Source: an uncultured Methanobrevibacter sp. (GTDB lineage Archaea > Methanobacteriota > Methanobacteria > Methanobacteriales > Methanobacteriaceae). From it: DNA of 63,842 nucleotides. Position 1 is the stretch's first letter. Every line of letters starts with the position of its first letter. Under the pieces are notes generated by a model. That model saw nothing but the letters and a program-made list of their open reading frames with translations, was not told where the DNA came from and searched no databases. Where the stretch lies: NCBI RefSeq assembly GCF_902764455.1, contig NZ_CACWVY010000017.1, positions 1 to 63,842 on the forward strand, written 5' to 3'. Of this stretch, positions 1 to 63,842 are shown piece after piece. Both the position numbers and the translations under genes were made by a program.

Positions 1-123
1 CCACATAACAACAATAACTAATATACCACATAATAAAAAATATAATTTGCCCAAGAGCATTTGATAAGAAATAACCAACAAAAAAATTAAACAAAAAAAA
101 GGTAAAAACTTTAAGAAAAACAC
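1..123 (-). CDS. possible partial membrane protein at left edge
   Basis: Reading leftwards from a GTG at 123, a frame stays open to the window edge (41 codons). It encodes two hydrophobic stretches rich in Phe, Leu, Ile and Val, with charged residues at about positions 5 and 25. Its GTG shares a base with the TAG stop of the small ORF at 123-185, which would suit translational coupling. T-rich DNA easily gives chance hydrophobic frames, so this is weak. No family is recognised. Confidence 0.25.
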   Translation of the reverse strand, partial: MFFLKFLPFFCLIFLLVISYQMLLGKLYFLLCGILVIVVMW

Positions 124-185
124 TATAATATTATTTCAATTTTTAAAGCTATTAATGTTATTGTAAATTGAAGATAATTTCTCAT
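123..185 (-). CDS. possible 20-residue leader-like ORF
   Basis: An ATG at 185 follows a strong GGAGGTGA ribosome-binding site on the minus strand, giving a 20-residue peptide beginning MRNYLQFT and ending TAG. At the equivalent place in the second copy of the structured element (about 53382, minus strand) a GAGGTGA is followed by TTG and a 9-residue frame beginning MSRYLLSF. The similarity of the first residues suggests shared ancestry. It may be a real leader peptide or only the complement of the conserved CACCTC motif of the RNA element. Confidence 0.3.
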   Translation of the reverse strand: MRNYLQFTITLIALKIEIIL

Positions 186-186
186 G

Positions 187-440
187 TTTCACCTCCATTT
201 TGGCAATTAAATATTTTCAAAATTATCAATGATGGTCTTTTGAAAGCATTAATGCTTTCGTGGAGGCTTTTTCTAGATATCCACTATTTAATTGCCATTT
301 TTAAAAAATAATCATGTTTAAATATGATATTCTATAAATTATTAAATAGAAATTTACTTTTTTAGTAAACTTCTGAGATGAAATTTATTTAATGTCTGTA
401 TGGAATATTGTAGAGATTTTTCTCTGCAATAAGACATTAA
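187..440 (+). ncRNA. structured RNA element, copy 1
   Basis: This copy aligns end to end with 53384-53647. It starts with TTTCACCTC. Helix P1 pairs 202-213 with 285-296. Inside it, helix P2 pairs 242-247 with 254-259, with a short extension pairing 235-238 with 264-267. Helix P3 pairs 353-358 with 364-369, extended by 349-351 with 371-373. Helix P4 pairs 391-397 with 432-438 and 407-416 with 421-430. Between copies, pair 246-255 changes from G-C to A-U and pair 351-371 from A-U to G-C, and other changes keep pairing through G-U. Most wobble pairs are G-U only if the plus strand is transcribed; one A.C in P3 argues the other way. Function is unknown. Confidence 0.7.
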
Positions 441-897
441 CATTATTTTTTAAAAGACAATTAATTCATTTGTTCATATCCAATAAAAGCTATATTTAAA
501 ATCGGCTCTTTTGGATACAGTTAAATTCTAACACATTATTGGTTTAATTCAGATTATTTATCTATGAACATGTTATGGGTATTGAAATTACTAATCGTAA
601 AGTTTTCAAAACACATTATTTTCTAACTTTTTTTCTAAACATGTTTTTGTTATAGATTTAACATGATTGTGATTCCATGTCAATTAATTAATCTGAGTTT
701 TTTAAATGCACGTTTCAGTCTATTTTTTTCGCGTATGGTGAAAATAGATAGTTTTATAAATTGCAGTTTTTAGGTCTAGTTCCATAAAATATTTCTTCAA
801 ATGGGGGTGTGTTTTTTCATAAAGTCACACTTCAAAAAAATTAATTATTAAAGAAATTGAAATATGATAGTATAAGAGTAATCGTTGGTGATTGTTA
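441..897. other. gene-poor stretch with a promoter-like repeat
   Basis: No coding frame is convincing here. The stretch at about 740-774 contains TTTATAAATTGCAGTTTTTAG, cut to its core TATAAATTGCAGTTTTT. It resembles the segment at 53773-53817 that follows structured RNA copy 2 and belongs to a motif family described under 49886-49933. It lies about 120 bases before the nucleotidyltransferase start and could be its promoter. Confidence 0.35.
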
Positions 898-1203
898 ATG
901 AATAATAGAAAAGAGATTGCTCATGAGTTTGCAAAGACAATAAATTCAGATAATATTATTAAAATCATATTATTTGGTTCAGTTGCTCGTGGCGATGATA
1001 CAGAAGAATCTGATATTGATATTTTGATTGTATCTAATGACCGTGAAAATATTGAAGATGTAATCGCTGAAGAAGTAGCGTGGATTATGTATGATAAAAA
1101 TGAGTTAATTTCTACTCATATTATGTCTGAAGATAGATTCATCAACACACAGCATTTTTCTTTTTTATCTAATGTTCTTTCAGAAGGTGTTGAAATTGGA
1201 TGA
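898..1203 (+). CDS. MNT-type nucleotidyltransferase (antitoxin-like)
   Basis: This is a small single-domain nucleotidyltransferase of the DNA polymerase beta fold (MNT family). The signature G-S-V-A-R-G at about residues 28-33, followed by D-I-D-I at 42-45, gives the GS...DxD metal and nucleotide-binding motif. Proteins of this kind pair with HEPN toxins; in characterised pairs the MNT enzyme modifies and silences the HEPN RNase. I choose ATG 898 because GGTG at 886-889 sits eight bases upstream; a TTG at 892 is also in frame. The next gene overlaps it and is a frameshifted HEPN, so the pair is probably no longer an intact toxin-antitoxin system. Function is inferred from family and context. 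Confidence 0.8.
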   Translation: MNNRKEIAHEFAKTINSDNIIKIILFGSVARGDDTEESDIDILIVSNDRENIEDVIAEEVAWIMYDKNELISTHIMSEDRFINTQHFSFLSNVLSEGVEIG

Positions 1204-1566
1204 AACTCAAGCATTTTTCAATAAATCTAAAAAGAAATTGCTTAGTGCTCAATCTTCATATGATTAGAGGATTATTCGTCTGCAGTTAGTTTATCGTATT
1301 ATTCTATGTTTTTGGTTGCAAAAGCTTTGATACTAAAAAAAGGAGTTAAGGCTCCTAAAACACATAATGGGTTAATTTATCTTTTTAAAGTGAATTATAT
1401 CGAACAAGATGATTTTTCATATGAAAAGTATGTTTATTTAGCAGACACACAATCTGACCGTGAAGACGCTGATTATGATGCATTTGATGAACTTGATGAA
1501 AGAATTGCTAGAAAAAGAATTAAACAAGCAGAAGAATTCATTGCCGAAGCTGAAAGATTCATTTAA
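1190..1566 (+). pseudogene. HEPN-domain toxin gene with a frameshift
   Basis: A HEPN frame begins at TTG 1190 or TTG 1196, overlapping the end of the MNT gene. It runs as LDETQAFFNKSKKKLLSAQ and hits TAG at 1265-1267. One base lower in frame, the protein resumes with LEDYSSAVSLSYYSMFLVAK and continues to the stop at 1564-1566. Adding one T near 1264 (GATTAG to GATTTAG) restores a continuous HEPN protein of about 125 residues. The C-terminal part keeps a typical HEPN segment with R-E-D-A-D-Y-D. The damage may be real decay or a sequencing error. If translated alone, the fragment from ATG 1306 would lack the first helices. Confidence 0.75.
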
Positions 1567-1698
1567 TTGACTAAAATGTATTATAACTATAATTTCAAAA
1601 ATTTCTAATTCATAATCCGGATTTTTATTGTTTTGGAAGTGGTAAGTATACTATTTTTTAGTAATTAACATTTGTAAGTAAATTTTTAATTATCAACT

Positions 1699-2845
1699 GA
1701 GTTTAACTTAATTTAAGAGTTGTCATGTTTCTATTAACTTTAAATTAATAAGTCAAAAGCTATTTTTTTACTTGAAATAAATTATCACAAAAATCATGAC
1801 TTTTTTAAGACTTACAAAGGATTTCGTTTGTTTGGTGGTGATGGATCTGATTTTGAAATTCCTGATTTTGAAGAAGTTCGAAAAGAATTCCATATCAAAG
1901 ACACTGAAAAATACTGAAAACCAGCTCAAGCCAAATTCTCATCCATTATGGACCTATTAAATGGATTTATACTCGATGGAATCATGGGCAACTACAAACA
2001 AGCAGAATTACCACTAATGCACCAAAACCTAGAAAAATATCCAAGAATTAATCACACCAGAAAAATCAATTTTCATTTTTGACAGAGGATACAACGCAAT
2101 GGAAATATACGCCAACATAATATCCATAAATAGTTATTTTATCGTCAGATTAAAAGATAAAAGCTATATAGAAGACAGATACAAAATAACAGAAAACGAC
2201 TCAGAAATCCAATTAGAAATCACAAAAGAACGACTAAAAAAATTCCACAACAAAGACCTAAAAGAAAAATACGGCAAAGAAAAACACTTAAAACTAAGAA
2301 TACTAAAAATAACACTCGAAAACGGAACAACCTAATACCTATTAACAAACATATTGGATAAAAACTTCACAATAAGAGATTTCAAAGAACTCTACAATCT
2401 ACACGGGGGAATCGAAACCAACTACAATACAATGAAAAACAGACTAAACATAGAAAATTACAATGGAAAAAGAAAAATAACCATCGAACAAGACATATAT
2501 TCCAAATTCCTCAAATATAACATCTTCCAATACTACAAAATATACTTCAACCTACTAATCAACCGAACAAAAAGACAAAAAGGAATAAAACAAGAATACA
2601 AAGTCAATCAAGCACACCTCATACGAAAACTCAAAAAATACCTGCCAATAATGATTCTAAATCCCACAAAAGACATAATAAGAAAATACACGAAAAAACT
2701 AATAGATTCCTGCACGCAATCACCAAACAAAAATGTCAAAAACCCAACAACAACCAGAAACAAGAAAAAACAACGAAAATTCAACATCAACTACAAACCG
2801 ACATGAAAATCAGGAAAAAACATGAAATCAAAAATTAAGTTGACG
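1699..2845 (+). mobile_element. decayed IS element (IS4-type transposase)
   Basis: A degenerate transposase is bracketed by candidate terminal inverted repeats: GTTTAACTTAATTT at 1701-1714, and its approximate reverse complement at 2830-2843. The internal DNA is strikingly A-rich on the coding strand with many C-ending codons, unlike its neighbours, which suggests transfer. No target-site duplication was established. Confidence 0.55.
1800..2806 (+). pseudogene. IS4-type DDE transposase, broken
   Basis: Fragments in different frames add up to a DDE transposase. The first runs from about 1810 (F-R-L-F-G-G-D-G-S) and meets an in-frame TGA near 1917. It shifts frame near 2045 into IFIFDRGYNAMEIYANI, which carries the second catalytic Asp (D-R-G-Y). 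It then meets TAA at 2333-2335 before LLTNILDKNFTIRDFKELY and GIETNYNTMKNRL, which contains the Glu of the Y...E signature (I-E-T-N-Y). The N-terminal domain is missing. At least one shift and two stops make it inactive. The family is inferred from the D-R-G-Y and I-E-T motifs typical of IS4/IS1634-like enzymes. Confidence 0.75.
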
Positions 2846-2954
2846 ACATTGCTATTTTTTCTTTGTTTCTCTAATTACATATCAATTTAAATATTTATAA
2901 TTGTAAAATAATACATGTTTTCAATTAAATTTTAACATTATAACGGACAGTAAC

Positions 2955-4343
2955 ATGCAACAAAATACTTTAGATACAAAAACACGTAATCTGATACTTA
3001 TTCTATTTTTAATAGGGGTATTCATGGGTTCTTTGGATACCGGAATAATCGGCCCGGTACTTCCTTCAATCGAACAGAGTTTTCATCTTACAAGCAGGGA
3101 CTCAAGCTGGATATTTACCTTATTTGTAATTGCATTTATGGTCGGATCTCCTGTAATGGCCAAATTTTCTGACTTTTACGGACGTAAAAAAGTTTTCATC
3201 TTGGATGTGATACTATTTGGAATAGGGTCATGTCTTATTGCATTTTCAATCAGCATCGAATCAATATTTCTTGGAAGAATCATACAGGGCTTTGGCTGTG
3301 GGGGCATATTTCCGGTAGCAGGAGCATTTGTTGGAGATGCATTTCCTTTAGAAGAGCGAGGTAAAGCATTGGGAATTCTTGGTAGTGTATTTGGAATTTC
3401 TGCAATTGGCGGGCCTTTGGTTGGAGCAGTTTTAATTCCATATGGATGGAACTGGTGTTTTACAATTAATATACCAATCAGCATTTTTTTAATAATATTT
3501 GCATGGAAAATTCTGCCTGGCTTTGAAAGTAAAAGAAATCTGAAAATAGACTATCCTGGAATTTTCGTTCTGATTCTGCTTTCAGTATTCCTTTCCTATG
3601 GATTGAATCAGATTGATTCAAGTAATTTTGTAAACAGTCTGCTGTCTTTTAGTGTACTTCCATTTTTAGTAATGTTTGTAGTTTTAATTCCGATTTTTTT
3701 CAAAATTGAAAATATGGCAGAGGAATCAATTGTACCGATACACATGTTGAAAAATAAGGAAATAGCAATTGCATGCATTGAAACATTGTGTTATGGAATA
3801 ATCTATTCTTCAGCAATATTCATTCCGTCTTTGGTGATTCTTTCAATGGGATTAAGCGAACAGTTTGCAAGTCTTATGCTGATTCCGATTCTGGGTGCCA
3901 ATGCTGTTGCGGCACCTATACTTGGTAAAATTCTTGACTCTGCAGGTTCACGAAAGATTATGGCAGTTGGAACACTGATGCTGACTGCTGGTCTGATTGC
4001 AATTGCAGTATATCCTAATAACTTAATTCTTTTTATTGTTGCTGGAACTTTGATTGGAGTAGGTCTGGTTACAATTATTGGAGCCCCATTAAGATATATT
4101 GTTTTAACTGAGGCAAAACCTACCGAAAGGGGAGCAGGTCAGGCTATTGTAAATATGCTGTCAAGTGCAGGTCAATTGATAGGCGGAGCTTTAATTGGTG
4201 GAATAATTGCATCATTTTCAGGAATCCTGGGTTATCAGGTCAGTCTTTTATTGGCAGCAGTTGTAGGATTTGTTGCATTTCTCTTTACCTTGAAATTGAA
4301 AAGCCGTGACGAACAAATTGCCACCATTAAATCAAATCTATGA
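2955..4343 (+). CDS. MFS multidrug efflux transporter (DHA2-like)
   Basis: A 462-residue polytopic membrane protein of the major facilitator superfamily. A motif L-D-T-G-I-I-G-P-V-L-P in the first membrane segment (about 26-37), the loop motif KFSDFYGRKKVF (70-81), and repeated glycine-rich segments are typical of proton-driven drug exporters (EmrB/QacA group). The length fits 14 membrane segments. The substrate cannot be told. The start ATG has only a weak GGA upstream. It is a single gene followed after 79 bases by the chloride antiporter, with its own promoter likely between them. Confidence 0.85.
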   Translation: MQQNTLDTKTRNLILILFLIGVFMGSLDTGIIGPVLPSIEQSFHLTSRDSSWIFTLFVIAFMVGSPVMAKFSDFYGRKKVFILDVILFGIGSCLIAFSISIESIFLGRIIQGFGCGGIFPVAGAFVGDAFPLEERGKALGILGSVFGISAIGGPLVGAVLIPYGWNWCFTINIPISIFLIIFAWKILPGFESKRNLKIDYPGIFVLILLSVFLSYGLNQIDSSNFVNSLLSFSVLPFLVMFVVLIPIFFKIENMAEESIVPIHMLKNKEIAIACIETLCYGIIYSSAIFIPSLVILSMGLSEQFASLMLIPILGANAVAAPILGKILDSAGSRKIMAVGTLMLTAGLIAIAVYPNNLILFIVAGTLIGVGLVTIIGAPLRYIVLTEAKPTERGAGQAIVNMLSSAGQLIGGALIGGIIASFSGILGYQVSLLLAAVVGFVAFLFTLKLKSRDEQIATIKSNL

Positions 4344-4422
4344 TTTGTCATATTGCTTTTAGTGGAAAAATATTTCATCATTTGAAAATTCATTTATATG
4401 ATTTATAATATATTATTAAGTA

Positions 4423-5979
4423 ATGAAGGCTCTTGAAAAAACCCTAAAATCTGTAAGTGAAAACCCCAGATATATTTTTCGTTTAACAATCCAGGGGGTT
4501 CTGGTTGGTATATTCGCCGGACTGATGGTATGTCTATACCGATTTTTACTTGCAGGTTCTGAAAGTGTTTTAAGAAATTATCTAAGTATAATTCATGGAA
4601 ATGTATTGTATATTGTCCTGTTTTTTATAGCTCTGGTTGTCATGGCTCTTTTGATTGACTGGCTGACCAAATGGGAAGCTGATTCTGCAGGAAGTGGAAT
4701 ACCTCAGGTTTATGCTGAGGTCAAAGGGCATATGGAAGCCAATTGGGCTAAAGTACTGTTTTCTAAAATCACAGCAGGAGTTATAACTGCTTTAGGCGGT
4801 CTGTCACTTGGTCCTGAAGGTCCTTCCGTTCAGATTGGAGGTATGGCAGGTAAGGGAATTGCAAAAATATTTAAAGGTTCCAAAACTGATGAGCTCAGAT
4901 TAATTCTTGTTGGCTCAGCAGTTGGTATTACTGCAGCATTCAATGCTCCTCTGGCAGGAGTAATATTTGTTTTTGAAGAAATAAATCACGGATTTGACAA
5001 GACCTTAATTTTCATTGCATTGGTGTCAGCTATTGTGTCTGATTTCATATCAAAAGCCATTTTCGGTCAATCAACAATCCTTCATTTTCCTGTTTTAAAT
5101 ATTCCTCTTGAATCATTTTGGATTCTTGTGGCTCTGGGATTTATAATTGGTATTCTGGGTTATCTCTACAATTTAGGAATGATGAAGTCAAGTGATTTTA
5201 TGGCCGGCTTAAAGATTCCTTCATGGCTCAAGTTTGTAATTGTGTTTATGATATCAGGTGTTATAGCGCTTCTGCTTCCTGAGATAAGTGACGGAGGTCA
5301 CTTTATGATGGACATGCTGGATGTGGCCATTCCATCTTTAGGCGTTCTGGTATTGTTGCTGGTTTTAAAATATCTATTTTCCATGTTTTCATTTTCATCA
5401 GGAGCTCCTGGAGGCATATTCCTGCCTATACTTGTATTGGGAGCATATATCGGTGCAATATTTGGTTCTATTGTAGTTCCTGCATTCGGCTGGCAGCATG
5501 ATTTGATATACAAATTCATCATCATTTCAATGGCAGGCTTTTTTGCAGCAACTGTCCGCTCTCCTATTACAGGCATAGTGCTTCTTGCCGAGATGTCAGG
5601 TTCAACAGAATCGCTTGTTGCAATGATTATTGTTTCTCTGATAGCTTATGTTGTTCCGACACTTCTTGGAAACGAACCGATTTATGAATCATTATATGAC
5701 AGATTGCTTCTCAAGAAAAACAGAGAATTTGTTAAAAAGCCTTCAAAACATGTATTGTCAGAATATGTGGTGCCTCTTGATTGCAACTACATTAATTTTA
5801 AAATCAAGGATATTCCATTTCCAAAAAATGCAATTGTAGTGTCTGTTATCCGAAATGGCAAATATATTATTCCGACAGAGGATTTCCACATCAATTACAG
5901 TGACCAGATACAGGTGCTGACAGACAGTAATGATTATCCTTACGTAAGAGAGGAGATTGAAGAGTTGTTCGGTGGTTAA
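4423..5979 (+). CDS. ClC-family chloride/proton antiporter with TrkA-C domain
   Basis: A 518-residue voltage-gated chloride channel family protein. The GSGIP filter motif is at 90-94. GPEGP at 130-134 carries the gating glutamate E132, and E185/E186 in VFEEINHGF match the proton glutamate of exchangers, so H+/Cl- exchange is more likely than a channel. GAPGGIFLP near 327 is the third anion-binding segment. Residues from about 430 to the end form a soluble TrkA-C (RCK-C) regulatory domain. There is no clear ribosome-binding site; a TATA-like TTATAATAT lies about 20 bases upstream, so the transcript may be leaderless. The nitroreductase gene begins at the next base after its stop. Confidence 0.9.
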   Translation: MKALEKTLKSVSENPRYIFRLTIQGVLVGIFAGLMVCLYRFLLAGSESVLRNYLSIIHGNVLYIVLFFIALVVMALLIDWLTKWEADSAGSGIPQVYAEVKGHMEANWAKVLFSKITAGVITALGGLSLGPEGPSVQIGGMAGKGIAKIFKGSKTDELRLILVGSAVGITAAFNAPLAGVIFVFEEINHGFDKTLIFIALVSAIVSDFISKAIFGQSTILHFPVLNIPLESFWILVALGFIIGILGYLYNLGMMKSSDFMAGLKIPSWLKFVIVFMISGVIALLLPEISDGGHFMMDMLDVAIPSLGVLVLLLVLKYLFSMFSFSSGAPGGIFLPILVLGAYIGAIFGSIVVPAFGWQHDLIYKFIIISMAGFFAATVRSPITGIVLLAEMSGSTESLVAMIIVSLIAYVVPTLLGNEPIYESLYDRLLLKKNREFVKKPSKHVLSEYVVPLDCNYINFKIKDIPFPKNAIVVSVIRNGKYIIPTEDFHINYSDQIQVLTDSNDYPYVREEIEELFGG

Positions 5980-6480
5980 ATGAGTATCATATTCAAAAGG
6001 CATAGCGTCCGCAAGTTTACACAGGAAAAGGTTAGTGATAAAAAAATTGAAAATCTGCTCAAAGCTGGAATGCAGGCTCCATCATCATGCAATTCACAGC
6101 CATGGGAATTTATTGTTGTATCAGATGAGGAAGATAAACTGGCAATTTCAAAAATGCATCAGTTTGCAAAGCCTGCTGCTAAAGCATCACACCTGATAAT
6201 AACTTTAGGTAATCTCAATGAGGCAAAAGTGATAGGCATGATTGAACAGGATTTGGGGGCATGCAATGAAAACATTTTACTTCAGGCCACTCATGAAGGA
6301 CTGGGTGCTGTCTGGTTGGGATTTCATCCGATAGAAGACAGAACATTAAAACTGAAGGAATATCTGGAAATTCCTGATTACTGTATACCTTTTTCAGTAA
6401 TTTGTGTTGGCTATCCTGCAAATCAAAGTGAAGTGAAACTCAGATATGACAAATCTAAGGTTCACTATGACAGATTCTAA
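5980..6480 (+). CDS. nitroreductase-family FMN oxidoreductase
   Basis: A 166-residue nitroreductase-like flavoprotein. The N-terminal R-H-S-V-R-K-F segment (7-13) and A-P-S-S-C-N-S-Q-P-W (33-42) are the family's FMN-binding signatures; G-A-V-W-L-G-F near 108-114 is the second. Proteins of this kind reduce a variety of small molecules with NAD(P)H. Its ATG follows directly on the TAA of the ClC gene, so the two are co-transcribed. Any functional link between them is unknown; the substrate cannot be told from sequence. Confidence 0.85.
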   Translation: MSIIFKRHSVRKFTQEKVSDKKIENLLKAGMQAPSSCNSQPWEFIVVSDEEDKLAISKMHQFAKPAAKASHLIITLGNLNEAKVIGMIEQDLGACNENILLQATHEGLGAVWLGFHPIEDRTLKLKEYLEIPDYCIPFSVICVGYPANQSEVKLRYDKSKVHYDRF

Positions 6481-6610
6481 AAAAAAACATTATTTCTTTG
6501 AAGATTTTTTTAAGACTGCATTTTGGCGAAAGCTAATTTAATTTTAAATTGAAATACATTTTATATATTTATTCGTACAAAGTATATTTAGTAAATGTAA
6601 AGATGATTAG

Positions 6611-9208
6611 ATGATAAGCAAACAACTTAGAGAATTTGAGCTATTGAATACTACCACTCAAAGTATTTATGAATTAAATGAGTTAAAGGTTTTAATAATA
6701 CTTAAGGACGGATCCAATTTAACAGATTGGAGTTTTGTTGAAAACAAAGAGGACATTATCTATATCAGTGAAGATCTCTTTGGAATAACCGATTTGACCG
6801 GAAGATATGAGGATTTGATAAACCTTAAGGCTATTGTAGCATTCGGTTTTGGTGAAGTTCACAACATGGAAAGAGTGTTTAAGGGATGTGAATCCTTAGC
6901 TGACATAAGCTCTTTAAAATCATGGGACGTTTCTAATGTGGTAAGCATGGCCAGCATGTTTGAAGGCTGCCAGTCTCTGAGTGACATTTCCGCCCTGTCT
7001 GGCTGGAAAGTATCTAATCTGAAAAATATCTCTAATATGTTTTGGTATTGTGCTTCCCTTGAAGAAATTTCAGCTTTAGAAGATTGGGATATCAGCAATG
7101 TGGAGGATATGCATTATATATTCGCCGACTGTTATAGTCTCAAGGACATTTCAGCTTTAAAGAAATGGGATGTTTCAAATGCAAGGGATATGGGCTGCAT
7201 ATTTGACTATTGTACTTCACTAACAGACATTTCAGCTTTAAAAAATTGGGATTTGTCAAGTGCCTTCAATATCACTGCAATGTTTAGAGGATGTGAATCT
7301 CTAAAAAACATATCTGCCCTAAAGAATTGGGACCTTTCAAAAATGCGTGAAAATTCAGGATTATTATCTTTATTTGCAAACTGTACTTCACTAACAGACA
7401 TTTCAGCTTTAAAGAAATGGGATGTTTCAAATATAACAAGAATCAGCGGACTGTTTGAAGGATGTACCGCGCTGACAAATGTTTCTTCATTGAAAAAATG
7501 GGATGTTTCCAATGTTTCCAATATGGAAAGCCTGTTTAACGGATGTGTATCTCTGGAAGATGTAAACGGCTTGAAAAAATGGGATGTTTCAAATGTCACC
7601 AACATTACTGAAATGTTTTGCTCTTGCACTTCTCTTAGTGATATTTCCGCTCTAAAAGAATGGAATATAGGCAATCTATCTAAAATGGAGGATTTATTCA
7701 ATTCATGTGAGGCACTAACAGAGATTTCTGCACTGGAATCATGGGATATCTCCAACATTGAAAGTTTAACTGGTGTATTTGCAGGCTGTGTGGCATTGTC
7801 AGACATATCTGCACTGTCATCATGGGATGTATCAAACGTAAAGACAATGGAAAGTTTGTTTGATGGCTGTGAAGCATTGAATGATTTGTCTTCACTTGAA
7901 AAATGGAACATGGCTAATGTGATAAACATTTCAGACATGTTTAAAGACTGTAAGGCTCTTGAATATACTGATAAGCTGGATTTCTGGATTTTATATAACG
8001 TTCAGTATGCTGAAAATGTATTTGAAGACTGTGAAAATATAAAAACCTATCCTTTATGGTATCTTGGAGGCATCTTTAGAGGAACCAGTGAAACCCTGCT
8101 TGAATTCAACAGACTAAACAAAACCACAGAAAGCGTTTTCGATTTGGGAGATTTGGAGGTTCTGATAATCCTGAAGGACGGAACCAATTTAACCCGTTGG
8201 GAGGATGTAGAAAGAAGAAGTGATGTTTTATATGTAAATGAAGACCTTTCAGGATTGGAAGACATATCTGAAAGATATGTAGCATTTACATCTCTTAAAG
8301 CTATTTTTGCATATGGTGTCGATAAGGCTGAAAGAATGATGGGAATGTTTGCAAAATGTGAATCTCTGGTCGATATTTCATTTTTAAAATTATGGGATGT
8401 CAGCAATGTAGTTGATATGAAATTCCTGTTCAATGACTGCAAATTCCTAACCAACCTCTCTCCAATTGCCTATTGGGATGTCAGCAATGTCACTGACATG
8501 AAAGGGATGTTTTTAGGTTGTTTTTCATTGGTTGATGTGCCATTGTCCAACTGGAATGTGGGAAATGCCAAGTATATGAGGGCAATGTTCTGGAACTGTA
8601 TTTCATTTGTAAATCTCTTTTCATTGGCAAACTGGGATGTTTCCAATGTTGAAAATATGAATGGAATGTTTTTCGGATGTATTTCCATGAACAACATATC
8701 TCCTCTTGCCAATTGGAATGTTTCTAATGTAACTGTAATGTCTGGAATGTTTGAACATTGCAGGGCTCTCTCAGACCTTTCTCCAATTGCGAATTGGGAT
8801 GTATCCAATTTAACCAGTCTTGATCATATGTTTTTTGACTGTGAAAAATTAGAAGATGCATCTGTTTTGGATAACTGGCAAATTAAAGAACCTGAAAATA
8901 TGGAATTGGTATTTGGTGAGTGCAACTCTCTTGAAAAACTTCCAAAATGGTTTACAATTGAGCAAGAAAGACAAAAAGAATTAATAAAACAAAAAATCAT
9001 CGAAGAACAGGAAGAAGAAATGGAGCAAAAGCTTAAAGAAGAAAAAGAAAAAGAAGAGATTAAGCAGAAGCTTAAGGAAAAGCAGGAATTGGTGGATAAG
9101 GAAAAGGAAGAGATTAAGCAGAAGCTTAAGGAAAAGCAGGAATTGGTGGATAAGGAAAAGGAAGAGATTAAGCAGAAGCTTAAGGAAAAGCATGAGTCAG
9201 ATAACTAA
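6611..9208 (+). CDS. intracellular BspA-like (DUF285) repeat protein with coiled-coil tail
   Basis: An 865-residue protein made almost entirely of about 24-residue repeats with the pattern M-x-x-M-F-x-x-C-x-x-L-x-D-I-S-A-L-x-x-W-D-V-S-N. This is the BspA/DUF285 family. There are two modules. Each starts with a related header (I-L-K-D-G-S-N-L-T near 34-42 and I-L-K-D-G-T-N-L-T near 520-528) and is followed by a run of repeats. From about residue 785 the protein turns into a charged coiled coil. Its last part repeats an 18-residue unit (54-base period, copies from 9062, 9116 and 9170). No signal peptide or membrane anchor is seen, although most BspA proteins are surface-exposed. The role is unknown; protein binding is likely. 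Confidence 0.85.
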   Translation: MISKQLREFELLNTTTQSIYELNELKVLIILKDGSNLTDWSFVENKEDIIYISEDLFGITDLTGRYEDLINLKAIVAFGFGEVHNMERVFKGCESLADISSLKSWDVSNVVSMASMFEGCQSLSDISALSGWKVSNLKNISNMFWYCASLEEISALEDWDISNVEDMHYIFADCYSLKDISALKKWDVSNARDMGCIFDYCTSLTDISALKNWDLSSAFNITAMFRGCESLKNISALKNWDLSKMRENSGLLSLFANCTSLTDISALKKWDVSNITRISGLFEGCTALTNVSSLKKWDVSNVSNMESLFNGCVSLEDVNGLKKWDVSNVTNITEMFCSCTSLSDISALKEWNIGNLSKMEDLFNSCEALTEISALESWDISNIESLTGVFAGCVALSDISALSSWDVSNVKTMESLFDGCEALNDLSSLEKWNMANVINISDMFKDCKALEYTDKLDFWILYNVQYAENVFEDCENIKTYPLWYLGGIFRGTSETLLEFNRLNKTTESVFDLGDLEVLIILKDGTNLTRWEDVERRSDVLYVNEDLSGLEDISERYVAFTSLKAIFAYGVDKAERMMGMFAKCESLVDISFLKLWDVSNVVDMKFLFNDCKFLTNLSPIAYWDVSNVTDMKGMFLGCFSLVDVPLSNWNVGNAKYMRAMFWNCISFVNLFSLANWDVSNVENMNGMFFGCISMNNISPLANWNVSNVTVMSGMFEHCRALSDLSPIANWDVSNLTSLDHMFFDCEKLEDASVLDNWQIKEPENMELVFGECNSLEKLPKWFTIEQERQKELIKQKIIEEQEEEMEQKLKEEKEKEEIKQKLKEKQELVDKEKEEIKQKLKEKQELVDKEKEEIKQKLKEKHESDN

Positions 9209-9226
9209 AATTTTTTGGTGGTTAAG

Positions 9227-10174
9227 TTATGGTTCATGATGGAGTTTTTCTATAATTTCCATTTTGTATGCTTCATATTCAGTATTGTTTTCCTGCATTT
9301 TTAACAATTCTTCAAAACAGTTCAGGGATTCAGGCAATTTATTCATCAATCTTAGAACTAGTGCTTTGTTAAAAAGAGAACAATAATAATTTTTATTTAT
9401 ATTTAAGCATTTATCAAAGCATTCAATAGATTTTTTGTATTTTTTACAGATAAATAACACTCCTCCTTTATGGTTTAGTGTATTTATATCATTTTTATTA
9501 ATTTCTAAAATCAGATTAAATAGTGTAAGTGCTTTTTTGTGATTATTTTCTTCGTTGAATGCACGCAATGCCTGAATTTTTAATCGGTCAATTTTATTGT
9601 TGATGTCAAATTTGTAATCGTCATATTTGAATTCTTTTTCAATGATTATCAGTATATCATCTATCAATTCATTTACATGTTTTTTGCATGTTCGGTCTGC
9701 AGCAATAGCTTCCATTAAGGTTTCAAATGAGTCCCATAATTTATTTTCATTTTTTAATTTAATGCCATTTTCAATCAGTTCATTTGCCTGTTCATTAAAT
9801 CCGTTTAAATAATTTTCATTTGTTGCAACTTCATTTTTCAGGATATTCACGATACTTTTCAAATTTGGATTTAGTTCGCATGCTTTATCATAATACTGAA
9901 ATGCTTTATCAAGGTTATTTCTATGTTTACATATATTTCCTTTATTTAAAAATGCTGATGGATTTTCATGTAGTGATAAAGAATGATTGAAACATATTTC
10001 GGCTTTATCTAATTTATTAAGTTTCATTAGTGTAGATCCTTTCCCATTAATGGCTTCAATATTTTCTGGTTCGATTTCCAATATTTCATCAAATATTTTT
10101 AGGGCGTTCTCACTATCATTTTGCATATAGTCGTAAGCTTCCCTAATTTTGCCGTTAATGTAGTTTTCTATCAT
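9227..10174 (-). CDS. TPR-repeat protein
   Basis: A 315-residue soluble protein with tetratricopeptide repeats. Clear repeats lie at about 16-120 (A-I-N-G-K-G-S-T-L-M-K-L-N-K-L-D-K-A-E) and about 200-300, with pattern residues W/L-G-Y-A-F-A-P recognisable in each 34-residue unit. The middle segment (130-195) is more divergent. TPRs make protein-protein contacts; no enzyme domain is present. The gene converges on the BspA-like gene with 18 bases between stops. Two further TPR genes occur in the window at 28783 and 35327. Confidence 0.8.
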   Translation of the reverse strand: MIENYINGKIREAYDYMQNDSENALKIFDEILEIEPENIEAINGKGSTLMKLNKLDKAEICFNHSLSLHENPSAFLNKGNICKHRNNLDKAFQYYDKACELNPNLKSIVNILKNEVATNENYLNGFNEQANELIENGIKLKNENKLWDSFETLMEAIAADRTCKKHVNELIDDILIIIEKEFKYDDYKFDINNKIDRLKIQALRAFNEENNHKKALTLFNLILEINKNDINTLNHKGGVLFICKKYKKSIECFDKCLNINKNYYCSLFNKALVLRLMNKLPESLNCFEELLKMQENNTEYEAYKMEIIEKLHHEP

Positions 10175-10858
10175 ATTTTCACTTGAAAAACATCATTCTG
10201 AAAAAATAGTATGGATTTAAGTGAAAAATGATTAATATGGTTTTTAGTTATACAGGTAGATAATTTACAATAAAAATGGGAGTATATTGCTTTACTCATG
10301 CCAAAATTAATCATTTTTTAACACCTAATATTTACTATTAATGTCTAAATTAATAAATGATATAAAGCAAAATATTTCATTAACTATATCTTTTAAATCA
10401 ATAGGATTTAAATTATATGTCTAAAAAATGTGACAACATAAGTTATCTTAAAAAAAAGAGTCTGTTAATGTTTTTATATCGATTTTTTTTGATGTATGAT
10501 TGTTTTTGTAAAATATATGTGATTATGTGCTTATTATTAAAAATTAATCTGTTTGATTAAATGTATTTCTTTATATAAGTTAAATATTTATAAGTTCTAT
10601 ATTATGTGTGTTAGATTGTTCGAGGTGAAAGTTTAATATTTGGGCATCGGAAATATGGCCTGTATTTATAGCCGTTTTTAAGTTATTGATGTTGCAATGA
10701 ATGAATGAGAGTTTTTCGCACCATAGTAAGAGTGGGTCATGATGAATTTCAATTGTATATGTCAATAGTTAATATTTTAAATAATGTTAAAGATATTATT
10801 TAAATGATTGAATTGTAAAAGAAGTTTACAATTTTAAAGCTTAAAAAGGGTTATAATT
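10175..10858. other. AT-rich intergenic region with one inverted repeat
   Basis: No convincing gene lies here. A 61-codon minus frame at 10580-10765 has no ribosome-binding site and no recognisable composition. A perfect 9-bp inverted repeat, AATTGTAAA at 10811-10819 and TTTACAATT at 10825-10833, lies 26 bases before the SIS gene. It could be an operator or a leader hairpin. Confidence 0.4.
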
Positions 10859-11659
10859 ATGTCTGAGTTAAAATATATGGATTTATCATTGGATGAGGTC
10901 ATCAAAAATATCAGTATGTGCAAATCAGTAATCGCAAATCAGGAAGAAGCCATCTGTAAATTCAGAGATGTTATTCTTACTGCATCCAATAAACGCGTTG
11001 CCTCCAGTAGAAAAACTACAATATTTGTTGCAGGTGCCGGAAGATCAGGTCTTGTTGCAAAGGCATTTGCCATGAGGCTGATGCATCTTGGATTTTATGT
11101 GTTTGTATTCAATGAAACAATAGCTCCTCCTGTTCGTGACGGGGATATAATAATAATTATTTCCAAATCAGGCAAATCCAATTCAATTACTCAGATTGTA
11201 GAAGACTCTAAAATTGACAATGTTAAGTTTTTAACAGTTTGCGGCAATACAGATAGTGAGCTTTCCCAAAAAGCAGATGCAAGAATAGTAATTGATTCTC
11301 TTCCGCAGATTCTTGTAAATCTTGAAGATGAAGATATTTCCAATTTCGTTGAATTTTTACCAAAGACAATCATGAACTTTGAAACAAATGAAGAGGTTAA
11401 GGCTAAATTGGAAGCACTTCCTAGAAAATCATTGGACATGTCCGATAAGAAGGTCATGGCCAGTCTTGATGAATTGCCTTCAGAAATTTCAGGAATAGCT
11501 AATATTTATCGTCCTTTGGAATTGCTTTTGATGGGAACTGCCTTTGAAATTTCAGCTTTGATAATACTTGATGCATTAATAGTTGAATTGATGCATAAAT
11601 TAAATTTACGTGAAAAGGACTTAAAGGCATTCCATGATGTTTTAAGCAGTGCAATTTAG
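10859..11659 (+). CDS. SIS-domain sugar isomerase (6-phospho-3-hexuloisomerase-like)
   Basis: A 266-residue SIS-domain protein most like archaeal 6-phospho-3-hexuloisomerase, which interconverts hexulose 6-phosphate and fructose 6-phosphate in the ribulose monophosphate route that supplies pentoses in archaea. V-A-G-A-G-R-S-G-L-V-A-K-A-F-A-M-R-L at 57-74 and I-S-K-S-G-K-S-N at 101-108 are the phosphosugar-binding loops. The usual protein is near 190 residues. The extra length is an insertion of about 70-80 residues (roughly 145-220), acidic and lysine-rich, before the conserved C-terminal helices. The insertion raises doubt about the exact substrate. The winged-helix/FHA gene follows 41 bases after its stop. 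Confidence 0.75.
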   Translation: MSELKYMDLSLDEVIKNISMCKSVIANQEEAICKFRDVILTASNKRVASSRKTTIFVAGAGRSGLVAKAFAMRLMHLGFYVFVFNETIAPPVRDGDIIIIISKSGKSNSITQIVEDSKIDNVKFLTVCGNTDSELSQKADARIVIDSLPQILVNLEDEDISNFVEFLPKTIMNFETNEEVKAKLEALPRKSLDMSDKKVMASLDELPSEISGIANIYRPLELLLMGTAFEISALIILDALIVELMHKLNLREKDLKAFHDVLSSAI

Positions 11660-11700
11660 ATGTCTTTAAGTCACTGCCATAAATTTTGGAGAAAATTATT

Positions 11701-12492
11701 ATGTGTGACTCAGATATAAACAAAACCGTTATTATTGATTCAGAAGGTTCCACTTTAATTTCAGAAAAGATTGCTGCTGTAAACAATAAAGTCCGATTTT
11801 CTATTTTGGAAATTTTAAGAGATAATCAGAAATCCAATAAATTCAAACAGGGTGATTCATTATACTCCCGTGAAATCAACACCCTTCTTTTAAAAAACTA
11901 TAACATTAAAATTACTCCCCAAATGCTGGGTCAGCACATGAAACAGCTCCAGAATGCCAATCTGGTTAGTGAAGTTGAAGTCAAAAAAGAAGTGCCCAAC
12001 AAAGTAGGAAAAAGAACAGTAAAGGCATATTTCTTAAAGGAAGACGCATTTGAAGACTTGTTTTTGGACATTAATTTTTTATCAGATAAGCTTTTTTCAT
12101 TCTTTGATCTGTTCAAGTCAAATCAGAAGTTCCATGAAGACGGCAACTGTGTTTTGACAATATTCAATGGTGTTGATAAAGGAAAAACATTCAAAGTACA
12201 TAAGGATGAAACTGTTTTAATAGGCCGTAAAGGCAATTTCTCACAAGGGGATTTAGCCCCATTTTCAATTCTTCTCGATAACAGTTATGAAACAGTTTCA
12301 AAAATATCCAAGCCTCATTTGAGATTATTCTACAAAAATGATGGATGGTATATATTTGATGAAGCCAGTTCAAACGGAACATTTATGGGGGATATGGAAG
12401 TTGAAAAAGGAAAACCTACTAAATTAAAATCAAATTCATTTTTAAAATTGTCCAAAGGAAATGGCGGTGCTGTTATTTTTTGTTCTTTTTAG
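11701..12492 (+). CDS. winged-helix DNA-binding protein with FHA domain
   Basis: A 263-residue regulator. Residues about 15-115 form an ArsR-like winged helix (N-K-V-R-F-S-I-L-E-I-L-R, then the recognition region around M-L-G-Q-H-M-K-Q-L). From about 150 a forkhead-associated domain follows: L-I-G-R-K-G near 177-182, K-P-H-L-R-L near 212-217 and S-S-N-G-T-F-M-G near 230-237. FHA domains bind phosphothreonine, so DNA binding may be tied to a Ser/Thr kinase signal. A TTG at 11686 is in frame, but GGAG at 11688-11691 with suitable spacing points to ATG 11701. It sits between the SIS gene and the RyR-domain gene in one direction. Confidence 0.8.
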   Translation: MCDSDINKTVIIDSEGSTLISEKIAAVNNKVRFSILEILRDNQKSNKFKQGDSLYSREINTLLLKNYNIKITPQMLGQHMKQLQNANLVSEVEVKKEVPNKVGKRTVKAYFLKEDAFEDLFLDINFLSDKLFSFFDLFKSNQKFHEDGNCVLTIFNGVDKGKTFKVHKDETVLIGRKGNFSQGDLAPFSILLDNSYETVSKISKPHLRLFYKNDGWYIFDEASSNGTFMGDMEVEKGKPTKLKSNSFLKLSKGNGGAVIFCSF

Positions 12493-12523
12493 TTAGATTT
12501 TAAAATCTGATTTGGTGGTTTAA

Positions 12524-12705
12524 GTGGGCTTTGATGAGGTTAAATACCAAATTGAAGAATTTTTCAACGGCAAGTTTGAAGTTAAAAAATTTCTGGGTGA
12601 ATGACCCTTTGCAAAGGTTTATTTGGTTTTTCGACCACGGATTTTTCTCGGCAATCCTTGTTTTAAACTCATGAGGATATCTGATTCAGGAAAATTCAAA
12701 AAATC
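12524..12705 (+). pseudogene. decayed 5' part of the HD/RyR gene
   Basis: A GTG at 12524 behind GGTGG opens a 26-residue frame (F-D-E-V-K-Y-Q-I-E-E-F-F) that ends in TGA near 12602. In another frame, FIWFFDHGFFSAILVLNS (about 12618-12671) follows, with the H-G-x-x-S-A signature of HD phosphohydrolases, and ends in TGA at 12672. The intact gene downstream begins inside the same HD domain. Together these pieces are the missing N-terminus, broken by at least two frame changes. Sequencing error is possible but would need several independent events. Confidence 0.6.
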
Positions 12706-14073
12706 ATGACTTTTTTCTTCTATCCTATTGTGGACGGCGCCACTGCAATTCTGCTGCACAATTATTACAGGAATGTTTTACAAAAAAGCCCATTTAACTT
12801 GCCTGCACTCCATCCGATTCAAAACCCTCTATCATATCTGCTGATATTGTGCGACGAACTTCAGGAATGGAACAGACAGCCTTTTGGAATTAAAGACAAA
12901 AAGAGAAGCCACATAAATGATTTGAATCTGATAATAGATGATACAAGATTGGAAGTTGACTACATTGTAAAAAACGGTTCTATGGGTTTGGGATTTTCTG
13001 AAGATAAGGAGGAACTGCTTAAACATGTACTCTCAATACCCAGCATCTTTCAAAGGGGCTTACTGATATTTGCCGATGTGAAAAACGACGCAAATATCTT
13101 AAGAGAAATTGTCAAATCAGAAATTCAGTCTCCGGACACTCTGCTTAGAAACGTTGAAAAATTGGCACTTCAGATTCACCAGCAGTATATTGAAACCACA
13201 ACCATTCAGTTTGAAGAAAAGAAAGCCAAAGGCGAATTGACCGATGAGGATATAGAAGAATTCAAGCAAAAGACAAAACCTTTCGAACAGCTGTCTTCAC
13301 ATCTCAAGATTGCTAATATCCGCCAGGCAAAAACCATTCCTAAAAAGCTGAGCATGATTGGCTGTGAAATAGCTCACATTCAGGATCCTAGGGAGGAAAT
13401 AACAGAATTCAGTACCAAGGATGTTGAGGATTTAGCTATCTATGAACATAATGAATGGTGGGAAGAAAGAGAAGGTATGGGCTGGATTTACGGTCCTGTA
13501 AAAATTGCCGAAAAGCGTATTTCCCCATATCTGGTTTCATGGGATGAACTTGAGGAAGATAAGCATAATGATGGAATAAAGGATTATGGTAGGGATGCCG
13601 TTAAAAATATTCCTACACTTTTAAATTCCATAGGTTTAAAGGTTGTAAGAAGCAGATTCAAGGTTCTCACATATAAGATGAATGAACTGTATGAAACAAA
13701 TAAAATTGATTTGGAATCTGATGGAAAAGAAAGATTTGATGAGTTGAATAAGAATATTCAGTTTTCTAATTATAAGCAGACTGAAGATTTGATTAAAATC
13801 TTAAAAGAAAAAGGATTTGAACTGGTTTCTGTAGATGATATTGGAAATCCTGTTGAAGCATTTGATGAGGAGGACATATGTTACTTTGCCAAAAGGGAGC
13901 ATGAAGCATGGTATAAGCTTAAGCTTAACATGGATGATACCTCCAGTAAAAACTTTGTTCCGTGGGATATGGTTTCTGATGAATTAAGAAATAAAAACAA
14001 ACAAACCTTTGCCCGTCTTCCGGAAGTCTGCGCTCATCCTAAAGTGGGATTGAAGATTATAAGAAGTGCATAG
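12706..14073 (+). CDS. HD-remnant protein with two RyR domains
   Basis: A 455-residue protein, probably N-terminally truncated. Residues 1-60 are the back half of an HD phosphohydrolase domain (I-V-D-G-A-T-A-I-L-L-H-N, then LLILCDELQEW). Residues about 240-310 form a RyR domain (Y-E-H-N-E-W-W-E-E-R-E-G-M-G-W) and about 390-452 a second (F-A-K-R-E-H-E-A-W-Y-K). In prokaryotes RyR domains have been linked by comparative genomics to nucleotide-centred signalling and conflict systems, where they may sense a small ligand. The downstream membrane-protein frame overlaps this gene's end, suggesting co-transcription. Whether the shortened protein is made is unclear; no ribosome-binding site precedes ATG 12706. 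Confidence 0.7.
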   Translation: MTFFFYPIVDGATAILLHNYYRNVLQKSPFNLPALHPIQNPLSYLLILCDELQEWNRQPFGIKDKKRSHINDLNLIIDDTRLEVDYIVKNGSMGLGFSEDKEELLKHVLSIPSIFQRGLLIFADVKNDANILREIVKSEIQSPDTLLRNVEKLALQIHQQYIETTTIQFEEKKAKGELTDEDIEEFKQKTKPFEQLSSHLKIANIRQAKTIPKKLSMIGCEIAHIQDPREEITEFSTKDVEDLAIYEHNEWWEEREGMGWIYGPVKIAEKRISPYLVSWDELEEDKHNDGIKDYGRDAVKNIPTLLNSIGLKVVRSRFKVLTYKMNELYETNKIDLESDGKERFDELNKNIQFSNYKQTEDLIKILKEKGFELVSVDDIGNPVEAFDEEDICYFAKREHEAWYKLKLNMDDTSSKNFVPWDMVSDELRNKNKQTFARLPEVCAHPKVGLKIIRSA

Positions 14074-14179
14074 ATTTAATGTTGATGGAATAACTCCTGT
14101 GGGAGTTATTTTATTTTTAATTTTTTTTTTTGAATTGCCTCAAAAGGTATATTTAATATCATTTGCAAATATATTTGTA

Positions 14180-14974
14180 ATGAATTTAATGGATACTTTT
14201 GGTTCGGATATTATTTATTTCATAATTGAAATTGTAGTTTTCACTATTTTAATATTTGTTGGGGATTCTATCTATAAAAAAATCCTTAATAGTGATAACA
14301 GGTATTTAAATCCAAAAGAATTTCTTCCTGATGATGAATTATTAACTTTAAAGCAGGTTTTCTATCTAATTATTATGGGTGCTTGTTTTATTGTTGTTTT
14401 TTATAATTTTGTATATATTAGTGAGGAACTGTATTCTTTAGCCATTTTTGACATTGTTATTTCATTATATATTGCAGTTCAAGTGAAGAATCGTTCTGTT
14501 AAAAATATATTAATATTTTTATGTTTGGTCCCTTTCGGGTCTTTTACAGTATTTTTTGACTATTATAGTTATTTATATCTTTTAGATATTTTCCACATTT
14601 TAATTTTCATATATTTCATTAAGGTTTATTATGAAAAATTTAATGAATATACAAATGCAAATGGTCTGGGAATCACTATACTTTTATTATTTTTCATAAT
14701 CTTCATCAGTTTTTTAACGACTCAATTTACTGAACATGTAAATCCTCTTGACTCTCTTGTAATGGTTTCTAATGCTTTTACAAGTAACGGATATACAGTT
14801 TTAGGCAATTCTATAGTTGGAAAAATTAACAGTATCTTTTTAGTTTGGGGAGGATATATTATATCCGGTGCAGGTACAGCCACTTTAACTGCAGCTCTGT
14901 TATTAAGAAGATTTAATAAAAGGTTTAAGGAACTTGAAAGACTAATAGGAGAGGGAAGTGATGATAATGATTGA
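14180..14974 (+). CDS. membrane protein with potassium-channel-like pore segment, copy 1
   Basis: A polytopic membrane protein, a paralogue of the next gene. The frame is open from GTG 14066, but alignment with the paralogue and a TATA-like TATATTTAAT about 28 bases upstream favour ATG 14180 (264 residues). About six hydrophobic segments are seen. Near the C-terminus, D-S-L-V-M-V-S-N-A-F-T-S-N-G-Y-T-V-L-G is followed by a glycine-rich last helix and a charged tail. This looks like pore helix, filter and inner helix of a potassium channel, with T-S-N-G-Y in place of T-V-G-Y-G. Ion selectivity cannot be predicted. It follows the RyR gene and overlaps the second copy. Confidence 0.7.
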   Translation: MNLMDTFGSDIIYFIIEIVVFTILIFVGDSIYKKILNSDNRYLNPKEFLPDDELLTLKQVFYLIIMGACFIVVFYNFVYISEELYSLAIFDIVISLYIAVQVKNRSVKNILIFLCLVPFGSFTVFFDYYSYLYLLDIFHILIFIYFIKVYYEKFNEYTNANGLGITILLLFFIIFISFLTTQFTEHVNPLDSLVMVSNAFTSNGYTVLGNSIVGKINSIFLVWGGYIISGAGTATLTAALLLRRFNKRFKELERLIGEGSDDND

Positions 14975-15767
14975 TTTTATTTTGATTATTGTAGAGTTAA
15001 TTATTGAGATTCTACTTACAATAGTCTTATTTTACGGTTCAGTTATTTGTATAAAATGGGCTTACAACAAGATTAAATCAAGTTCCATGATTCAAAATTC
15101 AAAATATTTTAATCTCTTGGAATATCTTCCTGAAGAAGAAGCAAATTCAATGAAGCAGCTATTTTATTTGGTAATGATAACCATTTTTGTTTCAAATATC
15201 ATTTATCTTATATTGGGATTGCGTGGCGAATCGTTTAATTTGTTATTACTGGATATTTTAGTTTCAATATTTCTTGTAATCAATGATGAAGTTGATTTTT
15301 CAAAAAAACTGCTGTTATTTGCAGTAATTCCGTTCGGTTCTGTTTCCTATTTGATATTTGGAAATATCCTCATTGTTTTCCTTGATATTTTCCATGTCTT
15401 TGCGTTTTTATACTTCATTAAAGTATATTATGAAAAATTCGTTGAATTCACCGAAACAAACAGTTTGGGAATTACTATAATGCTTTTATTTTTGATAATT
15501 TTTATCAGTTTCCTGCTTACTATGCTGGTTGAAGGTAAAACTCCTATTGACTCTCTTGTAATGGTTTCTAATGCTTTTACAAGTAACGGTTATGCTGTTT
15601 TAGGCAAAACTGGTTTGGGTAAGATAGATTCCTTAATACTTGTTTGGGGCGGTTTTTTCCTCTCCGGTGTTGGTACTGCAACTTTGGCGGTAGGTATTGT
15701 AATGAGAAAAACAGATGAAAAATTTGATAGACTGGAGGAATTGATTAAAAAGAATAAAAAGAATTAA
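14961..15767 (+). CDS. membrane protein with potassium-channel-like pore segment, copy 2
   Basis: A 268-residue paralogue of the preceding protein, with the same order of hydrophobic segments and the identical core D-S-L-V-M-V-S-N-A-F-T-S-N-G-Y near residue 200, then A-V-L-G-K-T and a glycine-rich final helix. Its ATG overlaps the end of copy 1 (GAGGGA at 14951-14956 is the ribosome-binding site; the in-frame GTG 14958 is less likely). Overlap suggests the two are made together and may form a hetero-oligomer. The C-terminus ends in a lysine-rich tail. It converges on the flavodoxin gene, the two stops overlapping by four bases. Confidence 0.7.
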   Translation: MIMIDFILIIVELIIEILLTIVLFYGSVICIKWAYNKIKSSSMIQNSKYFNLLEYLPEEEANSMKQLFYLVMITIFVSNIIYLILGLRGESFNLLLLDILVSIFLVINDEVDFSKKLLLFAVIPFGSVSYLIFGNILIVFLDIFHVFAFLYFIKVYYEKFVEFTETNSLGITIMLLFLIIFISFLLTMLVEGKTPIDSLVMVSNAFTSNGYAVLGKTGLGKIDSLILVWGGFFLSGVGTATLAVGIVMRKTDEKFDRLEELIKKNKKN

Positions 15768-16171
15768 CTGATTATTCTTTTTGCAAATTCCTGTGCGTTT
15801 TTTAAATCCTCTTCATTTGGATGGCCTCTGTGGACGAACTTGAATGCTCCTCTGCAGTGGAATTCATCTTCACTCATCTTAAGACCTTTTGCTTCGACTT
15901 CACCTTTGACCTGTTTGTAGGTGGATTCAATCAAAGCTGCTGATGAAAAATTAACGACTTCTCCAACATTAACATCAATGTTTGCAATGAATTTTTTTAT
16001 TTCTCCGCTTATTCCGGCGCCATATACTGCACTTCCTAAAAATAAGATATCTACATCTTCTGTTAGTGGTTCATCTACTGTTTTTGGTTCAACATTGATT
16101 GCGCTGCCTATAGCTTCCGCAAGTTTTTTTGTATTTCCTGTTTTTGTGTAATATCTGATTTCAATTTTCAT
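15764..16171 (-). CDS. flavodoxin-like protein
   Basis: A 135-residue flavodoxin-fold protein. T-K-T-G-N-T-K-K-L-A at 9-18 is the FMN phosphate-binding loop, and G-S-A-V-Y-G-A-G near 51-58 is the second flavin-binding region. It would carry electrons in the cytoplasm between redox enzymes or serve as a small flavin reductase. The C-terminal part with cysteine and H-R-G-H resembles the 'flavodoxin family' proteins common in methanogens. It is divergent from the MATE gene, with only 36 very AT-rich bases between start codons, so the promoters overlap. Confidence 0.85.
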   Translation of the reverse strand: MKIEIRYYTKTGNTKKLAEAIGSAINVEPKTVDEPLTEDVDILFLGSAVYGAGISGEIKKFIANIDVNVGEVVNFSSAALIESTYKQVKGEVEAKGLKMSEDEFHCRGAFKFVHRGHPNEEDLKNAQEFAKRIIS

Positions 16172-16207
16172 AATAATATTAATATTATTTAATATAATAT
16201 AAAATTA

Positions 16208-17572
16208 ATGCCTGCCAATGATAATATTGAACTGATTACTGCAAATCCCCGAAGGGCCATAAACAAACTGGCTTTTCCTACAATATTGTCTTTGCTTTTG
16301 ATGTTTCTAAATAATTTAATAGACAGTTTTTGGGTTTCAGGGATTAATTCAGATGCTCTTGCGGCTTTAGGTTTCATATCTCCATTATATCTTGTTATGA
16401 TAGGTCTTGGAAGCGGTATTGGAGCCGGCGCAAACTCATTGATATCTAGATATGTAGGAGCCAGACGTTTCGAGGATGCAAACAATGCAGTAATGCACTC
16501 CCTGATTATCATGGTGATTGTATCCTTTTTGGTTTTATTAGTTGGTGTTTTCTTTTTGGAGGATTTGATTGTTCTTCTTGGAGCTTCAAGTGTTCGTTCA
16601 TATTGTCTGAGCTATGGTGGTGTGATATTTTTGCTCAATATTGTATTTTTGGCACCGAACATTCATGCAAGCATATTCAGAGCTGAAGGGGATGTGGCCC
16701 GTGCAACAAATCCCTTGATTATGACTGCCATTGTAAATATGATTTTGGATCCGATTTTGATATATTGGCTTGATTTGGGTATTTTCGGAGCAGGACTGGC
16801 AACAGTTGTTTCCTCATTTTTGGGATGGCTGTGGATGATTTACTGGATTTATATTAAAAAGGACACATTTTTCAAGTTCAAATTCAGCTATTACAGGGGT
16901 AAACTGGAGATATATAAGCAAATATTGTTTGTATCTCTTCCGGCTGCAATAGAAGAGATAATCTTTTCTCTGGTTGCAATAATCCTTAACTTTTTGATAA
17001 TCCATACTGCAGGTGTCAGTGAGGTCGCATCATTTACGATTGCCTGGAGATTCATTTCAATTGCGTTTCTGCCGTGTATGGCAATTGGAATTGCTACAAT
17101 AACAGTTTCAGGAGTTTCCTATGGGGCCAGAAATTGGCAGAACTTCAATGAAACAATTAAATACTCCACAATTTTGAGTTTAGCTATCACTCTTCTGATT
17201 TGTTCGATGTTTTATATTTTTGCATTTCCGATTTGTGATGTTTTCAACTTTCAGGCAGGCAATCCTGAACTGGTTGAAAGGGCGGCTGAAATCCTGCGGA
17301 TTCTTGTTTTCTATAACTGTCTGATTTCCCTTGGTGCAACTGCAGCATATACATATCAGGGTATCGGTTCGGGTTTCAAGTCTCTGGCATTGACAATCCT
17401 TCGTGAACTGGTATTGAGCATGGCCTTTGCATATGTTCTTGCAATACCGTTGAACATGGGCGTTTTTGGAGTCTATCTGGGAGCTATTATAGGCATGAAT
17501 CTGGGCTCCATTATTGGTTTTGTCTTCATCTGGATATTCAATATGAAGTTCAAAAAGGAATGTGGACTCTGA
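16208..17572 (+). CDS. MATE-family multidrug exporter
   Basis: A 454-residue, 12-segment membrane protein of the MATE family. The N-terminal P-T-I-L-S-L-L-L-M-F-L-N-N-L-I-D-S-F-W-V segment and the mirrored second half starting near S-L-P-A-A-I-E-E-I are typical. Such exporters use sodium or proton gradients to expel cationic compounds. No ribosome-binding site precedes ATG 16208, while a TATA-rich stretch does, so the message is probably leaderless. The next unit begins after a repeat-rich spacer that starts right after this gene's stop. Confidence 0.9.
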   Translation: MPANDNIELITANPRRAINKLAFPTILSLLLMFLNNLIDSFWVSGINSDALAALGFISPLYLVMIGLGSGIGAGANSLISRYVGARRFEDANNAVMHSLIIMVIVSFLVLLVGVFFLEDLIVLLGASSVRSYCLSYGGVIFLLNIVFLAPNIHASIFRAEGDVARATNPLIMTAIVNMILDPILIYWLDLGIFGAGLATVVSSFLGWLWMIYWIYIKKDTFFKFKFSYYRGKLEIYKQILFVSLPAAIEEIIFSLVAIILNFLIIHTAGVSEVASFTIAWRFISIAFLPCMAIGIATITVSGVSYGARNWQNFNETIKYSTILSLAITLLICSMFYIFAFPICDVFNFQAGNPELVERAAEILRILVFYNCLISLGATAAYTYQGIGSGFKSLALTILRELVLSMAFAYVLAIPLNMGVFGVYLGAIIGMNLGSIIGFVFIWIFNMKFKKECGL

Positions 17573-17574
17573 AA

Positions 17575-17784
17575 AGTATTACTTTTTTTGCTAATTTTTA
17601 GGTTTTAGTAATACTTTTAACATTAGTATTACTTTTATTTATTTTATTTAAATACTCTGTATTACTGTTTTTAATTTTAAAAATATAGTATTACTTTTTT
17701 TAAGATTTTAAGGGTTTTCGTAATACTTTTTTTAGAAAATTATATAATGGATTTTATTACAAATTTATTAATGGTAGTAATATT
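17575..17784. promoter_or_regulatory. array of AGTATTACT / AGTAATACT operator-like sites upstream of the cobN-like unit
   Basis: The 9-bp sequence AGTATTACT, which is the reverse complement of AGTAATACT, recurs at 17575-17583, 17607-17615, 17625-17633, 17687-17695, and as one-base variants at 17658-17666, 17719-17727 and 17776-17784. Several successive sites lie 29-33 bases apart, about three helical turns, so bound proteins would face the same side. The same site recurs at 24695-24787 before the DUF3344 gene. This is seen directly. A metal-responsive repressor is a reasonable inference from the genes controlled. Confidence 0.7.
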
Positions 17785-17841
17785 TTTGTTTAAAATTTTA
17801 CTATTCAACTCTCAATTACCTTTAACTTAAAGGAGATTAAA

Positions 17842-20800
17842 ATGAAATTTTATAGAAAAAAACAGAATATAATTTTGATACTTTTAATAGTTCTATCAGT
17901 CTTGGTGCTGTCTGGAGCGGCATTTGCAGTGTCAAATGATACTTCAACAGCCGGTGATGTTGATAGCGAAGCAATTTCTATTGCTGATGCGGAAGTACAC
18001 AATATTAATTCTGGTGGCTCTAATAAGATTTCAATTGATAATTCAAATGAGGATTTATCTGATTCTCAAAATACTACTTTATTTATAATTAGTGATAATC
18101 CCGGAACTAATATACTGGATAAAGCTAGTGTCGAACTTTTTAATGAAAATAAATTGAATAATGTCAATTTGGTTATCAGGAGCGGTGACCAGGTTAAAAC
18201 AATGAGTGAAAATGAATTGACATATTTGCTTGCTAGTTGTGATGCATTTATTGGTGAATGGATTAGCAGTGATGTTGATTCAGTTTTAACAAGTGTTTTA
18301 GGAAAAAATCCCGGTTTGTCCAATAAAAAAATATTCTTAATATTGGAACCTCCTTCTGGTAATTTAAATTCTGATTCCAGTTCAATTAAACTGCTTAGAA
18401 ACAATACTTTGAACTATAATAGAATATTTACTACTTATTCTAATGAAGAACTAATCAAATACTTTAAAAATACAAAAAGAGGTCTTTCGTACTCAAAAGT
18501 TAATGATTTCATAACTAATGATGCAAAAGATTTCAATAATTTTTTAAATCAGCTGGTTCTTTACAAAGACCTGAATGATAAGGATAATTTAAAAAATCAG
18601 ATTTTATACATTTTAAATTATTTGGGTTTAAATGTTGCTTATAAAGCACCTACATTTACAGGCAGTCAAACATACGGTATTTATAGGGATAGATGGTACT
18701 CATTAGATGAGTATATCGCTACATTTTTCAATCCTGAATATAATCGTACAGTTGGTGTGCTTGAAAGTACAATGTATATTGGGTCTCAGCAGTTGCATAC
18801 CTGTTATTCCATAATTGAATCTCTCGAGGCAAGAGGTTATAATGTAATTCCTGTTTTTGCTGCTGGAGGTTCATCAGACCAGCTTAAAGTCATGGTTGAA
18901 TCATGGACAAGTGCAGGTGAGGATATTGCCGGATTTTTAGCAGATTCATCTTCTTACGATGTTTATGTTGATGCTATCGTTTCTATGGTTGCATATGGTG
19001 TAGGTGGTGAAAACTTCACTAAAGCAACTGACTTCTTTGAACAAGCAGGTGTTCCTGTATTCAGGGCAGTACACTCAGATTATGTATCAAATGAACGTTG
19101 GGAACTGGGATCAACAGGTTTAACAACAGAAAAAAGTGATAAATGGTGGCATATTACAATTGCTGAAGCGCAGGGAATCATTGATGCTACATTTATAGGC
19201 GGTGCATCCAGCTACATTTCAAATTTAACCGGAGCCCGTATCACCACATACATTCCTCATCAGGGAAATATTGAACTTTTAGCCGATAGAATCGATTCAT
19301 GGGTAGATTTAAAATACACTTCAAATGATGATAAATTATTATCTATAATATATTACAATTACCCTCCTGGAAAGCAGAATATCGGTTCAAGCTATCTTGA
19401 TACAATAAAAAGTATTTATAATATACTTTACACCTTAAAGGATGCAGGATATAATGTTGGTGATTTGCCTAAAAATGTTTCAGAGCTTGAAAATTTAATC
19501 ATCTCCTGCGGTATCAATGTAGCTACCTGGGCACCGGGGGAACTTGCTAAATTAGCCAACAGATCTGAAGTCACTTTGCTTCCTGTAAGTGAATATACCT
19601 CCTGGTTTAACTCTCTTGATGATATTGTTAAAATCCAGGTTAATAATGGTACAGTCGCATACATAGGAGAGCTTGCAAGACGCGCTGTTGAGCTGAATTA
19701 TACTGCAACAATCTCTGATACAATTGATGATTGGTACAATCAGGTTGTCTCACTTCTTCCGGATGAAAAAGCAGATGAAGCTAAAAAAGTTTTAGACAAT
19801 ATTGTTTTGAGTTTAAAAAATTATGCAAAAACTCAATCAATAGATTATTATAATTTATATTTAAAGTACTATGATGAATTTAAGAATTTAAACATTTCAG
19901 GATTAAACGGTTGGGGTGAAGCTCCGGGTAATGTAATGGTAATAAATAAAAATGGAACCGATTACTTTGTAATACCTGGTTTGACCTTTGGTAATGTTTT
20001 CATAGCACCTGAACCTCAAAGGGGATGGGAATCCGACATTGAAAACCTTTACCACTGTACTGCAGTTGCTCCGACCCATCAATATTTGGCAGCTTACTAT
20101 TATATGCAAACTAAATATCCAAATTCAATGATTTTCGTAGGAAGACATGCAACACACGAATGGTTGCCTGGTAAGGAAATTCTTTTATCATCAACCGATT
20201 ATGGTTCTGTTGTTGTCGGAGATGTTCCACAATTGTATTTCTATATCAGTGACGGTTTGGCTGAAGCTATTCAGGCTAAAAGAAGAGGTTTTGCTGTAAT
20301 CATTTCACATCTGACCTCTCCAATGGCTTACACTCATCTGTATGGAAATTTAACTTTTGGAGCTGAATTGATTAATGATTATCAAAATACTAATGATAAA
20401 TCTAAAAAACAATCCATTGAATCTCAATTGCGTAATTTAATTATTTCCAACGATTATTCCACAAACTTGGGATTAAACAAAAGCGAAGTGGAAAAGATTC
20501 CAATAGATTCATTAATCGACAAGTTTAACATGTTTTTAAAGGCAGCTCAGGATACATTATATCCTTTGGGTCTTCATGCATTGGGAGATTATTGGAGTGA
20601 AAATGATTTGGCAAATACAGTTTCCGCAATGCTTTCTAAAGATTATGTTTTACAAAACAATCAGGGAGTTATTAATTTATTCAGTGAACTTTCAAAAGCT
20701 TATTACTCAAAAGAGTACAGTCAATTATCAGCATTTGAAAGGGAATTCATCTTGAATAAATCCTATGATATCTGTAAGGCTTTAATTTATTGGGATGCGG

Positions 20801-22920
20801 ATACAGTTAGTCAAATAATAATTAATTCCAATGAAAAACTCAATAATTCAAATGTTATCGGTTGCTTGAATCTGGCAAAAACATACATTGATTTAATCAA
20901 TCAAAGTATTTCCACTGAGTTAAATGCAATGCTCGACGGTTTGAACGGACGTTATATTCCAGTTGGTGAAGGTGGAGAACTCATTGTAAAACCTAGTGTT
21001 CTTCCAACAGGAACAAACATGTTCCAGGACCAATCCTGTGAACTTCCAACACAGGAAGCATGGGATTATGCAAAAACTCTTGCACTATTGACATTATCAG
21101 ACCTGAATGATACAACTGAAAAGATTATCATGGGAATATGGTGTGTTGAAACAGCAAGAGACGACGGAGCATTGGTCTCAACTGTCCTATACCTGCTAGG
21201 TATGAAACCAGTCTGGACAGATTCCTCAAGTGCTGGTTATGATGACGAAGGAAATCCTACAGGTAAAAAGGTAGGGGCAATGCCTGAAGTAATCAGGCTC
21301 AAAGATTTGACACGTCCTGACGGATGGGCCAAAAAAAGAATTGATGTAACAGTAATTACCAGTGGTCTGTTTAGGGATTTATATTCTTCACAATCAATTT
21401 TAATGGATAATGCATATAGAGTTGCACTTGCAAGATCCTATTTGACATTAATAAATAATAAGACATTAATGACTGATGAATTAAAACAGGCTTTAGAAGG
21501 TGTCATGCAGGGAATTAATTATTATGGAATTTCAAATGAAGCTCTGGAAGATAATTATGTTGCTCAACACTGGATTGAAGACTGTCTTTATTATTTAAGT
21601 ATAGGTTACAATGCAACTTATGCAGGTGAATGTGCCATTACACGTATTTTTGCACCTCCGAACGGTGATTACGGTGCAGGAATATCAAAACTGGTATCAA
21701 TGTCATGGACATGGAACGATACAGATGAGCTTGCACAGTTCTACCTGGGCAGAATGGGAAATATGTACTCCAAAAACTATTGGGGAGATACAAATCCTTT
21801 AGTTTTCATAAGGGCTTTGTCAAACTCCGATACAATTATCACAAGCCGTAACACCAATCAGTATGGTGTACTTGATAACGATGACTTCTTTGATTACTGG
21901 GGAGGTCTTTCAATGGCTGTAGAGAATGTTTCCGGAAAATCTCCAAACATGAAAGTTCTCATGTATGCCGATAAGAACGCAGCATACATTTCATCCCTTG
22001 AAGAAGTAATGTATCGTGAAATAGCTGCAAGATATGATAATCCGAACTGGATTAAAGGAATGATGAATGAAGGTTACAGCGGTGCTCGTTACATGTCAAA
22101 TAAATTCATTAGCAATTTATACGGCTGGCAGGTAACAAGACCGGTTTCAGTTACTGATGACCTGTGGAATAGAATCTACAATACCTATTATAATGATAAA
22201 TATGGACTTGGCGTTAAAGACTGGCTGATGAGTGGAAATAATGCTTACTCTCTTATTTCCATGAGCGGTACCATGCTGACTTCAATCCATGAAGGTTATT
22301 GGAATGCCGATAAGGCTACAATAAGCGACATTGCAAATACATGGGCAAAGGCAACAGTTCAAAACGGTGTTGCATGCTGTGATTGTAGCTGTGGTAATAT
22401 TGCAATGATGCAATGGGCTGTTCAGTATGTAAATCCGGATATTTTGGCTCAATTGTTGCCGAAATTATATGAGGCTACCCAAAATCCGGTATTTGTGCAG
22501 AACACAAATAATAATATTCCTCCTGAAAATACTGACCCTTCAAATGTTGATCCTTCTACTCCTAATCCAACAAAAGGTTCTACATCCTCTTCAACAATAT
22601 CTGCAAACTCAACTACTACAAACAATAATCAATATTCACAAAGTAGCAGGGCTTCAAATGGCCAGGATGTTTCAAATGTTGGAGAAAGTGCATCATCAGG
22701 TGATGTAGGCGGTGCTTCATCACAGGGTGCGGATGTGAAAAAATCAATTGAAATAAATCCTGTCACTCAGCAGTCTGCAAGTGAAGTCGGAATGAGTTTA
22801 ATCGCTGTTTTAGGGGTAATTTGTTTAATTCTAATAATTGGAGTCGGATACTTTAGAGACAAAGATGAAAGTAAAAAATCAAATAATAATTTAGATGAGC
22901 TATTTAATCAGGAATTATAA
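17842..22920 (+). CDS. secreted membrane-anchored CobN-like metallochelatase subunit
   Basis: A 1692-residue protein homologous to the large CobN subunit of cobaltochelatase, but exported. A signal peptide occupies about 1-32, and one membrane helix near 1650-1672 leaves a short charged cytoplasmic tail. CobN signatures are present: HATHEWLPGK near 768-777, then R-P-D-G-W-A and V-I-T-S-G-L-F-R-D near 1157-1177, and the C-terminal region with H-E-G-Y-W-N. A cysteine cluster C-C-D-C-S-C lies near 1510. A Ser/Thr/Asn-rich stalk precedes the anchor. Standard CobN works in the cytoplasm inserting cobalt into a corrin; outside the cell it more likely binds or strips metal-tetrapyrroles. A good AAGGAG site precedes ATG. 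It heads the DUF2162/ExbB/DUF2149 unit. Confidence 0.85.
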   Translation: MKFYRKKQNIILILLIVLSVLVLSGAAFAVSNDTSTAGDVDSEAISIADAEVHNINSGGSNKISIDNSNEDLSDSQNTTLFIISDNPGTNILDKASVELFNENKLNNVNLVIRSGDQVKTMSENELTYLLASCDAFIGEWISSDVDSVLTSVLGKNPGLSNKKIFLILEPPSGNLNSDSSSIKLLRNNTLNYNRIFTTYSNEELIKYFKNTKRGLSYSKVNDFITNDAKDFNNFLNQLVLYKDLNDKDNLKNQILYILNYLGLNVAYKAPTFTGSQTYGIYRDRWYSLDEYIATFFNPEYNRTVGVLESTMYIGSQQLHTCYSIIESLEARGYNVIPVFAAGGSSDQLKVMVESWTSAGEDIAGFLADSSSYDVYVDAIVSMVAYGVGGENFTKATDFFEQAGVPVFRAVHSDYVSNERWELGSTGLTTEKSDKWWHITIAEAQGIIDATFIGGASSYISNLTGARITTYIPHQGNIELLADRIDSWVDLKYTSNDDKLLSIIYYNYPPGKQNIGSSYLDTIKSIYNILYTLKDAGYNVGDLPKNVSELENLIISCGINVATWAPGELAKLANRSEVTLLPVSEYTSWFNSLDDIVKIQVNNGTVAYIGELARRAVELNYTATISDTIDDWYNQVVSLLPDEKADEAKKVLDNIVLSLKNYAKTQSIDYYNLYLKYYDEFKNLNISGLNGWGEAPGNVMVINKNGTDYFVIPGLTFGNVFIAPEPQRGWESDIENLYHCTAVAPTHQYLAAYYYMQTKYPNSMIFVGRHATHEWLPGKEILLSSTDYGSVVVGDVPQLYFYISDGLAEAIQAKRRGFAVIISHLTSPMAYTHLYGNLTFGAELINDYQNTNDKSKKQSIESQLRNLIISNDYSTNLGLNKSEVEKIPIDSLIDKFNMFLKAAQDTLYPLGLHALGDYWSENDLANTVSAMLSKDYVLQNNQGVINLFSELSKAYYSKEYSQLSAFEREFILNKSYDICKALIYWDADTVSQIIINSNEKLNNSNVIGCLNLAKTYIDLINQSISTELNAMLDGLNGRYIPVGEGGELIVKPSVLPTGTNMFQDQSCELPTQEAWDYAKTLALLTLSDLNDTTEKIIMGIWCVETARDDGALVSTVLYLLGMKPVWTDSSSAGYDDEGNPTGKKVGAMPEVIRLKDLTRPDGWAKKRIDVTVITSGLFRDLYSSQSILMDNAYRVALARSYLTLINNKTLMTDELKQALEGVMQGINYYGISNEALEDNYVAQHWIEDCLYYLSIGYNATYAGECAITRIFAPPNGDYGAGISKLVSMSWTWNDTDELAQFYLGRMGNMYSKNYWGDTNPLVFIRALSNSDTIITSRNTNQYGVLDNDDFFDYWGGLSMAVENVSGKSPNMKVLMYADKNAAYISSLEEVMYREIAARYDNPNWIKGMMNEGYSGARYMSNKFISNLYGWQVTRPVSVTDDLWNRIYNTYYNDKYGLGVKDWLMSGNNAYSLISMSGTMLTSIHEGYWNADKATISDIANTWAKATVQNGVACCDCSCGNIAMMQWAVQYVNPDILAQLLPKLYEATQNPVFVQNTNNNIPPENTDPSNVDPSTPNPTKGSTSSSTISANSTTTNNNQYSQSSRASNGQDVSNVGESASSGDVGGASSQGADVKKSIEINPVTQQSASEVGMSLIAVLGVICLILIIGVGYFRDKDESKKSNNNLDELFNQEL

Positions 22921-22963
22921 TTAGTTCATTTAATTTTTTATTTTTTTAAAAGAGGGAATGTGA

Positions 22964-23671
22964 ATGGAAGTAATTAGTTTATTATGGCAACTGGGAATAT
23001 TATCTGCCGTTTTAATCTTTGGTATAAAATTGGGACTTGCAACGGGTCTTGCAAACATGTCCAAAAGATATTTGGCTATGGTTACCATTGGTTATGGAGG
23101 CGGAGTTTTAATATTGACAGAAATCTCATCATTTTACACTGCACAGATTACAGACTTGATTTATACCTATAATTTCGAATTTTTCCTGATAATGGCTGTA
23201 ATAATGATTCTGGCAGGAATATTTACAATCAGAGAATATAAGGTATTTGAAAAAAATACTACTGCAGCTACATGTATGGCTGTCGTTGCTCCTTGTCCTT
23301 GTTGTTTCGGTTCAATCATTGTAAGTATTATGCTGGTAGCGCCTACTGTCGGTTTAGGTCTTTTCAATTTAAGTGTTATTGTTGCAGCGGCATTGGTTTT
23401 AACAATTCTTGGAACCTATTATGCATCAAATCATCTTATTAGATTTATCAAAAAACCTTATCCGATAGTTTTGGGAAATTTCATGTTCTTTTTAGGAATC
23501 TATTTCCTATTGTCTGCATTATTCCTGCCTAACATTACTGCTTTGCTGATGGATCCTATGGATGCAATTACAATCCAATCTCCAGAGTATATTTTGGCAG
23601 TTTTAGGATTAATGTTAATGATAATGTTTTTAGGTGGATTCTACTTTAAGAATAATAGTTATTTAGATTAA
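22964..23671 (+). CDS. DUF2162 membrane protein with C-P-C-C motif
   Basis: A 235-residue membrane protein with about six hydrophobic segments, of the methanogen family DUF2162. The central segment A-T-C-M-A-V-V-A-P-C-P-C-C-F-G-S-I (about 102-118) places four cysteines in or near a membrane segment, suitable for binding a soft metal or for thiol exchange. The overall layout recalls small metal-efflux and CcdA-like proteins. It lies 43 bases after the CobN-like gene behind an AGAGGGA site, and directly before the ExbB-like gene, so it is probably the transport component of the unit. The substrate is not known. Confidence 0.75.
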   Translation: MEVISLLWQLGILSAVLIFGIKLGLATGLANMSKRYLAMVTIGYGGGVLILTEISSFYTAQITDLIYTYNFEFFLIMAVIMILAGIFTIREYKVFEKNTTAATCMAVVAPCPCCFGSIIVSIMLVAPTVGLGLFNLSVIVAAALVLTILGTYYASNHLIRFIKKPYPIVLGNFMFFLGIYFLLSALFLPNITALLMDPMDAITIQSPEYILAVLGLMLMIMFLGGFYFKNNSYLD

Positions 23672-23683
23672 TGGTGTTTATAT

Positions 23684-24331
23684 ATGGTAGGAACAACAAT
23701 TCCAGGAAGTGAGATATTAACTTCAGGTTTGAATATGATTGCACAGAGTCTGCAGATTCCTGTAATCATATTTCTGGTTATCTTTGCATTTTTTGCAATT
23801 CTGACCTTGGGAAGTCTCGTTTCAGAATATACTTCCCGTAAGAAAATCACACCGGACAGCCTTGAAAAGCTGATTTATGCAATATCTAAGGCCACATCCA
23901 GTGATGAACTGATGAATATAATTAAAAATGCTAAGCTATATGAAAATCAGAAAGTTATTTTGGTTAAGGTTTTAAGAGCCGAATCATTGACCAACGAGAC
24001 AAGAGAAACCTTGGCCCGTAAACTCATAGAATTTGAGGAAACCAAACTTGGAAAAACAATTGAAAGAACTGATATTGTAACCCGTATAGGTCCTACATTG
24101 GGTCTGATGGGGACTTTAATTCCAATGGGTCCGGGGCTTGCGGCATTAGGTGCAGGAGATGTAAATACTCTTGCTAACGCTATTATTGTTGCATTCGATA
24201 CAACTGTTGTAGGTATCGGTGCAGGGGCTGTTGGTTATTTTGTCTCAAAAATCAGACGCAGATGGTATGAGGAGGATTTATCTAATCTTGATGCATTGTG
24301 TGATGCGATTTTGGATAAATTGAAACATTAG
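23684..24331 (+). CDS. MotA/TolQ/ExbB-type proton channel
   Basis: A 215-residue ExbB/TolQ-like protein. A first membrane helix at about 22-50 is followed by a cytoplasmic segment, then the diagnostic I-G-P-T-L-G-L-M-G-T-L-I-P-M-G-P segment near 131-146 and a third helix around F-D-T-T-V-V-G-I-G-A. ExbB pentamers surround ExbD and use proton flow to drive an energy-transducing arm. Here the partner is the next gene. The pairing with an extracytoplasmic CobN suggests a motor acting on that protein. The start ATG 23684 lies just after the DUF2162 stop, with GGTG upstream. Confidence 0.85.
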   Translation: MVGTTIPGSEILTSGLNMIAQSLQIPVIIFLVIFAFFAILTLGSLVSEYTSRKKITPDSLEKLIYAISKATSSDELMNIIKNAKLYENQKVILVKVLRAESLTNETRETLARKLIEFEETKLGKTIERTDIVTRIGPTLGLMGTLIPMGPGLAALGAGDVNTLANAIIVAFDTTVVGIGAGAVGYFVSKIRRRWYEEDLSNLDALCDAILDKLKH

Positions 24332-24342
24332 GAGTTTTGGCT

Positions 24343-24678
24343 ATGGTTAGACGTAAGTGTAAAAAACGTTTTTCTGAAGGTGAAGAGGATCCGATGGCCG
24401 GAACTTCAAATCTTGTTGATGCAATGCTTGTTATCGCTGTGGGTTTTTTGATTTTTGTAGTTATCAGCTGGAATATGCAAAGCGTTATATTTCAGGATAC
24501 CTCTCAGGACCAGAGTCAGGCTGTTCAAAGCTCACACCCTAATGTAACTGAGGTAAGTGAAGGTCAGGAACTGAATGATACTCCTGAGTCATCCCAAAGT
24601 TCAGGCCAGGGTTACATGGAAATGGGTAAGGTCTATAAGGACCCCGCAACGGGAAAACTGATAATGGTTGAAGGTTAA
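24343..24678 (+). CDS. DUF2149 / ExbD-like motor subunit
   Basis: A 111-residue protein with one membrane helix near 27-45. S-N-L-V-D-A-M-L-V-I-A-V-G-F-L-I-F places an aspartate at the start of the helix exactly as in ExbD (the proton-carrying Asp). The short outside part is Gln/Ser-rich and ends in M-G-K-V-Y-K-D-P-A-T-G-K-L. I choose ATG 24343 rather than TTG 24337 because GGAG at 24331-24334 then has eight-base spacing. With the ExbB-like gene, it forms a minimal ExbBD motor. Assignment as DUF2149 rests on length, helix and neighbours. Confidence 0.75.
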   Translation: MVRRKCKKRFSEGEEDPMAGTSNLVDAMLVIAVGFLIFVVISWNMQSVIFQDTSQDQSQAVQSSHPNVTEVSEGQELNDTPESSQSSGQGYMEMGKVYKDPATGKLIMVEG

Positions 24679-24681
24679 GAT

Positions 24682-24787
24682 ATACTTTTTAAAAAGTATT
24701 ACTTTTTATTTTTTTAATTTAAGAGTTATTATTACTTTTTTTGATATTTTTTATTGATTAGTATTACTTTTAGCTTAAAGTAATACT
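24682..24787. promoter_or_regulatory. second AGTATTACT operator-like array upstream of the DUF3344 gene
   Basis: AGTATTACT occurs at 24695-24703 and 24760-24768, and AGTAATACT at 24779-24787. A weaker TTATTACT lies near 24730. An 18-bp perfect palindrome ATACTTTTTAAAAAGTAT covers 24682-24699 and overlaps the first site. The array lies between the end of the cobN-like unit and the adhesin at 24936, so the two units probably share a regulator. Confidence 0.65.
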
Positions 24788-24935
24788 TTTTTGATTTTTT
24801 TAGCTGATTTGTAATAAGATAATCTTTATATTGTTATTACTACTTTATTTTATATGGAGTTATTTAATTTTAATTCTTTATTTGACTTTTATTTTAATTA
24901 ATTGAATAACTTATCAAAGAATATAACGGGATATT

Positions 24936-27545
24936 ATGAAAAGTAAATCAATAATTTTTTTATTGGCATTGATTTTCATGATTGTTCTATCAATTGGTGC
25001 AGCATCTGCACAGGATGTGGATAATGCTGCGGTGTCCAGTAGTGATGAAATAGCTATTGGGGACTCAGAAGCTGTTTATGGTTCAGTTTCAGGGGGAGTT
25101 GATGTAGCAACTGAAAATCCTTGGAATACAAGTGGTGAACTTTCCTATGACATTCCGGCAGATGCAAAATCAATCCAGAGTGCAGATGTTTATGTGAATG
25201 TCTATGGAGGAAGTGCTAAAAATACTCATGGTGCTAATGCTAATGTCACTATTACAACACAAAATGATGTTGCAAAATACAGTGAATCATTGTGGATTGC
25301 TGAAGGAAGTGCAGACGGAACTGTTTATACAGTAAACGACCACACTACCAAATGTTATTCCGATTATATGATTCATTATAATGTAACCAATATGCTTACA
25401 GGATTAAATGGAACATCCTTAAAAATAAATGTTGATACCTTCAAAATGGAAAACAAAACATTTGACGGTAGAATCAAATTAATTGGATTGGTTTTAGCAT
25501 ATAATGACGGCAGCAACGGTATAATTAACTATTGGATTAATGATAATCAAATATGGACAAATTCCAATACTACTCTCACTTTCGACACTTCAGCATTTGT
25601 TGATGTGTTGGATGCATCATTAACCAATATAGCACTCTCAAGTTCCGAAGCTACTTATAAAATGAATGGAGAATTTTTGGCTGAATCTCCGGAACACAAA
25701 TCCGGAAATTATTATCAGTATAACAAATGGGATGTTACAGATAACATCAAAAACGGTACCAAAACTGAATTCACTGCAATAGGTACTGCAGGAAGCTACG
25801 GTGTATCATACAAGAATGTTTTATCAGTACTCACTGTTAAACCTGGAATTATTCAATCCAGCGTTTCCATAGCTACTGAACGTGCTAACGGCGGTTACAC
25901 TATTGTCTATCCTGGTACCTACAATCAGATTACAGTAACTGTCAACACAAACAAAAAAGGAAAATATACTGTTCAATTATTGGCTGACGGTGAAGTTGTA
26001 AACACTACTGATGTTTCATTAGCAGTAGGTTCTCAAAAAGTAAATGTTATTGACCCTACAATTAGAGAACTTAATCAGGCTACTTTCTTTGTAGCTGGAG
26101 GTAATTTCACAAAGGTTAACTATACTGCTAAATTACTTTTAAAAGATAAAAATCTCAATGAAAGTTCCATTGAAGCAACTGTTTTATATAATGGTTACTT
26201 TGCTAAAGACTTATCATACCCTGGTCAGGACTACACTTCATTTTTAAATGAAAGTGTTACAGGAGGATTTGAATACTTAGTCAGCGATGCAGCTTACGCA
26301 TCAGGTACTGCCAACAGAGTAGATACCTGGAATGTCACATTGCCTGATAATTCCACATTTGCAAAAGCATTTGTATATGTAGGATACTGCTATGGTGGTG
26401 CTGATTCAATCGACTTGTTCAATGTTACCTTTAACGGTGCTGTACCAAAAGCAGTATCATTTACAAGAGATCAGGCCAATATAATATCTACCTCAGGATA
26501 TGGTCTTATAGTTTATGATGTAACTGACTTGATTAAAGTTGGTGAAAACACTTTCACTTTAAACAAAACCCACAGTACCGGAGCTTACCCTAGTACCTTA
26601 ATTTACTTATACAACACAGAAGGCAGTGGTGCCGTTAAAAATGTATACTTATACAATGGTGCTGATATTATTGGTGCTACCGGTAACGGTGCTGGCAGAA
26701 ATATCACTTTAAACACTGTATTGAATGTTGATGCATCTGAAGCTTCAGAAGCTGTTGCATATATTTTCGGTGCAGGATCCTTAACCGGCAGGGCTACAAT
26801 AACAATCAATGGTGAAGAAAATGCTACTGCATGGGATACAAGTGTAAGCAATGCAATAAATGTCTACGAAACAGACATTACTAAAACCTTAAAAGACAGC
26901 AATGATGTTTCTATCCGTTTGAACAGTAACATGTTTACTGCATTGCAGCAAATTATTGTAACCACTCAAAAAGCTGAAACCACTATCTCTGCTCCTAGCA
27001 GTGTAAGTGTTGTATACAACAACAATAAAAATATTGTTATAACATTAAAAGACAATAATGGAAAACCTGTTTCCGGTGCAAATATCACTGTTGTATTGAA
27101 TAAGGTTGGAAAGACCATTGTCACCAACACTCAAGGTAAAGCTACCTATACTGTTGCAAACAATTTAGTTCCTAAAAACTATGTTGCAACCATTTCATAT
27201 GGTGGTAATGGCACTCTTGCAAAATCATCTGCAAGCACTAAAGTTGTAGTTAAAAAAGCTACTCCAAAAGTAACTGCAAAAGCAAAAACCTTTAAAGTTA
27301 AAACAAAAACTAAAAAATATGCTATAACTTTAAAGAACAACAAAAATAAAGCTATTAAAAGTGTTAAAGTTACTATTAAAGTAAACAAGAAAACTTACTC
27401 TGCAATAACAAACAGCAAAGGTGTAGCTACCTTTAAAATTAATAAATTAACTAAAGTGGGTAAACACACTGCTACCATTAAATTTGCAGGTAACAAATAC
27501 TACAACAAACTTAGTAAAAGTGTAAAAATAACAGTTAAAAAATAG
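24936..27545 (+). CDS. DUF3344 adhesin-like surface protein
   Basis: An 869-residue secreted protein. The signal peptide covers about 1-25 (ending A-S-A-Q). Residues from about 45 to 480 contain DUF3344-like beta-rich modules (S-G-E-L-S-Y-D-I-P near 68), found in methanogen surface proteins. The C-terminal third has two Ig-like segments of the Big/Invasin type, the last one lysine-rich (V-K-K-A-T-P-K-V-T-A-K-A-K-T-F near 770). No membrane anchor or sortase-like motif follows, so attachment may be through the basic end. The shared operator array upstream suggests it acts with the CobN-like unit, perhaps binding a ligand at the surface. Confidence 0.8.
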   Translation: MKSKSIIFLLALIFMIVLSIGAASAQDVDNAAVSSSDEIAIGDSEAVYGSVSGGVDVATENPWNTSGELSYDIPADAKSIQSADVYVNVYGGSAKNTHGANANVTITTQNDVAKYSESLWIAEGSADGTVYTVNDHTTKCYSDYMIHYNVTNMLTGLNGTSLKINVDTFKMENKTFDGRIKLIGLVLAYNDGSNGIINYWINDNQIWTNSNTTLTFDTSAFVDVLDASLTNIALSSSEATYKMNGEFLAESPEHKSGNYYQYNKWDVTDNIKNGTKTEFTAIGTAGSYGVSYKNVLSVLTVKPGIIQSSVSIATERANGGYTIVYPGTYNQITVTVNTNKKGKYTVQLLADGEVVNTTDVSLAVGSQKVNVIDPTIRELNQATFFVAGGNFTKVNYTAKLLLKDKNLNESSIEATVLYNGYFAKDLSYPGQDYTSFLNESVTGGFEYLVSDAAYASGTANRVDTWNVTLPDNSTFAKAFVYVGYCYGGADSIDLFNVTFNGAVPKAVSFTRDQANIISTSGYGLIVYDVTDLIKVGENTFTLNKTHSTGAYPSTLIYLYNTEGSGAVKNVYLYNGADIIGATGNGAGRNITLNTVLNVDASEASEAVAYIFGAGSLTGRATITINGEENATAWDTSVSNAINVYETDITKTLKDSNDVSIRLNSNMFTALQQIIVTTQKAETTISAPSSVSVVYNNNKNIVITLKDNNGKPVSGANITVVLNKVGKTIVTNTQGKATYTVANNLVPKNYVATISYGGNGTLAKSSASTKVVVKKATPKVTAKAKTFKVKTKTKKYAITLKNNKNKAIKSVKVTIKVNKKTYSAITNSKGVATFKINKLTKVGKHTATIKFAGNKYYNKLSKSVKITVKK

Positions 27546-27567
27546 AGAGACTTGCTTCCTCTATTTT
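27539..27567 (+). terminator. intrinsic terminator after the DUF3344 gene
   Basis: AAAATAGAG at 27539-27547, overlapping the stop codon, pairs perfectly with CTCTATTTT at 27559-27567. A T-rich run (CCTTTTTTTATTTT) follows. Confidence 0.7.
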
Positions 27568-27854
27568 CCTTTTTTTATTTTAAATAAATAATTAATTATT
27601 TTATGAGTTTATTCATTCATTATCATTTTAATCAATATTAACATTGATTATTTGAATTCATCACATTAATGTTCATCATTTGGAATGTAGGATGTATATG
27701 TTTTTAGGAAATTTCATTTTCCCTGTTAAATCTAAAGAAGGAAACGGCAAATTAAATATTCAAATAAATGTAATATATATTTGATTTTTTTAAACTATGT
27801 TTAAATTATATATACTAAAAGTTTCTTAAATTTTATATAATAGAGGTTAAAATT
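27568..27854. other. intergenic region with promoter of the first DUF4062-like gene
   Basis: Nothing coding is seen. An AT-rich TATATATA-type stretch near 27775-27815 is the likely promoter for the gene at 27855, and GAGGTT at 27843-27848 is its ribosome-binding site. Confidence 0.4.
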
Positions 27855-28715
27855 ATGGCAACTCAACATGTAACATTAATGATTACAAGCACATTCTATG
27901 ATATGTTTTCGGAATATTACTACTTCATTACAGAAGTTTTCCCGTATTTAAAGGAATTTTGCGCAAAACATGATATCATACTTTATTACAGGGATGTGGC
28001 ATTTTCTCTTCTTAACGATTACACTGACAAAAGCATTATCCTCGATGATTTCAGATCAATTGATTTTGACAGGACATTTTTCATCTGTTTCAGAGGTCAC
28101 AAGTTAGGATGGAAGCCGAATTACAAGAATGTCAATGAGTTAACCATAGATGAATATCCTGAAATCATAAAGTTTGTCGGGAATGTTTCAATTACCGAGC
28201 TTTCAATCATGCATGCTCTTCATCCATTCGATAAGTTTGAAAACGATGAACTTGAAGAGTTGTATCCTTCCAAACACGCCCTTTTCTACTTTAGAGATGG
28301 AAAGTTCATCGAAGGATTGTCCAAAACCCAAAAGATGTTTTATACCAATATGGATAATAACGACAACAAGAAGGTCAATGACATGGAAATTGCAAAAGCC
28401 AAGGATTTGATTTATGAAGTCAAAAGGGAATATGATAAGAACGGCAAAGCCGATATTAATATAAGATATTACAAGGGCAGCTGGAATAAGGATTTGGATG
28501 GGCATGAAATCTTTTTGCAGTATGCTGATGAATACTCCAGACTTACAAACATGAATCTTGACATGTTCATAAAAACCCATGAAATCAACATGTGCTATGA
28601 TTATCACGGCAGTCTTGATAATCTGGAATGTGAAGGCAAGCCTTTAAAGGAAATACTTATTTACGATATTATTGAAGGTTTAAAAAAGGAATTTCCAGAA
28701 AACTTTAAAGAATAA
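27855..28715 (+). CDS. DUF4062-like protein, copy 1
   Basis: A 286-residue soluble protein. Its N-terminus (V-T-L-M-I-T-S-T-F-Y-D-M-F-S-E-Y) matches the start of DUF4062 domains (V-F-I-S-S-T-F-x-D-M-x-x-E-R), followed by V-F-P-Y-L-K-E-F-C near 29-37 and R-D-V-A-F-S near 46-51. DUF4062 has a TIR-like fold and is usually fused to NACHT or other STAND NTPases; here it stands alone with an unknown C-terminal half. A close paralogue lies at 29846 with a TPR gene between. A sensor or signalling role is an inference; no catalytic residues can be assigned. Confidence 0.65.
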   Translation: MATQHVTLMITSTFYDMFSEYYYFITEVFPYLKEFCAKHDIILYYRDVAFSLLNDYTDKSIILDDFRSIDFDRTFFICFRGHKLGWKPNYKNVNELTIDEYPEIIKFVGNVSITELSIMHALHPFDKFENDELEELYPSKHALFYFRDGKFIEGLSKTQKMFYTNMDNNDNKKVNDMEIAKAKDLIYEVKREYDKNGKADINIRYYKGSWNKDLDGHEIFLQYADEYSRLTNMNLDMFIKTHEINMCYDYHGSLDNLECEGKPLKEILIYDIIEGLKKEFPENFKE

Positions 28716-28782
28716 GCTATTTTTAAAAACATTTAAATATTAAATATTATAATATCTAATTAATCATTTCAGAGGTGAGACG

Positions 28783-29586
28783 ATGAAAAAAGATTGGGAT
28801 GATATTAAAGTTTCAAGAAGAACCTCAGGAAAAAAATATTTCGAATCAACCTTACTTCAAAATATTTCCGACGGCATAGACTATTTAAGGCAAGAAGCTG
28901 ATGATATTTTAAGCGAACTGGATTCCAGTGAATTTAAACAGCAGATTGATGAAATGGATTTGGAAGAATTCGGTGAAGATGTTTTAAATCAAATCGATGA
29001 TGTTGTAATTGAACTTTCAAATGCCAAGGATGACCTTATCCAATCCGAAGATGTTCCGGATTTCATCAGAGATTCCTCCAAAAATGCTAAAGTCGCATTG
29101 AACCGGGATGATGATTATATAGTCATGGCAAAAAGGAAATTCAAAAGACTTGACGCCAAAAGAGATGACATTGATCCTGAAAAAACTAATCGCAGAATCA
29201 TAGATTTGTGCGACAAGGCAATTTTTGTCAACAATTCAAACCCTCAAGCCTATTACCTTAAAGCAAAGGCATTAGTCAATTTGAAAAAATATGATGAAGC
29301 AGTTGAAGAGTTAATTACCTGTCTTGCTTTGGAACCTGAAAATCTCGATTACAGACTGGCCATTGCAGATGTCAACAGGCTCAACTGCGAGTTCAATGAT
29401 GCGATTGATGTTTACAATTCAGTTTTAAAAATCGATGATAAATGCTTTGAAGCTTTAAGGGGAAAAGCGCTGACATATTATGACTGGCAAAAATACGGTC
29501 AGGCAAACAAATTTTTCAACCAGGCAAATTCCATATATTCCCTTGATGAAGAGGATATGGAAATTTGGGAAAAGTGTAAAGATTAA
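28783..29586 (+). CDS. TPR-repeat protein between the DUF4062-like genes
   Basis: A 267-residue soluble protein. The first 130 residues are acidic and helical (I-D-E-M-D-L-E-E-F-G-E-D). From about 145, at least three TPR units follow (P-Q-A-Y-Y-L-K-A-K-A-L-V-N-L-K-K-Y-D-E-A near 162-181). It begins behind AGGTGA, 67 bases after the first DUF4062-like gene, and may be co-transcribed with it. TPRs would supply the protein-binding arm that STAND proteins usually carry in the same chain, hence a possible split system with its neighbours. Inference only. Confidence 0.7.
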   Translation: MKKDWDDIKVSRRTSGKKYFESTLLQNISDGIDYLRQEADDILSELDSSEFKQQIDEMDLEEFGEDVLNQIDDVVIELSNAKDDLIQSEDVPDFIRDSSKNAKVALNRDDDYIVMAKRKFKRLDAKRDDIDPEKTNRRIIDLCDKAIFVNNSNPQAYYLKAKALVNLKKYDEAVEELITCLALEPENLDYRLAIADVNRLNCEFNDAIDVYNSVLKIDDKCFEALRGKALTYYDWQKYGQANKFFNQANSIYSLDEEDMEIWEKCKD

Positions 29587-29594
29587 TTTTTAAA

Positions 29595-29622
29595 GTATAA
29601 GGCTGGAAAACCAACCTTATAC
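29595..29622 (+). terminator. strong hairpin after the TPR gene
   Basis: GTATAAGGCTGG at 29595-29606 pairs with CCAACCTTATAC at 29611-29622 around an AAAA loop, 12 positions with one C.A mismatch. The stem begins nine bases after the stop codon; a modest T-rich stretch follows. Confidence 0.6.
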
Positions 29623-29845
29623 GCCAATTTTAATCTAATTCAGAAACTAATTTTTGTGCATGTATTGTAAAGATTCGGGGAAAAATCTCCACAACATTAA
29701 TTTTCAATTTCATTTTATAAATCTTTTTTCTTTCATTTAAGCTTATTTGAATTGATTTAAAGCAATTTGGTTATTTAAAATCAATATTTATCAAAAACAA
29801 TACTATTTATATTAAGACATATATATGTATTATTGAGGTTAATAA

Positions 29846-30706
29846 ATGGTTAAACAGCATGTAACATTAATGATTAATAGTACATTTTATGACATGATGG
29901 CTGAATATACTTGTTTTTTAAACGAAGTTTTTCCAAAATTAAAGCAGGAATGTTCAAAATATGATATTGACATTGAATTTAGGGATGTAGCTTTTTCAGT
30001 TCCTAAAAAGGATGCCGACAAAAACATCATACTTCAGGACTTCAGATGTATTGATGAGGACAGAACATTCTTTATTTGCTTTAGAGGTCAGAAACTTGGA
30101 TGGAAACCTACTCACGAAAATGTTAATGGAGTTACTGTTGATGAATATCCGGAACTTGTCCAGTACATTGGAAGTATATCCATTACTGAATTGGCCATTA
30201 TGCATGCTTTAGTACCATTTGACAGATACATTGACGGTGTGAAATGTGATTTGAAACCTGTAAAACATTCCCTATTCTACTTTAGAAATTCCGGTTATGA
30301 AAATGATTTAAGTGATGTAAAACAGCCTTATTACATGAACAAATCCAATGGGAAACTTAAAGAAGCTCAGGATATAGAAATTGCAAGAGCTAAAGATTTG
30401 ATTTATGAAATGAAACTTGATTTTGATAAATCTGAAGACGGTCCTCGTGTTATTATCAGACAATACGATGCTGTTTGGGATAACAGCAGTAATTGCCACC
30501 AGATGTTTTTGGATTATGCTGACAAATATTCAGAATTGGTCAACAAGCCATTGGATGATATTATTGAAATCCATGAAAAATATCTCTGTAGTGAATGTGG
30601 CGGCAGTCTGACAGATCTTAGATATGAAGGAAGGCCATTGGGTGAAGTCATATATGAGGATATAATGAATGAATTGAAAATCGAGTTTCCAGAAAATTTC
30701 GAATAA
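29846..30706 (+). CDS. DUF4062-like protein, copy 2
   Basis: A 286-residue paralogue of the protein at 27855, identical in length. It shares V-T-L-M-I-N-S-T-F-Y-D-M, the R-D-V-A-F-S segment, the R-T-F-F-I-C-F-R-G-x-K-L-G-W-K-P run near 74-90 and the ending E-F-P-E-N-F. The most conserved blocks between the copies (F-R-G-x-x-L-G-W-K-P, S-I-T-E-L-x-I-M-H-A-L) probably mark the active or binding surface. It has its own promoter region and a GAGGTT ribosome-binding site. Retention of two full-length copies beside a TPR protein suggests they work together. No enzymatic activity can be named. Confidence 0.65.
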   Translation: MVKQHVTLMINSTFYDMMAEYTCFLNEVFPKLKQECSKYDIDIEFRDVAFSVPKKDADKNIILQDFRCIDEDRTFFICFRGQKLGWKPTHENVNGVTVDEYPELVQYIGSISITELAIMHALVPFDRYIDGVKCDLKPVKHSLFYFRNSGYENDLSDVKQPYYMNKSNGKLKEAQDIEIARAKDLIYEMKLDFDKSEDGPRVIIRQYDAVWDNSSNCHQMFLDYADKYSELVNKPLDDIIEIHEKYLCSECGGSLTDLRYEGRPLGEVIYEDIMNELKIEFPENFE

Positions 30707-30906
30707 TTTCATTCATTTGATTACTTTTTTTTTAATGACACTTCAAGTATTGAAGCAAATTCTCTTACCTGAATATATCATTAATTTTTCACTTATTTTT
30801 AATTTTAAATTTAAAAAAAATTAAAAAATATGCTTTTTTAGGTAACTTTTATATATCTTTTCAAATATAATTATTAATACTTAAATAATTAAGTAACAAT
30901 CCAAAA

Positions 30907-31491
30907 ATGAGTGAAATTATGACAAACGAAGATTTTGCAAAAAAGATTAAAGACATCAGAGCTAGACAAAATATGTCTATTGAAGAACTTTCCGAGAGAA
31001 GCGGAGTAAAACTTGAAGTCCTCCAGGCAATGGAAGACGGTGAAGTAATTCCATCCCTTACTCCATTAACCAAAATGGCAAGAGCATTAGGAGTTCGCCT
31101 TGGAACATTTCTCGACGATACACCTGAACTCGGACCTGTAGTCACAAGAGGGGGCGTAACTCAAAACTCACTATACTTTTCAGGAAGAGAAGACGTTACA
31201 AATGCAACCAACCTTGAATTCCATTCATTAGGTGCAGGTAAAATCGACAGAAACATCGACCCATTTTTAATCGACATTGACTATGAGGAAGGCGAAAAAG
31301 AACTTTCATCCCACGAAGGCGAAGAGTTCATATATGTGCTTGAAGGAGAAATTGAAGTAATTTACGGAAAGGACACCTATACAATCGGTAAAGGAGACAC
31401 AATATTTTATGATTCAGTAGTGCCTCACCACCTTCACGCCAGTGGAAAGGATAAAGCTAAGATATTAGCTGTACTCTACACTCCATATTAA
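30907..31491 (+). CDS. XRE-family regulator with cupin domain
   Basis: A 194-residue transcription factor. Residues about 8-65 form an XRE helix-turn-helix (M-S-I-E-E-L-S-E-R-S-G-V and the following helix). Residues 120-190 form a cupin barrel (S-H-E-G-E-E-F-I-Y-V-L-E-G near 136-148, P-H-H-L-H near 173-177) that would bind a small ligand. ATG 30919 is an alternative start. This regulator type frequently sits beside an acyl-CoA ligase in Methanobrevibacter-like genomes, and the ligase follows here, so it probably controls it. Confidence 0.85.
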   Translation: MSEIMTNEDFAKKIKDIRARQNMSIEELSERSGVKLEVLQAMEDGEVIPSLTPLTKMARALGVRLGTFLDDTPELGPVVTRGGVTQNSLYFSGREDVTNATNLEFHSLGAGKIDRNIDPFLIDIDYEEGEKELSSHEGEEFIYVLEGEIEVIYGKDTYTIGKGDTIFYDSVVPHHLHASGKDKAKILAVLYTPY

Positions 31492-31516
31492 ATAATATAA
31501 AAGAGGCTTGATAAAT

Positions 31517-31654
31517 ATGTTTAAATTAGAATCAAAAGTAAATGCAGACGGCAAAATGAATTTGTTTACTCATCAGTTGGGATTGTTATTGTTGCGTTTA
31601 AACATATTGGGCCAAAAATTACAGATTACAGACATTAACGGAGGAGTATTATGA
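31517..31654 (+). CDS. possible 45-residue ORF between regulator and ligase
   Basis: ATG 31517 follows GAGG at 31503-31506. The frame ends in TGA at 31652-31654, overlapping the ATG of the acyl-CoA ligase in the ATGA arrangement typical of coupled genes. The peptide begins [13 protein letters not shown] and has a leucine-rich middle. It is not recognised. The strong GGAGG of the ligase lies inside its last codons. It may be a coupled small protein or a chance frame. Confidence 0.35.
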
Positions 31655-33315
31655 GTGAATTATTTACAGAACTGCCACTAGGAAAATTTTTCGAATCAAT
31701 GGTTGAAAAACAGCCTGACCATGAATTTATCGTTTATCCAGACAGAAACTTAAGATTTACATACAAAGAATTTGATGAAAGAATTGATAATCTAGCAAAA
31801 GGAATGCTGGCTATAGGAATTAAAAAGGGAGACCATGTCGGAATTTGGGCAAAAAATGTCCCTGAATGGTTAACCTACATGTTTGCAACTGCAAAAATAG
31901 GTGCAACAATAGTAACAGTAAACACTGCATACCAGTCCCATGAGCTTGAATATGTATTAAAGCAGTCAGACATGAAAGCTTTGGCAATGACTGACGGATT
32001 CAGAGATACAAGTTACTTTGATATCATTAATGAACTGGTGCCTGAACTTAAAAGCTGCGCCCGTGGTCATCTTGTTGCTGAAAAATTCCCTCATCTTAAA
32101 TTCATATTCCACGTCGGCCAGGAAAAGCACAGGGGAATGTATAATACCAATGAACTGATTTTACTTGGTATGAGTTATGATGATGAGGAATATCAAAAGA
32201 TTAAGGATTCCGTCACACAGCATGATGTCATTAACATGCAGTATACTTCAGGTACTGAAGGTTTTCCTAAAGGTGTAATGCTTACAAGCCGTAACATTGT
32301 AAATGACGGTTACTACATCGGAGAAAACATGAACTACACTGCAAAAGACAGACTTTTACTTCAAGTACCTCTGTTTCACTGTTTCGGAACAGTTTTAGGT
32401 GTAATGGCAGTTATAACTCACGGTTCAACCATGGTTGTTCTTGAGGAATACGATCCTCTTCTTGCAATCTCATCCATTCAAAAGGAAAAATGTACTTCAA
32501 TATATGGTGTTCCTACAATGTTTATCGGAATGATGAACCATCCTATGTTTGAAATGTTTGACATGAGCTCACTTCGTACAGGTATCATGGCCGGTTCAAC
32601 CTGTCCTGTCGAAACCATGAAAGATGCCATTGAAAAAATGAACATGAAAGAGATTACAAGTGTATACGGACTTACTGAAGCAGCACCGGGATTTACACAA
32701 ACCAATGCTGCAGATTCATTCGAGAAAAAAATCAACACCGTAGGACGTAAATTCCCTAACATTGAAGTTAAAATCGTAGACCCTGAAACCGGTGAAGAAT
32801 TAGGTCCTGGTGAAACCGGTGAAATAATGTGCAGAGGTTTCAATGTCATGAAAGGATACTATAACATGCCTGAAAAAACCGCAGAGACAATTGAACCTGA
32901 CGGATGGCTTCACTCAGGAGATCTTGCTACTGTTGATGAGGAAGGATACTATTCCATTGTCGGACGTATCAAGGACATGATTATCAGAGGAGGGGAAAAT
33001 ATCTATCCTCGTGAAATCGAAGAGTTTTTATTTACTCATGAATGCGTTCAGGATGTTCAGGTTGCAGGAATTCCTGATAAAAAATACGGAGAGATTGTAG
33101 GTGCATTCATCATTAAGGAAGATGGATTTGATGATGTAACCGAAGCGGATATCCGTGATTTCTGTATTGGGTCCATTGCAAGATACAAAGTGCCTAAATA
33201 CGTTTTCTTTGTTGACGAGTTCCCGCTCACTACAAGCGGTAAAATCCAAAAATATAAACTGGGCGATTTGGGTCTTGAACTTCTTGAAAAACGCCGTGAA
33301 AATGGAGAGCTATAG
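31651..33315 (+). CDS. AMP-forming acyl-CoA synthetase
   Basis: A 554-residue member of the ANL superfamily, which activates a carboxylic acid with ATP to an acyl-adenylate and transfers it to coenzyme [13 protein letters not shown] near 197-208 is the AMP-binding loop. Y-G-L-T-E-A-A lies near 339, and [16 protein letters not shown] near 439 is the hinge. T-T-S-G-K-I-Q-K near 527-534 carries the catalytic lysine. It looks like medium/long-chain or acetate-type ligases; the exact acid is uncertain. GGAGG precedes the start. The neighbouring XRE-cupin protein is the likely regulator. Confidence 0.9.
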
Positions 33316-33505
33316 GCTCTTCAAAAATTATTTTTTTTAATTTTCAATTTTTTTTCAAAAATCACCAAAAAACCAAAACCTTTATATATAACCTAAAAAT
33401 AATATTAATGTGCAAATAAAATTTGATATAATTTTACCACACCATTATATCCAAAGTACTCAGTCTTTATATAAACTCTTGAAAATATTTAAGGAGTTGA
33501 TAATA

Positions 33506-33553
33506 ATGCCACAAGTAAAACAAACTACTGCATGGAGCGTAGTATTCTTTTAA
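33506..33553 (+). CDS. 15-residue peptide ORF with strong ribosome-binding site
   Basis: AAGGAGTTGA at 33491-33500 is followed after five bases by ATG and a 15-residue frame, MPQVKQTTAWSVVFF, ending TAA. A hairpin follows within ten bases of the stop. The layout of promoter-like DNA, strong ribosome-binding site, tiny frame and terminator-like hairpin resembles an independent small gene or a leader peptide. There is no gene directly downstream to attenuate; the next start is at 33716. Function is unknown. Confidence 0.45.
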   Translation: MPQVKQTTAWSVVFF

Positions 33554-33561
33554 ACTCATTA

Positions 33562-33600
33562 AAATAGCTGTATAAAATATATTCTCACCTGCAGCTATTT
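33562..33600 (+). terminator. hairpin after the 15-residue ORF
   Basis: AAATAGCTG at 33562-33570 pairs with CAGCTATTT at 33592-33600 (nine pairs, 21-base loop), followed by TTCATTATATAT. It could end the short transcript. Confidence 0.45.
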
Positions 33601-33715
33601 TTCATTATATATATGTCATCATACATAATGATGTTAGCCATAGAAATTTTAAAAAAGGGATAATCTTGCTTTAAGCATTATCACCTGAAACTGTCACCAT
33701 TAAGAGGAAATAAAT

Positions 33716-34237
33716 ATGAGTATAGTAAGAAAAAATAATTTAAACGTAAGAAAGACTGTCGAAAAAGCTATAAACAACCATCCGGAGTTTCATTTCTTTG
33801 TCGATGAACTCACATCCGACAACTACATGCCCACATACGCCGGCAATGCCGATGAAAAATATACCTACGATGAAATGGATGATGAATTTTTCAAATTCAT
33901 TGACCGCAAGATTGGAGAAAATGGAATCTATTTGAGAATCTGCTATGCAACATCATCTGAGATAAACGGCGAAGCAGTTTTTGAAGTTGAAACTGCAGGC
34001 CGTGAGTATACATTCACCACAGATAATCTGGATAATGTTCAGATTGTTGAAATGGCCGATTACGGAATCAAAATAGAAAGCGACAGGATAACCTACGGAA
34101 CTACTGTCGAAGGGGGATGTGCTCACACTCCATACTTTGCAGAGTTCGGATCCAAAAAGGGAAATGAAAGCTATCTGTCGCTTGAAAACCCATTTAACAA
34201 GTTCATAATATCATTGATAGATGAATTTCTTGAATAA
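33716..34237 (+). CDS. unknown soluble protein
   Basis: A 173-residue acidic protein, not recognised. It has no signal peptide or membrane segment. The N-terminus has a helix (V-R-K-T-V-E-K-A-I-N-N-H-P), the middle is beta-rich (E-A-V-F-E-V-E-T-A-G-R-E-Y-T-F), and a G-G-C-A-H motif lies near 141-145. GAGG upstream supports the start. It is the first of four same-strand genes (33716-36319) of unknown or protein-binding type separated by short gaps, which may form a unit. Confidence 0.6.
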   Translation: MSIVRKNNLNVRKTVEKAINNHPEFHFFVDELTSDNYMPTYAGNADEKYTYDEMDDEFFKFIDRKIGENGIYLRICYATSSEINGEAVFEVETAGREYTFTTDNLDNVQIVEMADYGIKIESDRITYGTTVEGGCAHTPYFAEFGSKKGNESYLSLENPFNKFIISLIDEFLE

Positions 34238-34325
34238 TCATATATTTTAACTGGAGGTGGTAACGTTCATTTTTAAATTTTAAATTTTTAGATGACTGTT
34301 AAATTTTTTGATATTCGAGGTTTAA

Positions 34326-34688
34326 ATGAGCATAGATTTTGTTAGATATACATCTGAAATAATTGAATTTAAAAACGCACAGACTTTAGAGGCGATTGAC
34401 TGGGGAATTCTTGATTTGGGAGATATAAATGATTTGGAATTGAAAAGAGTTCTTGTAAGAATTGAAGAGGAACTGACTGAGGAGCTTATGAGAAATTACA
34501 ATCAAAACTCAACAGGCATATTCAGGGTAAGCTACTTTAGAGGCATCTGGAGCTATAGGGAATATGGCTGCAGGATAGATGCATCGTCACTTTGTGAGCT
34601 TAAACGAAGAGTAATTGCTCAAAATAGGATTTGGTATGTTTTTGATGAGTTCAGTGCGAAAAGATTAGGGAGGTTGAATCTTCGATAA
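34326..34688 (+). CDS. unknown small soluble protein
   Basis: A 120-residue protein, not recognised. It is largely helical by composition (E-L-K-R-V-L-V-R-I-E-E-E-L-T-E-E-L), with a central aromatic-rich strand region (F-R-V-S-Y-F-R-G-I-W-S-Y). No signal or membrane segment. CGAGGT lies before the ATG. It sits between the unknown protein at 33716 and the zinc-ribbon protein at 34778. Confidence 0.6.
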   Translation: MSIDFVRYTSEIIEFKNAQTLEAIDWGILDLGDINDLELKRVLVRIEEELTEELMRNYNQNSTGIFRVSYFRGIWSYREYGCRIDASSLCELKRRVIAQNRIWYVFDEFSAKRLGRLNLR

Positions 34689-34777
34689 AAAGGAATTGGC
34701 AAAATATGTATTCCTGATAGGATATCTTTTGGTATGTGTATTATACGGAAATTTTTTGGTTTTAGAGGTGAAAATAA

Positions 34778-35212
34778 ATGGTTAGTTGTCCAAATTGCGG
34801 TGAAAAAGTAAGAAACAACTTTGTCTATTGTAGAATTTGCGGATGCCTTCTTGAAGGAGGAGACAGTGAAGATCATATAACGGATCTGCTTAATGTCTTT
34901 AAGCATTCAGATGAGTATCTCTATCTTTTCTGTGAGAGGGGAAATCAGGTAGTTCTTAAAGCAGAATCTCTTGAAGAACTTGAGGGACTGGTCAGTGAAA
35001 AGCAGTATCCTTGGGGTTTTAAAGACTGGAATAATAATGTTTCATCTCCTAAAAAAGAAACATTACCTTCACCTGAGGTAAAAACAGAATTTCTAAAGGC
35101 AAGTGCATTAAAGGAAGCAGAAATCATTCCAACTTCCTCAATCAAAAAACAAAAGGATAATACTGAAGAAAGCTACACTCCTGACTATGAGGTCTCACGA
35201 GTAGTCGAATAA
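34778..35212 (+). CDS. zinc-ribbon protein
   Basis: A 144-residue protein starting with a zinc ribbon: C-P-N-C at 4-7 and C-R-I-C at 18-21 would hold one zinc ion. The middle (about 35-75) is a small globular region ending in W-G-F-K-D-W, and the last 65 residues are charged and probably disordered. AGAGGTGA is a strong ribosome-binding site. It may be an adaptor or a DNA/RNA-binding protein; the exact role is unknown. A large inverted repeat follows its stop. Confidence 0.7.
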   Translation: MVSCPNCGEKVRNNFVYCRICGCLLEGGDSEDHITDLLNVFKHSDEYLYLFCERGNQVVLKAESLEELEGLVSEKQYPWGFKDWNNNVSSPKKETLPSPEVKTEFLKASALKEAEIIPTSSIKKQKDNTEESYTPDYEVSRVVE

Positions 35213-35224
35213 TCCCATTGACAG

Positions 35225-35287
35225 CCGTTTAACTGAAAGTTTTTTTTCACTTCCATTTGCCTCGTTGTTTTTCTTTCAGTTAAACGG
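35225..35287. terminator. 15-bp inverted repeat after the zinc-ribbon gene
   Basis: CCGTTTAACTGAAAG at 35225-35239 is perfectly complementary to CTTTCAGTTAAACGG at 35273-35287, with a T-rich 33-base loop. It starts 13 bases after the stop of the zinc-ribbon gene and ends 39 bases before the next start. It is probably a transcript-end hairpin; an operator is the alternative. Confidence 0.55.
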
Positions 35288-35326
35288 TAATAATCTATTA
35301 ATAGAATATAATTCAATATATTATCA

Positions 35327-36319
35327 ATGACTTTTCTTAATGTTCCTGATAATCATATTCTCGAAAAAACAGAGGGCAAAATCACTTATGATTTTGATTT
35401 GACTATTTTTACACATGATGATAATGTAAGATTCAGCAATGGCGATATCTCCACTTCATGGATGAGTTCTGATGACGGATTCATTTCAAGAATTCAGTTT
35501 GAAAAGCTGAATCCCGACTTTAGAAAAGAGCATTTGACAAAAGAGATAGAATTTAAAAATATTCTGGATGAGGCTAAACGCTTTTTGGAAAATGGCAAGT
35601 ATGCAAAAGCCATTGAAAAGTTTGATGATGTAATCTACTATGATTTAAATTATTGTGAAGCTATTTTTTACAAATCAAAGGCATTATTTGGACAAAAACA
35701 CTTTGTAAAGTCTTTACGCCATTATAAAAGAGCTGTTAAGTGTAATCCTGCATTAAAAGACATGGAATATTATAAGATGCTTTTAAAAAAATCCTCTGAA
35801 GAGAGGGACAATTTCCCAAAAATAAAGCAGAATATATATGCCGGAGATGAATATTTTGCAAAGCAAGACTATGTTAAGGCTCTGGACTGCTATTCAAGGG
35901 CATTGAAAAATCCCTCCAAATTCAAGGACAAAATACTCTATAAACTCTTGAATAAAAAGGCAACTGCTCTTTTGAAGTTGAACCACTTTCATGATTCCGG
36001 GAAATGCTTTTTAAAATCAATAGATGTTTTTGAAAATGATTATGCTTATTTCGGACTTGCTGTTTCACTGCAAAAAACAAAGGGTCCTAATCAAAAAATT
36101 AAAGAGGCTCTGGATAATGCCATTAAAATCAATCAAAAGCAATTGCTTAAAAAGGCCATGATTTTAAAGGATATCGGTGAGCTTGAAGATTCTCTTAAAT
36201 GTATCGATGAGTTTTTAGCCATCCACTATTGTGTAGATGATGATTATCAAAAAGCCTTGAACTTGAAATTATCTGTTTTAAATAATCCGCTCAGAGATAA
36301 TTGTGAAATTAAAAATTAA
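35327..36319 (+). CDS. TPR-repeat protein with unknown N-terminal domain
   Basis: A 330-residue soluble protein. The first 80 residues are an unrecognised beta-rich domain (I-T-Y-D-F-D-L-T-I-F-T-H-D-D). From about 85 to 300, several TPR units follow (Y-A-K-A-I-E-K-F-D-D-V-I-Y-Y-D near 99-113). No enzyme motif is present. It has no clear ribosome-binding site, and an AT-rich promoter-like stretch precedes ATG. It ends the run of unknown genes starting at 33716. Confidence 0.7.
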   Translation: MTFLNVPDNHILEKTEGKITYDFDLTIFTHDDNVRFSNGDISTSWMSSDDGFISRIQFEKLNPDFRKEHLTKEIEFKNILDEAKRFLENGKYAKAIEKFDDVIYYDLNYCEAIFYKSKALFGQKHFVKSLRHYKRAVKCNPALKDMEYYKMLLKKSSEERDNFPKIKQNIYAGDEYFAKQDYVKALDCYSRALKNPSKFKDKILYKLLNKKATALLKLNHFHDSGKCFLKSIDVFENDYAYFGLAVSLQKTKGPNQKIKEALDNAIKINQKQLLKKAMILKDIGELEDSLKCIDEFLAIHYCVDDDYQKALNLKLSVLNNPLRDNCEIKN

Positions 36320-36347
36320 AATAATGAAAGCCAGAGTAGATATTTAA

Positions 36348-36487
36348 AGCTTTTTTTAGTTATTTGACGGTCATGGCATTACGGGATATTAATTTAAATC
36401 CAATCTCAGATATTAGATTTTTTTTAAAACGTCTATTGTCCGTATTTTTCAATGATGCATTTGATTTCGGAATTTTTGCTTTGTGTT
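36348..36487 (-). pseudogene. relic of Rpn-type nuclease C-terminus, copy 1
   Basis: This noncoding stretch aligns with 38632-38826, sharing TTTTTTTAGTT, TTGACGG, GGGATATTAAT, TCAGATATTAGATTTTT, GTCCGTATTTTT and TGCATTTGA blocks, but lacks about 50 bases in the middle and has no open frame. The other copy still encodes a recognisable fragment. The two relics lie in the same orientation on either side of the adhesin gene. Confidence 0.6.
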
Positions 36488-36725
36488 TTTATGTCCCGTC
36501 GTAGGTATGTGAATAATAGCTATTTTTCAACTATCACTTGTTAAGAAATTTAATTTTGTAATTTTCAATTTTTTGTGTTTTTCCTTCAAAATTCAGTATT
36601 TATTTATATGTCCGACAATATATATCTAACCATATTTTCAAAGTTTTTATAAAAAACTGATGTTTTTAACAACAATATTTTGCACACAATAAAACATATA
36701 TCAAATTAATGGAGGATTTTATAAA
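36488..36725. other. promoter region of the adhesin at 36726
   Basis: Noncoding AT-rich DNA with a TATATATCTAA stretch near 36620 and GGAGG at 36711-36715 as ribosome-binding site. Nothing else is recognised. Confidence 0.4.
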
Positions 36726-38564
36726 ATGAATTTTAAAAAGACTTTACTGGTCTTTTGCCTAATTACTTGTGTATTATTTTCAGTTTCCAGTGTAGTTGCT
36801 GGGGATGTAAATGATGAAGTAATAGCCAGTGAAAGTCAAGATTCTGCTGTTGTCAGTCAGGCAACTCTTGAAATAGACAATGATAATCAAAAAATTGAAA
36901 ATAATTTAATTTCATCTTCTAACGAAGACATTTTAAGCGAAAAAGATAATGGAACCTTCACTGCGTTGCAGGACAAAATCAGCAATGCGACTGAAGGCGC
37001 TACAATAGCATTGGAAAATGATTATGTAAACGATGGAGTTCTCGCAGATGGAATTCAAATTTCCAAAGCTGTTACTATTAATGGGAACGGATATACAATT
37101 GATGCACAACATAAATCAAGAATATTTAATATCGCTGCAAATAACGTTATTTTAAATAACCTTACATTTATCAATGGTAATGCTACTTCAGGTGGAGCAA
37201 TCTGCAACTCAGGTAATTTAACAGTTACAAACTGTATATTCACACAAAACAGTGCAGAGTTGGGTGGTGCAATTTTCAGTAAGGGTAATGATGTGACTAT
37301 AAGGGACAGCATTTTTAAAAATAATGCTGCAAATTATGGTGGTGCAAACTACTTTGATGGTACATTAAAAAATTTAATCCTAACTGGAGAGTTTACAAAT
37401 AATGTTGCACAGGTATCCGGTGGTGCAAACTACTTTAAGGGTTCTGCTTCCAATGTTTTAATTGATGGAAACTTCAGCGATAATGTTGTAGTAAATGGTT
37501 CTGGCAGTGCAAACTACTTCTTCAAAGCAGTATCTGATGTTACCTTAATTGGAAATTTCAACCGTAATGTGGCTAATTCCAATTGTAATGGTAGTGATAA
37601 AACAGGTAGTGGAGGTGCAAACTGCTTTAATAAAACAGTAAATAATGTTGTTATATGGGGAAATTTCACAAATAATACAGGATACCGTGGAGGTGCAAAT
37701 TTATTCTATGGTGCAGCATCTAATGTTTCCATTATGGGAAACTACAATAACAACACAGGTCTTTTATTTGGTGGTGCAAACTACTTTATGAATACATTAT
37801 CTGATTCAAGTATTGTTGGAGATTATTCTAATAACAAAGCAACCAATTGGGGTGGTGCAAACTACTTTAATAAATTTGTAAGTAACGTTGTAATATCTGG
37901 AGACTATATTGAAAATTCTGCTGCTGGAGGTTCTGCCCTTTTCTTTGATAGAAAAATGGAAAATGTTACTATTTCCGGAAACCAAATCGATAACAAAGGA
38001 AAAAATGCAATTTATATGTCTTATAGGATTGATTCTACATTAACAGTCGATGACATGGAATTTGTTTATAACAAAGTAGGATCTACTGAAGTTTCATTCA
38101 AAGACGCCACAGGCATTACTGCAAGTGTAATTGACCAATCTGACGCAGTTGTTAAAGTTAATAATAATACAATATCTGTATCCGGTTTGGCTGCAGGCAC
38201 ATACATATTATCAGTTAAAACAGTAACTGATGAAGAACACGATTCAGTAACAGAAGAAGCTAAAATAACAGTCAAAAAAGCAACTCCTAAATTGACTGCT
38301 AAAGCAAAAACATTCAAAAAATCTCTAAAAACCAAAAAATACAGTGTAACCTTAAAGACCAATCTCAACAAGGCTTTAAAAAATGTAAAACTTACCATTA
38401 AAGTTAACAAGAAAACATACACTGCAAAAACTAACAAAAATGGTGTTGCAACCTTTAAAATTACTAAATTAACTAAAAAAGGTACTTTTAAAGCAACAAT
38501 CACCTACAAAGGCGATGCTAATTACAATAAAGTAACTAAAAATATTAACATTAAATGTAAGTAG
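36726..38564 (+). CDS. adhesin-like beta-helix surface protein
   Basis: A 612-residue secreted protein. A signal peptide covers about 1-25 (V-V-A-G-D). From about 110 to 420 a parallel beta-helix is built from repeats of N-x-x-G-x-x-G-G-A-N-Y-F, with the phrase G-G-A-N-Y-F occurring many times in about 25-residue turns. The C-terminal 100 residues form a lysine-rich Ig-like repeat (K-K-A-T-P-K-L-T-A-K-A-K-T-F), nearly the same as in the DUF3344 protein. Such proteins are thought to bind host or partner surfaces. It is flanked on both sides by relics of an Rpn-type nuclease gene. Confidence 0.8.
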   Translation: MNFKKTLLVFCLITCVLFSVSSVVAGDVNDEVIASESQDSAVVSQATLEIDNDNQKIENNLISSSNEDILSEKDNGTFTALQDKISNATEGATIALENDYVNDGVLADGIQISKAVTINGNGYTIDAQHKSRIFNIAANNVILNNLTFINGNATSGGAICNSGNLTVTNCIFTQNSAELGGAIFSKGNDVTIRDSIFKNNAANYGGANYFDGTLKNLILTGEFTNNVAQVSGGANYFKGSASNVLIDGNFSDNVVVNGSGSANYFFKAVSDVTLIGNFNRNVANSNCNGSDKTGSGGANCFNKTVNNVVIWGNFTNNTGYRGGANLFYGAASNVSIMGNYNNNTGLLFGGANYFMNTLSDSSIVGDYSNNKATNWGGANYFNKFVSNVVISGDYIENSAAGGSALFFDRKMENVTISGNQIDNKGKNAIYMSYRIDSTLTVDDMEFVYNKVGSTEVSFKDATGITASVIDQSDAVVKVNNNTISVSGLAAGTYILSVKTVTDEEHDSVTEEAKITVKKATPKLTAKAKTFKKSLKTKKYSVTLKTNLNKALKNVKLTIKVNKKTYTAKTNKNGVATFKITKLTKKGTFKATITYKGDANYNKVTKNINIKCK

Positions 38565-38582
38565 ATGTGAATAACATCTACT
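38560..38582 (+). terminator. intrinsic terminator after the adhesin
   Basis: AGTAGATGT at 38560-38568 pairs with ACATCTACT at 38574-38582 with a five-base loop; a run of eight T follows at 38591. It overlaps the stop codon. Confidence 0.75.
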
Positions 38583-38628
38583 AATATTATTTTTTTTATA
38601 TTAAGGTTCATATGTTTAAATTTTTATT

Positions 38629-38826
38629 TTAAGTTTTTTTTAGTTCCTTGACGGATATTCCGGTATTGAGGGATATTAATTCTAAGTCTAATTCTTCAGA
38701 TATTAGATTTTTGGCAACATCGAGTTTAGCATTTTCAAATCCCTCTGCTTTTTTGTCAAAATAGATGGCGTCAAATCCTTGTCCGTATTTTTTAATTATG
38801 CATTTGACTTCCAAATTTTGGGTTTG
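38629..38826 (-). pseudogene. relic of Rpn-type nuclease C-terminus, copy 2
   Basis: A 61-codon minus frame (38629-38814) encodes a peptide ending L-I-S-E-E-L-D-L-E-L-I-S-L-N-T-G-I-S-V-K-E-L. This is the C-terminal tail of Rpn/PD-(D/E)XK recombination-promoting nucleases (pattern A-K-x-L-L-x-x-G-x-x-x-E-x-I-x-x-x-T-G-L-S-x-E-E-I). The catalytic domain is absent, so it is a fragment. It repeats in degraded form at 36348-36487. Confidence 0.6.
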
Positions 38827-38907
38827 TGAACTTTTATTATTGATATGTTCACATTAATTTTAGAAATGAAGTAAATTATTTAAATAAGATTGTTTAAAAT
38901 TTGTAGT

Positions 38908-39594
38908 ATGGAAAATATTGATTGGTTTAAATTTGAAGATAAGGATTTGGACTTTCCGTTTTACAAGAAAAATCCTTACATTCCGAAATGGGGTTGGTTT
39001 GTCTTATTCATTGCCCTAATTATGGGTGTGTTATTGGCTTCCGACTCAATTATAGTATCAATAATAGGCTGTCTGGTACTGGTAGTGCCTGTATTGTATT
39101 TTTTAAACTGGGACTATCATGCAATTTTTCAAAAACCAAAGGCTAAGGATATTGCTCTTGCGGTAGCTCTTTTTATAGGCTACATGATATATTCAATAGC
39201 AATGGGTATTATTTTGGAGCATTTTGGTATAACCAGTCCGGGTACGGTTGAACAGAGCTCTGTAAATATATTCTCTATATTCTCGCTAGTATTTTCACTG
39301 ATGGGTGAAGAATTCATGAAATTCATTCCGTTCATATTCTTCTTAAGGGTATTCTATAAATACTCTAACAACCGTAAACTCTCAGTAATATTATCAATTA
39401 TTATTGTCATGATATTTTTCGCTTCTTTGCATGCGTATAATTTCACAATGTTTTTATTTGCATTGTGTATACAGGGTTTCGGTTCAATTTTTGAATATAT
39501 CGGTTATGTCAAGACAAAAAACATGTGGATTTCATACCTCACACATCTGCTTACAGATCTTTTTGTCTTCTCAACTATGCTTCTGAATTTTTAA
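38908..39594 (+). CDS. CPBP-like intramembrane protease family protein
   Basis: A 228-residue membrane protein with six to seven hydrophobic segments. M-G-E-E-F-M-K-F-I-P-F near 132-142 supplies the paired glutamates, F-A-S-L-H-A near 172-177 the first histidine, and T-H-L-L-T-D near 209-214 the second, matching the three motifs of CPBP (Abi/CAAX-type) metal-dependent membrane proteases, although the usual arginine after E-E is replaced by Lys-Phe. PrsW is the alternative family. I choose ATG 38908; the upstream TTG 38890 is in frame but has no better site. Its target is unknown. Confidence 0.65.
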   Translation: MENIDWFKFEDKDLDFPFYKKNPYIPKWGWFVLFIALIMGVLLASDSIIVSIIGCLVLVVPVLYFLNWDYHAIFQKPKAKDIALAVALFIGYMIYSIAMGIILEHFGITSPGTVEQSSVNIFSIFSLVFSLMGEEFMKFIPFIFFLRVFYKYSNNRKLSVILSIIIVMIFFASLHAYNFTMFLFALCIQGFGSIFEYIGYVKTKNMWISYLTHLLTDLFVFSTMLLNF

Positions 39595-40124
39595 TGAAAA
39601 TTGATTTTGAAATGATTGCTGCATTTTCAGGCAATTATTTCCAGCCTTATTTTTTTTTAATTTCTTAATTCAGCTGATTTTTTTTATCAGAATTAGAGTT
39701 GTAGTTAAAATTATTTTGATAAAGTCCATGTCATTTCATTTAAAAACAGTTATAAAAAAAGCAGTATTTTATTTTAAGTCTAAAAATAGTTTTTTTAACT
39801 GTCTGTCTGGTATTTTTTGCAAAATCCGAAACAGACAGCATTTCTGAGTTAATTTTTACTCGCAGTTTTTCACCTCCAAAACTGTGTTTTGTGAATAAGT
39901 TTTTTTGTGTGTTATTGTTTATGGGAAGATTGCTATGATTGCATTCATTATCATTTTTTTCACCTCTGTTATTTTTAATTCGTAGTCTTATGCCTTTTTG
40001 CTTAATGAGTAAGATCTCGGGTCCAGTAGTCAATCATATTATCACCTTAATTATTTTTGAAATTGGAAGTTTTCTACATTAAATGTCAGTAGAACTCTTC
40101 ACACCTACTTATTAGTTTAATCAA
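39595..40124. other. region with short frames only, possibly a decayed gene
   Basis: On the minus strand three ribosome-binding-site-like sequences appear. AAGGTGAT lies before ATG 40037 (11-residue frame MIDYWTRDLTH, stop at 40002), AGAGGTGA before ATG 39954 (11-residue frame MIMNAIIAIFP, stop at 39919), and GGAGGTGA is near 39880. The frames are too short to recognise. They may be a decayed gene behind the palindromic operator at 40147. Confidence 0.35.
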
Positions 40125-40125
40125 T

Positions 40126-40166
40126 GCTATATAAATAGTTTTTCGAATGTAAGTGCTCACTTACAT
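40126..40166. promoter_or_regulatory. TetR-type operator palindrome with adjacent TATA box
   Basis: TGTAAGTGCTCACTTACA (40148-40165) is a perfect inverted repeat with a two-base centre, extended by A/T on both sides to 20 bases. It resembles operators of TetR/AcrR-family repressors. A TATATAAATAG box lies at about 40128, 14 bases to the left. No TetR-family regulator or intact target gene lies next to it in the window. Confidence 0.55.
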
Positions 40167-40424
40167 ATTTAAATCAGTAAAATAAGACTAATCGGGCTTT
40201 TTTACCCTATGCTGATTGCAGTAATGATTTACATTAACCTCACTGTTAATGTAAAATCCGCTTAATATTTTCAATGCTTTTTCTTTTAAGTTGTATTTTA
40301 ATTTCATGCTTTTCTTTTTTTCATTCAAAACAATTAAAAACATATAAAGAGGGTAAAACAGATATATATCTACCAAGTGCACAAGTGTCATGTTGCACAT
40401 TCTTCTGACTTAATAGGTGAAAAT

Positions 40425-41210
40425 ATGGATAAGGTTGACAACTCTTCTCTTGAAGAGCTAATGAAAAAGGAATTGACTGTGGAAATGCAAAACGAGTTTT
40501 TTGAAATATTAAAAGAATCTCAGCTTTTTATGCCTGTCAGCTACAGCAAAAACATCTTTGAAGGCATTGAAAATGCTGAGGCGGGTGACGTTATAGAACC
40601 TGAAGGACAGGTCGGATTCAATATAACATATATAACTGACAGTGACGGAAACAATGCAGTGCCGCTTTTTACCAGTTCAGAAATTTTGGATTCTGTTGTT
40701 GAAAGCTCTTCAATGGCTATATACATGAGCGATTTGGCTGATTTATTAAAACAGACTGACAAATATTCAATAATTGCAATCAATCCTTTTACGGATTTTG
40801 ACATTAACATGCCTGTTGAAGCCTTTTTAAGTCTCTTTGAAGATCCTTTAGAAAAGCAGAAAAAGTCTTTAAATAAAATTTTAGCTATTTTAAAAGAGCA
40901 TTCTGTTGAACTGGAAGAGAATACTACACTTTTTATAAGGGCAGATGAAAACTTCATGATTGAAAATGCGGTTGATAAGGTATTCACAGCGAAAGTTCCC
41001 TTCTATGTAAGCAGCAGTCCTAAATATGGTGAAGATATGAAATATACTAATATACTGCTTATGCCGAAGTCTAAAAAGATTCTGCCGCTTGACCCTGACA
41101 GGCAACTGGATATACTGATTGCACCAGGAACTGAATTTGAACTTCAGGATACAATGGACGGAACTCAAAATCTGTGGATGTGCGGTGCACAGCCGTTCTA
41201 TGAAAAATAA
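40425..41210 (+). CDS. SseB-domain protein
   Basis: A 261-residue soluble protein. The N-terminal part (about 10-125) resembles the SseB N-terminal domain: an early helix E-M-Q-N-E-F-F-E-I-L-K-E-S-Q-L-F-M-P-V, then F-T-S-S-E-I-L near 90-96 and I-A-I-N-P-F near 122-127. The rest (130-261) is a mixed domain ending in W-M-C-G-A-Q-P-F-Y. Despite the name, SseB-type proteins are widespread and mostly uncharacterised outside type III secretion. I choose ATG 40425 because AGGTGA at 40415-40420 precedes it; an in-frame ATG at 40377 has no site. Confidence 0.7.
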   Translation: MDKVDNSSLEELMKKELTVEMQNEFFEILKESQLFMPVSYSKNIFEGIENAEAGDVIEPEGQVGFNITYITDSDGNNAVPLFTSSEILDSVVESSSMAIYMSDLADLLKQTDKYSIIAINPFTDFDINMPVEAFLSLFEDPLEKQKKSLNKILAILKEHSVELEENTTLFIRADENFMIENAVDKVFTAKVPFYVSSSPKYGEDMKYTNILLMPKSKKILPLDPDRQLDILIAPGTEFELQDTMDGTQNLWMCGAQPFYEK

Positions 41211-41310
41211 GTTTCTGTCTGTTTAAATTCGTGAGGATTATACGTCCGGCAGGTATTTGCGGAAAATATTTGAAATAGCTTAAATATAACTTGCAGACAA
41301 ATTATATATT

Positions 41311-41958
41311 ATGTACTGTGACAACTGCGGAGCTGAACTTGTTGACGGCGCCTCATTCTGCTCCAGCTGCGGAAAAAAGGTTAGGGTTAAAAAACCCCAT
41401 AAAAACATATACATTGCTTTGGTATTGACCTTCTTACTTACAGGGCTCGGTACAATATATGCAGGCAATACCATGAAAGGATTAAAATTGCTTGCACTTA
41501 GAATACTCTTTATCAGTCTGGGAGTATTTTTAAACTTTTTCTTTATTTTCTCATTCATCGTCTGGGCCTATGCATTCTATGAGGCATACAAGGATGTTCA
41601 AATAGCCAACGGTCACAGCAATCCTGATATTATAAATGACTTTAAGAGCTGGAATCCCAACACTCAAAAAGTCGCCCTAATAATCATAGCGGTTATATTA
41701 ATTTTAATGGTTGTCGGCTGTATTTCTTCTCTGACTTTGAACAGCTATTCCAGCAGTGATTCAAAATCCCATTACTATTCAAGCGGAAGCGGCAGCAGTA
41801 GCGGTTCATCACATTCCACACACTCTTCACATTACTCCGGTGTTGACGATTCGCCTCATACTATTGCCAGAAATGATCCTGACTGGTATTACGACCATTA
41901 TGAATACGGTGACAATCCCGATATAGATGACTATCTCGAATCTCAGGGTTATGACTAG
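41311..41958 (+). CDS. zinc-ribbon membrane protein
   Basis: A 215-residue protein. A zinc ribbon at 3-20 (C-D-N-C ... C-S-S-C) is followed by two or three membrane segments between about 30 and 90 (T-F-L-L-T-G-L-G-T-I-Y-A-G, like the TM2 family), another at about 118-140, and a Ser/His/Gly-rich external tail with D-P-D-W-Y-Y-D-H-Y-E-Y-G near 190-201. Such zinc-ribbon/membrane proteins are common and poorly understood in methanogens. No ribosome-binding site; probably leaderless behind AAATTATATATT. Confidence 0.75.
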   Translation: MYCDNCGAELVDGASFCSSCGKKVRVKKPHKNIYIALVLTFLLTGLGTIYAGNTMKGLKLLALRILFISLGVFLNFFFIFSFIVWAYAFYEAYKDVQIANGHSNPDIINDFKSWNPNTQKVALIIIAVILILMVVGCISSLTLNSYSSSDSKSHYYSSGSGSSSGSSHSTHSSHYSGVDDSPHTIARNDPDWYYDHYEYGDNPDIDDYLESQGYD

Positions 41959-41976
41959 CTGAAAAAATAAAACTGA

Positions 41977-42551
41977 TTATCTGAGTGAATATACTATTGA
42001 CCTTATAATTGTAATCAGACAAACAACGCTGATTGCAATAGGATAGCCTAAAAATCCAACAATGAATCCTATAATAAGCAGTATAAATGGAATAACTATA
42101 GCATTTTTCAAATCCACGACTTTTGCTAAATATTCATTATCATCATTGATTTTCATCAGATATCTGCTCATGGCAAAGAGAATAATATCAATTAAAATAA
42201 AATCCAAATCATATAAAGACTCGCTTAATAGGGAATTCGGATTATTGGCAACGAAAGTTGCTAAATATGGAATCAGTGAAATTACAAACATTAAAAGAAT
42301 GTTTAACCAAATAATTTTAGAATCTATTTTTTTACATGGGCATATGTTAAATGGTGATATTGCCAGATATTTGCACAGATTAGAAAACTGATTAGATAAG
42401 TAAAATAAGAACCTTTCAAGGCAAGAATTCATGCGATAGTTGCAGTTTCAGGCTGCGGCAATTCCAAAACTAAAACGGTCACGATAATTGCAATAATCGC
42501 GTCATAAAAGGCTTCTAATCTGTTGGTGTCCATCAGGGTTTTTGTTTCCAT
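41977..42551 (-). pseudogene. TMEM175-type potassium channel gene, broken
   Basis: From ATG 42551 the frame gives RLEAFYDAIIAIIVTVLVLE, the first TMEM175 membrane segment with its R-x-x-x-F-x-D-A signature. It meets TGA near 42432 and continues in the same frame with S-Y-F-T-Y-L-I-S-F-L and H-H-L-T-Y-A-H-V-K-K. The TGA fits a mutated Trp codon. At a run of seven A (about 42333) the frame shifts by one into I-D-S-K-I-I-W-L-N-I-L-L and runs to the stop at 41977. One stop and one single-base deletion therefore break an otherwise complete gene of about 190 codons. The remaining 151-codon frame is unlikely to be functional. Confidence 0.8.
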
Positions 42552-42733
42552 ATTACATTATTTGGTTATAATGATATATCAAAATATTGTATTGTGATAT
42601 TAAAAATATAATTCCAATCATGGATGCTATTTAAGTTTTAATATCAAAAATCTTTTCTTTAATATTTAAATAATCTAAACAAAGAATAATCATTAAAATG
42701 AAAAAATTGGTGATGGTGTTTTGTTAGTTATAA

Positions 42734-43912
42734 TCACCTAATAGTATTTCTGACTTTTGCAGAATTTAATTTAACAAATTCATTTGCCTTTTTGTAACCT
42801 AAAAGCCATTTATGACAAATTATATTTCCTGCACGATGTTGATTTGATGTTGTAAGCTCTGCTACATATTGACATGCTGGAAGGCTTCCTGTATATTTGT
42901 AACTACCGTCATAAGCTATGAAAAAGATGACTTTTGATTTTACGGTTTTGGTTGTACTTTTGAAAGTCTTTTTGTTAATCACATCAACTTTTTGTTTAAT
43001 GGTTTTTCCAGTGTTTAATTTAAAAACATAAGTTTTTTCATTGTATTTGGCATTGACAAGCTTTTTATATTTGTCTAGTGGAATAACAACTTTATAGCCT
43101 TTAATGGATATGGTTCTTGCAGATTTGCTTGTACTCAATACCCGAATCTTGCTTTTTTTAGTAATGGATGGATTATGGTCTTCATCACCTAAATATGATG
43201 CAGAATAAGTGAATGTTCCCTGTTTATTCATTTTAACTTTCAAAGTGGCAACACCGTCACTATCAATGGTTCTATAATAATTTTTATTGTTGACTGTAAA
43301 TTTTATTCTGCCGTCTTCATAGATGGAATCTCCCTCAAGATCAGTTACTCTTGCTTTAATAATTGCATAGTCGCCTTTGACAACATAAGTTTCTTTTAAA
43401 ATTAATTCAACATCTGATTTAACAATCTTAAGATTGAAAATAATCGGTTTAATGTTATAGTAGTAATCGTCCACTATGATTTTACATGAATGAATTCCAA
43501 CACCCATGGCGCTGGGGCTGCACCAGTATGCATCTTCGGTTTCGTCATATTCAAATTTCATTAATTCTTCATTTGTATCGGCATCAACTAGTCTAACTTC
43601 CATATCCTCAATATTATAACCGTCTTCATCTACAACAGTTACGTAATATCCGAAGTAATCATCAAAGTCTGTTGTATAGTTTATTTCATCGGGTATATTT
43701 TGCCTGTAGCTGTATCCTTCAGGAATTATTCTTGGTTGATATTCATCATAATCGTATTCACTTACAGTATTTTCATCATTTAACTCAATAACTTCAGTTG
43801 CATCATCTGCACTGACAGAACTGACAGTAACATTTTCAGATGCGCTGACTGCTGAGACTGCAAGCAAACTTACTAGAAACATTACAATCATTATTATCTT
43901 TGTATACTTCAA
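42734..43912 (-). CDS. adhesin-like secreted protein
   Basis: A 392-residue secreted protein. The signal peptide ends near 24 (A-V-S-A-S). An acidic linker with many D/E/Y residues (25-75) is followed by two Ig-like regions (about 75-155 and 160-255; V-K-G-D-Y-A-I-I-K-A-R-V-T-D near 177-190). A C-terminal domain has a single C-x(n)-C pair (P-A-C-Q-Y near 349, I-I-C-H-K-W near 366) that could form a disulfide. The start is a TTG at 43912: GGAGG at 43920-43924 has the right spacing, and the nearby ATG is out of frame. Function is probably surface binding. Confidence 0.75.
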   Translation of the reverse strand: MKYTKIIMIVMFLVSLLAVSAVSASENVTVSSVSADDATEVIELNDENTVSEYDYDEYQPRIIPEGYSYRQNIPDEINYTTDFDDYFGYYVTVVDEDGYNIEDMEVRLVDADTNEELMKFEYDETEDAYWCSPSAMGVGIHSCKIIVDDYYYNIKPIIFNLKIVKSDVELILKETYVVKGDYAIIKARVTDLEGDSIYEDGRIKFTVNNKNYYRTIDSDGVATLKVKMNKQGTFTYSASYLGDEDHNPSITKKSKIRVLSTSKSARTISIKGYKVVIPLDKYKKLVNAKYNEKTYVFKLNTGKTIKQKVDVINKKTFKSTTKTVKSKVIFFIAYDGSYKYTGSLPACQYVAELTTSNQHRAGNIICHKWLLGYKKANEFVKLNSAKVRNTIR

Positions 43913-44033
43913 TTCATTTCCTCCTAAATTTTTAATTAATATATGTTATATACAACTTATTATTAATTATTATTTATTGGACTGATATCAATTAGTAAGA
44001 TGTAAATAATGTGCTGTTTACGGAGCTGTTAAT

Positions 44034-44405
44034 ATGTATGATTTAAAAAAAGTAGAGAAAAAATTTCACGAATACTTAAAATCAAGACTAAACGATAAAA
44101 CCTATAAGATTGATGAAATCCGAATAACTGAAGAATTATTAAAACAGGAAAAAGCATTTTATATGCCGTTCGGATGGATATCCTATTTTTTAGTCATTGA
44201 AGATGAAAAACCTGCAGTATATGCAAATGCCTGTTCAAGAATGGATTTGGATATTATTGCAGTTATAGACGAAAACGGCTATGAGGATTACGATGTGTGG
44301 GACGGTGACCATCCGGATATAATTAAAAAATATCGCAGACATGCCAGTCATGTTAAAAAATTCAATTATGATGATTTGATGTTTATCAGTGATGTTGAAA
44401 GATAA
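44034..44405 (+). CDS. unknown small soluble protein
   Basis: A 123-residue protein, not recognised. It begins with a charged helix (K-K-V-E-K-K-F-H-E-Y-L-K-S-R-L) and has a mixed core (M-P-F-G-W-I-S-Y-F-L-V-I-E-D). Its acidic C-terminal half has V-W-D-G-D-H-P-D. No signal or membrane segment. GGAG precedes the start. It reads divergently from the adhesin at 42734. Confidence 0.6.
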   Translation: MYDLKKVEKKFHEYLKSRLNDKTYKIDEIRITEELLKQEKAFYMPFGWISYFLVIEDEKPAVYANACSRMDLDIIAVIDENGYEDYDVWDGDHPDIIKKYRRHASHVKKFNYDDLMFISDVER

Positions 44406-44473
44406 CTTTTAACATATTTTCACTTTTTTTGCCCATCAATAGACTGAACTAATTTTTTAATTTAATCGTTTAC

Positions 44474-44830
44474 TTAAAAATTAAATTGAATAACTGTTTT
44501 TTTTATTAAAGGGTTATTTGTTTTTAACCAGTTTTTGATGTCTTCATGCAGCTTCTTATTTTCTTCTTTTACAGTTTTCAGCTCATCGAAGAGGCTTTCG
44601 TATTTTTCTTCAATGAGATTTTCAAGTTCTTCATCATCATCCTTCAGCAGACGGTCAGTTAAGAATGATGAAATGGCAGCTGTGATTGCTGTTGTTAAAG
44701 TAAGGATTACGAAATTAAAATCATCAAACAGTCCGTATGATTTACTCCAGGCATACAGCACTCCTGTAAAAATAAGGATAGTTAAAAAGACTTCTAAGAG
44801 AGTTACATTATCACATTTCTTTTTTTGTCA
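44474..44830 (-). pseudogene. truncated potassium-channel fragment A
   Basis: The minus strand encodes V-F-L-T-I-L-I-F-T-G-V-L-Y-A-W (channel segment S5), then F-V-I-L-T-L-T-T followed directly by A-I-T-A-A-I-S-S-F-L-T-D-R and a coiled coil. The potassium filter G-Y-G and most of the inner helix S6 are missing from between T-L-T-T and A-I-T-A-A. S1-S4 are absent. The coiled-coil part is almost identical to fragment B: 44534-44688 matches 46503-46657 with one difference in 155 bases. The 95-codon frame cannot form a channel. Confidence 0.75.
44534..44688 (+). repeat. 155-bp direct repeat, left copy
   Basis: Identical to 46503-46657 except one position (A versus G in TCATCG[A/G]AGAGG). Offset is 1969 bases. 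Weaker similarity continues to about 44830 and 46800. The two copies bracket the PIN cassette. Confidence 0.9.
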
Positions 44831-45271
44831 ATCTCTGTTTCATGTTATCTGTATTTTAAGCATTCATTTTTTTTTTCAAAAATCGTATTTTTGTTATGAT
44901 GATAGCAGTAGTAATTAATTAAAATTCTAAATTCAATTCTCTGTTTAAATAAGGGTATTTTAAGTTTAAAGCAATATTTGTAGGGCAATGTAAATTTTAT
45001 CCCATTTCAAAGCAAAAATATTTAAATATATTGGTACAAATAATTAATTGAATATTTGTATCATCATTATAATTTTTTAGGTGTTATTTTAAATGTAATA
45101 TGAATCTCTCCGAAATTAGTGGTTATCACCTGTTATTAAAGTAGGAGTTAATTGATAAATTTCTGAGGGGAATATCTTGAAGCTATTGAGTTAGACTTTG
45201 TGAAATTAGAAGAAATATTGAATATTTAAAATTTAATATTCATTGATACAATTAATAAACTGGAGGAATAC
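44831..45271. promoter_or_regulatory. upstream region of the PIN cassette with an inverted repeat
   Basis: No gene is seen. TGAATATT at 45219-45226 and AATATTCA at 45235-45242 form an inverted repeat 30 bases before the first gene of the cassette, a possible autoregulatory operator. A TTTAAATATATT box lies near 45016. GGAGG at 45262-45266 is the ribosome-binding site. Confidence 0.45.
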
Positions 45272-45778
45272 ATGTCTGAATATGTTGTTAATGAAAATAG
45301 AAATATAATAGATGATTTTTTAGACATTTTTAAAAAGTTCTATTATTCAGTTAAATACAAATTTTCAAAAGATGATGGAATGTCTCTTGATGAATTTATA
45401 AATAAGTATTCGGAGGATGATGAATTTTTAAACTATATTGACTATATCAAATCATCTTTAAATGAAATTTCTGAAATGATGACTCAAATCAACTTTGATT
45501 ATGATGAATATTATAACTTTGCATCAATTAAAAAAATGATTATATACATTATTGATCATCTTGAAAAATATTTTTACTATTCTTCATTTATAGTTCTTCT
45601 TTTAAAAAATTTCAATGATTTAATTATTAAAGAAAAACAGTTGGATGATTATAAGGAAGAATATGAAAAATTTGATATTTTCTTATATGAACAAGAAGAT
45701 TACTTCTACACTGAAATCTTTGAGCATGATTCCAAATATGATGATGCAATAGACAACGTAACAAAGATATTGGGGTAA
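45272..45778 (+). CDS. helical acidic partner of the PIN nuclease
   Basis: A 168-residue protein, not recognised. It is rich in Asp, Glu, Lys, Tyr and Phe, and appears all-helical (D-E-F-I-N-K-Y, S-S-L-N-E-I-S-E-M-M, then I-I-Y-I-I-D-H-L-E-K-Y-F). No DNA-binding motif or signal peptide is visible. GGAGG precedes ATG. Its stop lies three bases before the PIN start, so the two are certainly co-transcribed. By position it may be the antitoxin or regulator of the PIN protein, but its length and acidity are unlike VapB-type antitoxins, and it might instead be a sensor. Confidence 0.65.
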   Translation: MSEYVVNENRNIIDDFLDIFKKFYYSVKYKFSKDDGMSLDEFINKYSEDDEFLNYIDYIKSSLNEISEMMTQINFDYDEYYNFASIKKMIIYIIDHLEKYFYYSSFIVLLLKNFNDLIIKEKQLDDYKEEYEKFDIFLYEQEDYFYTEIFEHDSKYDDAIDNVTKILG

Positions 45779-45781
45779 CTT

Positions 45782-46435
45782 ATGAATATATTTTTAGATA
45801 CTAATGTAATAATTGGTTATATCTATTCACTAGATGCATTACATTCTTCTTCTCGAAAAGCAATTGTTAGAAAAAGTAATAATTATTATTCTTTTCATGT
45901 TAATCAGGAAGTGATATGTGTTTCTCGAAGAAAAGATAGAGAATATTCTAAATTTCTAATTGAATTGGGAAAAATATTTAACCGATATGGCGATAATGAT
46001 TTCATCGACTTATCTGAAATTCACATTAAAGTTAACCAATTTGGCCAAATTGGAAAATTGGAAGTGGATAATATGCACTTGGCAGTTGATGCATTTAAAG
46101 TTAAAACAGAATTTAATAATTATTCACAGAATTTTGAATCAAAACATAGAAAATGCAGGATAAATTGCTTAAATGAAATGACTTGCATTCCAGCATATCA
46201 AAATAAAGATTCAAATGTCCTTGAGGTTATTGAGAAAAAATCTCTTAGAGATTATTTTCACGGTGAAGATGAAGATATTCTTTTTGATGTTCATGAATAT
46301 CTAAAAAATAATCCCATTTCAGATTTAACATTTATTAGCAACGATAAAGATTTCATTAAAGTCATTTCTAAATTAATTAATGTTTTGTCATTTAATAGAT
46401 ATATGTATCTTGGAGATTTTTCAGAATTTAGCTAA
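45782..46435 (+). CDS. PIN-domain nuclease
   Basis: A 217-residue PIN-like protein. M-N-I-F-L-D-T-N-V-I-I gives the first catalytic Asp (D6) and Asn (N8). An acidic centre around E-V-D-N-M-H-L-A near 98-105 and the C-terminal F-I-S-N-D-K-D-F near 188-195 supply the other metal ligands. PIN domains cut RNA. The protein is longer than VapC toxins (about 130), with an insertion near 110-165 containing a C-R-I-N-C pair and two more Cys/Met-rich turns. It is coupled to the upstream helical protein and lies between two channel fragments carrying a 155-bp repeat. Confidence 0.75.
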   Translation: MNIFLDTNVIIGYIYSLDALHSSSRKAIVRKSNNYYSFHVNQEVICVSRRKDREYSKFLIELGKIFNRYGDNDFIDLSEIHIKVNQFGQIGKLEVDNMHLAVDAFKVKTEFNNYSQNFESKHRKCRINCLNEMTCIPAYQNKDSNVLEVIEKKSLRDYFHGEDEDILFDVHEYLKNNPISDLTFISNDKDFIKVISKLINVLSFNRYMYLGDFSEFS

Positions 46436-46472
46436 ACAATTTCTGCTGATTAGTTTTCCAATTATTTTTCAC

Positions 46473-47191
46473 TTACTTCTTTTTAACCAGTTCCTTAAGC
46501 TCTTTGATGTCTTCATGCAGCTTCTTATTTTCTTCTTTTACAGTTTTCAGCTCATCGGAGAGGCTTTCGTATTTTTCTTCAATGAGATTTTCAAGTTCTT
46601 CATCATCATCCTTCAGCAGACGGTCAGTTAAGAATGATGAAATGGCAGCTGTGATTGACCATATCCGACTGTTGTTAAAGTAACTATTACGAAATAAAAG
46701 TCATCAAACAGGCTGTATGATGTTCCCCAGATATACAGCGCTCCTGTGAAAATGAGGATAGTTAAAAAGACTCCTGCGAGGATTTTATCCAGATTTGTTT
46801 TTTTGATAAAGCGGTTAATGCCGTCAATGAACATGTTGAAGAGAGCTATTATTCTAAGTAATTTAAGAAGTCTGAAATATCTCAAAAGATTAATGCCCGG
46901 AATAACGATAGGTATGATAACATCAAAAGGAATGGATGCAATCAGGGCAAGTATATTATATTTTTCCTTTAAATATTCGGTTTTTGAAGCTGAAAAATAA
47001 AGGTTAATCAGCCACTCTGCCATAAGGAGTATGCAAACGCAAAAATCAAACATTTGAATCCCCATTTCAGTACCTTCCGGAAGGGTAAATAGCATTGCAA
47101 TTGTAATCAGCAGAATGTCGATAATGATTAGAATGTTCAAAGCGAACCAGATTATCATTTCAAAATTAACTTCCTGACCTTTGAATTTCAT
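46473..47191 (-). pseudogene. voltage-gated-type potassium channel gene B, filter-S6 region lost
   Basis: From ATG 47191 a frame encodes S1-S4-like segments with an arginine-bearing helix (L-L-R-Y-F-R-L-L-K-L-L-R-I), S5 (F-L-T-I-L-I-F-T-G), and pore with T-L-T-T-V-G-Y-G-Q. It then runs into a frame-shifted junction S-Q-L-P-F-H-H-S and stops at 46628. In another frame, the intact coiled-coil C-terminus (L-T-D-R-L-L-K-D-D-D-E-E-L) continues to a stop at 46473. Comparison with fragment A shows the same area after the filter has been deleted, with an 11-base difference at the junction. The product lacks S6 and should not conduct. Confidence 0.75.
46503..46657 (+). repeat. 155-bp direct repeat, right copy
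   Basis: Right copy of the repeat at 44534-44688, one mismatch. It covers the coiled-coil coding part of channel gene B. Confidence 0.9.
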
Positions 47192-47734
47192 TTCAACACT
47201 CCAAAATATTTAATAGCTTAGTTTTATCCGAATAATGCCCCAACTTCTATAAGTTAGTTGAATTGCAGAGTTGGGTTATACTATTATTTTTAGTATTAAC
47301 TGTATTTGTTTGTTTTGTTGAATTAGTTGTATCAAGTGGTTTTTAAAATCATTTTTTAATTGACTATTGTGCCGTTAATGTTAATGTTTTGGGAGTTTAA
47401 TGTTTTTTAATTGAAAGTTTAATTAAACAAGATATATCAAAGCGATTCGGAAATGAAGTTTTGAATAGCTAAATGTTGATGTTAATGTGAAAAATAATCA
47501 GAGGATTATATATTAAAAAATATTTGAAACACTTTCCCTGTATGGCTTATCATATTAAATTGAATAATGAGGGTGTTAAATTGATTTTTAATTTTAATTA
47601 TCTTTTATATGTGAAATTAAACGTTTATGCGACATCTAATAATCTGACTATGATAAGTTAAATATATAAAAATTGAAAACTATTTAAATTATAATAATTA
47701 TAATTAATATTATTAGTTTTTCGGAGGAATTATT
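47192..47734. other. intergenic region
   Basis: AT-rich DNA without a plausible gene. AAATATATAAAAATTG near 47660 is a likely promoter for the unit at 47735; CGGAGGA at 47722-47728 is its ribosome-binding site. Confidence 0.4.
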
Positions 47735-47878
47735 ATGGATGATTTAACAAATGATAAAGTTAAAGAGTTATATGATGTATTAGGAATATCTCCAAAATCT
47801 AATGAGTTAAATGACAAATCTTTTTTTAATACTAATGAAAAAGATGAACATTTGGCATGGAAGTCCTTAGAAGTTTAG
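47735..47878 (+). CDS. 47-residue acidic protein upstream of the SDH protease
   Basis: ATG 47735 behind CGGAGGA opens a 47-residue frame (MDDLTNDKVKELYDVLGISP ... ends K-S-L-E-V) closed by TAG at 47876. It is acidic and probably helical. The protease frame starts three bases later. A small protein coupled to a protease might be its substrate, adaptor or inhibitor. Not recognised. Confidence 0.6.
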   Translation: MDDLTNDKVKELYDVLGISPKSNELNDKSFFNTNEKDEHLAWKSLEV

Positions 47879-47881
47879 GGG

Positions 47882-48751
47882 GTGTACCAATGCCGAATTT
47901 TCATGAGATTACTAAATGAAAGTAATCCTCAAAGTGTTATTTCAAAATATATTAATTCATATTCTGAAATGACTGGAAGAAATGTAATTGTATATTATTC
48001 AGGTTGGTTAAATCACACTCATCCTAGGTCTGGATCTAGCATTAATGATTTGGATAAGAATGGTTTCATGAGTGTTATTCATGGTTTAGACAAATCAAAA
48101 GGTTTAGACTTATTTTTACATACTCCGGGGGGTGATGTTGGAGCCACTGAATCTCTTATTGATTATTTGCATGATTCATTTGGAGGAGATATTAGAGCAA
48201 TTATTCCACAAATAGCTATGTCTGGCGGAACTATGATTGCTTGTTCTTGTAAAGAAATTATAATGGGAAAACAATCAAGTTTAGGGCCTATTGATCCACA
48301 ATTCAGAGGAATACCGGCTGAAGCCATAATTAAAGAATTTGAAAGAGCTAAAGAGGAAGTGTCTAAACATCCTGAAACCACTCCCATTTGGCAGACTATG
48401 CTTTCGAAATATCCTCCGGCTTTTGTGATAATCTGTGAAAATGCTCGGAAGTTATCTGATGAAATTTTAGAAAAATCTTTAACATATTCTATGTTTGATG
48501 AATCTGAAATTGATTCAATCGAGAAAATTAAGGAAGTTTTAGGCTCTCATGAAAACACAAAAAGTCATGGGAGACATCTTTCTGCAAAAGAATGTTCTAA
48601 TATTGGTCTTAAAATTAAAAACATGGAAGATAATAATGAGTTTCAGGATTTAATTTTGTCTGTACATCATGCCTGCATGGATTTTTTCAATAAGAATGAG
48701 AATGCCATAAAACTTCTGGCTAATAATCAAAGGAAATTTTTCATGCAATAA
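47882..48751 (+). CDS. SDH-type (SppA/ClpP-like) serine protease
   Basis: A 289-residue soluble protein of the serine dehydrogenase proteinase family within the ClpP/crotonase fold. L-F-L-H-T-P-G-G-D-V near 77-86 forms the oxyanion region and I-A-M-S-G-G-T-M-I near 113-121 carries the catalytic serine. S-S-L-G-P-I-D-P-Q near 132-140 is the family's conserved segment. No signal peptide is present. The frame is open from GTG 47882, with AGGGG next to it; ATG 47903 is a possible alternative. It follows a 47-residue gene and is probably translated with it. Such proteases may process membrane or small proteins; the substrate is unknown. Confidence 0.8.
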   Translation: MYQCRIFMRLLNESNPQSVISKYINSYSEMTGRNVIVYYSGWLNHTHPRSGSSINDLDKNGFMSVIHGLDKSKGLDLFLHTPGGDVGATESLIDYLHDSFGGDIRAIIPQIAMSGGTMIACSCKEIIMGKQSSLGPIDPQFRGIPAEAIIKEFERAKEEVSKHPETTPIWQTMLSKYPPAFVIICENARKLSDEILEKSLTYSMFDESEIDSIEKIKEVLGSHENTKSHGRHLSAKECSNIGLKIKNMEDNNEFQDLILSVHHACMDFFNKNENAIKLLANNQRKFFMQ

Positions 48752-49148
48752 TTTTTTAGTTTTGAGCATTGTTGATTAAATGGGATTACATTTGGAGTAT
48801 TGTATCTCTATTTTTCTCCTCTTTTTTTTGAATGGACCCTGCAATATAAATATAAATTTACAGTTTATATGCCTTATTAAATGTTTTAAGTAAAAACATA
48901 ACTTTAATATTTTTTGTATAATTTGCAGTTTCCTTTTGATTAATATTATTGTAATAATCGCTGTGAATAACGGAAATTACATTGGCAATCATTGAAGATA
49001 ATCTTAAGCCTTCCGGAGCTTAGAGCATATACAGAATGTAATCAGAATACAGATAATGCAGGAAAACTAATATAATGTTTTAACAATATTTTTAATTAGA
49101 TTAAATAATAGACATTATATTGAAAATGAAATTGATAAGGATGATAAA
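48752..49148. other. intergenic region
   Basis: No gene recognised. An AT-rich stretch near 49075-49110 with TTTTTAATTAGATTAAATAA is the likely promoter region for the DUF447 gene; AAGGATGAT precedes its start. Confidence 0.35.
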
Positions 49149-49790
49149 ATGGCTATTGATTTGACAGATATCGGAATTGAAGAAGGACAGAAATATGAAG
49201 GGATTTACACTACCATGAGCAAAGACGGTGTAAAAAATGCAGCGCCAATAGGAATCGTATGCAAGGGCAAAGACAAACTTGGATGCAGATTATTTGTCGG
49301 CACCCAAACCCTGAAAAACATTATGGAAACACGCAGATATGTTGTAAATATTACTTTTGACCCTATAAATTTTGTAAATTCAACCATCGGAAATCTGGAT
49401 ATTGAAGAGTTTACAGATGATGAGGACATTGCAATACTGAAAAATGCAGAAGCATATATCATTTGCGATGTCACAGACATCAGAAAGATGGATCCGATTA
49501 AAGACCATGTAACATCAAATGGAGAAGCTTATATCATAAGCAGTGATGTTTTAAAAATCGTCAAAAACCATCCGTGTGCAAAGGCTTTAAACCGGGGAGT
49601 ATTTGCCCTTCTGGAATGCCTTACTAACTATACTCGCCTTGACCTTGTAAGTGAGCAGCAGCAGGATTATTTTGTCGGAAGGTTTAATGAAAACAATCGC
49701 ATGATTAAGAGGGTTTCAGGACCTGATACGATAAAAGCCATGGAGATTCTTAAAAACAGTATGATAGAAAAGGGTTTTGATGTTGAATAG
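49149..49790 (+). CDS. DUF447 flavin-reductase-like protein
   Basis: A 213-residue protein of archaeal family DUF447, with a split-barrel flavin-binding fold (Y-E-G-I-Y-T-T-M-S near 17-25, A-A-P-I-G-I-V-C near 32-39, N-I-T-F-D-P near 65-70). The C-terminal helices start near 135 with H-P-C-A-K-A-L-N-R-G. Members are conserved in methanogens, but the reaction has not been settled. Single gene with AAGGATGAT upstream. Confidence 0.75.
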   Translation: MAIDLTDIGIEEGQKYEGIYTTMSKDGVKNAAPIGIVCKGKDKLGCRLFVGTQTLKNIMETRRYVVNITFDPINFVNSTIGNLDIEEFTDDEDIAILKNAEAYIICDVTDIRKMDPIKDHVTSNGEAYIISSDVLKIVKNHPCAKALNRGVFALLECLTNYTRLDLVSEQQQDYFVGRFNENNRMIKRVSGPDTIKAMEILKNSMIEKGFDVE

Positions 49791-49885
49791 AACCTGATTT
49801 TAATTTCATGAAATGATTGGGCTTCGCATTGGCATGGATTACAGCGTTTGTGTTAATCCTTATTTATTTTTTTAATTTTTCATAG

Positions 49886-49933
49886 TTTTTTACAGTCAAA
49901 TCGATAGGCTTATTAATATCAGTTTATTGGCTT
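49886..49933 (+). repeat. recurrent promoter-like motif (family example)
   Basis: ACAGTCAAATCGATAGGC followed by TTATTAATATCAGTTTATTGG. Related copies occur at 52928-52963 (TGGTAGGTACATAAATATCA), 53725-53760 (CACAGTCAAATTGATA), 53773-53817 (ATCGGTAGGTATATAAATTA), 54692-54730 (CACACTCAAATCTATAG) and about 740-774. Most lie 120-180 bases before a gene start. The A/T-rich core looks like a TATA box, but the conservation extends further. Confidence 0.45.
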
Positions 49934-49987
49934 AAATAATATGATTTGAGATGGTGTGGTTTTAAAGATTGTTCATTTTTTTATATT

Positions 49988-50066
49988 ATATTGAATGTTA
50001 TTTTATATAGTATCATTCAATATATTGAATAAGTATTTATATAATAGTATTCAATATATTATTGAA
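49988..50066. promoter_or_regulatory. palindromes overlapping the promoter of the AAA ATPase gene
   Basis: ATTCAATATATTGAAT at 50015-50030 is a perfect 16-bp palindrome. ATTCAATATATT recurs at 50049-50060 followed by ATTGAA, and a half copy ATATTGAAT lies near 49987. A TTTATATAAT box lies between the two full sites. The arrangement suggests an autoregulated promoter. Confidence 0.5.
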
Positions 50067-50079
50067 GAGGTAGGTTTTT

Positions 50080-51540
50080 ATGAATTCTGAAAATGAAGAT
50101 TCAATTTATAATTTTTTACAAACTCAGATTACAGATACTCCATTGTCTTTAAATAATGATTTATCAAATATGGGTGTTAAATTTAATCAGAGGGATGATT
50201 TTGAAGAATTAAAAACATTTGTTGATGAATTTATAGAAGGGAATAATGTTAATCGATATATTGTGTTACCTGGTCTTAGAGGTGTTGGAAAAACAACAGT
50301 ATTGCTTCAAGTATATGACTACTTAATGAACCAGAAAAATATCAATCCTGAGCAGATACTATATGTTTCCTGTGAAGAGATAGATAGAATAGAAGATTGC
50401 GATATCTATGAACTAATCAAATTTTACTTAAAAACATTCCATAACTGCTCACTACAAACATTAAATAAAAAATTATTCTTACTAATTGATGAATCACATT
50501 TTGATAAAGATTGGTCAGTTTCAGGTAAACTGATTACTGATAAATCAAAAAATATCTTTGTGATTTTCACAGGTTCATCAGCTATAAACCTAGAATATAA
50601 TGCAGAAGCAGCAAGAAGAATGATAAGATATCCTATAACTCCTCTAAATTATTCACAACATCTTAAATTAAAATACAATTATCATTCAGATATTTCTAAT
50701 GACTTAGTTGATTTATTATTTAATGGAAATGTTGAAAATGCAATCATTAAAGAAAAGCAAGTAAATCATGATTTATTAAATCTGAAAGAATATAATTCAA
50801 TGGATTGGAATAATTATTTTAAATTTGGTGGATTTCCATCAGTAATGCATGATACAAATTACAGAAATGCAACAAAAAAATTATATTACTCTATTGAAAC
50901 TGTAATAACAAAAGATTTGGGAACAATGAATAATTTAACTGCCAATACACAAACTAATGCATTAAGATTAATAAAATTTTTAGCAGAAAAATATCCTGGT
51001 GACATTTCACAAAATGCACTTGCAAACAAAATCAAAACATCAGCAGGATCAGTAAATACGATAATGGACTTGTTGGAAAAGACCCATTTGATATTTCATA
51101 TAGAACCATATTCCGATGCAAATACAAGAGCAAAAAAATCATGGCAATATTATTTTGCAACACCCAGTCTGATGAATGCAATAAATATCAAATTTGGATT
51201 TTCATCAATAAACTTAACTGAATATGAAGGAGTATTGCTTGAAACATTAGTAGGATCAAGCTTGGTTAACCTTAAAAATAGTGAACAATTCTTTGAATTT
51301 AGCATATTCTATGACACACATAAAGTTAAAAAGCAACGTGTTGATTTTATTATAAAAAAAGATTTTGATGAAGTTATTCCAATTGAAGTTGGCCATGGCA
51401 ATAAAAGCACCAATCAGATTAAGGATGCTATTAGGCGTTATAAGTCTCCTCATGGAATTATTATATCTGATACAACAAAAACAATCAAAAAAGTTGATAA
51501 TATAATATTTGTACCAATAAAAACATTTTCATTAATGTAA
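50080..51540 (+). CDS. archaeal AAA ATPase with DUF4143 domain
   Basis: A 486-residue ATPase. G-L-R-G-V-G-K-T-T-V near 65-74 is the Walker A loop, and L-F-L-L-I-D-E-S-H near 130-138 the Walker B. F-T-G-S-S-A near 168-173 is sensor 1. The C-terminal half has a winged-helix-like part (S-Q-N-A-L-A-N-K-I-K-T-S-A near 308-320) and a DUF4143 nuclease-like end (R-V-D-F-I-I-K-K near 421-428, I-P-I-E-V near 434-438). Such ATPases are abundant and often duplicated in archaea, and are thought to be mobile or defence-associated. GAAGAGGT precedes ATG. Palindromes lie at the promoter. Confidence 0.8.
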   Translation: MNSENEDSIYNFLQTQITDTPLSLNNDLSNMGVKFNQRDDFEELKTFVDEFIEGNNVNRYIVLPGLRGVGKTTVLLQVYDYLMNQKNINPEQILYVSCEEIDRIEDCDIYELIKFYLKTFHNCSLQTLNKKLFLLIDESHFDKDWSVSGKLITDKSKNIFVIFTGSSAINLEYNAEAARRMIRYPITPLNYSQHLKLKYNYHSDISNDLVDLLFNGNVENAIIKEKQVNHDLLNLKEYNSMDWNNYFKFGGFPSVMHDTNYRNATKKLYYSIETVITKDLGTMNNLTANTQTNALRLIKFLAEKYPGDISQNALANKIKTSAGSVNTIMDLLEKTHLIFHIEPYSDANTRAKKSWQYYFATPSLMNAINIKFGFSSINLTEYEGVLLETLVGSSLVNLKNSEQFFEFSIFYDTHKVKKQRVDFIIKKDFDEVIPIEVGHGNKSTNQIKDAIRRYKSPHGIIISDTTKTIKKVDNIIFVPIKTFSLM

Positions 51541-51641
51541 TTAAAAAATTGGAAAAATAATTATTTATTTCTCAATTTTTTACTGCATTAATGGGTTGTT
51601 TTTGACTTTTTTAGATTATTTTTTTCTCTTTTTTGAGGAAT

Positions 51642-51749
51642 TCAGAGATATTTTTTTATCATAAGCTCGTAATCTCTTTTCACAGTTATTTCGTTAGAAC
51701 TATTAATATCATTTAATCTCTCTAGCATTTGTGTTTCGTTTACAATTTT
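51642..51749 (-). pseudogene. possible C-terminal protein relic
   Basis: A minus frame from about 51749 to TGA at 51642 encodes E-T-Q-M-L-E-R-L-N-D-I-N-S-S-N-E-I-T-V-K and ends I-K-K-Y-L. The amino-acid composition looks like a real protein end, but it has no start signal. It lies in a 333-base gap between the ATPase and recombinase genes that shows nothing else. Confidence 0.3.
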
Positions 51750-51873
51750 AGGTTTATAAGACTAACTTTTCTTATTTTATATTAAAGTTAGGTTTATGGG
51801 AAAAATTTAATATCAAAGTTTTCACCATATGTTTTAAGATTGATTTAATAAATTTTTTCATAGGGTGATTTAA

Positions 51874-52869
51874 ATGAAAAATGAACTGATTAGATTAATA
51901 GAAAGTAATATGGAACATTATCTAAATGAAATTCAAATAGCACGACTTAATGAATGTCTTAAAAGTATTTTGAATGATTTTGAATTGTTTAAAAAGGACA
52001 ATAATTTATCGTTTGATGAATCAAAAGAAAATCATGAATTGTTGGTGTCTTTTCTTTCAGCCAAACAGATTGAAGGATGTTCTGAAAAAACTATTGATTA
52101 TTATGGGAACACGATTTTCAAGATGATGGAGTCAGTTAATCTTAAAATCGAAAGCATCACAACTGATGATTTGAGAAAATATTTAGCGGAATATAAAAAT
52201 CAGAGTAATGCATCAAAATCCACGATTGACAATATCAGACGAGTTTTATCTAGTTTTTTTAGCTGGCTTGAGGATGAGGGACATATTTCAAAAAATCCGG
52301 TTAGAAGGATTCATAGGATTAAAACCAAAAGGGTGGTGAAAGAGGTTTTAAGCGATGAGAATTTTGAAGTCCTAAGGGACAAGTGTGATAACATCAGAGA
52401 TTTGGCAATGATTGAGCTTTTAGCATCAACCGGTATACGTGTAGGGGAACTTGTAAATCTAAATATTGATGATGTTCTGTTTAGTGAAAGGGAATGTGTT
52501 GTATTGGGCAAAGGTGACAGTGAACGTATAGTTTACTTTGATGCAAAAACAAAAATTCACCTTCAAAAATACTTGGAGTCCAGAAAAGACAATAATCCTG
52601 CACTATTTGTATCTCTCAGAAAACCTCATAATCGGTTGGGAATTCCTGGTGTTGAAAAAAGAATGCGTAAACTTGGCAATGAAGCTAAAATCAAAAAAAT
52701 ACATCCACATAAGTTCAGAAGAACAATGGCAACAAATGCAATTGATAAAGGAATACCGATTGAACAGGTTCAAAGGCTGTTGGGTCATGTGCAGATTGAC
52801 ACTACCATGCAATATGCAATGGTGAATCAAAACAACGTGAAAATATCACATAGGAAATTCATTGGATAA
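51874..52869 (+). CDS. xerA: tyrosine recombinase (XerA-like)
   Basis: A 331-residue tyrosine recombinase. An N-terminal SAM-like core-binding domain (about 45-145; K-T-I-D-Y-Y-G-N-T) is followed by the catalytic domain. Catalytic residues visible are R in T-G-I-R-V-G-E-L near 190, H-x-x-R in H-K-F-R-R near 280, H in L-L-G-H-V near 304, and the nucleophile Y in M-Q-Y-A-M-V near 313. Archaeal XerA resolves chromosome dimers at dif, and this length and arrangement fit. A mobile-element integrase is the alternative, since a structured repeat element and small cassettes follow. GGGTGAT is the ribosome-binding site. Confidence 0.75.
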   Translation: MKNELIRLIESNMEHYLNEIQIARLNECLKSILNDFELFKKDNNLSFDESKENHELLVSFLSAKQIEGCSEKTIDYYGNTIFKMMESVNLKIESITTDDLRKYLAEYKNQSNASKSTIDNIRRVLSSFFSWLEDEGHISKNPVRRIHRIKTKRVVKEVLSDENFEVLRDKCDNIRDLAMIELLASTGIRVGELVNLNIDDVLFSERECVVLGKGDSERIVYFDAKTKIHLQKYLESRKDNNPALFVSLRKPHNRLGIPGVEKRMRKLGNEAKIKKIHPHKFRRTMATNAIDKGIPIEQVQRLLGHVQIDTTMQYAMVNQNNVKISHRKFIG

Positions 52870-53189
52870 TCTTGTTCGTATTTTAAATTTTAGGTGTTTT
52901 GGTGGATATTTCTTCCATTATTTTCTTAAAATGGTAGGTACATAAATATCAGTTTATAGGCTTTAACATGATTGGGTGAAAATAGGTTTATTATTTAATC
53001 ATTTCATTTCGTTATCTAATGAGCTAATTTTTTGCCCAATTCTCTTTTTGCACAATAAAGTTTATATGTGATGTTTTTCTCACTGCAATTTTATAAAATG
53101 GCTTCAACAAGCCTTAAATAACATATAACACATAAATATTCTCTTGAAAAGCCTCAAACTATAAAACATTTGGAAGGAGGTGAATAAAC

Positions 53190-53327
53190 ATGATAATACA
53201 GATTATACTCAATGTTTATTTGTTAAATCGGAGAAGTTTCCCTATATGTCTGCTCTGGTGTTCTTTCCATGCATCAAATGGAGGTGGAAAAAGTGGAGTT
53301 GATTCTCTTTCTTATTGGATCATATAG
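53190..53327 (+). CDS. 45-residue ORF with very strong ribosome-binding site
   Basis: GGAAGGAGGTGA at 53171-53182 precedes ATG 53190 at ideal spacing. The peptide starts MIIQIILNVYLLNRRS, has two Cys and several Trp, a G-G-G-K-S-G run in the middle and ends S-Y-W-I-I. It is not recognised. Its ribosome-binding site GAGGTGAA is perfectly complementary over eight bases to TTCACCTC at the start of structured RNA copy 2 (53385-53392), 57 bases after its stop. Copy 1 has no equivalent ORF visible inside the window. Confidence 0.5.
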   Translation: MIIQIILNVYLLNRRSFPICLLWCSFHASNGGGKSGVDSLSYWII

Positions 53328-53383
53328 TCTGAATATTATGGCACTACTGATTCAACTAAAAGATAGTAGATAACGACTCAAAT

Positions 53384-53647
53384 TTTCACCTCATAAAAGG
53401 TAATTAAATATAAACAAGTCAATGAGGGCCTTTGAAAACTAATGTTTTCGTGAGGCTTTTCTCCTGAGATAGCTACTATTTAATTGCCTATTTTTCTAAA
53501 ATTAGTTAAGTTTATATATGTTATTTAATAATAGAATTATACAAGGGATTTACTTTTAAGTAAACCTCTATTAAGATGCAGAAATGTTTTTTATTAATGT
53601 CTAATATAGGGTATTGTAGAGATTTATTCTCTGCAATAGGACATTAA
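53384..53647 (+). ncRNA. structured RNA element, copy 2
   Basis: Second copy of the element at 187-440. TTTCACCTC is at 53384-53392. P1 pairs 53399-53410 with 53477-53488, and P2 pairs 53434-53439 with 53444-53449, plus 53428-53431 with 53453-53456. P3 pairs 53549-53554 with 53559-53564, extended by 53545-53547 with 53566-53568. P4 pairs 53596-53602 with 53639-53645 and 53613-53622 with 53628-53637. The helices hold although primary sequence differs in loops and in length. It lies between the XerA-like gene and a small toxin-antitoxin-like pair. No gene overlaps it. Confidence 0.7.
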
Positions 53648-53964
53648 TCTTATTTTTAAAACCTGATAATTTACATGAATTTTTAAAGATTAATCATCGA
53701 CCAATTTTAGTAAATCTATGATTCATTTTTCACAGTCAAATTGATAAAATATAACTATCATTTTTTAATCTATTTTCACAATAAATCGGTAGGTATATAA
53801 ATTACAGTTTTTCAGTTAGATGACATGTTTTTAGTAAATCTTATTTTAAATTTTGCTTTGGAATTTGAAAATTTATTTAGTATTGTTAAATTTATCTAAT
53901 ATTATATAATTGTGTTGGTAAAAAACCAACAAATATATAAATACTCTAATAAATATATTATTAT
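53648..53964. other. intergenic region with promoter-like repeats
   Basis: Holds two copies of the motif family (53725-53760 and 53773-53817) and an AACAAATATATAAATA box near 53927-53942 that is about 30 bases before the start at 53965. No gene is seen. Confidence 0.45.
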
Positions 53965-54240
53965 ATGACAAGGAAAAAACAAAACCAAATCTCAATAGGG
54001 GATAAAATTCTCTACAAGGTAAAAACACCGAACGGGTGGTCAATTATTATAATGCCTGATAATATTCTAATTGACAATTATCATGTTGGTAAAGCACATA
54101 TCCACCCTGATTCTCAAAATCATACTTATAGGGTTGAATTGTCACTGCAGGATTGTGAAAAAATCTATGAACTGATTAAGGACTACTTAAATGTTACAAA
54201 TAATTTTGATATTGAAGAGTTAATGGAGATGTTAAAATGA
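53965..54240 (+). CDS. small toxin-like protein (TumE/DUF6516-like?)
   Basis: A 91-residue protein. The core I-D-N-Y-H-V-G-K-A-H-I-H-P-D near 38-51 recalls the D-N-x-x-G-K-x-H-x-H segment of DUF6516/TumE-type toxins, and L-S-L-Q-D-C-E-K-I-Y-E-L-I-K-D-Y-L is the final helix. It overlaps the following winged-helix gene by four bases (ATGA), as in toxin-antitoxin pairs. There is no ribosome-binding site; the message is probably leaderless behind the TATA box near 53932. The family match is tentative. Confidence 0.6.
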   Translation: MTRKKQNQISIGDKILYKVKTPNGWSIIIMPDNILIDNYHVGKAHIHPDSQNHTYRVELSLQDCEKIYELIKDYLNVTNNFDIEELMEMLK

Positions 54241-54659
54241 TCATTACTTTAGTTAAAAAGCAAAATGGCTATGAATTCATTCGTGAAATGGAAGAAACCT
54301 ATAAATCCATCAGCGAATTGGAAAAACTATTTAAACGAACTAATAACATGAAAATGTATGTGGACTTGGAAAACTGGAAATACTATAATCAAAATCCTGA
54401 TGAGATGATTGAAACAACAGAAAGTCTGGTTACAAACAAATTATCCCTGTCCGACTTGGATTTAATTATACTTAATACCATTAAACATGAAAAACCAAGA
54501 AGCATAAGGGATCTGGCCAAAAAAATTAATAAGGATGTCAGCAATATTCAGCCAAAAGTTAAAAAATTGGAAGAAGATGGATTTATCAAATTCGAAGAAG
54601 GCATTAAAAACAGTAAAATACCTTATCTGACATTTGATGAGATTAAACTGGAGATTTGA
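54237..54659 (+). CDS. winged-helix regulator, probable antitoxin
   Basis: A 140-residue protein. The C-terminal half (about 72-130) is a winged helix: L-S-D-L-D-L-I-I-L-N-T-I, S-I-R-D-L-A-K-K-I-N-K-D-V-S-N-I near 88-103, V-K-K-L-E-E-D-G-F-I-K near 106-116. The N-terminal 60 residues are helical and may contact the partner. HTH proteins of this type (COG4190-like) are found next to small archaeal toxins. Its ATG lies inside the last codons of the upstream gene. It would bind its own promoter and silence its partner. Confidence 0.65.
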   Translation: MIITLVKKQNGYEFIREMEETYKSISELEKLFKRTNNMKMYVDLENWKYYNQNPDEMIETTESLVTNKLSLSDLDLIILNTIKHEKPRSIRDLAKKINKDVSNIQPKVKKLEEDGFIKFEEGIKNSKIPYLTFDEIKLEI

Positions 54660-54885
54660 AACTTTTAAATTCCAGTTATTATAGTTCAAATCCATTTTCA
54701 CACTCAAATCTATAGTTTATATATCCTTTATTTTTCAAATCAGTTATCTATTTATATATTCGTTTATAGATTTTTAAGTATGAATTGAATGTTTTAAACT
54801 TTGAACACAGATTCATATATTGTTCGTTTAGAATAAAATAAAATTCTTATAAAATATTTATCATAATAAAAAGGGAGAATGGGAT

Positions 54886-57800
54886 ATGGAATTTGGGAAA
54901 ACAATTATCCTGCTGATGCTTGTTATTTTTCTGTTCAGCATAACCAGTGTTTGTGCAAGTGAAATAGATACTCCAATAGCCGGTGGGGATGCAGGTCAAA
55001 TGGAATTATCCGTAAATGATGAAATGTCTGTGGATAATCTGCAAAAAATCGAAGAAAATGTTGAATTGGCATTAGTCGATAATGATGAAAGTGTAAGTGC
55101 ACAAACTGGTGCGGATGTGTTAAGTGGTGATGAAAACAGTACCTATTCGGAGCTTTTCCGTGAGATTAGTCAATCAGGGCCTGTTAAATTAACACACAAG
55201 AATTATGTTTATGACAATAGTGAAGCTATTGCTGTCACTGAGGACAATAAGGTAATTGACGGTAACGGTGCTGTTATTGACATGGCAGAATCAACCATTA
55301 GGGCATTTGATGTAGTTGGGTCAGGTGTAACAATTAAAAATCTAACAATTAAAAATGCAAACTTTAATGGGGATGGTGGAGCAATTTACTTTAGTCAAAC
55401 CGGAACCGTATCAAATTGTAATTTTGCTGGCAGCACAGCTTTTAATTACGGTGGTGCCGTTTACTTTAATGGCAGTGGTGAAGTGGCAAATTGTAATTTT
55501 GTCAATAATACTGCTTTTTATCGCGGTGGTGCCGTTTACTTTAATGGCAGTGGTGAAGTGGTGAATTGTAATTTTACTAAAAACCGGGTAATTGATGATG
55601 AAAATTCCCATGGCGGTGCCGTCTTCATGACTTCAGGCAGTGTTGAAAATTGTAATTTTACCAATAACAGCGCAGGACTCAATGGCGGTGCCGTTTACTT
55701 CAGTATTTCAGGCTCTTTTCATACTTTAACAAATTGTATTTTCACTAATAACTCTGCTACCTATGGTGGTGCAATTCTATTTGCCAGGATGGTTCATTTA
55801 ACAGATTGTAATTTTACTAATAATTCCGCTTTCAAAAGTGGTGGTGCAGTTTACTTCCACGATGATGGTGAAGTGGCAAACTGTAATTTTGTTAGTAACT
55901 TTGCTTATCAGCAGGGTGGTGCAGTTACCTTTGTAAAGTCAGGTTCTGTTGAAAATTGTATTTTTGCCAATAACGCCGCTGATGGTTGGGCAGGTGCAAT
56001 TCGATTTCAAGGTGATGGTAATGTAATGGATTGTAATTTTGTCAATAACACTGCTTCCAATTATGATGGGGGTGCAATGCTCTTCAGCAGTTCAGGTGCT
56101 GTTGAAAAATGTAGTTTTATTAACAATAGTGCTAATACTGCCGGCGCAATTCTATTTGAAGGTGATGGTAATGTAACGGATTGTAATTTTACAAATAGCT
56201 ATGGTGCCGCTTCAGCTGGCGCAATTCTATTTGGTGGTATTGGTAATGTAACTGATTGTAATTTTGTCAATAACACAGTTTCCAAATATGACGGTGGTGC
56301 AGTTTACTTTGACAGTACAGGTTCTGTTGAAAATTGTAGTTTTGCTTATAACTCCGCCAGGTATGGTGGTGCAGTCTATTTCGAAAGGGGTTCTGACGGC
56401 ACTGTTAAAAATTGTAATTTTGTTAATAACTCTGCTTTCGAATGTGGCGGTTCAGTTTACTTTAATAGTACAGGTTCTGTTGAAAATTGTAGTTTTGCTT
56501 ATAACTCCGCCAGGTATGGTGGTGCAGTCTGTTTCGAAAAGGGTTGTGACGGCACTGTTAAAAATTGTAATTTTGTTAATAACTCTGCTTTCGAATGTGG
56601 CGGTTCAGTTTACTTTAATGGTGCCGGTTCTGCTGAAAATTGTTATTTCATTAATAATGCCGCTTTAAATGTTGGTGGTGCAATTCTATTTGAAGGTGAG
56701 GGTGATGTAACGGATTGTAATTTTGTCAATAACACTGCTTCCAATCATGATGGTGGTGCAGTTTACTTTAACACTTCAGGTTCCGCTGAAAATTGTTATT
56801 TTACTGATAACACCGCTATCTATGGTGGTGCAATTGCACATTATGGTGGTGTACTTAATTGCAGCAATTCCAGATTCATTGACAATTCCGCTGAAATAGG
56901 ACCTTCCATATATTCATGTGATGCCATATTAAATGTCTGCAGCTCATCTGTCACTTCAAACAGATCAAGTAAATATGGTCAGATTTTTGCATCAAATTCC
57001 ACAGTCAATATAGATACTTCAGAATTCATAAACATATCCTCTGCTTATGCATCTGCACTGAGTTTTATATTTTGTGAAATTTCAATTATCAATTCCAGAT
57101 TTGTTAATCTTACTGCTGAGAAATCTGCAGGTGCAATTGCCTTAAAGTTTTCAGGCAACTCTTATATCAAAGGCAGTGAATTTATAAATGTCAAATCATT
57201 TAAAAATGCAGGTGCCGTACTGGTGGATTATAGAATGGAATCCTGTAATTCCACTTTAATTGAGTGTGTGTTTAACAATGTTTCATCCATGATTGGGGGA
57301 GCATATATTCAATTGGGAGGCAGTCTGTTCCTGAACAGTTCAAATTTCATAGGCAATAACGCAGGTGTTGGAGGGGCAGTTTATATTTCATTTACCAACA
57401 GCATAATTGACAATTGTATTTTTGATTCAAATAAACTGTCCGATGTGGATTCCACCAGTTGCGGCGGCGCAATATACTGTGATATGAGCAATATGACATT
57501 GGCCCATTCCAGATTCATAAATAACTCAGCATATCTGGGAAATGCAGTGTATGCATGTGATTCATGGTATAATATAGCCAACTGTCTGTTTGCAAACAAT
57601 ACCAATGCGATTTTCACAGATTTCGATAAGAATCAGTGCAGTCTCAACGGTAATGAGTATAATAATGACAGCGTAATCACCAATCAGTCATTTCATGCTC
57701 CGTTATCTTTTGACTATCCTGCATTGAATCTGACTTTAATCAACAATACAATCAATGTCACTGGTCTTCCGTCCAGGTTTGATTTGCGTGACTGGGGATG

Positions 57801-59448
57801 GATTACTCCTGTTAAAGATCAGGGCATTGCTGGTGCCTGCTGGACATTTGCATTTGCAGAAGCATTGGAAACCGCTCTTTTAAAAGCAACAGGAATCATG
57901 TATAATATCTCTAAAAATTATATGCAGAATCTCCAAATAAGATACAACCCGGATTTTGGAGTTTTATTTTCAGATGAAGGAGGTATTGATTATATGGCTT
58001 TGGCTAATGTAGTCGGTTGGCTGAGTGTCGCTGAAAGTGAGGGGGGATTTGATGAGTTTGGAAAATTATCACGTTTTATTGACAGTCCAAATAAGATGCG
58101 TCTTCAGGATGCTTACTTCATAATGCCGAATTCAGCAGATTATGTAAGTGACGTTAAAAAAGCAATTTTAAATTACGGTGCGGTTTCAGTTACTTATGCA
58201 AGCAGTGAAGTTGAACCGTATTTCAATGTGGAAACTTTTGCATATTATAATAATGAATCAGTTCCATCAGATCATGCAGTTGCCATCGTCGGATGGGATG
58301 ATAACTACTCTGCAGATAACTTTTTAATTGCTCCTCCGGGTGACGGTGCATGGATTGTTAAAAACAGCTGGGGAAGCGACTGGGGTGATGAAGGGTATTT
58401 CCACATTTCCTACTATGAAAAATCATTTTTCACACCTGACTCAGATACGGGCATCATTTATCCCTTCACGGCATGCATTTTCGCCAATGTCATTGATTAT
58501 CATGTAAATTACCAGACTGATTTATCCGGTTTATATGATTTTGACGGCGGTTATACTCAATATTCCAATGAATTCACTGCACAATATGATGATTTGATTG
58601 CCGCTGTTGGAACATATTTCAACCAGTCAGGCATCGATTATTCCTTTGACATTTACGTGAACAATAAGTTAACATACTCACAAAGTGGCATAAGCGAGTT
58701 TGCAGGATACAGGACAATTATCTTAAGCAGCTATGTTCCAATTAAAAAAGGGGACCGGTTTAAAGTTGTATTTAAAAATAACAACCTTCCTTATGAGGCA
58801 TACTCAAGAAATCATTATATTCATGGAATGTCTTTTGTAAGTACAGACGGCAGTGCCTGGAAGGATATTGCTTTAGAAAACAAGACAGTTTGCCTTAAGG
58901 TTTATACTGTCCGTGATGATTGCGTTATAGTTGGTAATAATGATATCAGTATTGATTATGGCAGCGGATCATCTTTTTCAGTTAAAGTCATGACCGGTGA
59001 TGGTCGAAGCATAGGTGCGGGAGCATCTGTCATGTTTGTAATCAATGGTAAAACCAGTGTGGTTAAAACAGACAATAATGGCATAGCTAAAATCAGGATA
59101 ACTGATGTTCCTAAAAAGTATAAGGTAACAACAGTATTCAATGGAAAAACATATAAGAACACAGTTACAGTAAAACAGGTATTGACTGCAGGCAAAATTG
59201 CTGTTAAAAAAACCGCCAAGAGGTTCACCTTAAAGGCAAAGCTTAAAATCAACGGCAAACTAATTAAAGGCAAGACAATAACATTCAAATTCAACGGTAA
59301 AACATATAAAGTTAAAACCAACAGGAACGGAATTGCTCAGAAGACCTTGAAAGGGAATATTCTCAAAAAGCTTAAAAAAGGCAAAACCTACACAGTCAAA
59401 GTGACCTATCTTAAAGACACAATAAAAACAACAGTTAAAGTAAAATAG
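54886..59448 (+). CDS. giant beta-helix surface protein with papain-type cysteine protease
   Basis: A 1520-residue secreted protein. A signal peptide covers about 1-24 (V-C-A-S-E). Residues about 120-940 form a beta-helix from repeats of the type N-C-x-F-x-N-N-x-A-x-x-x-G-G-A-V-Y-F. From about 958 a C1A papain-like protease follows: Q in V-K-D-Q-G, nucleophile C985 in G-A-C-W-T-F-A, H1129 in S-D-H-A-V-A-I-V-G-W, N near 1160 in V-K-N-S-W-G-S-D-W-G. All four catalytic residues are present. A beta domain (about 1195-1340) and two Ig-like lysine-rich repeats end the protein. It could cut surface proteins or peptide cross-links of pseudomurein; the target is not known. GGGAGAA precedes ATG. Confidence 0.85.
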   Translation: MEFGKTIILLMLVIFLFSITSVCASEIDTPIAGGDAGQMELSVNDEMSVDNLQKIEENVELALVDNDESVSAQTGADVLSGDENSTYSELFREISQSGPVKLTHKNYVYDNSEAIAVTEDNKVIDGNGAVIDMAESTIRAFDVVGSGVTIKNLTIKNANFNGDGGAIYFSQTGTVSNCNFAGSTAFNYGGAVYFNGSGEVANCNFVNNTAFYRGGAVYFNGSGEVVNCNFTKNRVIDDENSHGGAVFMTSGSVENCNFTNNSAGLNGGAVYFSISGSFHTLTNCIFTNNSATYGGAILFARMVHLTDCNFTNNSAFKSGGAVYFHDDGEVANCNFVSNFAYQQGGAVTFVKSGSVENCIFANNAADGWAGAIRFQGDGNVMDCNFVNNTASNYDGGAMLFSSSGAVEKCSFINNSANTAGAILFEGDGNVTDCNFTNSYGAASAGAILFGGIGNVTDCNFVNNTVSKYDGGAVYFDSTGSVENCSFAYNSARYGGAVYFERGSDGTVKNCNFVNNSAFECGGSVYFNSTGSVENCSFAYNSARYGGAVCFEKGCDGTVKNCNFVNNSAFECGGSVYFNGAGSAENCYFINNAALNVGGAILFEGEGDVTDCNFVNNTASNHDGGAVYFNTSGSAENCYFTDNTAIYGGAIAHYGGVLNCSNSRFIDNSAEIGPSIYSCDAILNVCSSSVTSNRSSKYGQIFASNSTVNIDTSEFINISSAYASALSFIFCEISIINSRFVNLTAEKSAGAIALKFSGNSYIKGSEFINVKSFKNAGAVLVDYRMESCNSTLIECVFNNVSSMIGGAYIQLGGSLFLNSSNFIGNNAGVGGAVYISFTNSIIDNCIFDSNKLSDVDSTSCGGAIYCDMSNMTLAHSRFINNSAYLGNAVYACDSWYNIANCLFANNTNAIFTDFDKNQCSLNGNEYNNDSVITNQSFHAPLSFDYPALNLTLINNTINVTGLPSRFDLRDWGWITPVKDQGIAGACWTFAFAEALETALLKATGIMYNISKNYMQNLQIRYNPDFGVLFSDEGGIDYMALANVVGWLSVAESEGGFDEFGKLSRFIDSPNKMRLQDAYFIMPNSADYVSDVKKAILNYGAVSVTYASSEVEPYFNVETFAYYNNESVPSDHAVAIVGWDDNYSADNFLIAPPGDGAWIVKNSWGSDWGDEGYFHISYYEKSFFTPDSDTGIIYPFTACIFANVIDYHVNYQTDLSGLYDFDGGYTQYSNEFTAQYDDLIAAVGTYFNQSGIDYSFDIYVNNKLTYSQSGISEFAGYRTIILSSYVPIKKGDRFKVVFKNNNLPYEAYSRNHYIHGMSFVSTDGSAWKDIALENKTVCLKVYTVRDDCVIVGNNDISIDYGSGSSFSVKVMTGDGRSIGAGASVMFVINGKTSVVKTDNNGIAKIRITDVPKKYKVTTVFNGKTYKNTVTVKQVLTAGKIAVKKTAKRFTLKAKLKINGKLIKGKTITFKFNGKTYKVKTNRNGIAQKTLKGNILKKLKKGKTYTVKVTYLKDTIKTTVKVK
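56314..56619 (+). repeat. 153-bp tandem duplication inside the surface protease gene
   Basis: The segment 56314-56466 is repeated at 56467-56619 with only a handful of changes (51 codons each, starting AGTACAGGTTCTGTTGAAAA). It keeps frame and adds two beta-helix turns, pointing to recent expansion. Confidence 0.8.
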
Positions 59449-59479
59449 TGTTTAAGCATACTCTGAATCATTGACGGGT

Positions 59480-59518
59480 CGATTAAATAATAAGTGGATG
59501 TTCATCCACTTTTAATCG
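59480..59518. terminator. bidirectional hairpin between convergent genes
   Basis: CGATTAAA at 59480-59487 pairs with TTTAATCG at 59511-59518, and AGTGGATG at 59493-59500 with CATCCACT at 59503-59510. It ends both the surface protease gene and the MFS gene. Confidence 0.7.
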
Positions 59519-60750
59519 AGATTATTGAGGATTGTTCCTTTGGTTTCTGGAAATGTCCAAATCCAAATGCCCACAAGCATAGCAAACAATGCCGCAATGG
59601 CTATTCCATAGCTCAAATCAAAGTATGCTGCAACTGTTGTTATTGTTATCGGAGTTATGAACTGGGCTCCACGTGCAAGGTTGAATACGGTTCCGACAGC
59701 GGTGTTTCTGATTCTTGTCGGGAATAGCTCTGAGAAAAGCGATCCGAATCCTCCGAAAAATCCTGTTCCAAAACCTGTCAGGAACATAAATATGTATAAA
59801 AGATTTGGAACCTGGACAATCTGATTCCAGAAGAGGGTTATCATTGATATTCCCAGTGCCATGATGAAGCTGTATATCGTAAATGCGGGACGCCTTCCAA
59901 GCTTTTCGGCCACAAAACCGAAGGTGGTGTAGCCTGTAAAATCACCGCACTGAATCAGGATAACTCCGAATGTTGTGCTTAGCAGTGCCATACCCCTTTC
60001 CTGTTCAAGATAGGTCGGAAGCCATGAATATGTGTACCAGTATGCAGACATTCCGAATATGCACAGTATGAGTGATATCAGGAATATCTTTCTGTGTTCT
60101 CTGCTTATGAGTTCCCTGAATTCATGAAGGATGTTTTTGTTGACGTATTTGTCTCTGTTTTTAATCCAGACGTCTGATTCCTCAAGATATTTTCTTATGA
60201 ATATGATTGTCAGTGCAGGAATGATTGAAACGAGAAAAGTCATTCTCCAGCCGATGACGGGTGTCACAAGTCCTCCAACAATTGAAGCTAAAATTACTCC
60301 GACCGGTGCGCCGGATTGCATGAATGCTCCGAACTTTGCTCTCAATTTGTCCGGAAATGTTTCACTGATGTAGGTCTGGCCGGTAGCCCATTCTCCGCCG
60401 ACACCAAGGCCTGTGATGAATCTGAATATCAGAAGTGAATAGAAATCCCATGTAAACGCACACAGGAGTGTTCCTATCGAATATATTATGATTGTCCATT
60501 GCAGTACCTTTTTACGGCCGTGCTTATCTCCCAGGGCTCCGAAGATGATTCCTCCAAAACCTGTGGCAAAAAGTGACAGGCCTAGGCATAGGGAAAGCAT
60601 ATCTGCCGAAAAATTCAGACTGGACTGAAGCTGGGATACCAGGAATGTAAACAGGACAAGGTCATAGAAATCAAAAACCCATCCCGCCCAGCTCATGGCG
60701 AAAATTCTGTAATGGTGCTTGTTCAGTTTTGTCTCCTCGTTCATTAACAT
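59512..60750 (-). CDS. MFS metabolite:proton symporter
   Basis: A 412-residue, 12-segment major facilitator protein. W-A-G-W-V-F-D-F-Y-D-L near 22-32 and G-A-L-G-D-K-H-G-R-K-K-V near 72-83 are typical of the sialate/aromatic-acid type symporters (SHS/AAHS-MHS group). R-F-I-T-G-L-G-V-G-G-E-W near 109-120 is the family signature. It probably imports an organic acid or sugar acid with protons. GC is higher than in neighbouring genes, which may hint at transfer or strong expression. ATG 60744 is an alternative start. It converges on the surface protease gene. Confidence 0.85.
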   Translation of the reverse strand: MLMNEETKLNKHHYRIFAMSWAGWVFDFYDLVLFTFLVSQLQSSLNFSADMLSLCLGLSLFATGFGGIIFGALGDKHGRKKVLQWTIIIYSIGTLLCAFTWDFYSLLIFRFITGLGVGGEWATGQTYISETFPDKLRAKFGAFMQSGAPVGVILASIVGGLVTPVIGWRMTFLVSIIPALTIIFIRKYLEESDVWIKNRDKYVNKNILHEFRELISREHRKIFLISLILCIFGMSAYWYTYSWLPTYLEQERGMALLSTTFGVILIQCGDFTGYTTFGFVAEKLGRRPAFTIYSFIMALGISMITLFWNQIVQVPNLLYIFMFLTGFGTGFFGGFGSLFSELFPTRIRNTAVGTVFNLARGAQFITPITITTVAAYFDLSYGIAIAALFAMLVGIWIWTFPETKGTILNNLD

Positions 60751-60838
60751 GATATTACAACTCGTCTTAGTTCTAATATTAATTTAAGTCATGAATGATA
60801 TTTAAAATTTTCAAAATAATTGCGAAGATTATTTTAGG

Positions 60839-61157
60839 GTGCAGATATTATCCGGCTTATGGGGAAGTTGTGCCTATGTTGGAATAGGGTCAATATTTGA
60901 CCCTGGAAAACCGGCTTTAAGCAACGTCAATGTTCAGGCACATCTGAAGAGCAAAAACAGTCAGCGGTTAATAAAATCAGGTGGGCAGTGAAAAACAGAG
61001 AACATTGTCTTAAATCAAGGGAGGGTAATGTCTGAAAATTTGTGGTATATTCCATGAATGGAGAGAACTTGCATTAAAACAATTCCAAAAAGCCAAAAAA
61101 CTTAAAGTAACCGGAAAAATGGGTGGGAAAACAGCTAAAAAACTTGGAATACTTTAA
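60839..61157 (+). pseudogene. decayed gene with a peptidoglycan-binding-like end
   Basis: A frame from GTG 60839 encodes SGLWGSCAYVGIGSIFDP and ends in TGA at 60989. In the same frame, a further piece runs to TGA near 61055. In another frame (61032-61157), HEWRELALKQFQKAKKLKV then T-G-K-M-G-G-K-T-A-K-K-L-G-I-L and TAA follow. The last piece matches the PG_binding_1 pattern (A-V-K-x-F-Q-x-x-x-x-L-x-V-T-G-x-x-G-x-K-T). It is a relic of a wall-binding protein. Confidence 0.45.
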
Positions 61158-61403
61158 AGATAGGTAATTTCAATTCCTTATTTTTTCTCTTTTTTAAAAT
61201 CAATATGCTATAAATATGATCTAACTTAGAGTCAATATAATTAAAAGAAATCTTGTAAGTATGATTTTAATGGCATTTATTTTACATTAACATTTATATT
61301 TTCAAAAATCATATTATTTTTTAACCTGCAGGTATATATCAACTACTTTTAAAATTAATTTTTGTTAAATGTAGAGAATGTAAATCTGATTAAAAAAAGA
61401 AAT
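61158..61403. other. intergenic region
   Basis: AT-rich DNA, no gene seen. Confidence 0.4.
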
Positions 61404-61428
61404 GAATAAGATTTGGATTATCTTATTC
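61404..61428 (-). terminator. terminator of the helical secreted-protein gene
   Basis: On the minus strand GAATAAGAT (61428-61420) pairs with ATCTTATTC (61412-61404), followed by TTTCTTTTTTT. The stem overlaps the stop codon. Confidence 0.7.
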
Positions 61429-62656
61429 TGTTGTAGATAAATGCTCCGAGTGTAATAATCACGAATGCTCCGATTATAATTACTGCATTTTCAATAACAT
61501 TAATCAGGAAACTTCCGACTGATTTTAAAAACTCTAAAATAGCTTGAATTAATGCTATTAGTTGATTGATTAAATCTATAAGGAATTGTATCAAGCTGTA
61601 GAGTAATTCTAAAAGCATCTCTAACAGTGCGATAAGTGCTGAAATCAGTTCTGCAATTAAATTCAATATATATGATATTAAGTCTAAAAGCTGCTGAATC
61701 AGATTCAGTATCATTGTTAATAATTTTAAAAGTCCTTCAAGCTGATCCCATATCGATTGAAGCATCTCTAATAGTTTTCCAAGGGCATCCATCAATAACT
61801 GCATTTCCGCCATAAAGTCTTCAATGAGATTTGCCAGTTCTACAAGGGCAGTAACGGCCATCAGCAAGTTGTTTATTAATGTGTCTATAATAGGTTTCCA
61901 TGCGTCAAAGAGTGCATTGGCAAGGGAAGAGAGATAATCGAATAATTCTTTTAGGAATGTGGCGTTTGTTTCATTGTCGAGCTGCTGGGTTATATTTGTA
62001 GCGTTGCTTGTTAGATTTGTAATGTTTGTTGTATTTGTTGTATTGGTCAGATTTGTTTGTTCGGCAATGTTTCTGAATGATACTTTATATGCAAAATAAT
62101 CTGATACATTGCCTGATACGGATTTTAAAACTTCAAAATCAAAAACGGCTTCAGTTTCGTTGTTTATTTTAACGACTTCGTGATCGCCTATGTTTCCCTG
62201 CGGAACCGCAGCTGCTTTTGAACTGGAAGAGTTGGCTTTTACAGAACTGGCCATGAGTTTTCCAATCTGGCCTTCTGAATCCTGCATGTAGCCTTTGATT
62301 ATATTCATCTTCAGCGTATTTGAATCTGCGGCATTTGATGTAGAGACACGTTTGAATTCATCTCCTGAACTTGCAGGTGATTTTGAATAGTCAAGAATAA
62401 ACCCTCTAAAACCATCACTAAATCTAATGTCATTTCCACTTCCCATAGCTAAAATGTAGTTCTTATTGGGTTTATCATCCGTTTTATTTTTATCTTTAGT
62501 CTTGTTCTTGTCAGTTGTTTTTTTATCTTTATGGACTGTTTTGTCGTGGTCTGTTGTATTTTTATCATTATGTGATGTACTGTCAGCTACGACAATGCTT
62601 AAAAAACTAAAGGAAATTAATATAACAAGAATCAATGTAACTACTTTTTTGTTCAT
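61418..62656 (-). CDS. secreted protein with long amphipathic helix region and C-terminal anchor
   Basis: A 412-residue protein, not recognised. The signal peptide covers about 1-25. A very hydrophilic linker of Asp, Lys and Thr follows (26-68). A globular part (about 70-200) begins I-L-A-M-G-S-G-N-D-I-R-F. A stretch of about 30 residues has repeated N-x-T glycosylation sequons (N-L-T-N-T-T-N-T-T-N-I-T). Residues about 240-385 are a nearly unbroken helix rich in Leu and Ile with periodic polar residues (L-L-E-M-L-Q-S-I, L-I-Q-Q-L-L-D-L-I). A membrane helix near 388-408 and R-I-R end it. It may line or perforate the membrane or form an extended surface stalk. Confidence 0.7.
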   Translation of the reverse strand: MNKKVVTLILVILISFSFLSIVVADSTSHNDKNTTDHDKTVHKDKKTTDKNKTKDKNKTDDKPNKNYILAMGSGNDIRFSDGFRGFILDYSKSPASSGDEFKRVSTSNAADSNTLKMNIIKGYMQDSEGQIGKLMASSVKANSSSSKAAAVPQGNIGDHEVVKINNETEAVFDFEVLKSVSGNVSDYFAYKVSFRNIAEQTNLTNTTNTTNITNLTSNATNITQQLDNETNATFLKELFDYLSSLANALFDAWKPIIDTLINNLLMAVTALVELANLIEDFMAEMQLLMDALGKLLEMLQSIWDQLEGLLKLLTMILNLIQQLLDLISYILNLIAELISALIALLEMLLELLYSLIQFLIDLINQLIALIQAILEFLKSVGSFLINVIENAVIIIGAFVIITLGAFIYNRIR

Positions 62657-62812
62657 ATTATGCCTCTGTATAATTATTTATATTATTCACATATATTAAA
62701 ATTATGGCAGTTTTGCCTTATTTTCGTTATTATTCTGGCAGAATACTTTAAATTTTAAATACTATTATCTAAAAATATATATCTGTAAAGCAGTTAGGTT
62801 AATGTGATAAAT

Positions 62813-63619
62813 ATGAATTTACGTGAAATTATAATGGACGCTATTAAATATCCTGTCAGCGATATTCGAAAATTTTTAATATTCTGTGCTTTAATTATTC
62901 TAATGAGCTTATCAACAGTTCTTCCGTCATACGGTGTTAAGGACAGCACAGTCTCTCTTATTTTAAGCCTTGTGACTTTAATCGTTTTATTTGTAGTTTT
63001 AGGATACTCAGTTGATGTCATTAAAAGCGGAACTGAAGGTGATAAGACACTTCCTGATTTTGATTATGTTAAAAACTTTGTAATAGGCATTAAAGCATTG
63101 ATTTTGGATATAATTTATTTCATAATACCTGCGGTCATTGTCATAATTGTCGCTTCCGCAACAGGACTGTTTTCATCATTCACTAAAATCGTATATGCAA
63201 GCATTGACGCTGTAGCCAATGATGCAAACAATCTGACCATGATAATGGCGGCAATTCCCAAATCAACAATGAACACATTCACAAATGCATTGACCGTTAC
63301 TTTAATTGTTGCAATTATCTTATTTATCATATTTTCATTCCTCTCATTTACAGGAATGGTCAGATTTGCAAGAACCGGAAGCGGAACCGAAGGTCTCAGA
63401 TTCAGGCAAATACGGAGGGACATATCAAAGGTGGGCGTTATTAAAATTATAGTTACACTGATTGTAGTTTATATAATTGCATTGCTTCTGGCATTTGCCG
63501 TCGCACTGATCGGACTGATTCCATACATTGGTGTTTTCATAGGCATTTTTATCGGAGTGCCTTTTATAATCCTGTTTTTATACAGGGCTATCGGTTTATT
63601 ATATGCTGATGCATATTAA
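62813..63619 (+). CDS. DUF4013 membrane protein
   Basis: A 268-residue protein with about six hydrophobic segments and short loops (S-G-T-E-G-D-K-T-L-P-D-F-D near 70-82). This matches the DUF4013 family, which is common and multi-copy in Methanobrevibacter-like genomes and of unknown function. A GTG at 62804 is in frame; ATG 62813 is preferred. It is divergent from the secreted helical protein. Confidence 0.75.
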   Translation: MNLREIIMDAIKYPVSDIRKFLIFCALIILMSLSTVLPSYGVKDSTVSLILSLVTLIVLFVVLGYSVDVIKSGTEGDKTLPDFDYVKNFVIGIKALILDIIYFIIPAVIVIIVASATGLFSSFTKIVYASIDAVANDANNLTMIMAAIPKSTMNTFTNALTVTLIVAIILFIIFSFLSFTGMVRFARTGSGTEGLRFRQIRRDISKVGVIKIIVTLIVVYIIALLLAFAVALIGLIPYIGVFIGIFIGVPFIILFLYRAIGLLYADAY

Positions 63620-63842
63620 TCAAACCCTTTTTTTTAAATCTTTTTCTGAATACTTTAGCTTCCGCAAGTTAGATGAATTGCACAAAACGGATATTTATTT
63701 GCAGTTTTTAAAGTGTGAATTAATTAATGGAAAGTTATGCTTAATAGTCTATTACTTAATGTTTGTACCATTTTTGTAATTTGTTCTTGGGCTGTTATGT
63801 TTTTTTTTCAACATAAGGTTTACCAAGCTATCTCCCATTGAC
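63620..63842. other. right edge, noncoding
   Basis: AT-rich sequence after the DUF4013 gene; no gene is visible before the window ends. Confidence 0.4.

What the first reader, a model, noticed from the sequence alone, without database searches (positions are those of the whole stretch)
45219..46435. Possible new toxin-antitoxin type: PIN nuclease with an acidic all-helical partner
A 217-residue PIN protein with a Cys-containing insertion is coupled, with a three-base gap, to a 168-residue acidic helical protein that resembles no known antitoxin. An inverted repeat TGAATATT...AATATTCA lies just upstream, and the unit sits between direct repeats.
Basis: partly seen in the sequence, partly recalled or inferred. 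Interest (0 to 1): 0.7.

Follow-up and report, generated by a model that had tools for sequence, protein, structure and literature searches.

The report
New PIN-toxin/helical-antitoxin pair in gut methanogens
Two neighbouring genes in a gut methane-producing archaeon look like a toxin (an RNA-cutting PIN enzyme) and its protein antidote; the antidote belongs to a helical protein family not in the libraries searched, which almost always sits just upstream of this toxin and often outlives it, so a sizeable, undescribed family of toxin-antitoxin systems seems to exist in these microbes.

Summary
In detail: a 168-aa acidic helical ORF (45272-45778) and, 3 bp on, a 217-aa PIN ORF (45782-46435). Homologue searches support the core idea. 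The PIN family occurs in about 55-64 of 132-151 Methanobacteriales genomes searched; 50 of 53 intact PIN genes have an adjacent upstream 150-215-aa partner, and the partners form one family unmatched in Pfam, NCBIfam and the PDB. Pair phylogenies agree (Mantel r = 0.83) and dN/dS is about 0.2. Decay is one-sided: 21 loci keep an intact partner with the PIN broken or gone; none has an intact PIN with no partner gene, and one has a truncated partner. That is the signature of toxin and antitoxin. AlphaFold gives a VapC-like PIN and a helical-bundle partner without a recognisable DNA-binding domain. It works like type II VapBC but is not VapBC. Several supporting details fail: the cysteines are not conserved, the upstream inverted repeat is at chance level, and the direct repeats are duplicated pieces of a broken channel gene. 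The window's own PIN lacks 13 residues, including a Trp present in all 32 aligned homologues, so this copy may be attenuated. Toxicity itself is untested. I call it a new variant of a known kind.

The parts
45272..45778 (+). Partner gene (predicted antitoxin), 168 aa, acidic, all-helical bundle
   Evidence: ORF; family A4 of 46 members; AlphaFold mean pLDDT 83.4, seven helices; dN/dS 0.20 vs G002
45782..46435 (+). PIN-domain nuclease gene (predicted toxin), 217 aa; window copy has a 13-residue deletion
   Evidence: PF01850 2.4e-5; invariant D6 N8 E43 D163 D169 D188 across 33 members; best Foldseek hits VapC; 39-bp in-frame deletion vs G002
45219..45242 (.). Inverted repeat TGAATATT/AATATTCA; overlaps a TATA-like AT-rich stretch; not conserved
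   Evidence: chance-level frequency, no shared repeat upstream of homologous pairs; promoter reading is inference
45262..45266 (+). GGAGG ribosome-binding-like site of the partner gene
   Evidence: read from sequence; stretch conserved in G002
46062..46102 (+). Approximate place of the 39-bp in-frame deletion junction in the PIN gene (between ...DNMHLAV and DAFKVK...)
   Evidence: the missing stretch holds a Trp present in 32 of 32 homologues with letters there
44474..44800 (-). Left copy of a channel-gene 3' fragment (direct repeat)
46503..46780 (-). Right copy of the channel-gene 3' fragment, joined to the truncated channel ORF 46628-47191
   Evidence: relatives carry channel frames of about 240-310 aa

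Best explanation
The pair is a toxin-antitoxin module that works like a type II system. The downstream gene encodes a VapC-like PIN ribonuclease with a long helical insertion. The upstream, translationally coupled gene encodes an acidic helical-bundle protein that binds and inhibits it, probably with its conserved C-terminal part. When the antitoxin runs short the nuclease would cut cellular RNA (by analogy with VapC, tRNA or rRNA) and stop growth. Shown: anatomy, near-obligate pairing, co-inheritance, purifying selection, conserved catalytic acids, one-sided decay, predicted folds. Inferred: toxicity, binding, RNA target, which part of the partner binds, and the physiological role (addiction, phage defence or stress arrest). 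The window copy may be an attenuated toxin with an intact antitoxin.
For: Pairing: 50 of 53 distinct intact PIN ORFs have a same-strand upstream ORF of 150-215 aa, gaps -98 to +39, mode +4; the three exceptions are a contig end, a longer ORF call whose partner is found by profile, and an N-truncated partner. Partners of 47 of 48 loci form one BLAST-connected cluster. Co-inheritance: Mantel r 0.83, no permutation of 2000 above 0.16. Selection: dN/dS about 0.2 for both genes. One-sided decay: 49 complete pairs; 21 intact partners with PIN broken (12) or absent (9), contig ends set aside; no intact main-family PIN without a partner gene in place, 1 with a truncated partner that keeps its C-terminal half; 21 of 22 gives p = 5e-6, or 6e-5 weighting by gene length. 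Nuclease: invariant acids D6, E43, D163, D169, D188; top Foldseek hits are VapC. Fold: fused read-through model mean pLDDT 87.9, pTM 0.62; partner residues 151-160 rise from pLDDT 64 alone to 82 beside the PIN, in line with that part packing on the toxin, though the two alignments differ.
Against: No experiment; toxicity and binding were not measurable here. pTM 0.62 does not fix the interface. Many genomes are MAGs, so some 'broken' PINs may be assembly errors, although these should hit both genes alike. The 21 decay events are not all shown to be independent. No conserved operator and no DNA-binding domain, so the usual type II autoregulation is not supported. Not found in plasmid or phage collections or viral contigs, so mobility is indirect. 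The window PIN itself lacks a segment with a universal Trp.
Confidence: 0.82

Rival explanations
1. The two proteins are obligate subunits of a housekeeping or regulatory RNase (for RNA maturation or decay), the partner acting as scaffold or substrate adaptor rather than antidote.
For: Tight pairing, co-inheritance and purifying selection would also fit; PIN domains serve in RNA processing (established knowledge).
Against: Patchy presence in about 40% of genomes, several copies per genome, different chromosomal sites and frequent decay do not suit housekeeping. Loss is one-sided: for a two-subunit enzyme either gene should go first. Orphan partners stay under purifying selection (G122:C7 vs G002 dN/dS 0.24).
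Confidence: 0.08
2. The pair is an anti-phage abortive-infection system in which the partner senses a phage signal and releases the PIN nuclease; TA-like in form but defence by purpose.
For: TA modules often act in defence (PMC10440598); the pair is patchy and fast-diverging (identity down to 14-20%).
Against: No match to PADLOC defence families. Many copies sit between housekeeping genes rather than in defence islands. This is not exclusive of the main explanation.
Confidence: 0.3
3. The window pair is a degraded relic of a TA module: the 39-bp deletion has already inactivated the PIN and only the partner matters.
For: Deletion removes a Trp present in 32 of 32 homologues; low-confidence model stretch at the junction (pLDDT 57); toxin-first decay is the rule in the family; the flanking channel gene is broken.
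Against: Frame is kept, all catalytic acids remain, and dN/dS vs G002 and G116 is about 0.2 and 0.16.
Confidence: 0.45
4. The partner is a HEPN-like protein, so this is a HEPN-linked system.
For: Helical bundle; HEPN toxin 7ae6 appears at Foldseek rank 17; one subclade of partners has an R-x6-H motif such as RPEELISH.
Against: That hit is not significant (E 3.0); the motif is absent in the window partner and in 35 of 50 partners; no Pfam or NCBIfam HEPN hit.
Confidence: 0.07

Closest known systems
VapBC (type II TA with PIN toxin)
   Same: PIN nuclease with conserved acidic residues; antitoxin gene first, tightly coupled; top structural hits are VapC
   Different: Toxin 217-240 aa with a long helical insertion instead of about 130 aa; partner is a 160-200-aa acidic helical bundle with no AbrB/RHH/HTH/Phd-type domain found; no conserved operator
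PIN-COG2442 (DUF433) and other PIN-antitoxin pairs predicted by Makarova 2009 (PMC2701414)
   Same: New antitoxin family found by neighbourhood of PIN genes
   Different: Those antitoxins are small DNA-binding folds (3-helical bundle, AbrB-like, RHH, MerR); this partner matches no DNA-binding family
MNT-HEPN
   Same: Two-gene module with a helical-bundle member that is not DNA-binding
   Different: Here the catalytic protein is a PIN nuclease; HEPN motif and family hits absent in most partners
PanAT (Panacea antitoxins with varied toxins, PIN/VapC-like among validated nuclease toxins, PMC10440598)
   Same: Protein antitoxin of a family other than VapB neutralising a PIN/VapC-like toxin
   Different: Partner and the 290-aa sister partner do not match PF13274 or a Panacea profile

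Membership tests
Type II toxin-antitoxin (general) | Two-gene operon, antitoxin usually first, tight spacing | tested here: met
   50 of 53, mode +4 bp
Type II toxin-antitoxin (general) | Toxin gene not maintained without its antitoxin | tested here: met
   21 partner-only loci; no intact main-family PIN without a partner gene, 1 with a truncated partner
Type II toxin-antitoxin (general) | Patchy, multi-copy, moves between sites | tested here: met
   55 of 151 and 64 of 132 genomes; several copies per genome; different flanks
Type II toxin-antitoxin (general) | Toxin arrests growth and antitoxin neutralises it by binding | not testable with these tools
   needs expression and pull-down
VapBC | PIN nuclease with conserved acidic active site | tested here: met
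   PF01850 hit; invariant D6, E43, D163, D169, D188; Foldseek VapC
VapBC | Compact VapC of about 130 aa | tested here: not met
   intact members about 215-245 aa
VapBC | VapB antitoxin with DNA-binding domain (AbrB, RHH, HTH or Phd type) | tested here: not met
   46 members scanned against Pfam and NCBIfam, no such family; model is a long helical bundle
VapBC | Operator (inverted repeat) upstream | tested here: not met
   repeat at chance level and not conserved
Panacea (PF13274) | Panacea domain in the antitoxin | tested here: not met
   hhalign probability below 1%; profile search does not hit the 290-aa sister partners
HEPN | R-x(4-6)-H motif and HEPN family match | tested here: inconclusive
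   motif in 15 of 50 partners, absent in the window; no family match; weak fold similarity

The most novel reading that the evidence does not exclude
A broad archaeal superfamily of long PIN toxins exists whose antitoxins are non-DNA-binding helical bundles. In Methanobacteriaceae the antitoxin is the bare helical domain. In a sister branch and in another archaeal lineage (G163) it is a protein of about 290 aa whose N-terminal part (KLIYKI...WYKYG) resembles the sister partners and, in G163, whose C-terminal part resembles the bare helical domain. In one genus (g26) a lone homologue of the antitoxin has become a fixed single-copy chromosomal gene next to the thermosome gene. Support for the bridge is weak: 15.1 and 8.2 bits against best shuffles of 6.4 and 4.0.
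Probability: 0.35. Interest if true: 0.65.

Novelty: new variant of a known kind. Interest (0 to 1): 0.52.

Why it matters
It adds a new antitoxin family for PIN toxins, which are especially abundant in archaea, in host-gut methanogens that are hard to study and are targets of methane mitigation. The antitoxin seems to lack any DNA-binding domain, so it asks how such modules are regulated. The 21 partner-only loci offer a ready natural record of toxin-first decay, and complete pairs are short enough to test directly.

Tried and rejected
Panacea as identity of the partner or of the 290-aa sister partner: rejected. HEPN: not supported. Metal site from the cysteines: rejected, not conserved. Operator palindrome: rejected as chance level. 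Transposon ends for the direct repeats: not supported; they are channel-gene fragments and other pairs lack them. Phage or plasmid carriage: no hits in the collections searched. PDB sequence search with the PIN profile gave only coiled-coil noise, and with the partner profile only designed or coiled-coil proteins. Broad profile alignments A3 and A2 could not be used for contig scans because no block was conserved enough. Literature searches found no description of this pair in the held library; the main PIN classification paper is not held.

Full report
Observation. The window contains a 168-aa ORF at 45272-45778 and a 217-aa ORF at 45782-46435 on the + strand, 3 bp apart, the junction reading TAA-CTT-ATG. 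The downstream protein matches Pfam PF01850 (PIN) above the curated cut-off; the upstream one has no match above any cut-off in Pfam, NCBIfam or PADLOC. The organism is a Methanobrevibacter-like gut methanogen: the closest genome, G002, is Methanobrevibacter sp. RGIG2231 from goat (the same contig).

Family. With the window proteins alone, complete pairs were found in G002, G007 and G025, and the partner hit led to a divergent pair in G022. A PIN profile from five of these finds the family in 55 of 151 Methanobacteriales genomes, and a broader profile in 64 of 132 genomes of the phylum, in this search only in one family; a few of the weakest of these hits are ordinary VapC proteins. Among 53 distinct intact PIN ORFs, 50 have a same-strand ORF of 150-215 aa directly upstream, with gaps from -98 to +39 and most often +4. 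The partners of 47 of 48 loci form a single BLAST-connected cluster. The three exceptions are a contig end (G031), a longer ORF call whose partner is found by profile (G036), and a partner reduced to its last 97 residues (G155). Distances among partners and among PINs correlate at r = 0.83 against at most 0.16 in 2000 permutations, and dN/dS is about 0.2 for both genes in the window-G002 comparison.

One-sided decay. Setting contig ends aside, 49 intact partners sit before an intact PIN, 12 before a frameshifted or interrupted PIN, and 9 have no intact or partial PIN frame beside them; two of those nine keep a 21-residue PIN stub, in the window's own genome at C27 and in G122. In the opposite direction no intact PIN of this family stands without a partner gene: G103 has an unrecognised 161-aa ORF in the partner's place, G089 (L047) has a divergent but full-length partner, and G155 keeps the partner's C-terminal half. 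Five further PINs belong to a sister subfamily with a different, 290-aa upstream gene. Twenty-one of 22 one-sided losses gives p = 5e-6, or 6e-5 if weighted by gene length. A non-toxic two-subunit enzyme has no reason to lose the same subunit first each time; a toxin and its antidote do. This is the strongest argument here, and it is an inference: toxicity was not tested. Caveats are MAG assembly errors and possible non-independence of some events.

Nuclease and partner structure. Across 33 PINs the residues D6, N8, E43, D163, D169 and D188 never vary, which fits a live PIN active site. Because the two window genes lie in one frame, a read-through fusion (TAA read as Gln) could be folded with a block alignment of homologues: mean pLDDT 87.9, pTM 0.62. 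Foldseek against the PDB puts VapC structures on top (probability 0.97-0.98), though with E-values above 0.2, perhaps because of the insertion and the fused query. The partner alone is a bundle of long helices (pLDDT 83.4, pTM 0.78), with only non-significant PDB neighbours such as the flagellar export chaperone 1orj (TM 0.75 by target length, E 1.6) and, lower down, a HEPN toxin. Profile searches of the PDB and scans of all 46 partners against Pfam and NCBIfam find no antitoxin or DNA-binding family. Partner residues 151-160 are predicted with more confidence next to the PIN (82) than alone (64), and the FY motif (F145, Y146) is among the best conserved parts. This hints, no more, that the C-terminal part contacts the toxin, as in VapB.

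Details that do not hold. The inverted repeat TGAATATT/AATATTCA is real, but such repeats occur about once per kilobase in this AT-rich window and no shared repeat is found upstream of homologous pairs; it overlaps a TATA-like stretch, so it may simply be promoter sequence (inference). The cysteines of the PIN insertion are not conserved. The direct repeats are two copies of the 3' part of a channel gene, both lacking the stretch after the selectivity filter (read). The channel ORF here is 187 aa, against frames of about 240-310 aa in most relatives, and six other pairs checked have no such flanks.

The window copy. Compared with all close homologues the window PIN lacks 13 residues through a clean 39-bp in-frame deletion. 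The missing stretch carries a Trp found in all 32 other aligned members. The frame, the catalytic acids and low dN/dS remain. It may be an attenuated toxin, in keeping with toxin-first decay, or an assembly error; it should not be the copy used for a first test. The genome holds a second complete pair at G000:C36 and an orphan partner at G000:C27.

Relation to known systems. It works like VapBC (PIN toxin second, antitoxin first, coupled), but three defining or typical VapBC features were tested and not met: compact toxin, DNA-binding antitoxin, conserved operator. PIN-associated antitoxins proposed earlier are small DNA-binding folds (PMC2701414). Panacea, which neutralises many toxins (PMC10440598), was tested and rejected. 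I found no description of the pair in the held literature.

Wider picture. A sister subfamily of PINs in five genomes follows a 290-298-aa gene with a YYWYxHGPFS-like motif instead. In another archaeal lineage (G163) a related PIN follows a 292-aa protein whose N-terminus resembles that gene (15.1 bits, best shuffle 6.4) and whose C-terminus resembles the short partner (8.2 bits, best shuffle 4.0). This suggests, weakly, a common origin of both antitoxins. In one genus (g26) a lone partner homologue is a fixed single-copy gene next to the thermosome gene in the copies examined, possibly a domesticated antitoxin.

Verdict. A new antitoxin family paired with a long VapC-like PIN toxin: a new variant of a known kind, well supported by comparative genomics, with toxicity, complex formation, RNA target and biological role still to be tested.

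Noticed in passing
L150-L154 (G009:C20, G017:C51, G111:C50, G019:C56, G127:C289): Sister subfamily of PIN proteins (234-254 aa) directly after a 290-298-aa gene with a YYWYxHGPFS-like motif and no Pfam match: probably a second undescribed TA pair.
   Followed up: partly
L144-L149, L161 (genus g26): Single-copy partner homologue without a PIN beside it, fixed between the thermosome gene and the acetyl-CoA acetyltransferase region in the g26 genomes examined; possible domesticated antitoxin.
   Followed up: partly
window 44474-44800 and 46503-47191: Two copies of the 3' part of a K+-channel-like gene flank the pair, both missing the stretch after the selectivity filter; the channel is a broken gene or an assembly artefact.
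   Followed up: partly
L190 2139-3017 (G163:C69): 292-aa protein upstream of a related PIN in another archaeal lineage that seems to bridge the two partner families (weak scores).
   Followed up: partly
L191 813-2256 (G233:C41): A 269-aa PIN protein overlapping an upstream 223-aa helical ORF in a distant archaeon; same gene order, homology weak.
   Followed up: no
L163 1516-3254 (G107:C63): Partner-PIN-partner triplet: a second partner gene directly behind the pair.
   Followed up: no
L025, L039, L040, L042-L044, L073, L074: One subclade of partners carries an R-x6-H motif (RPEELISH type) reminiscent of HEPN proteins; absent in the window partner.
   Followed up: no
L059 (JAFRZY010000010.1): A contig filed under 'Bacilli bacterium RGIG2951' carries the same pair as Methanobrevibacter G002: probably a misbinned contig.
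   Followed up: no
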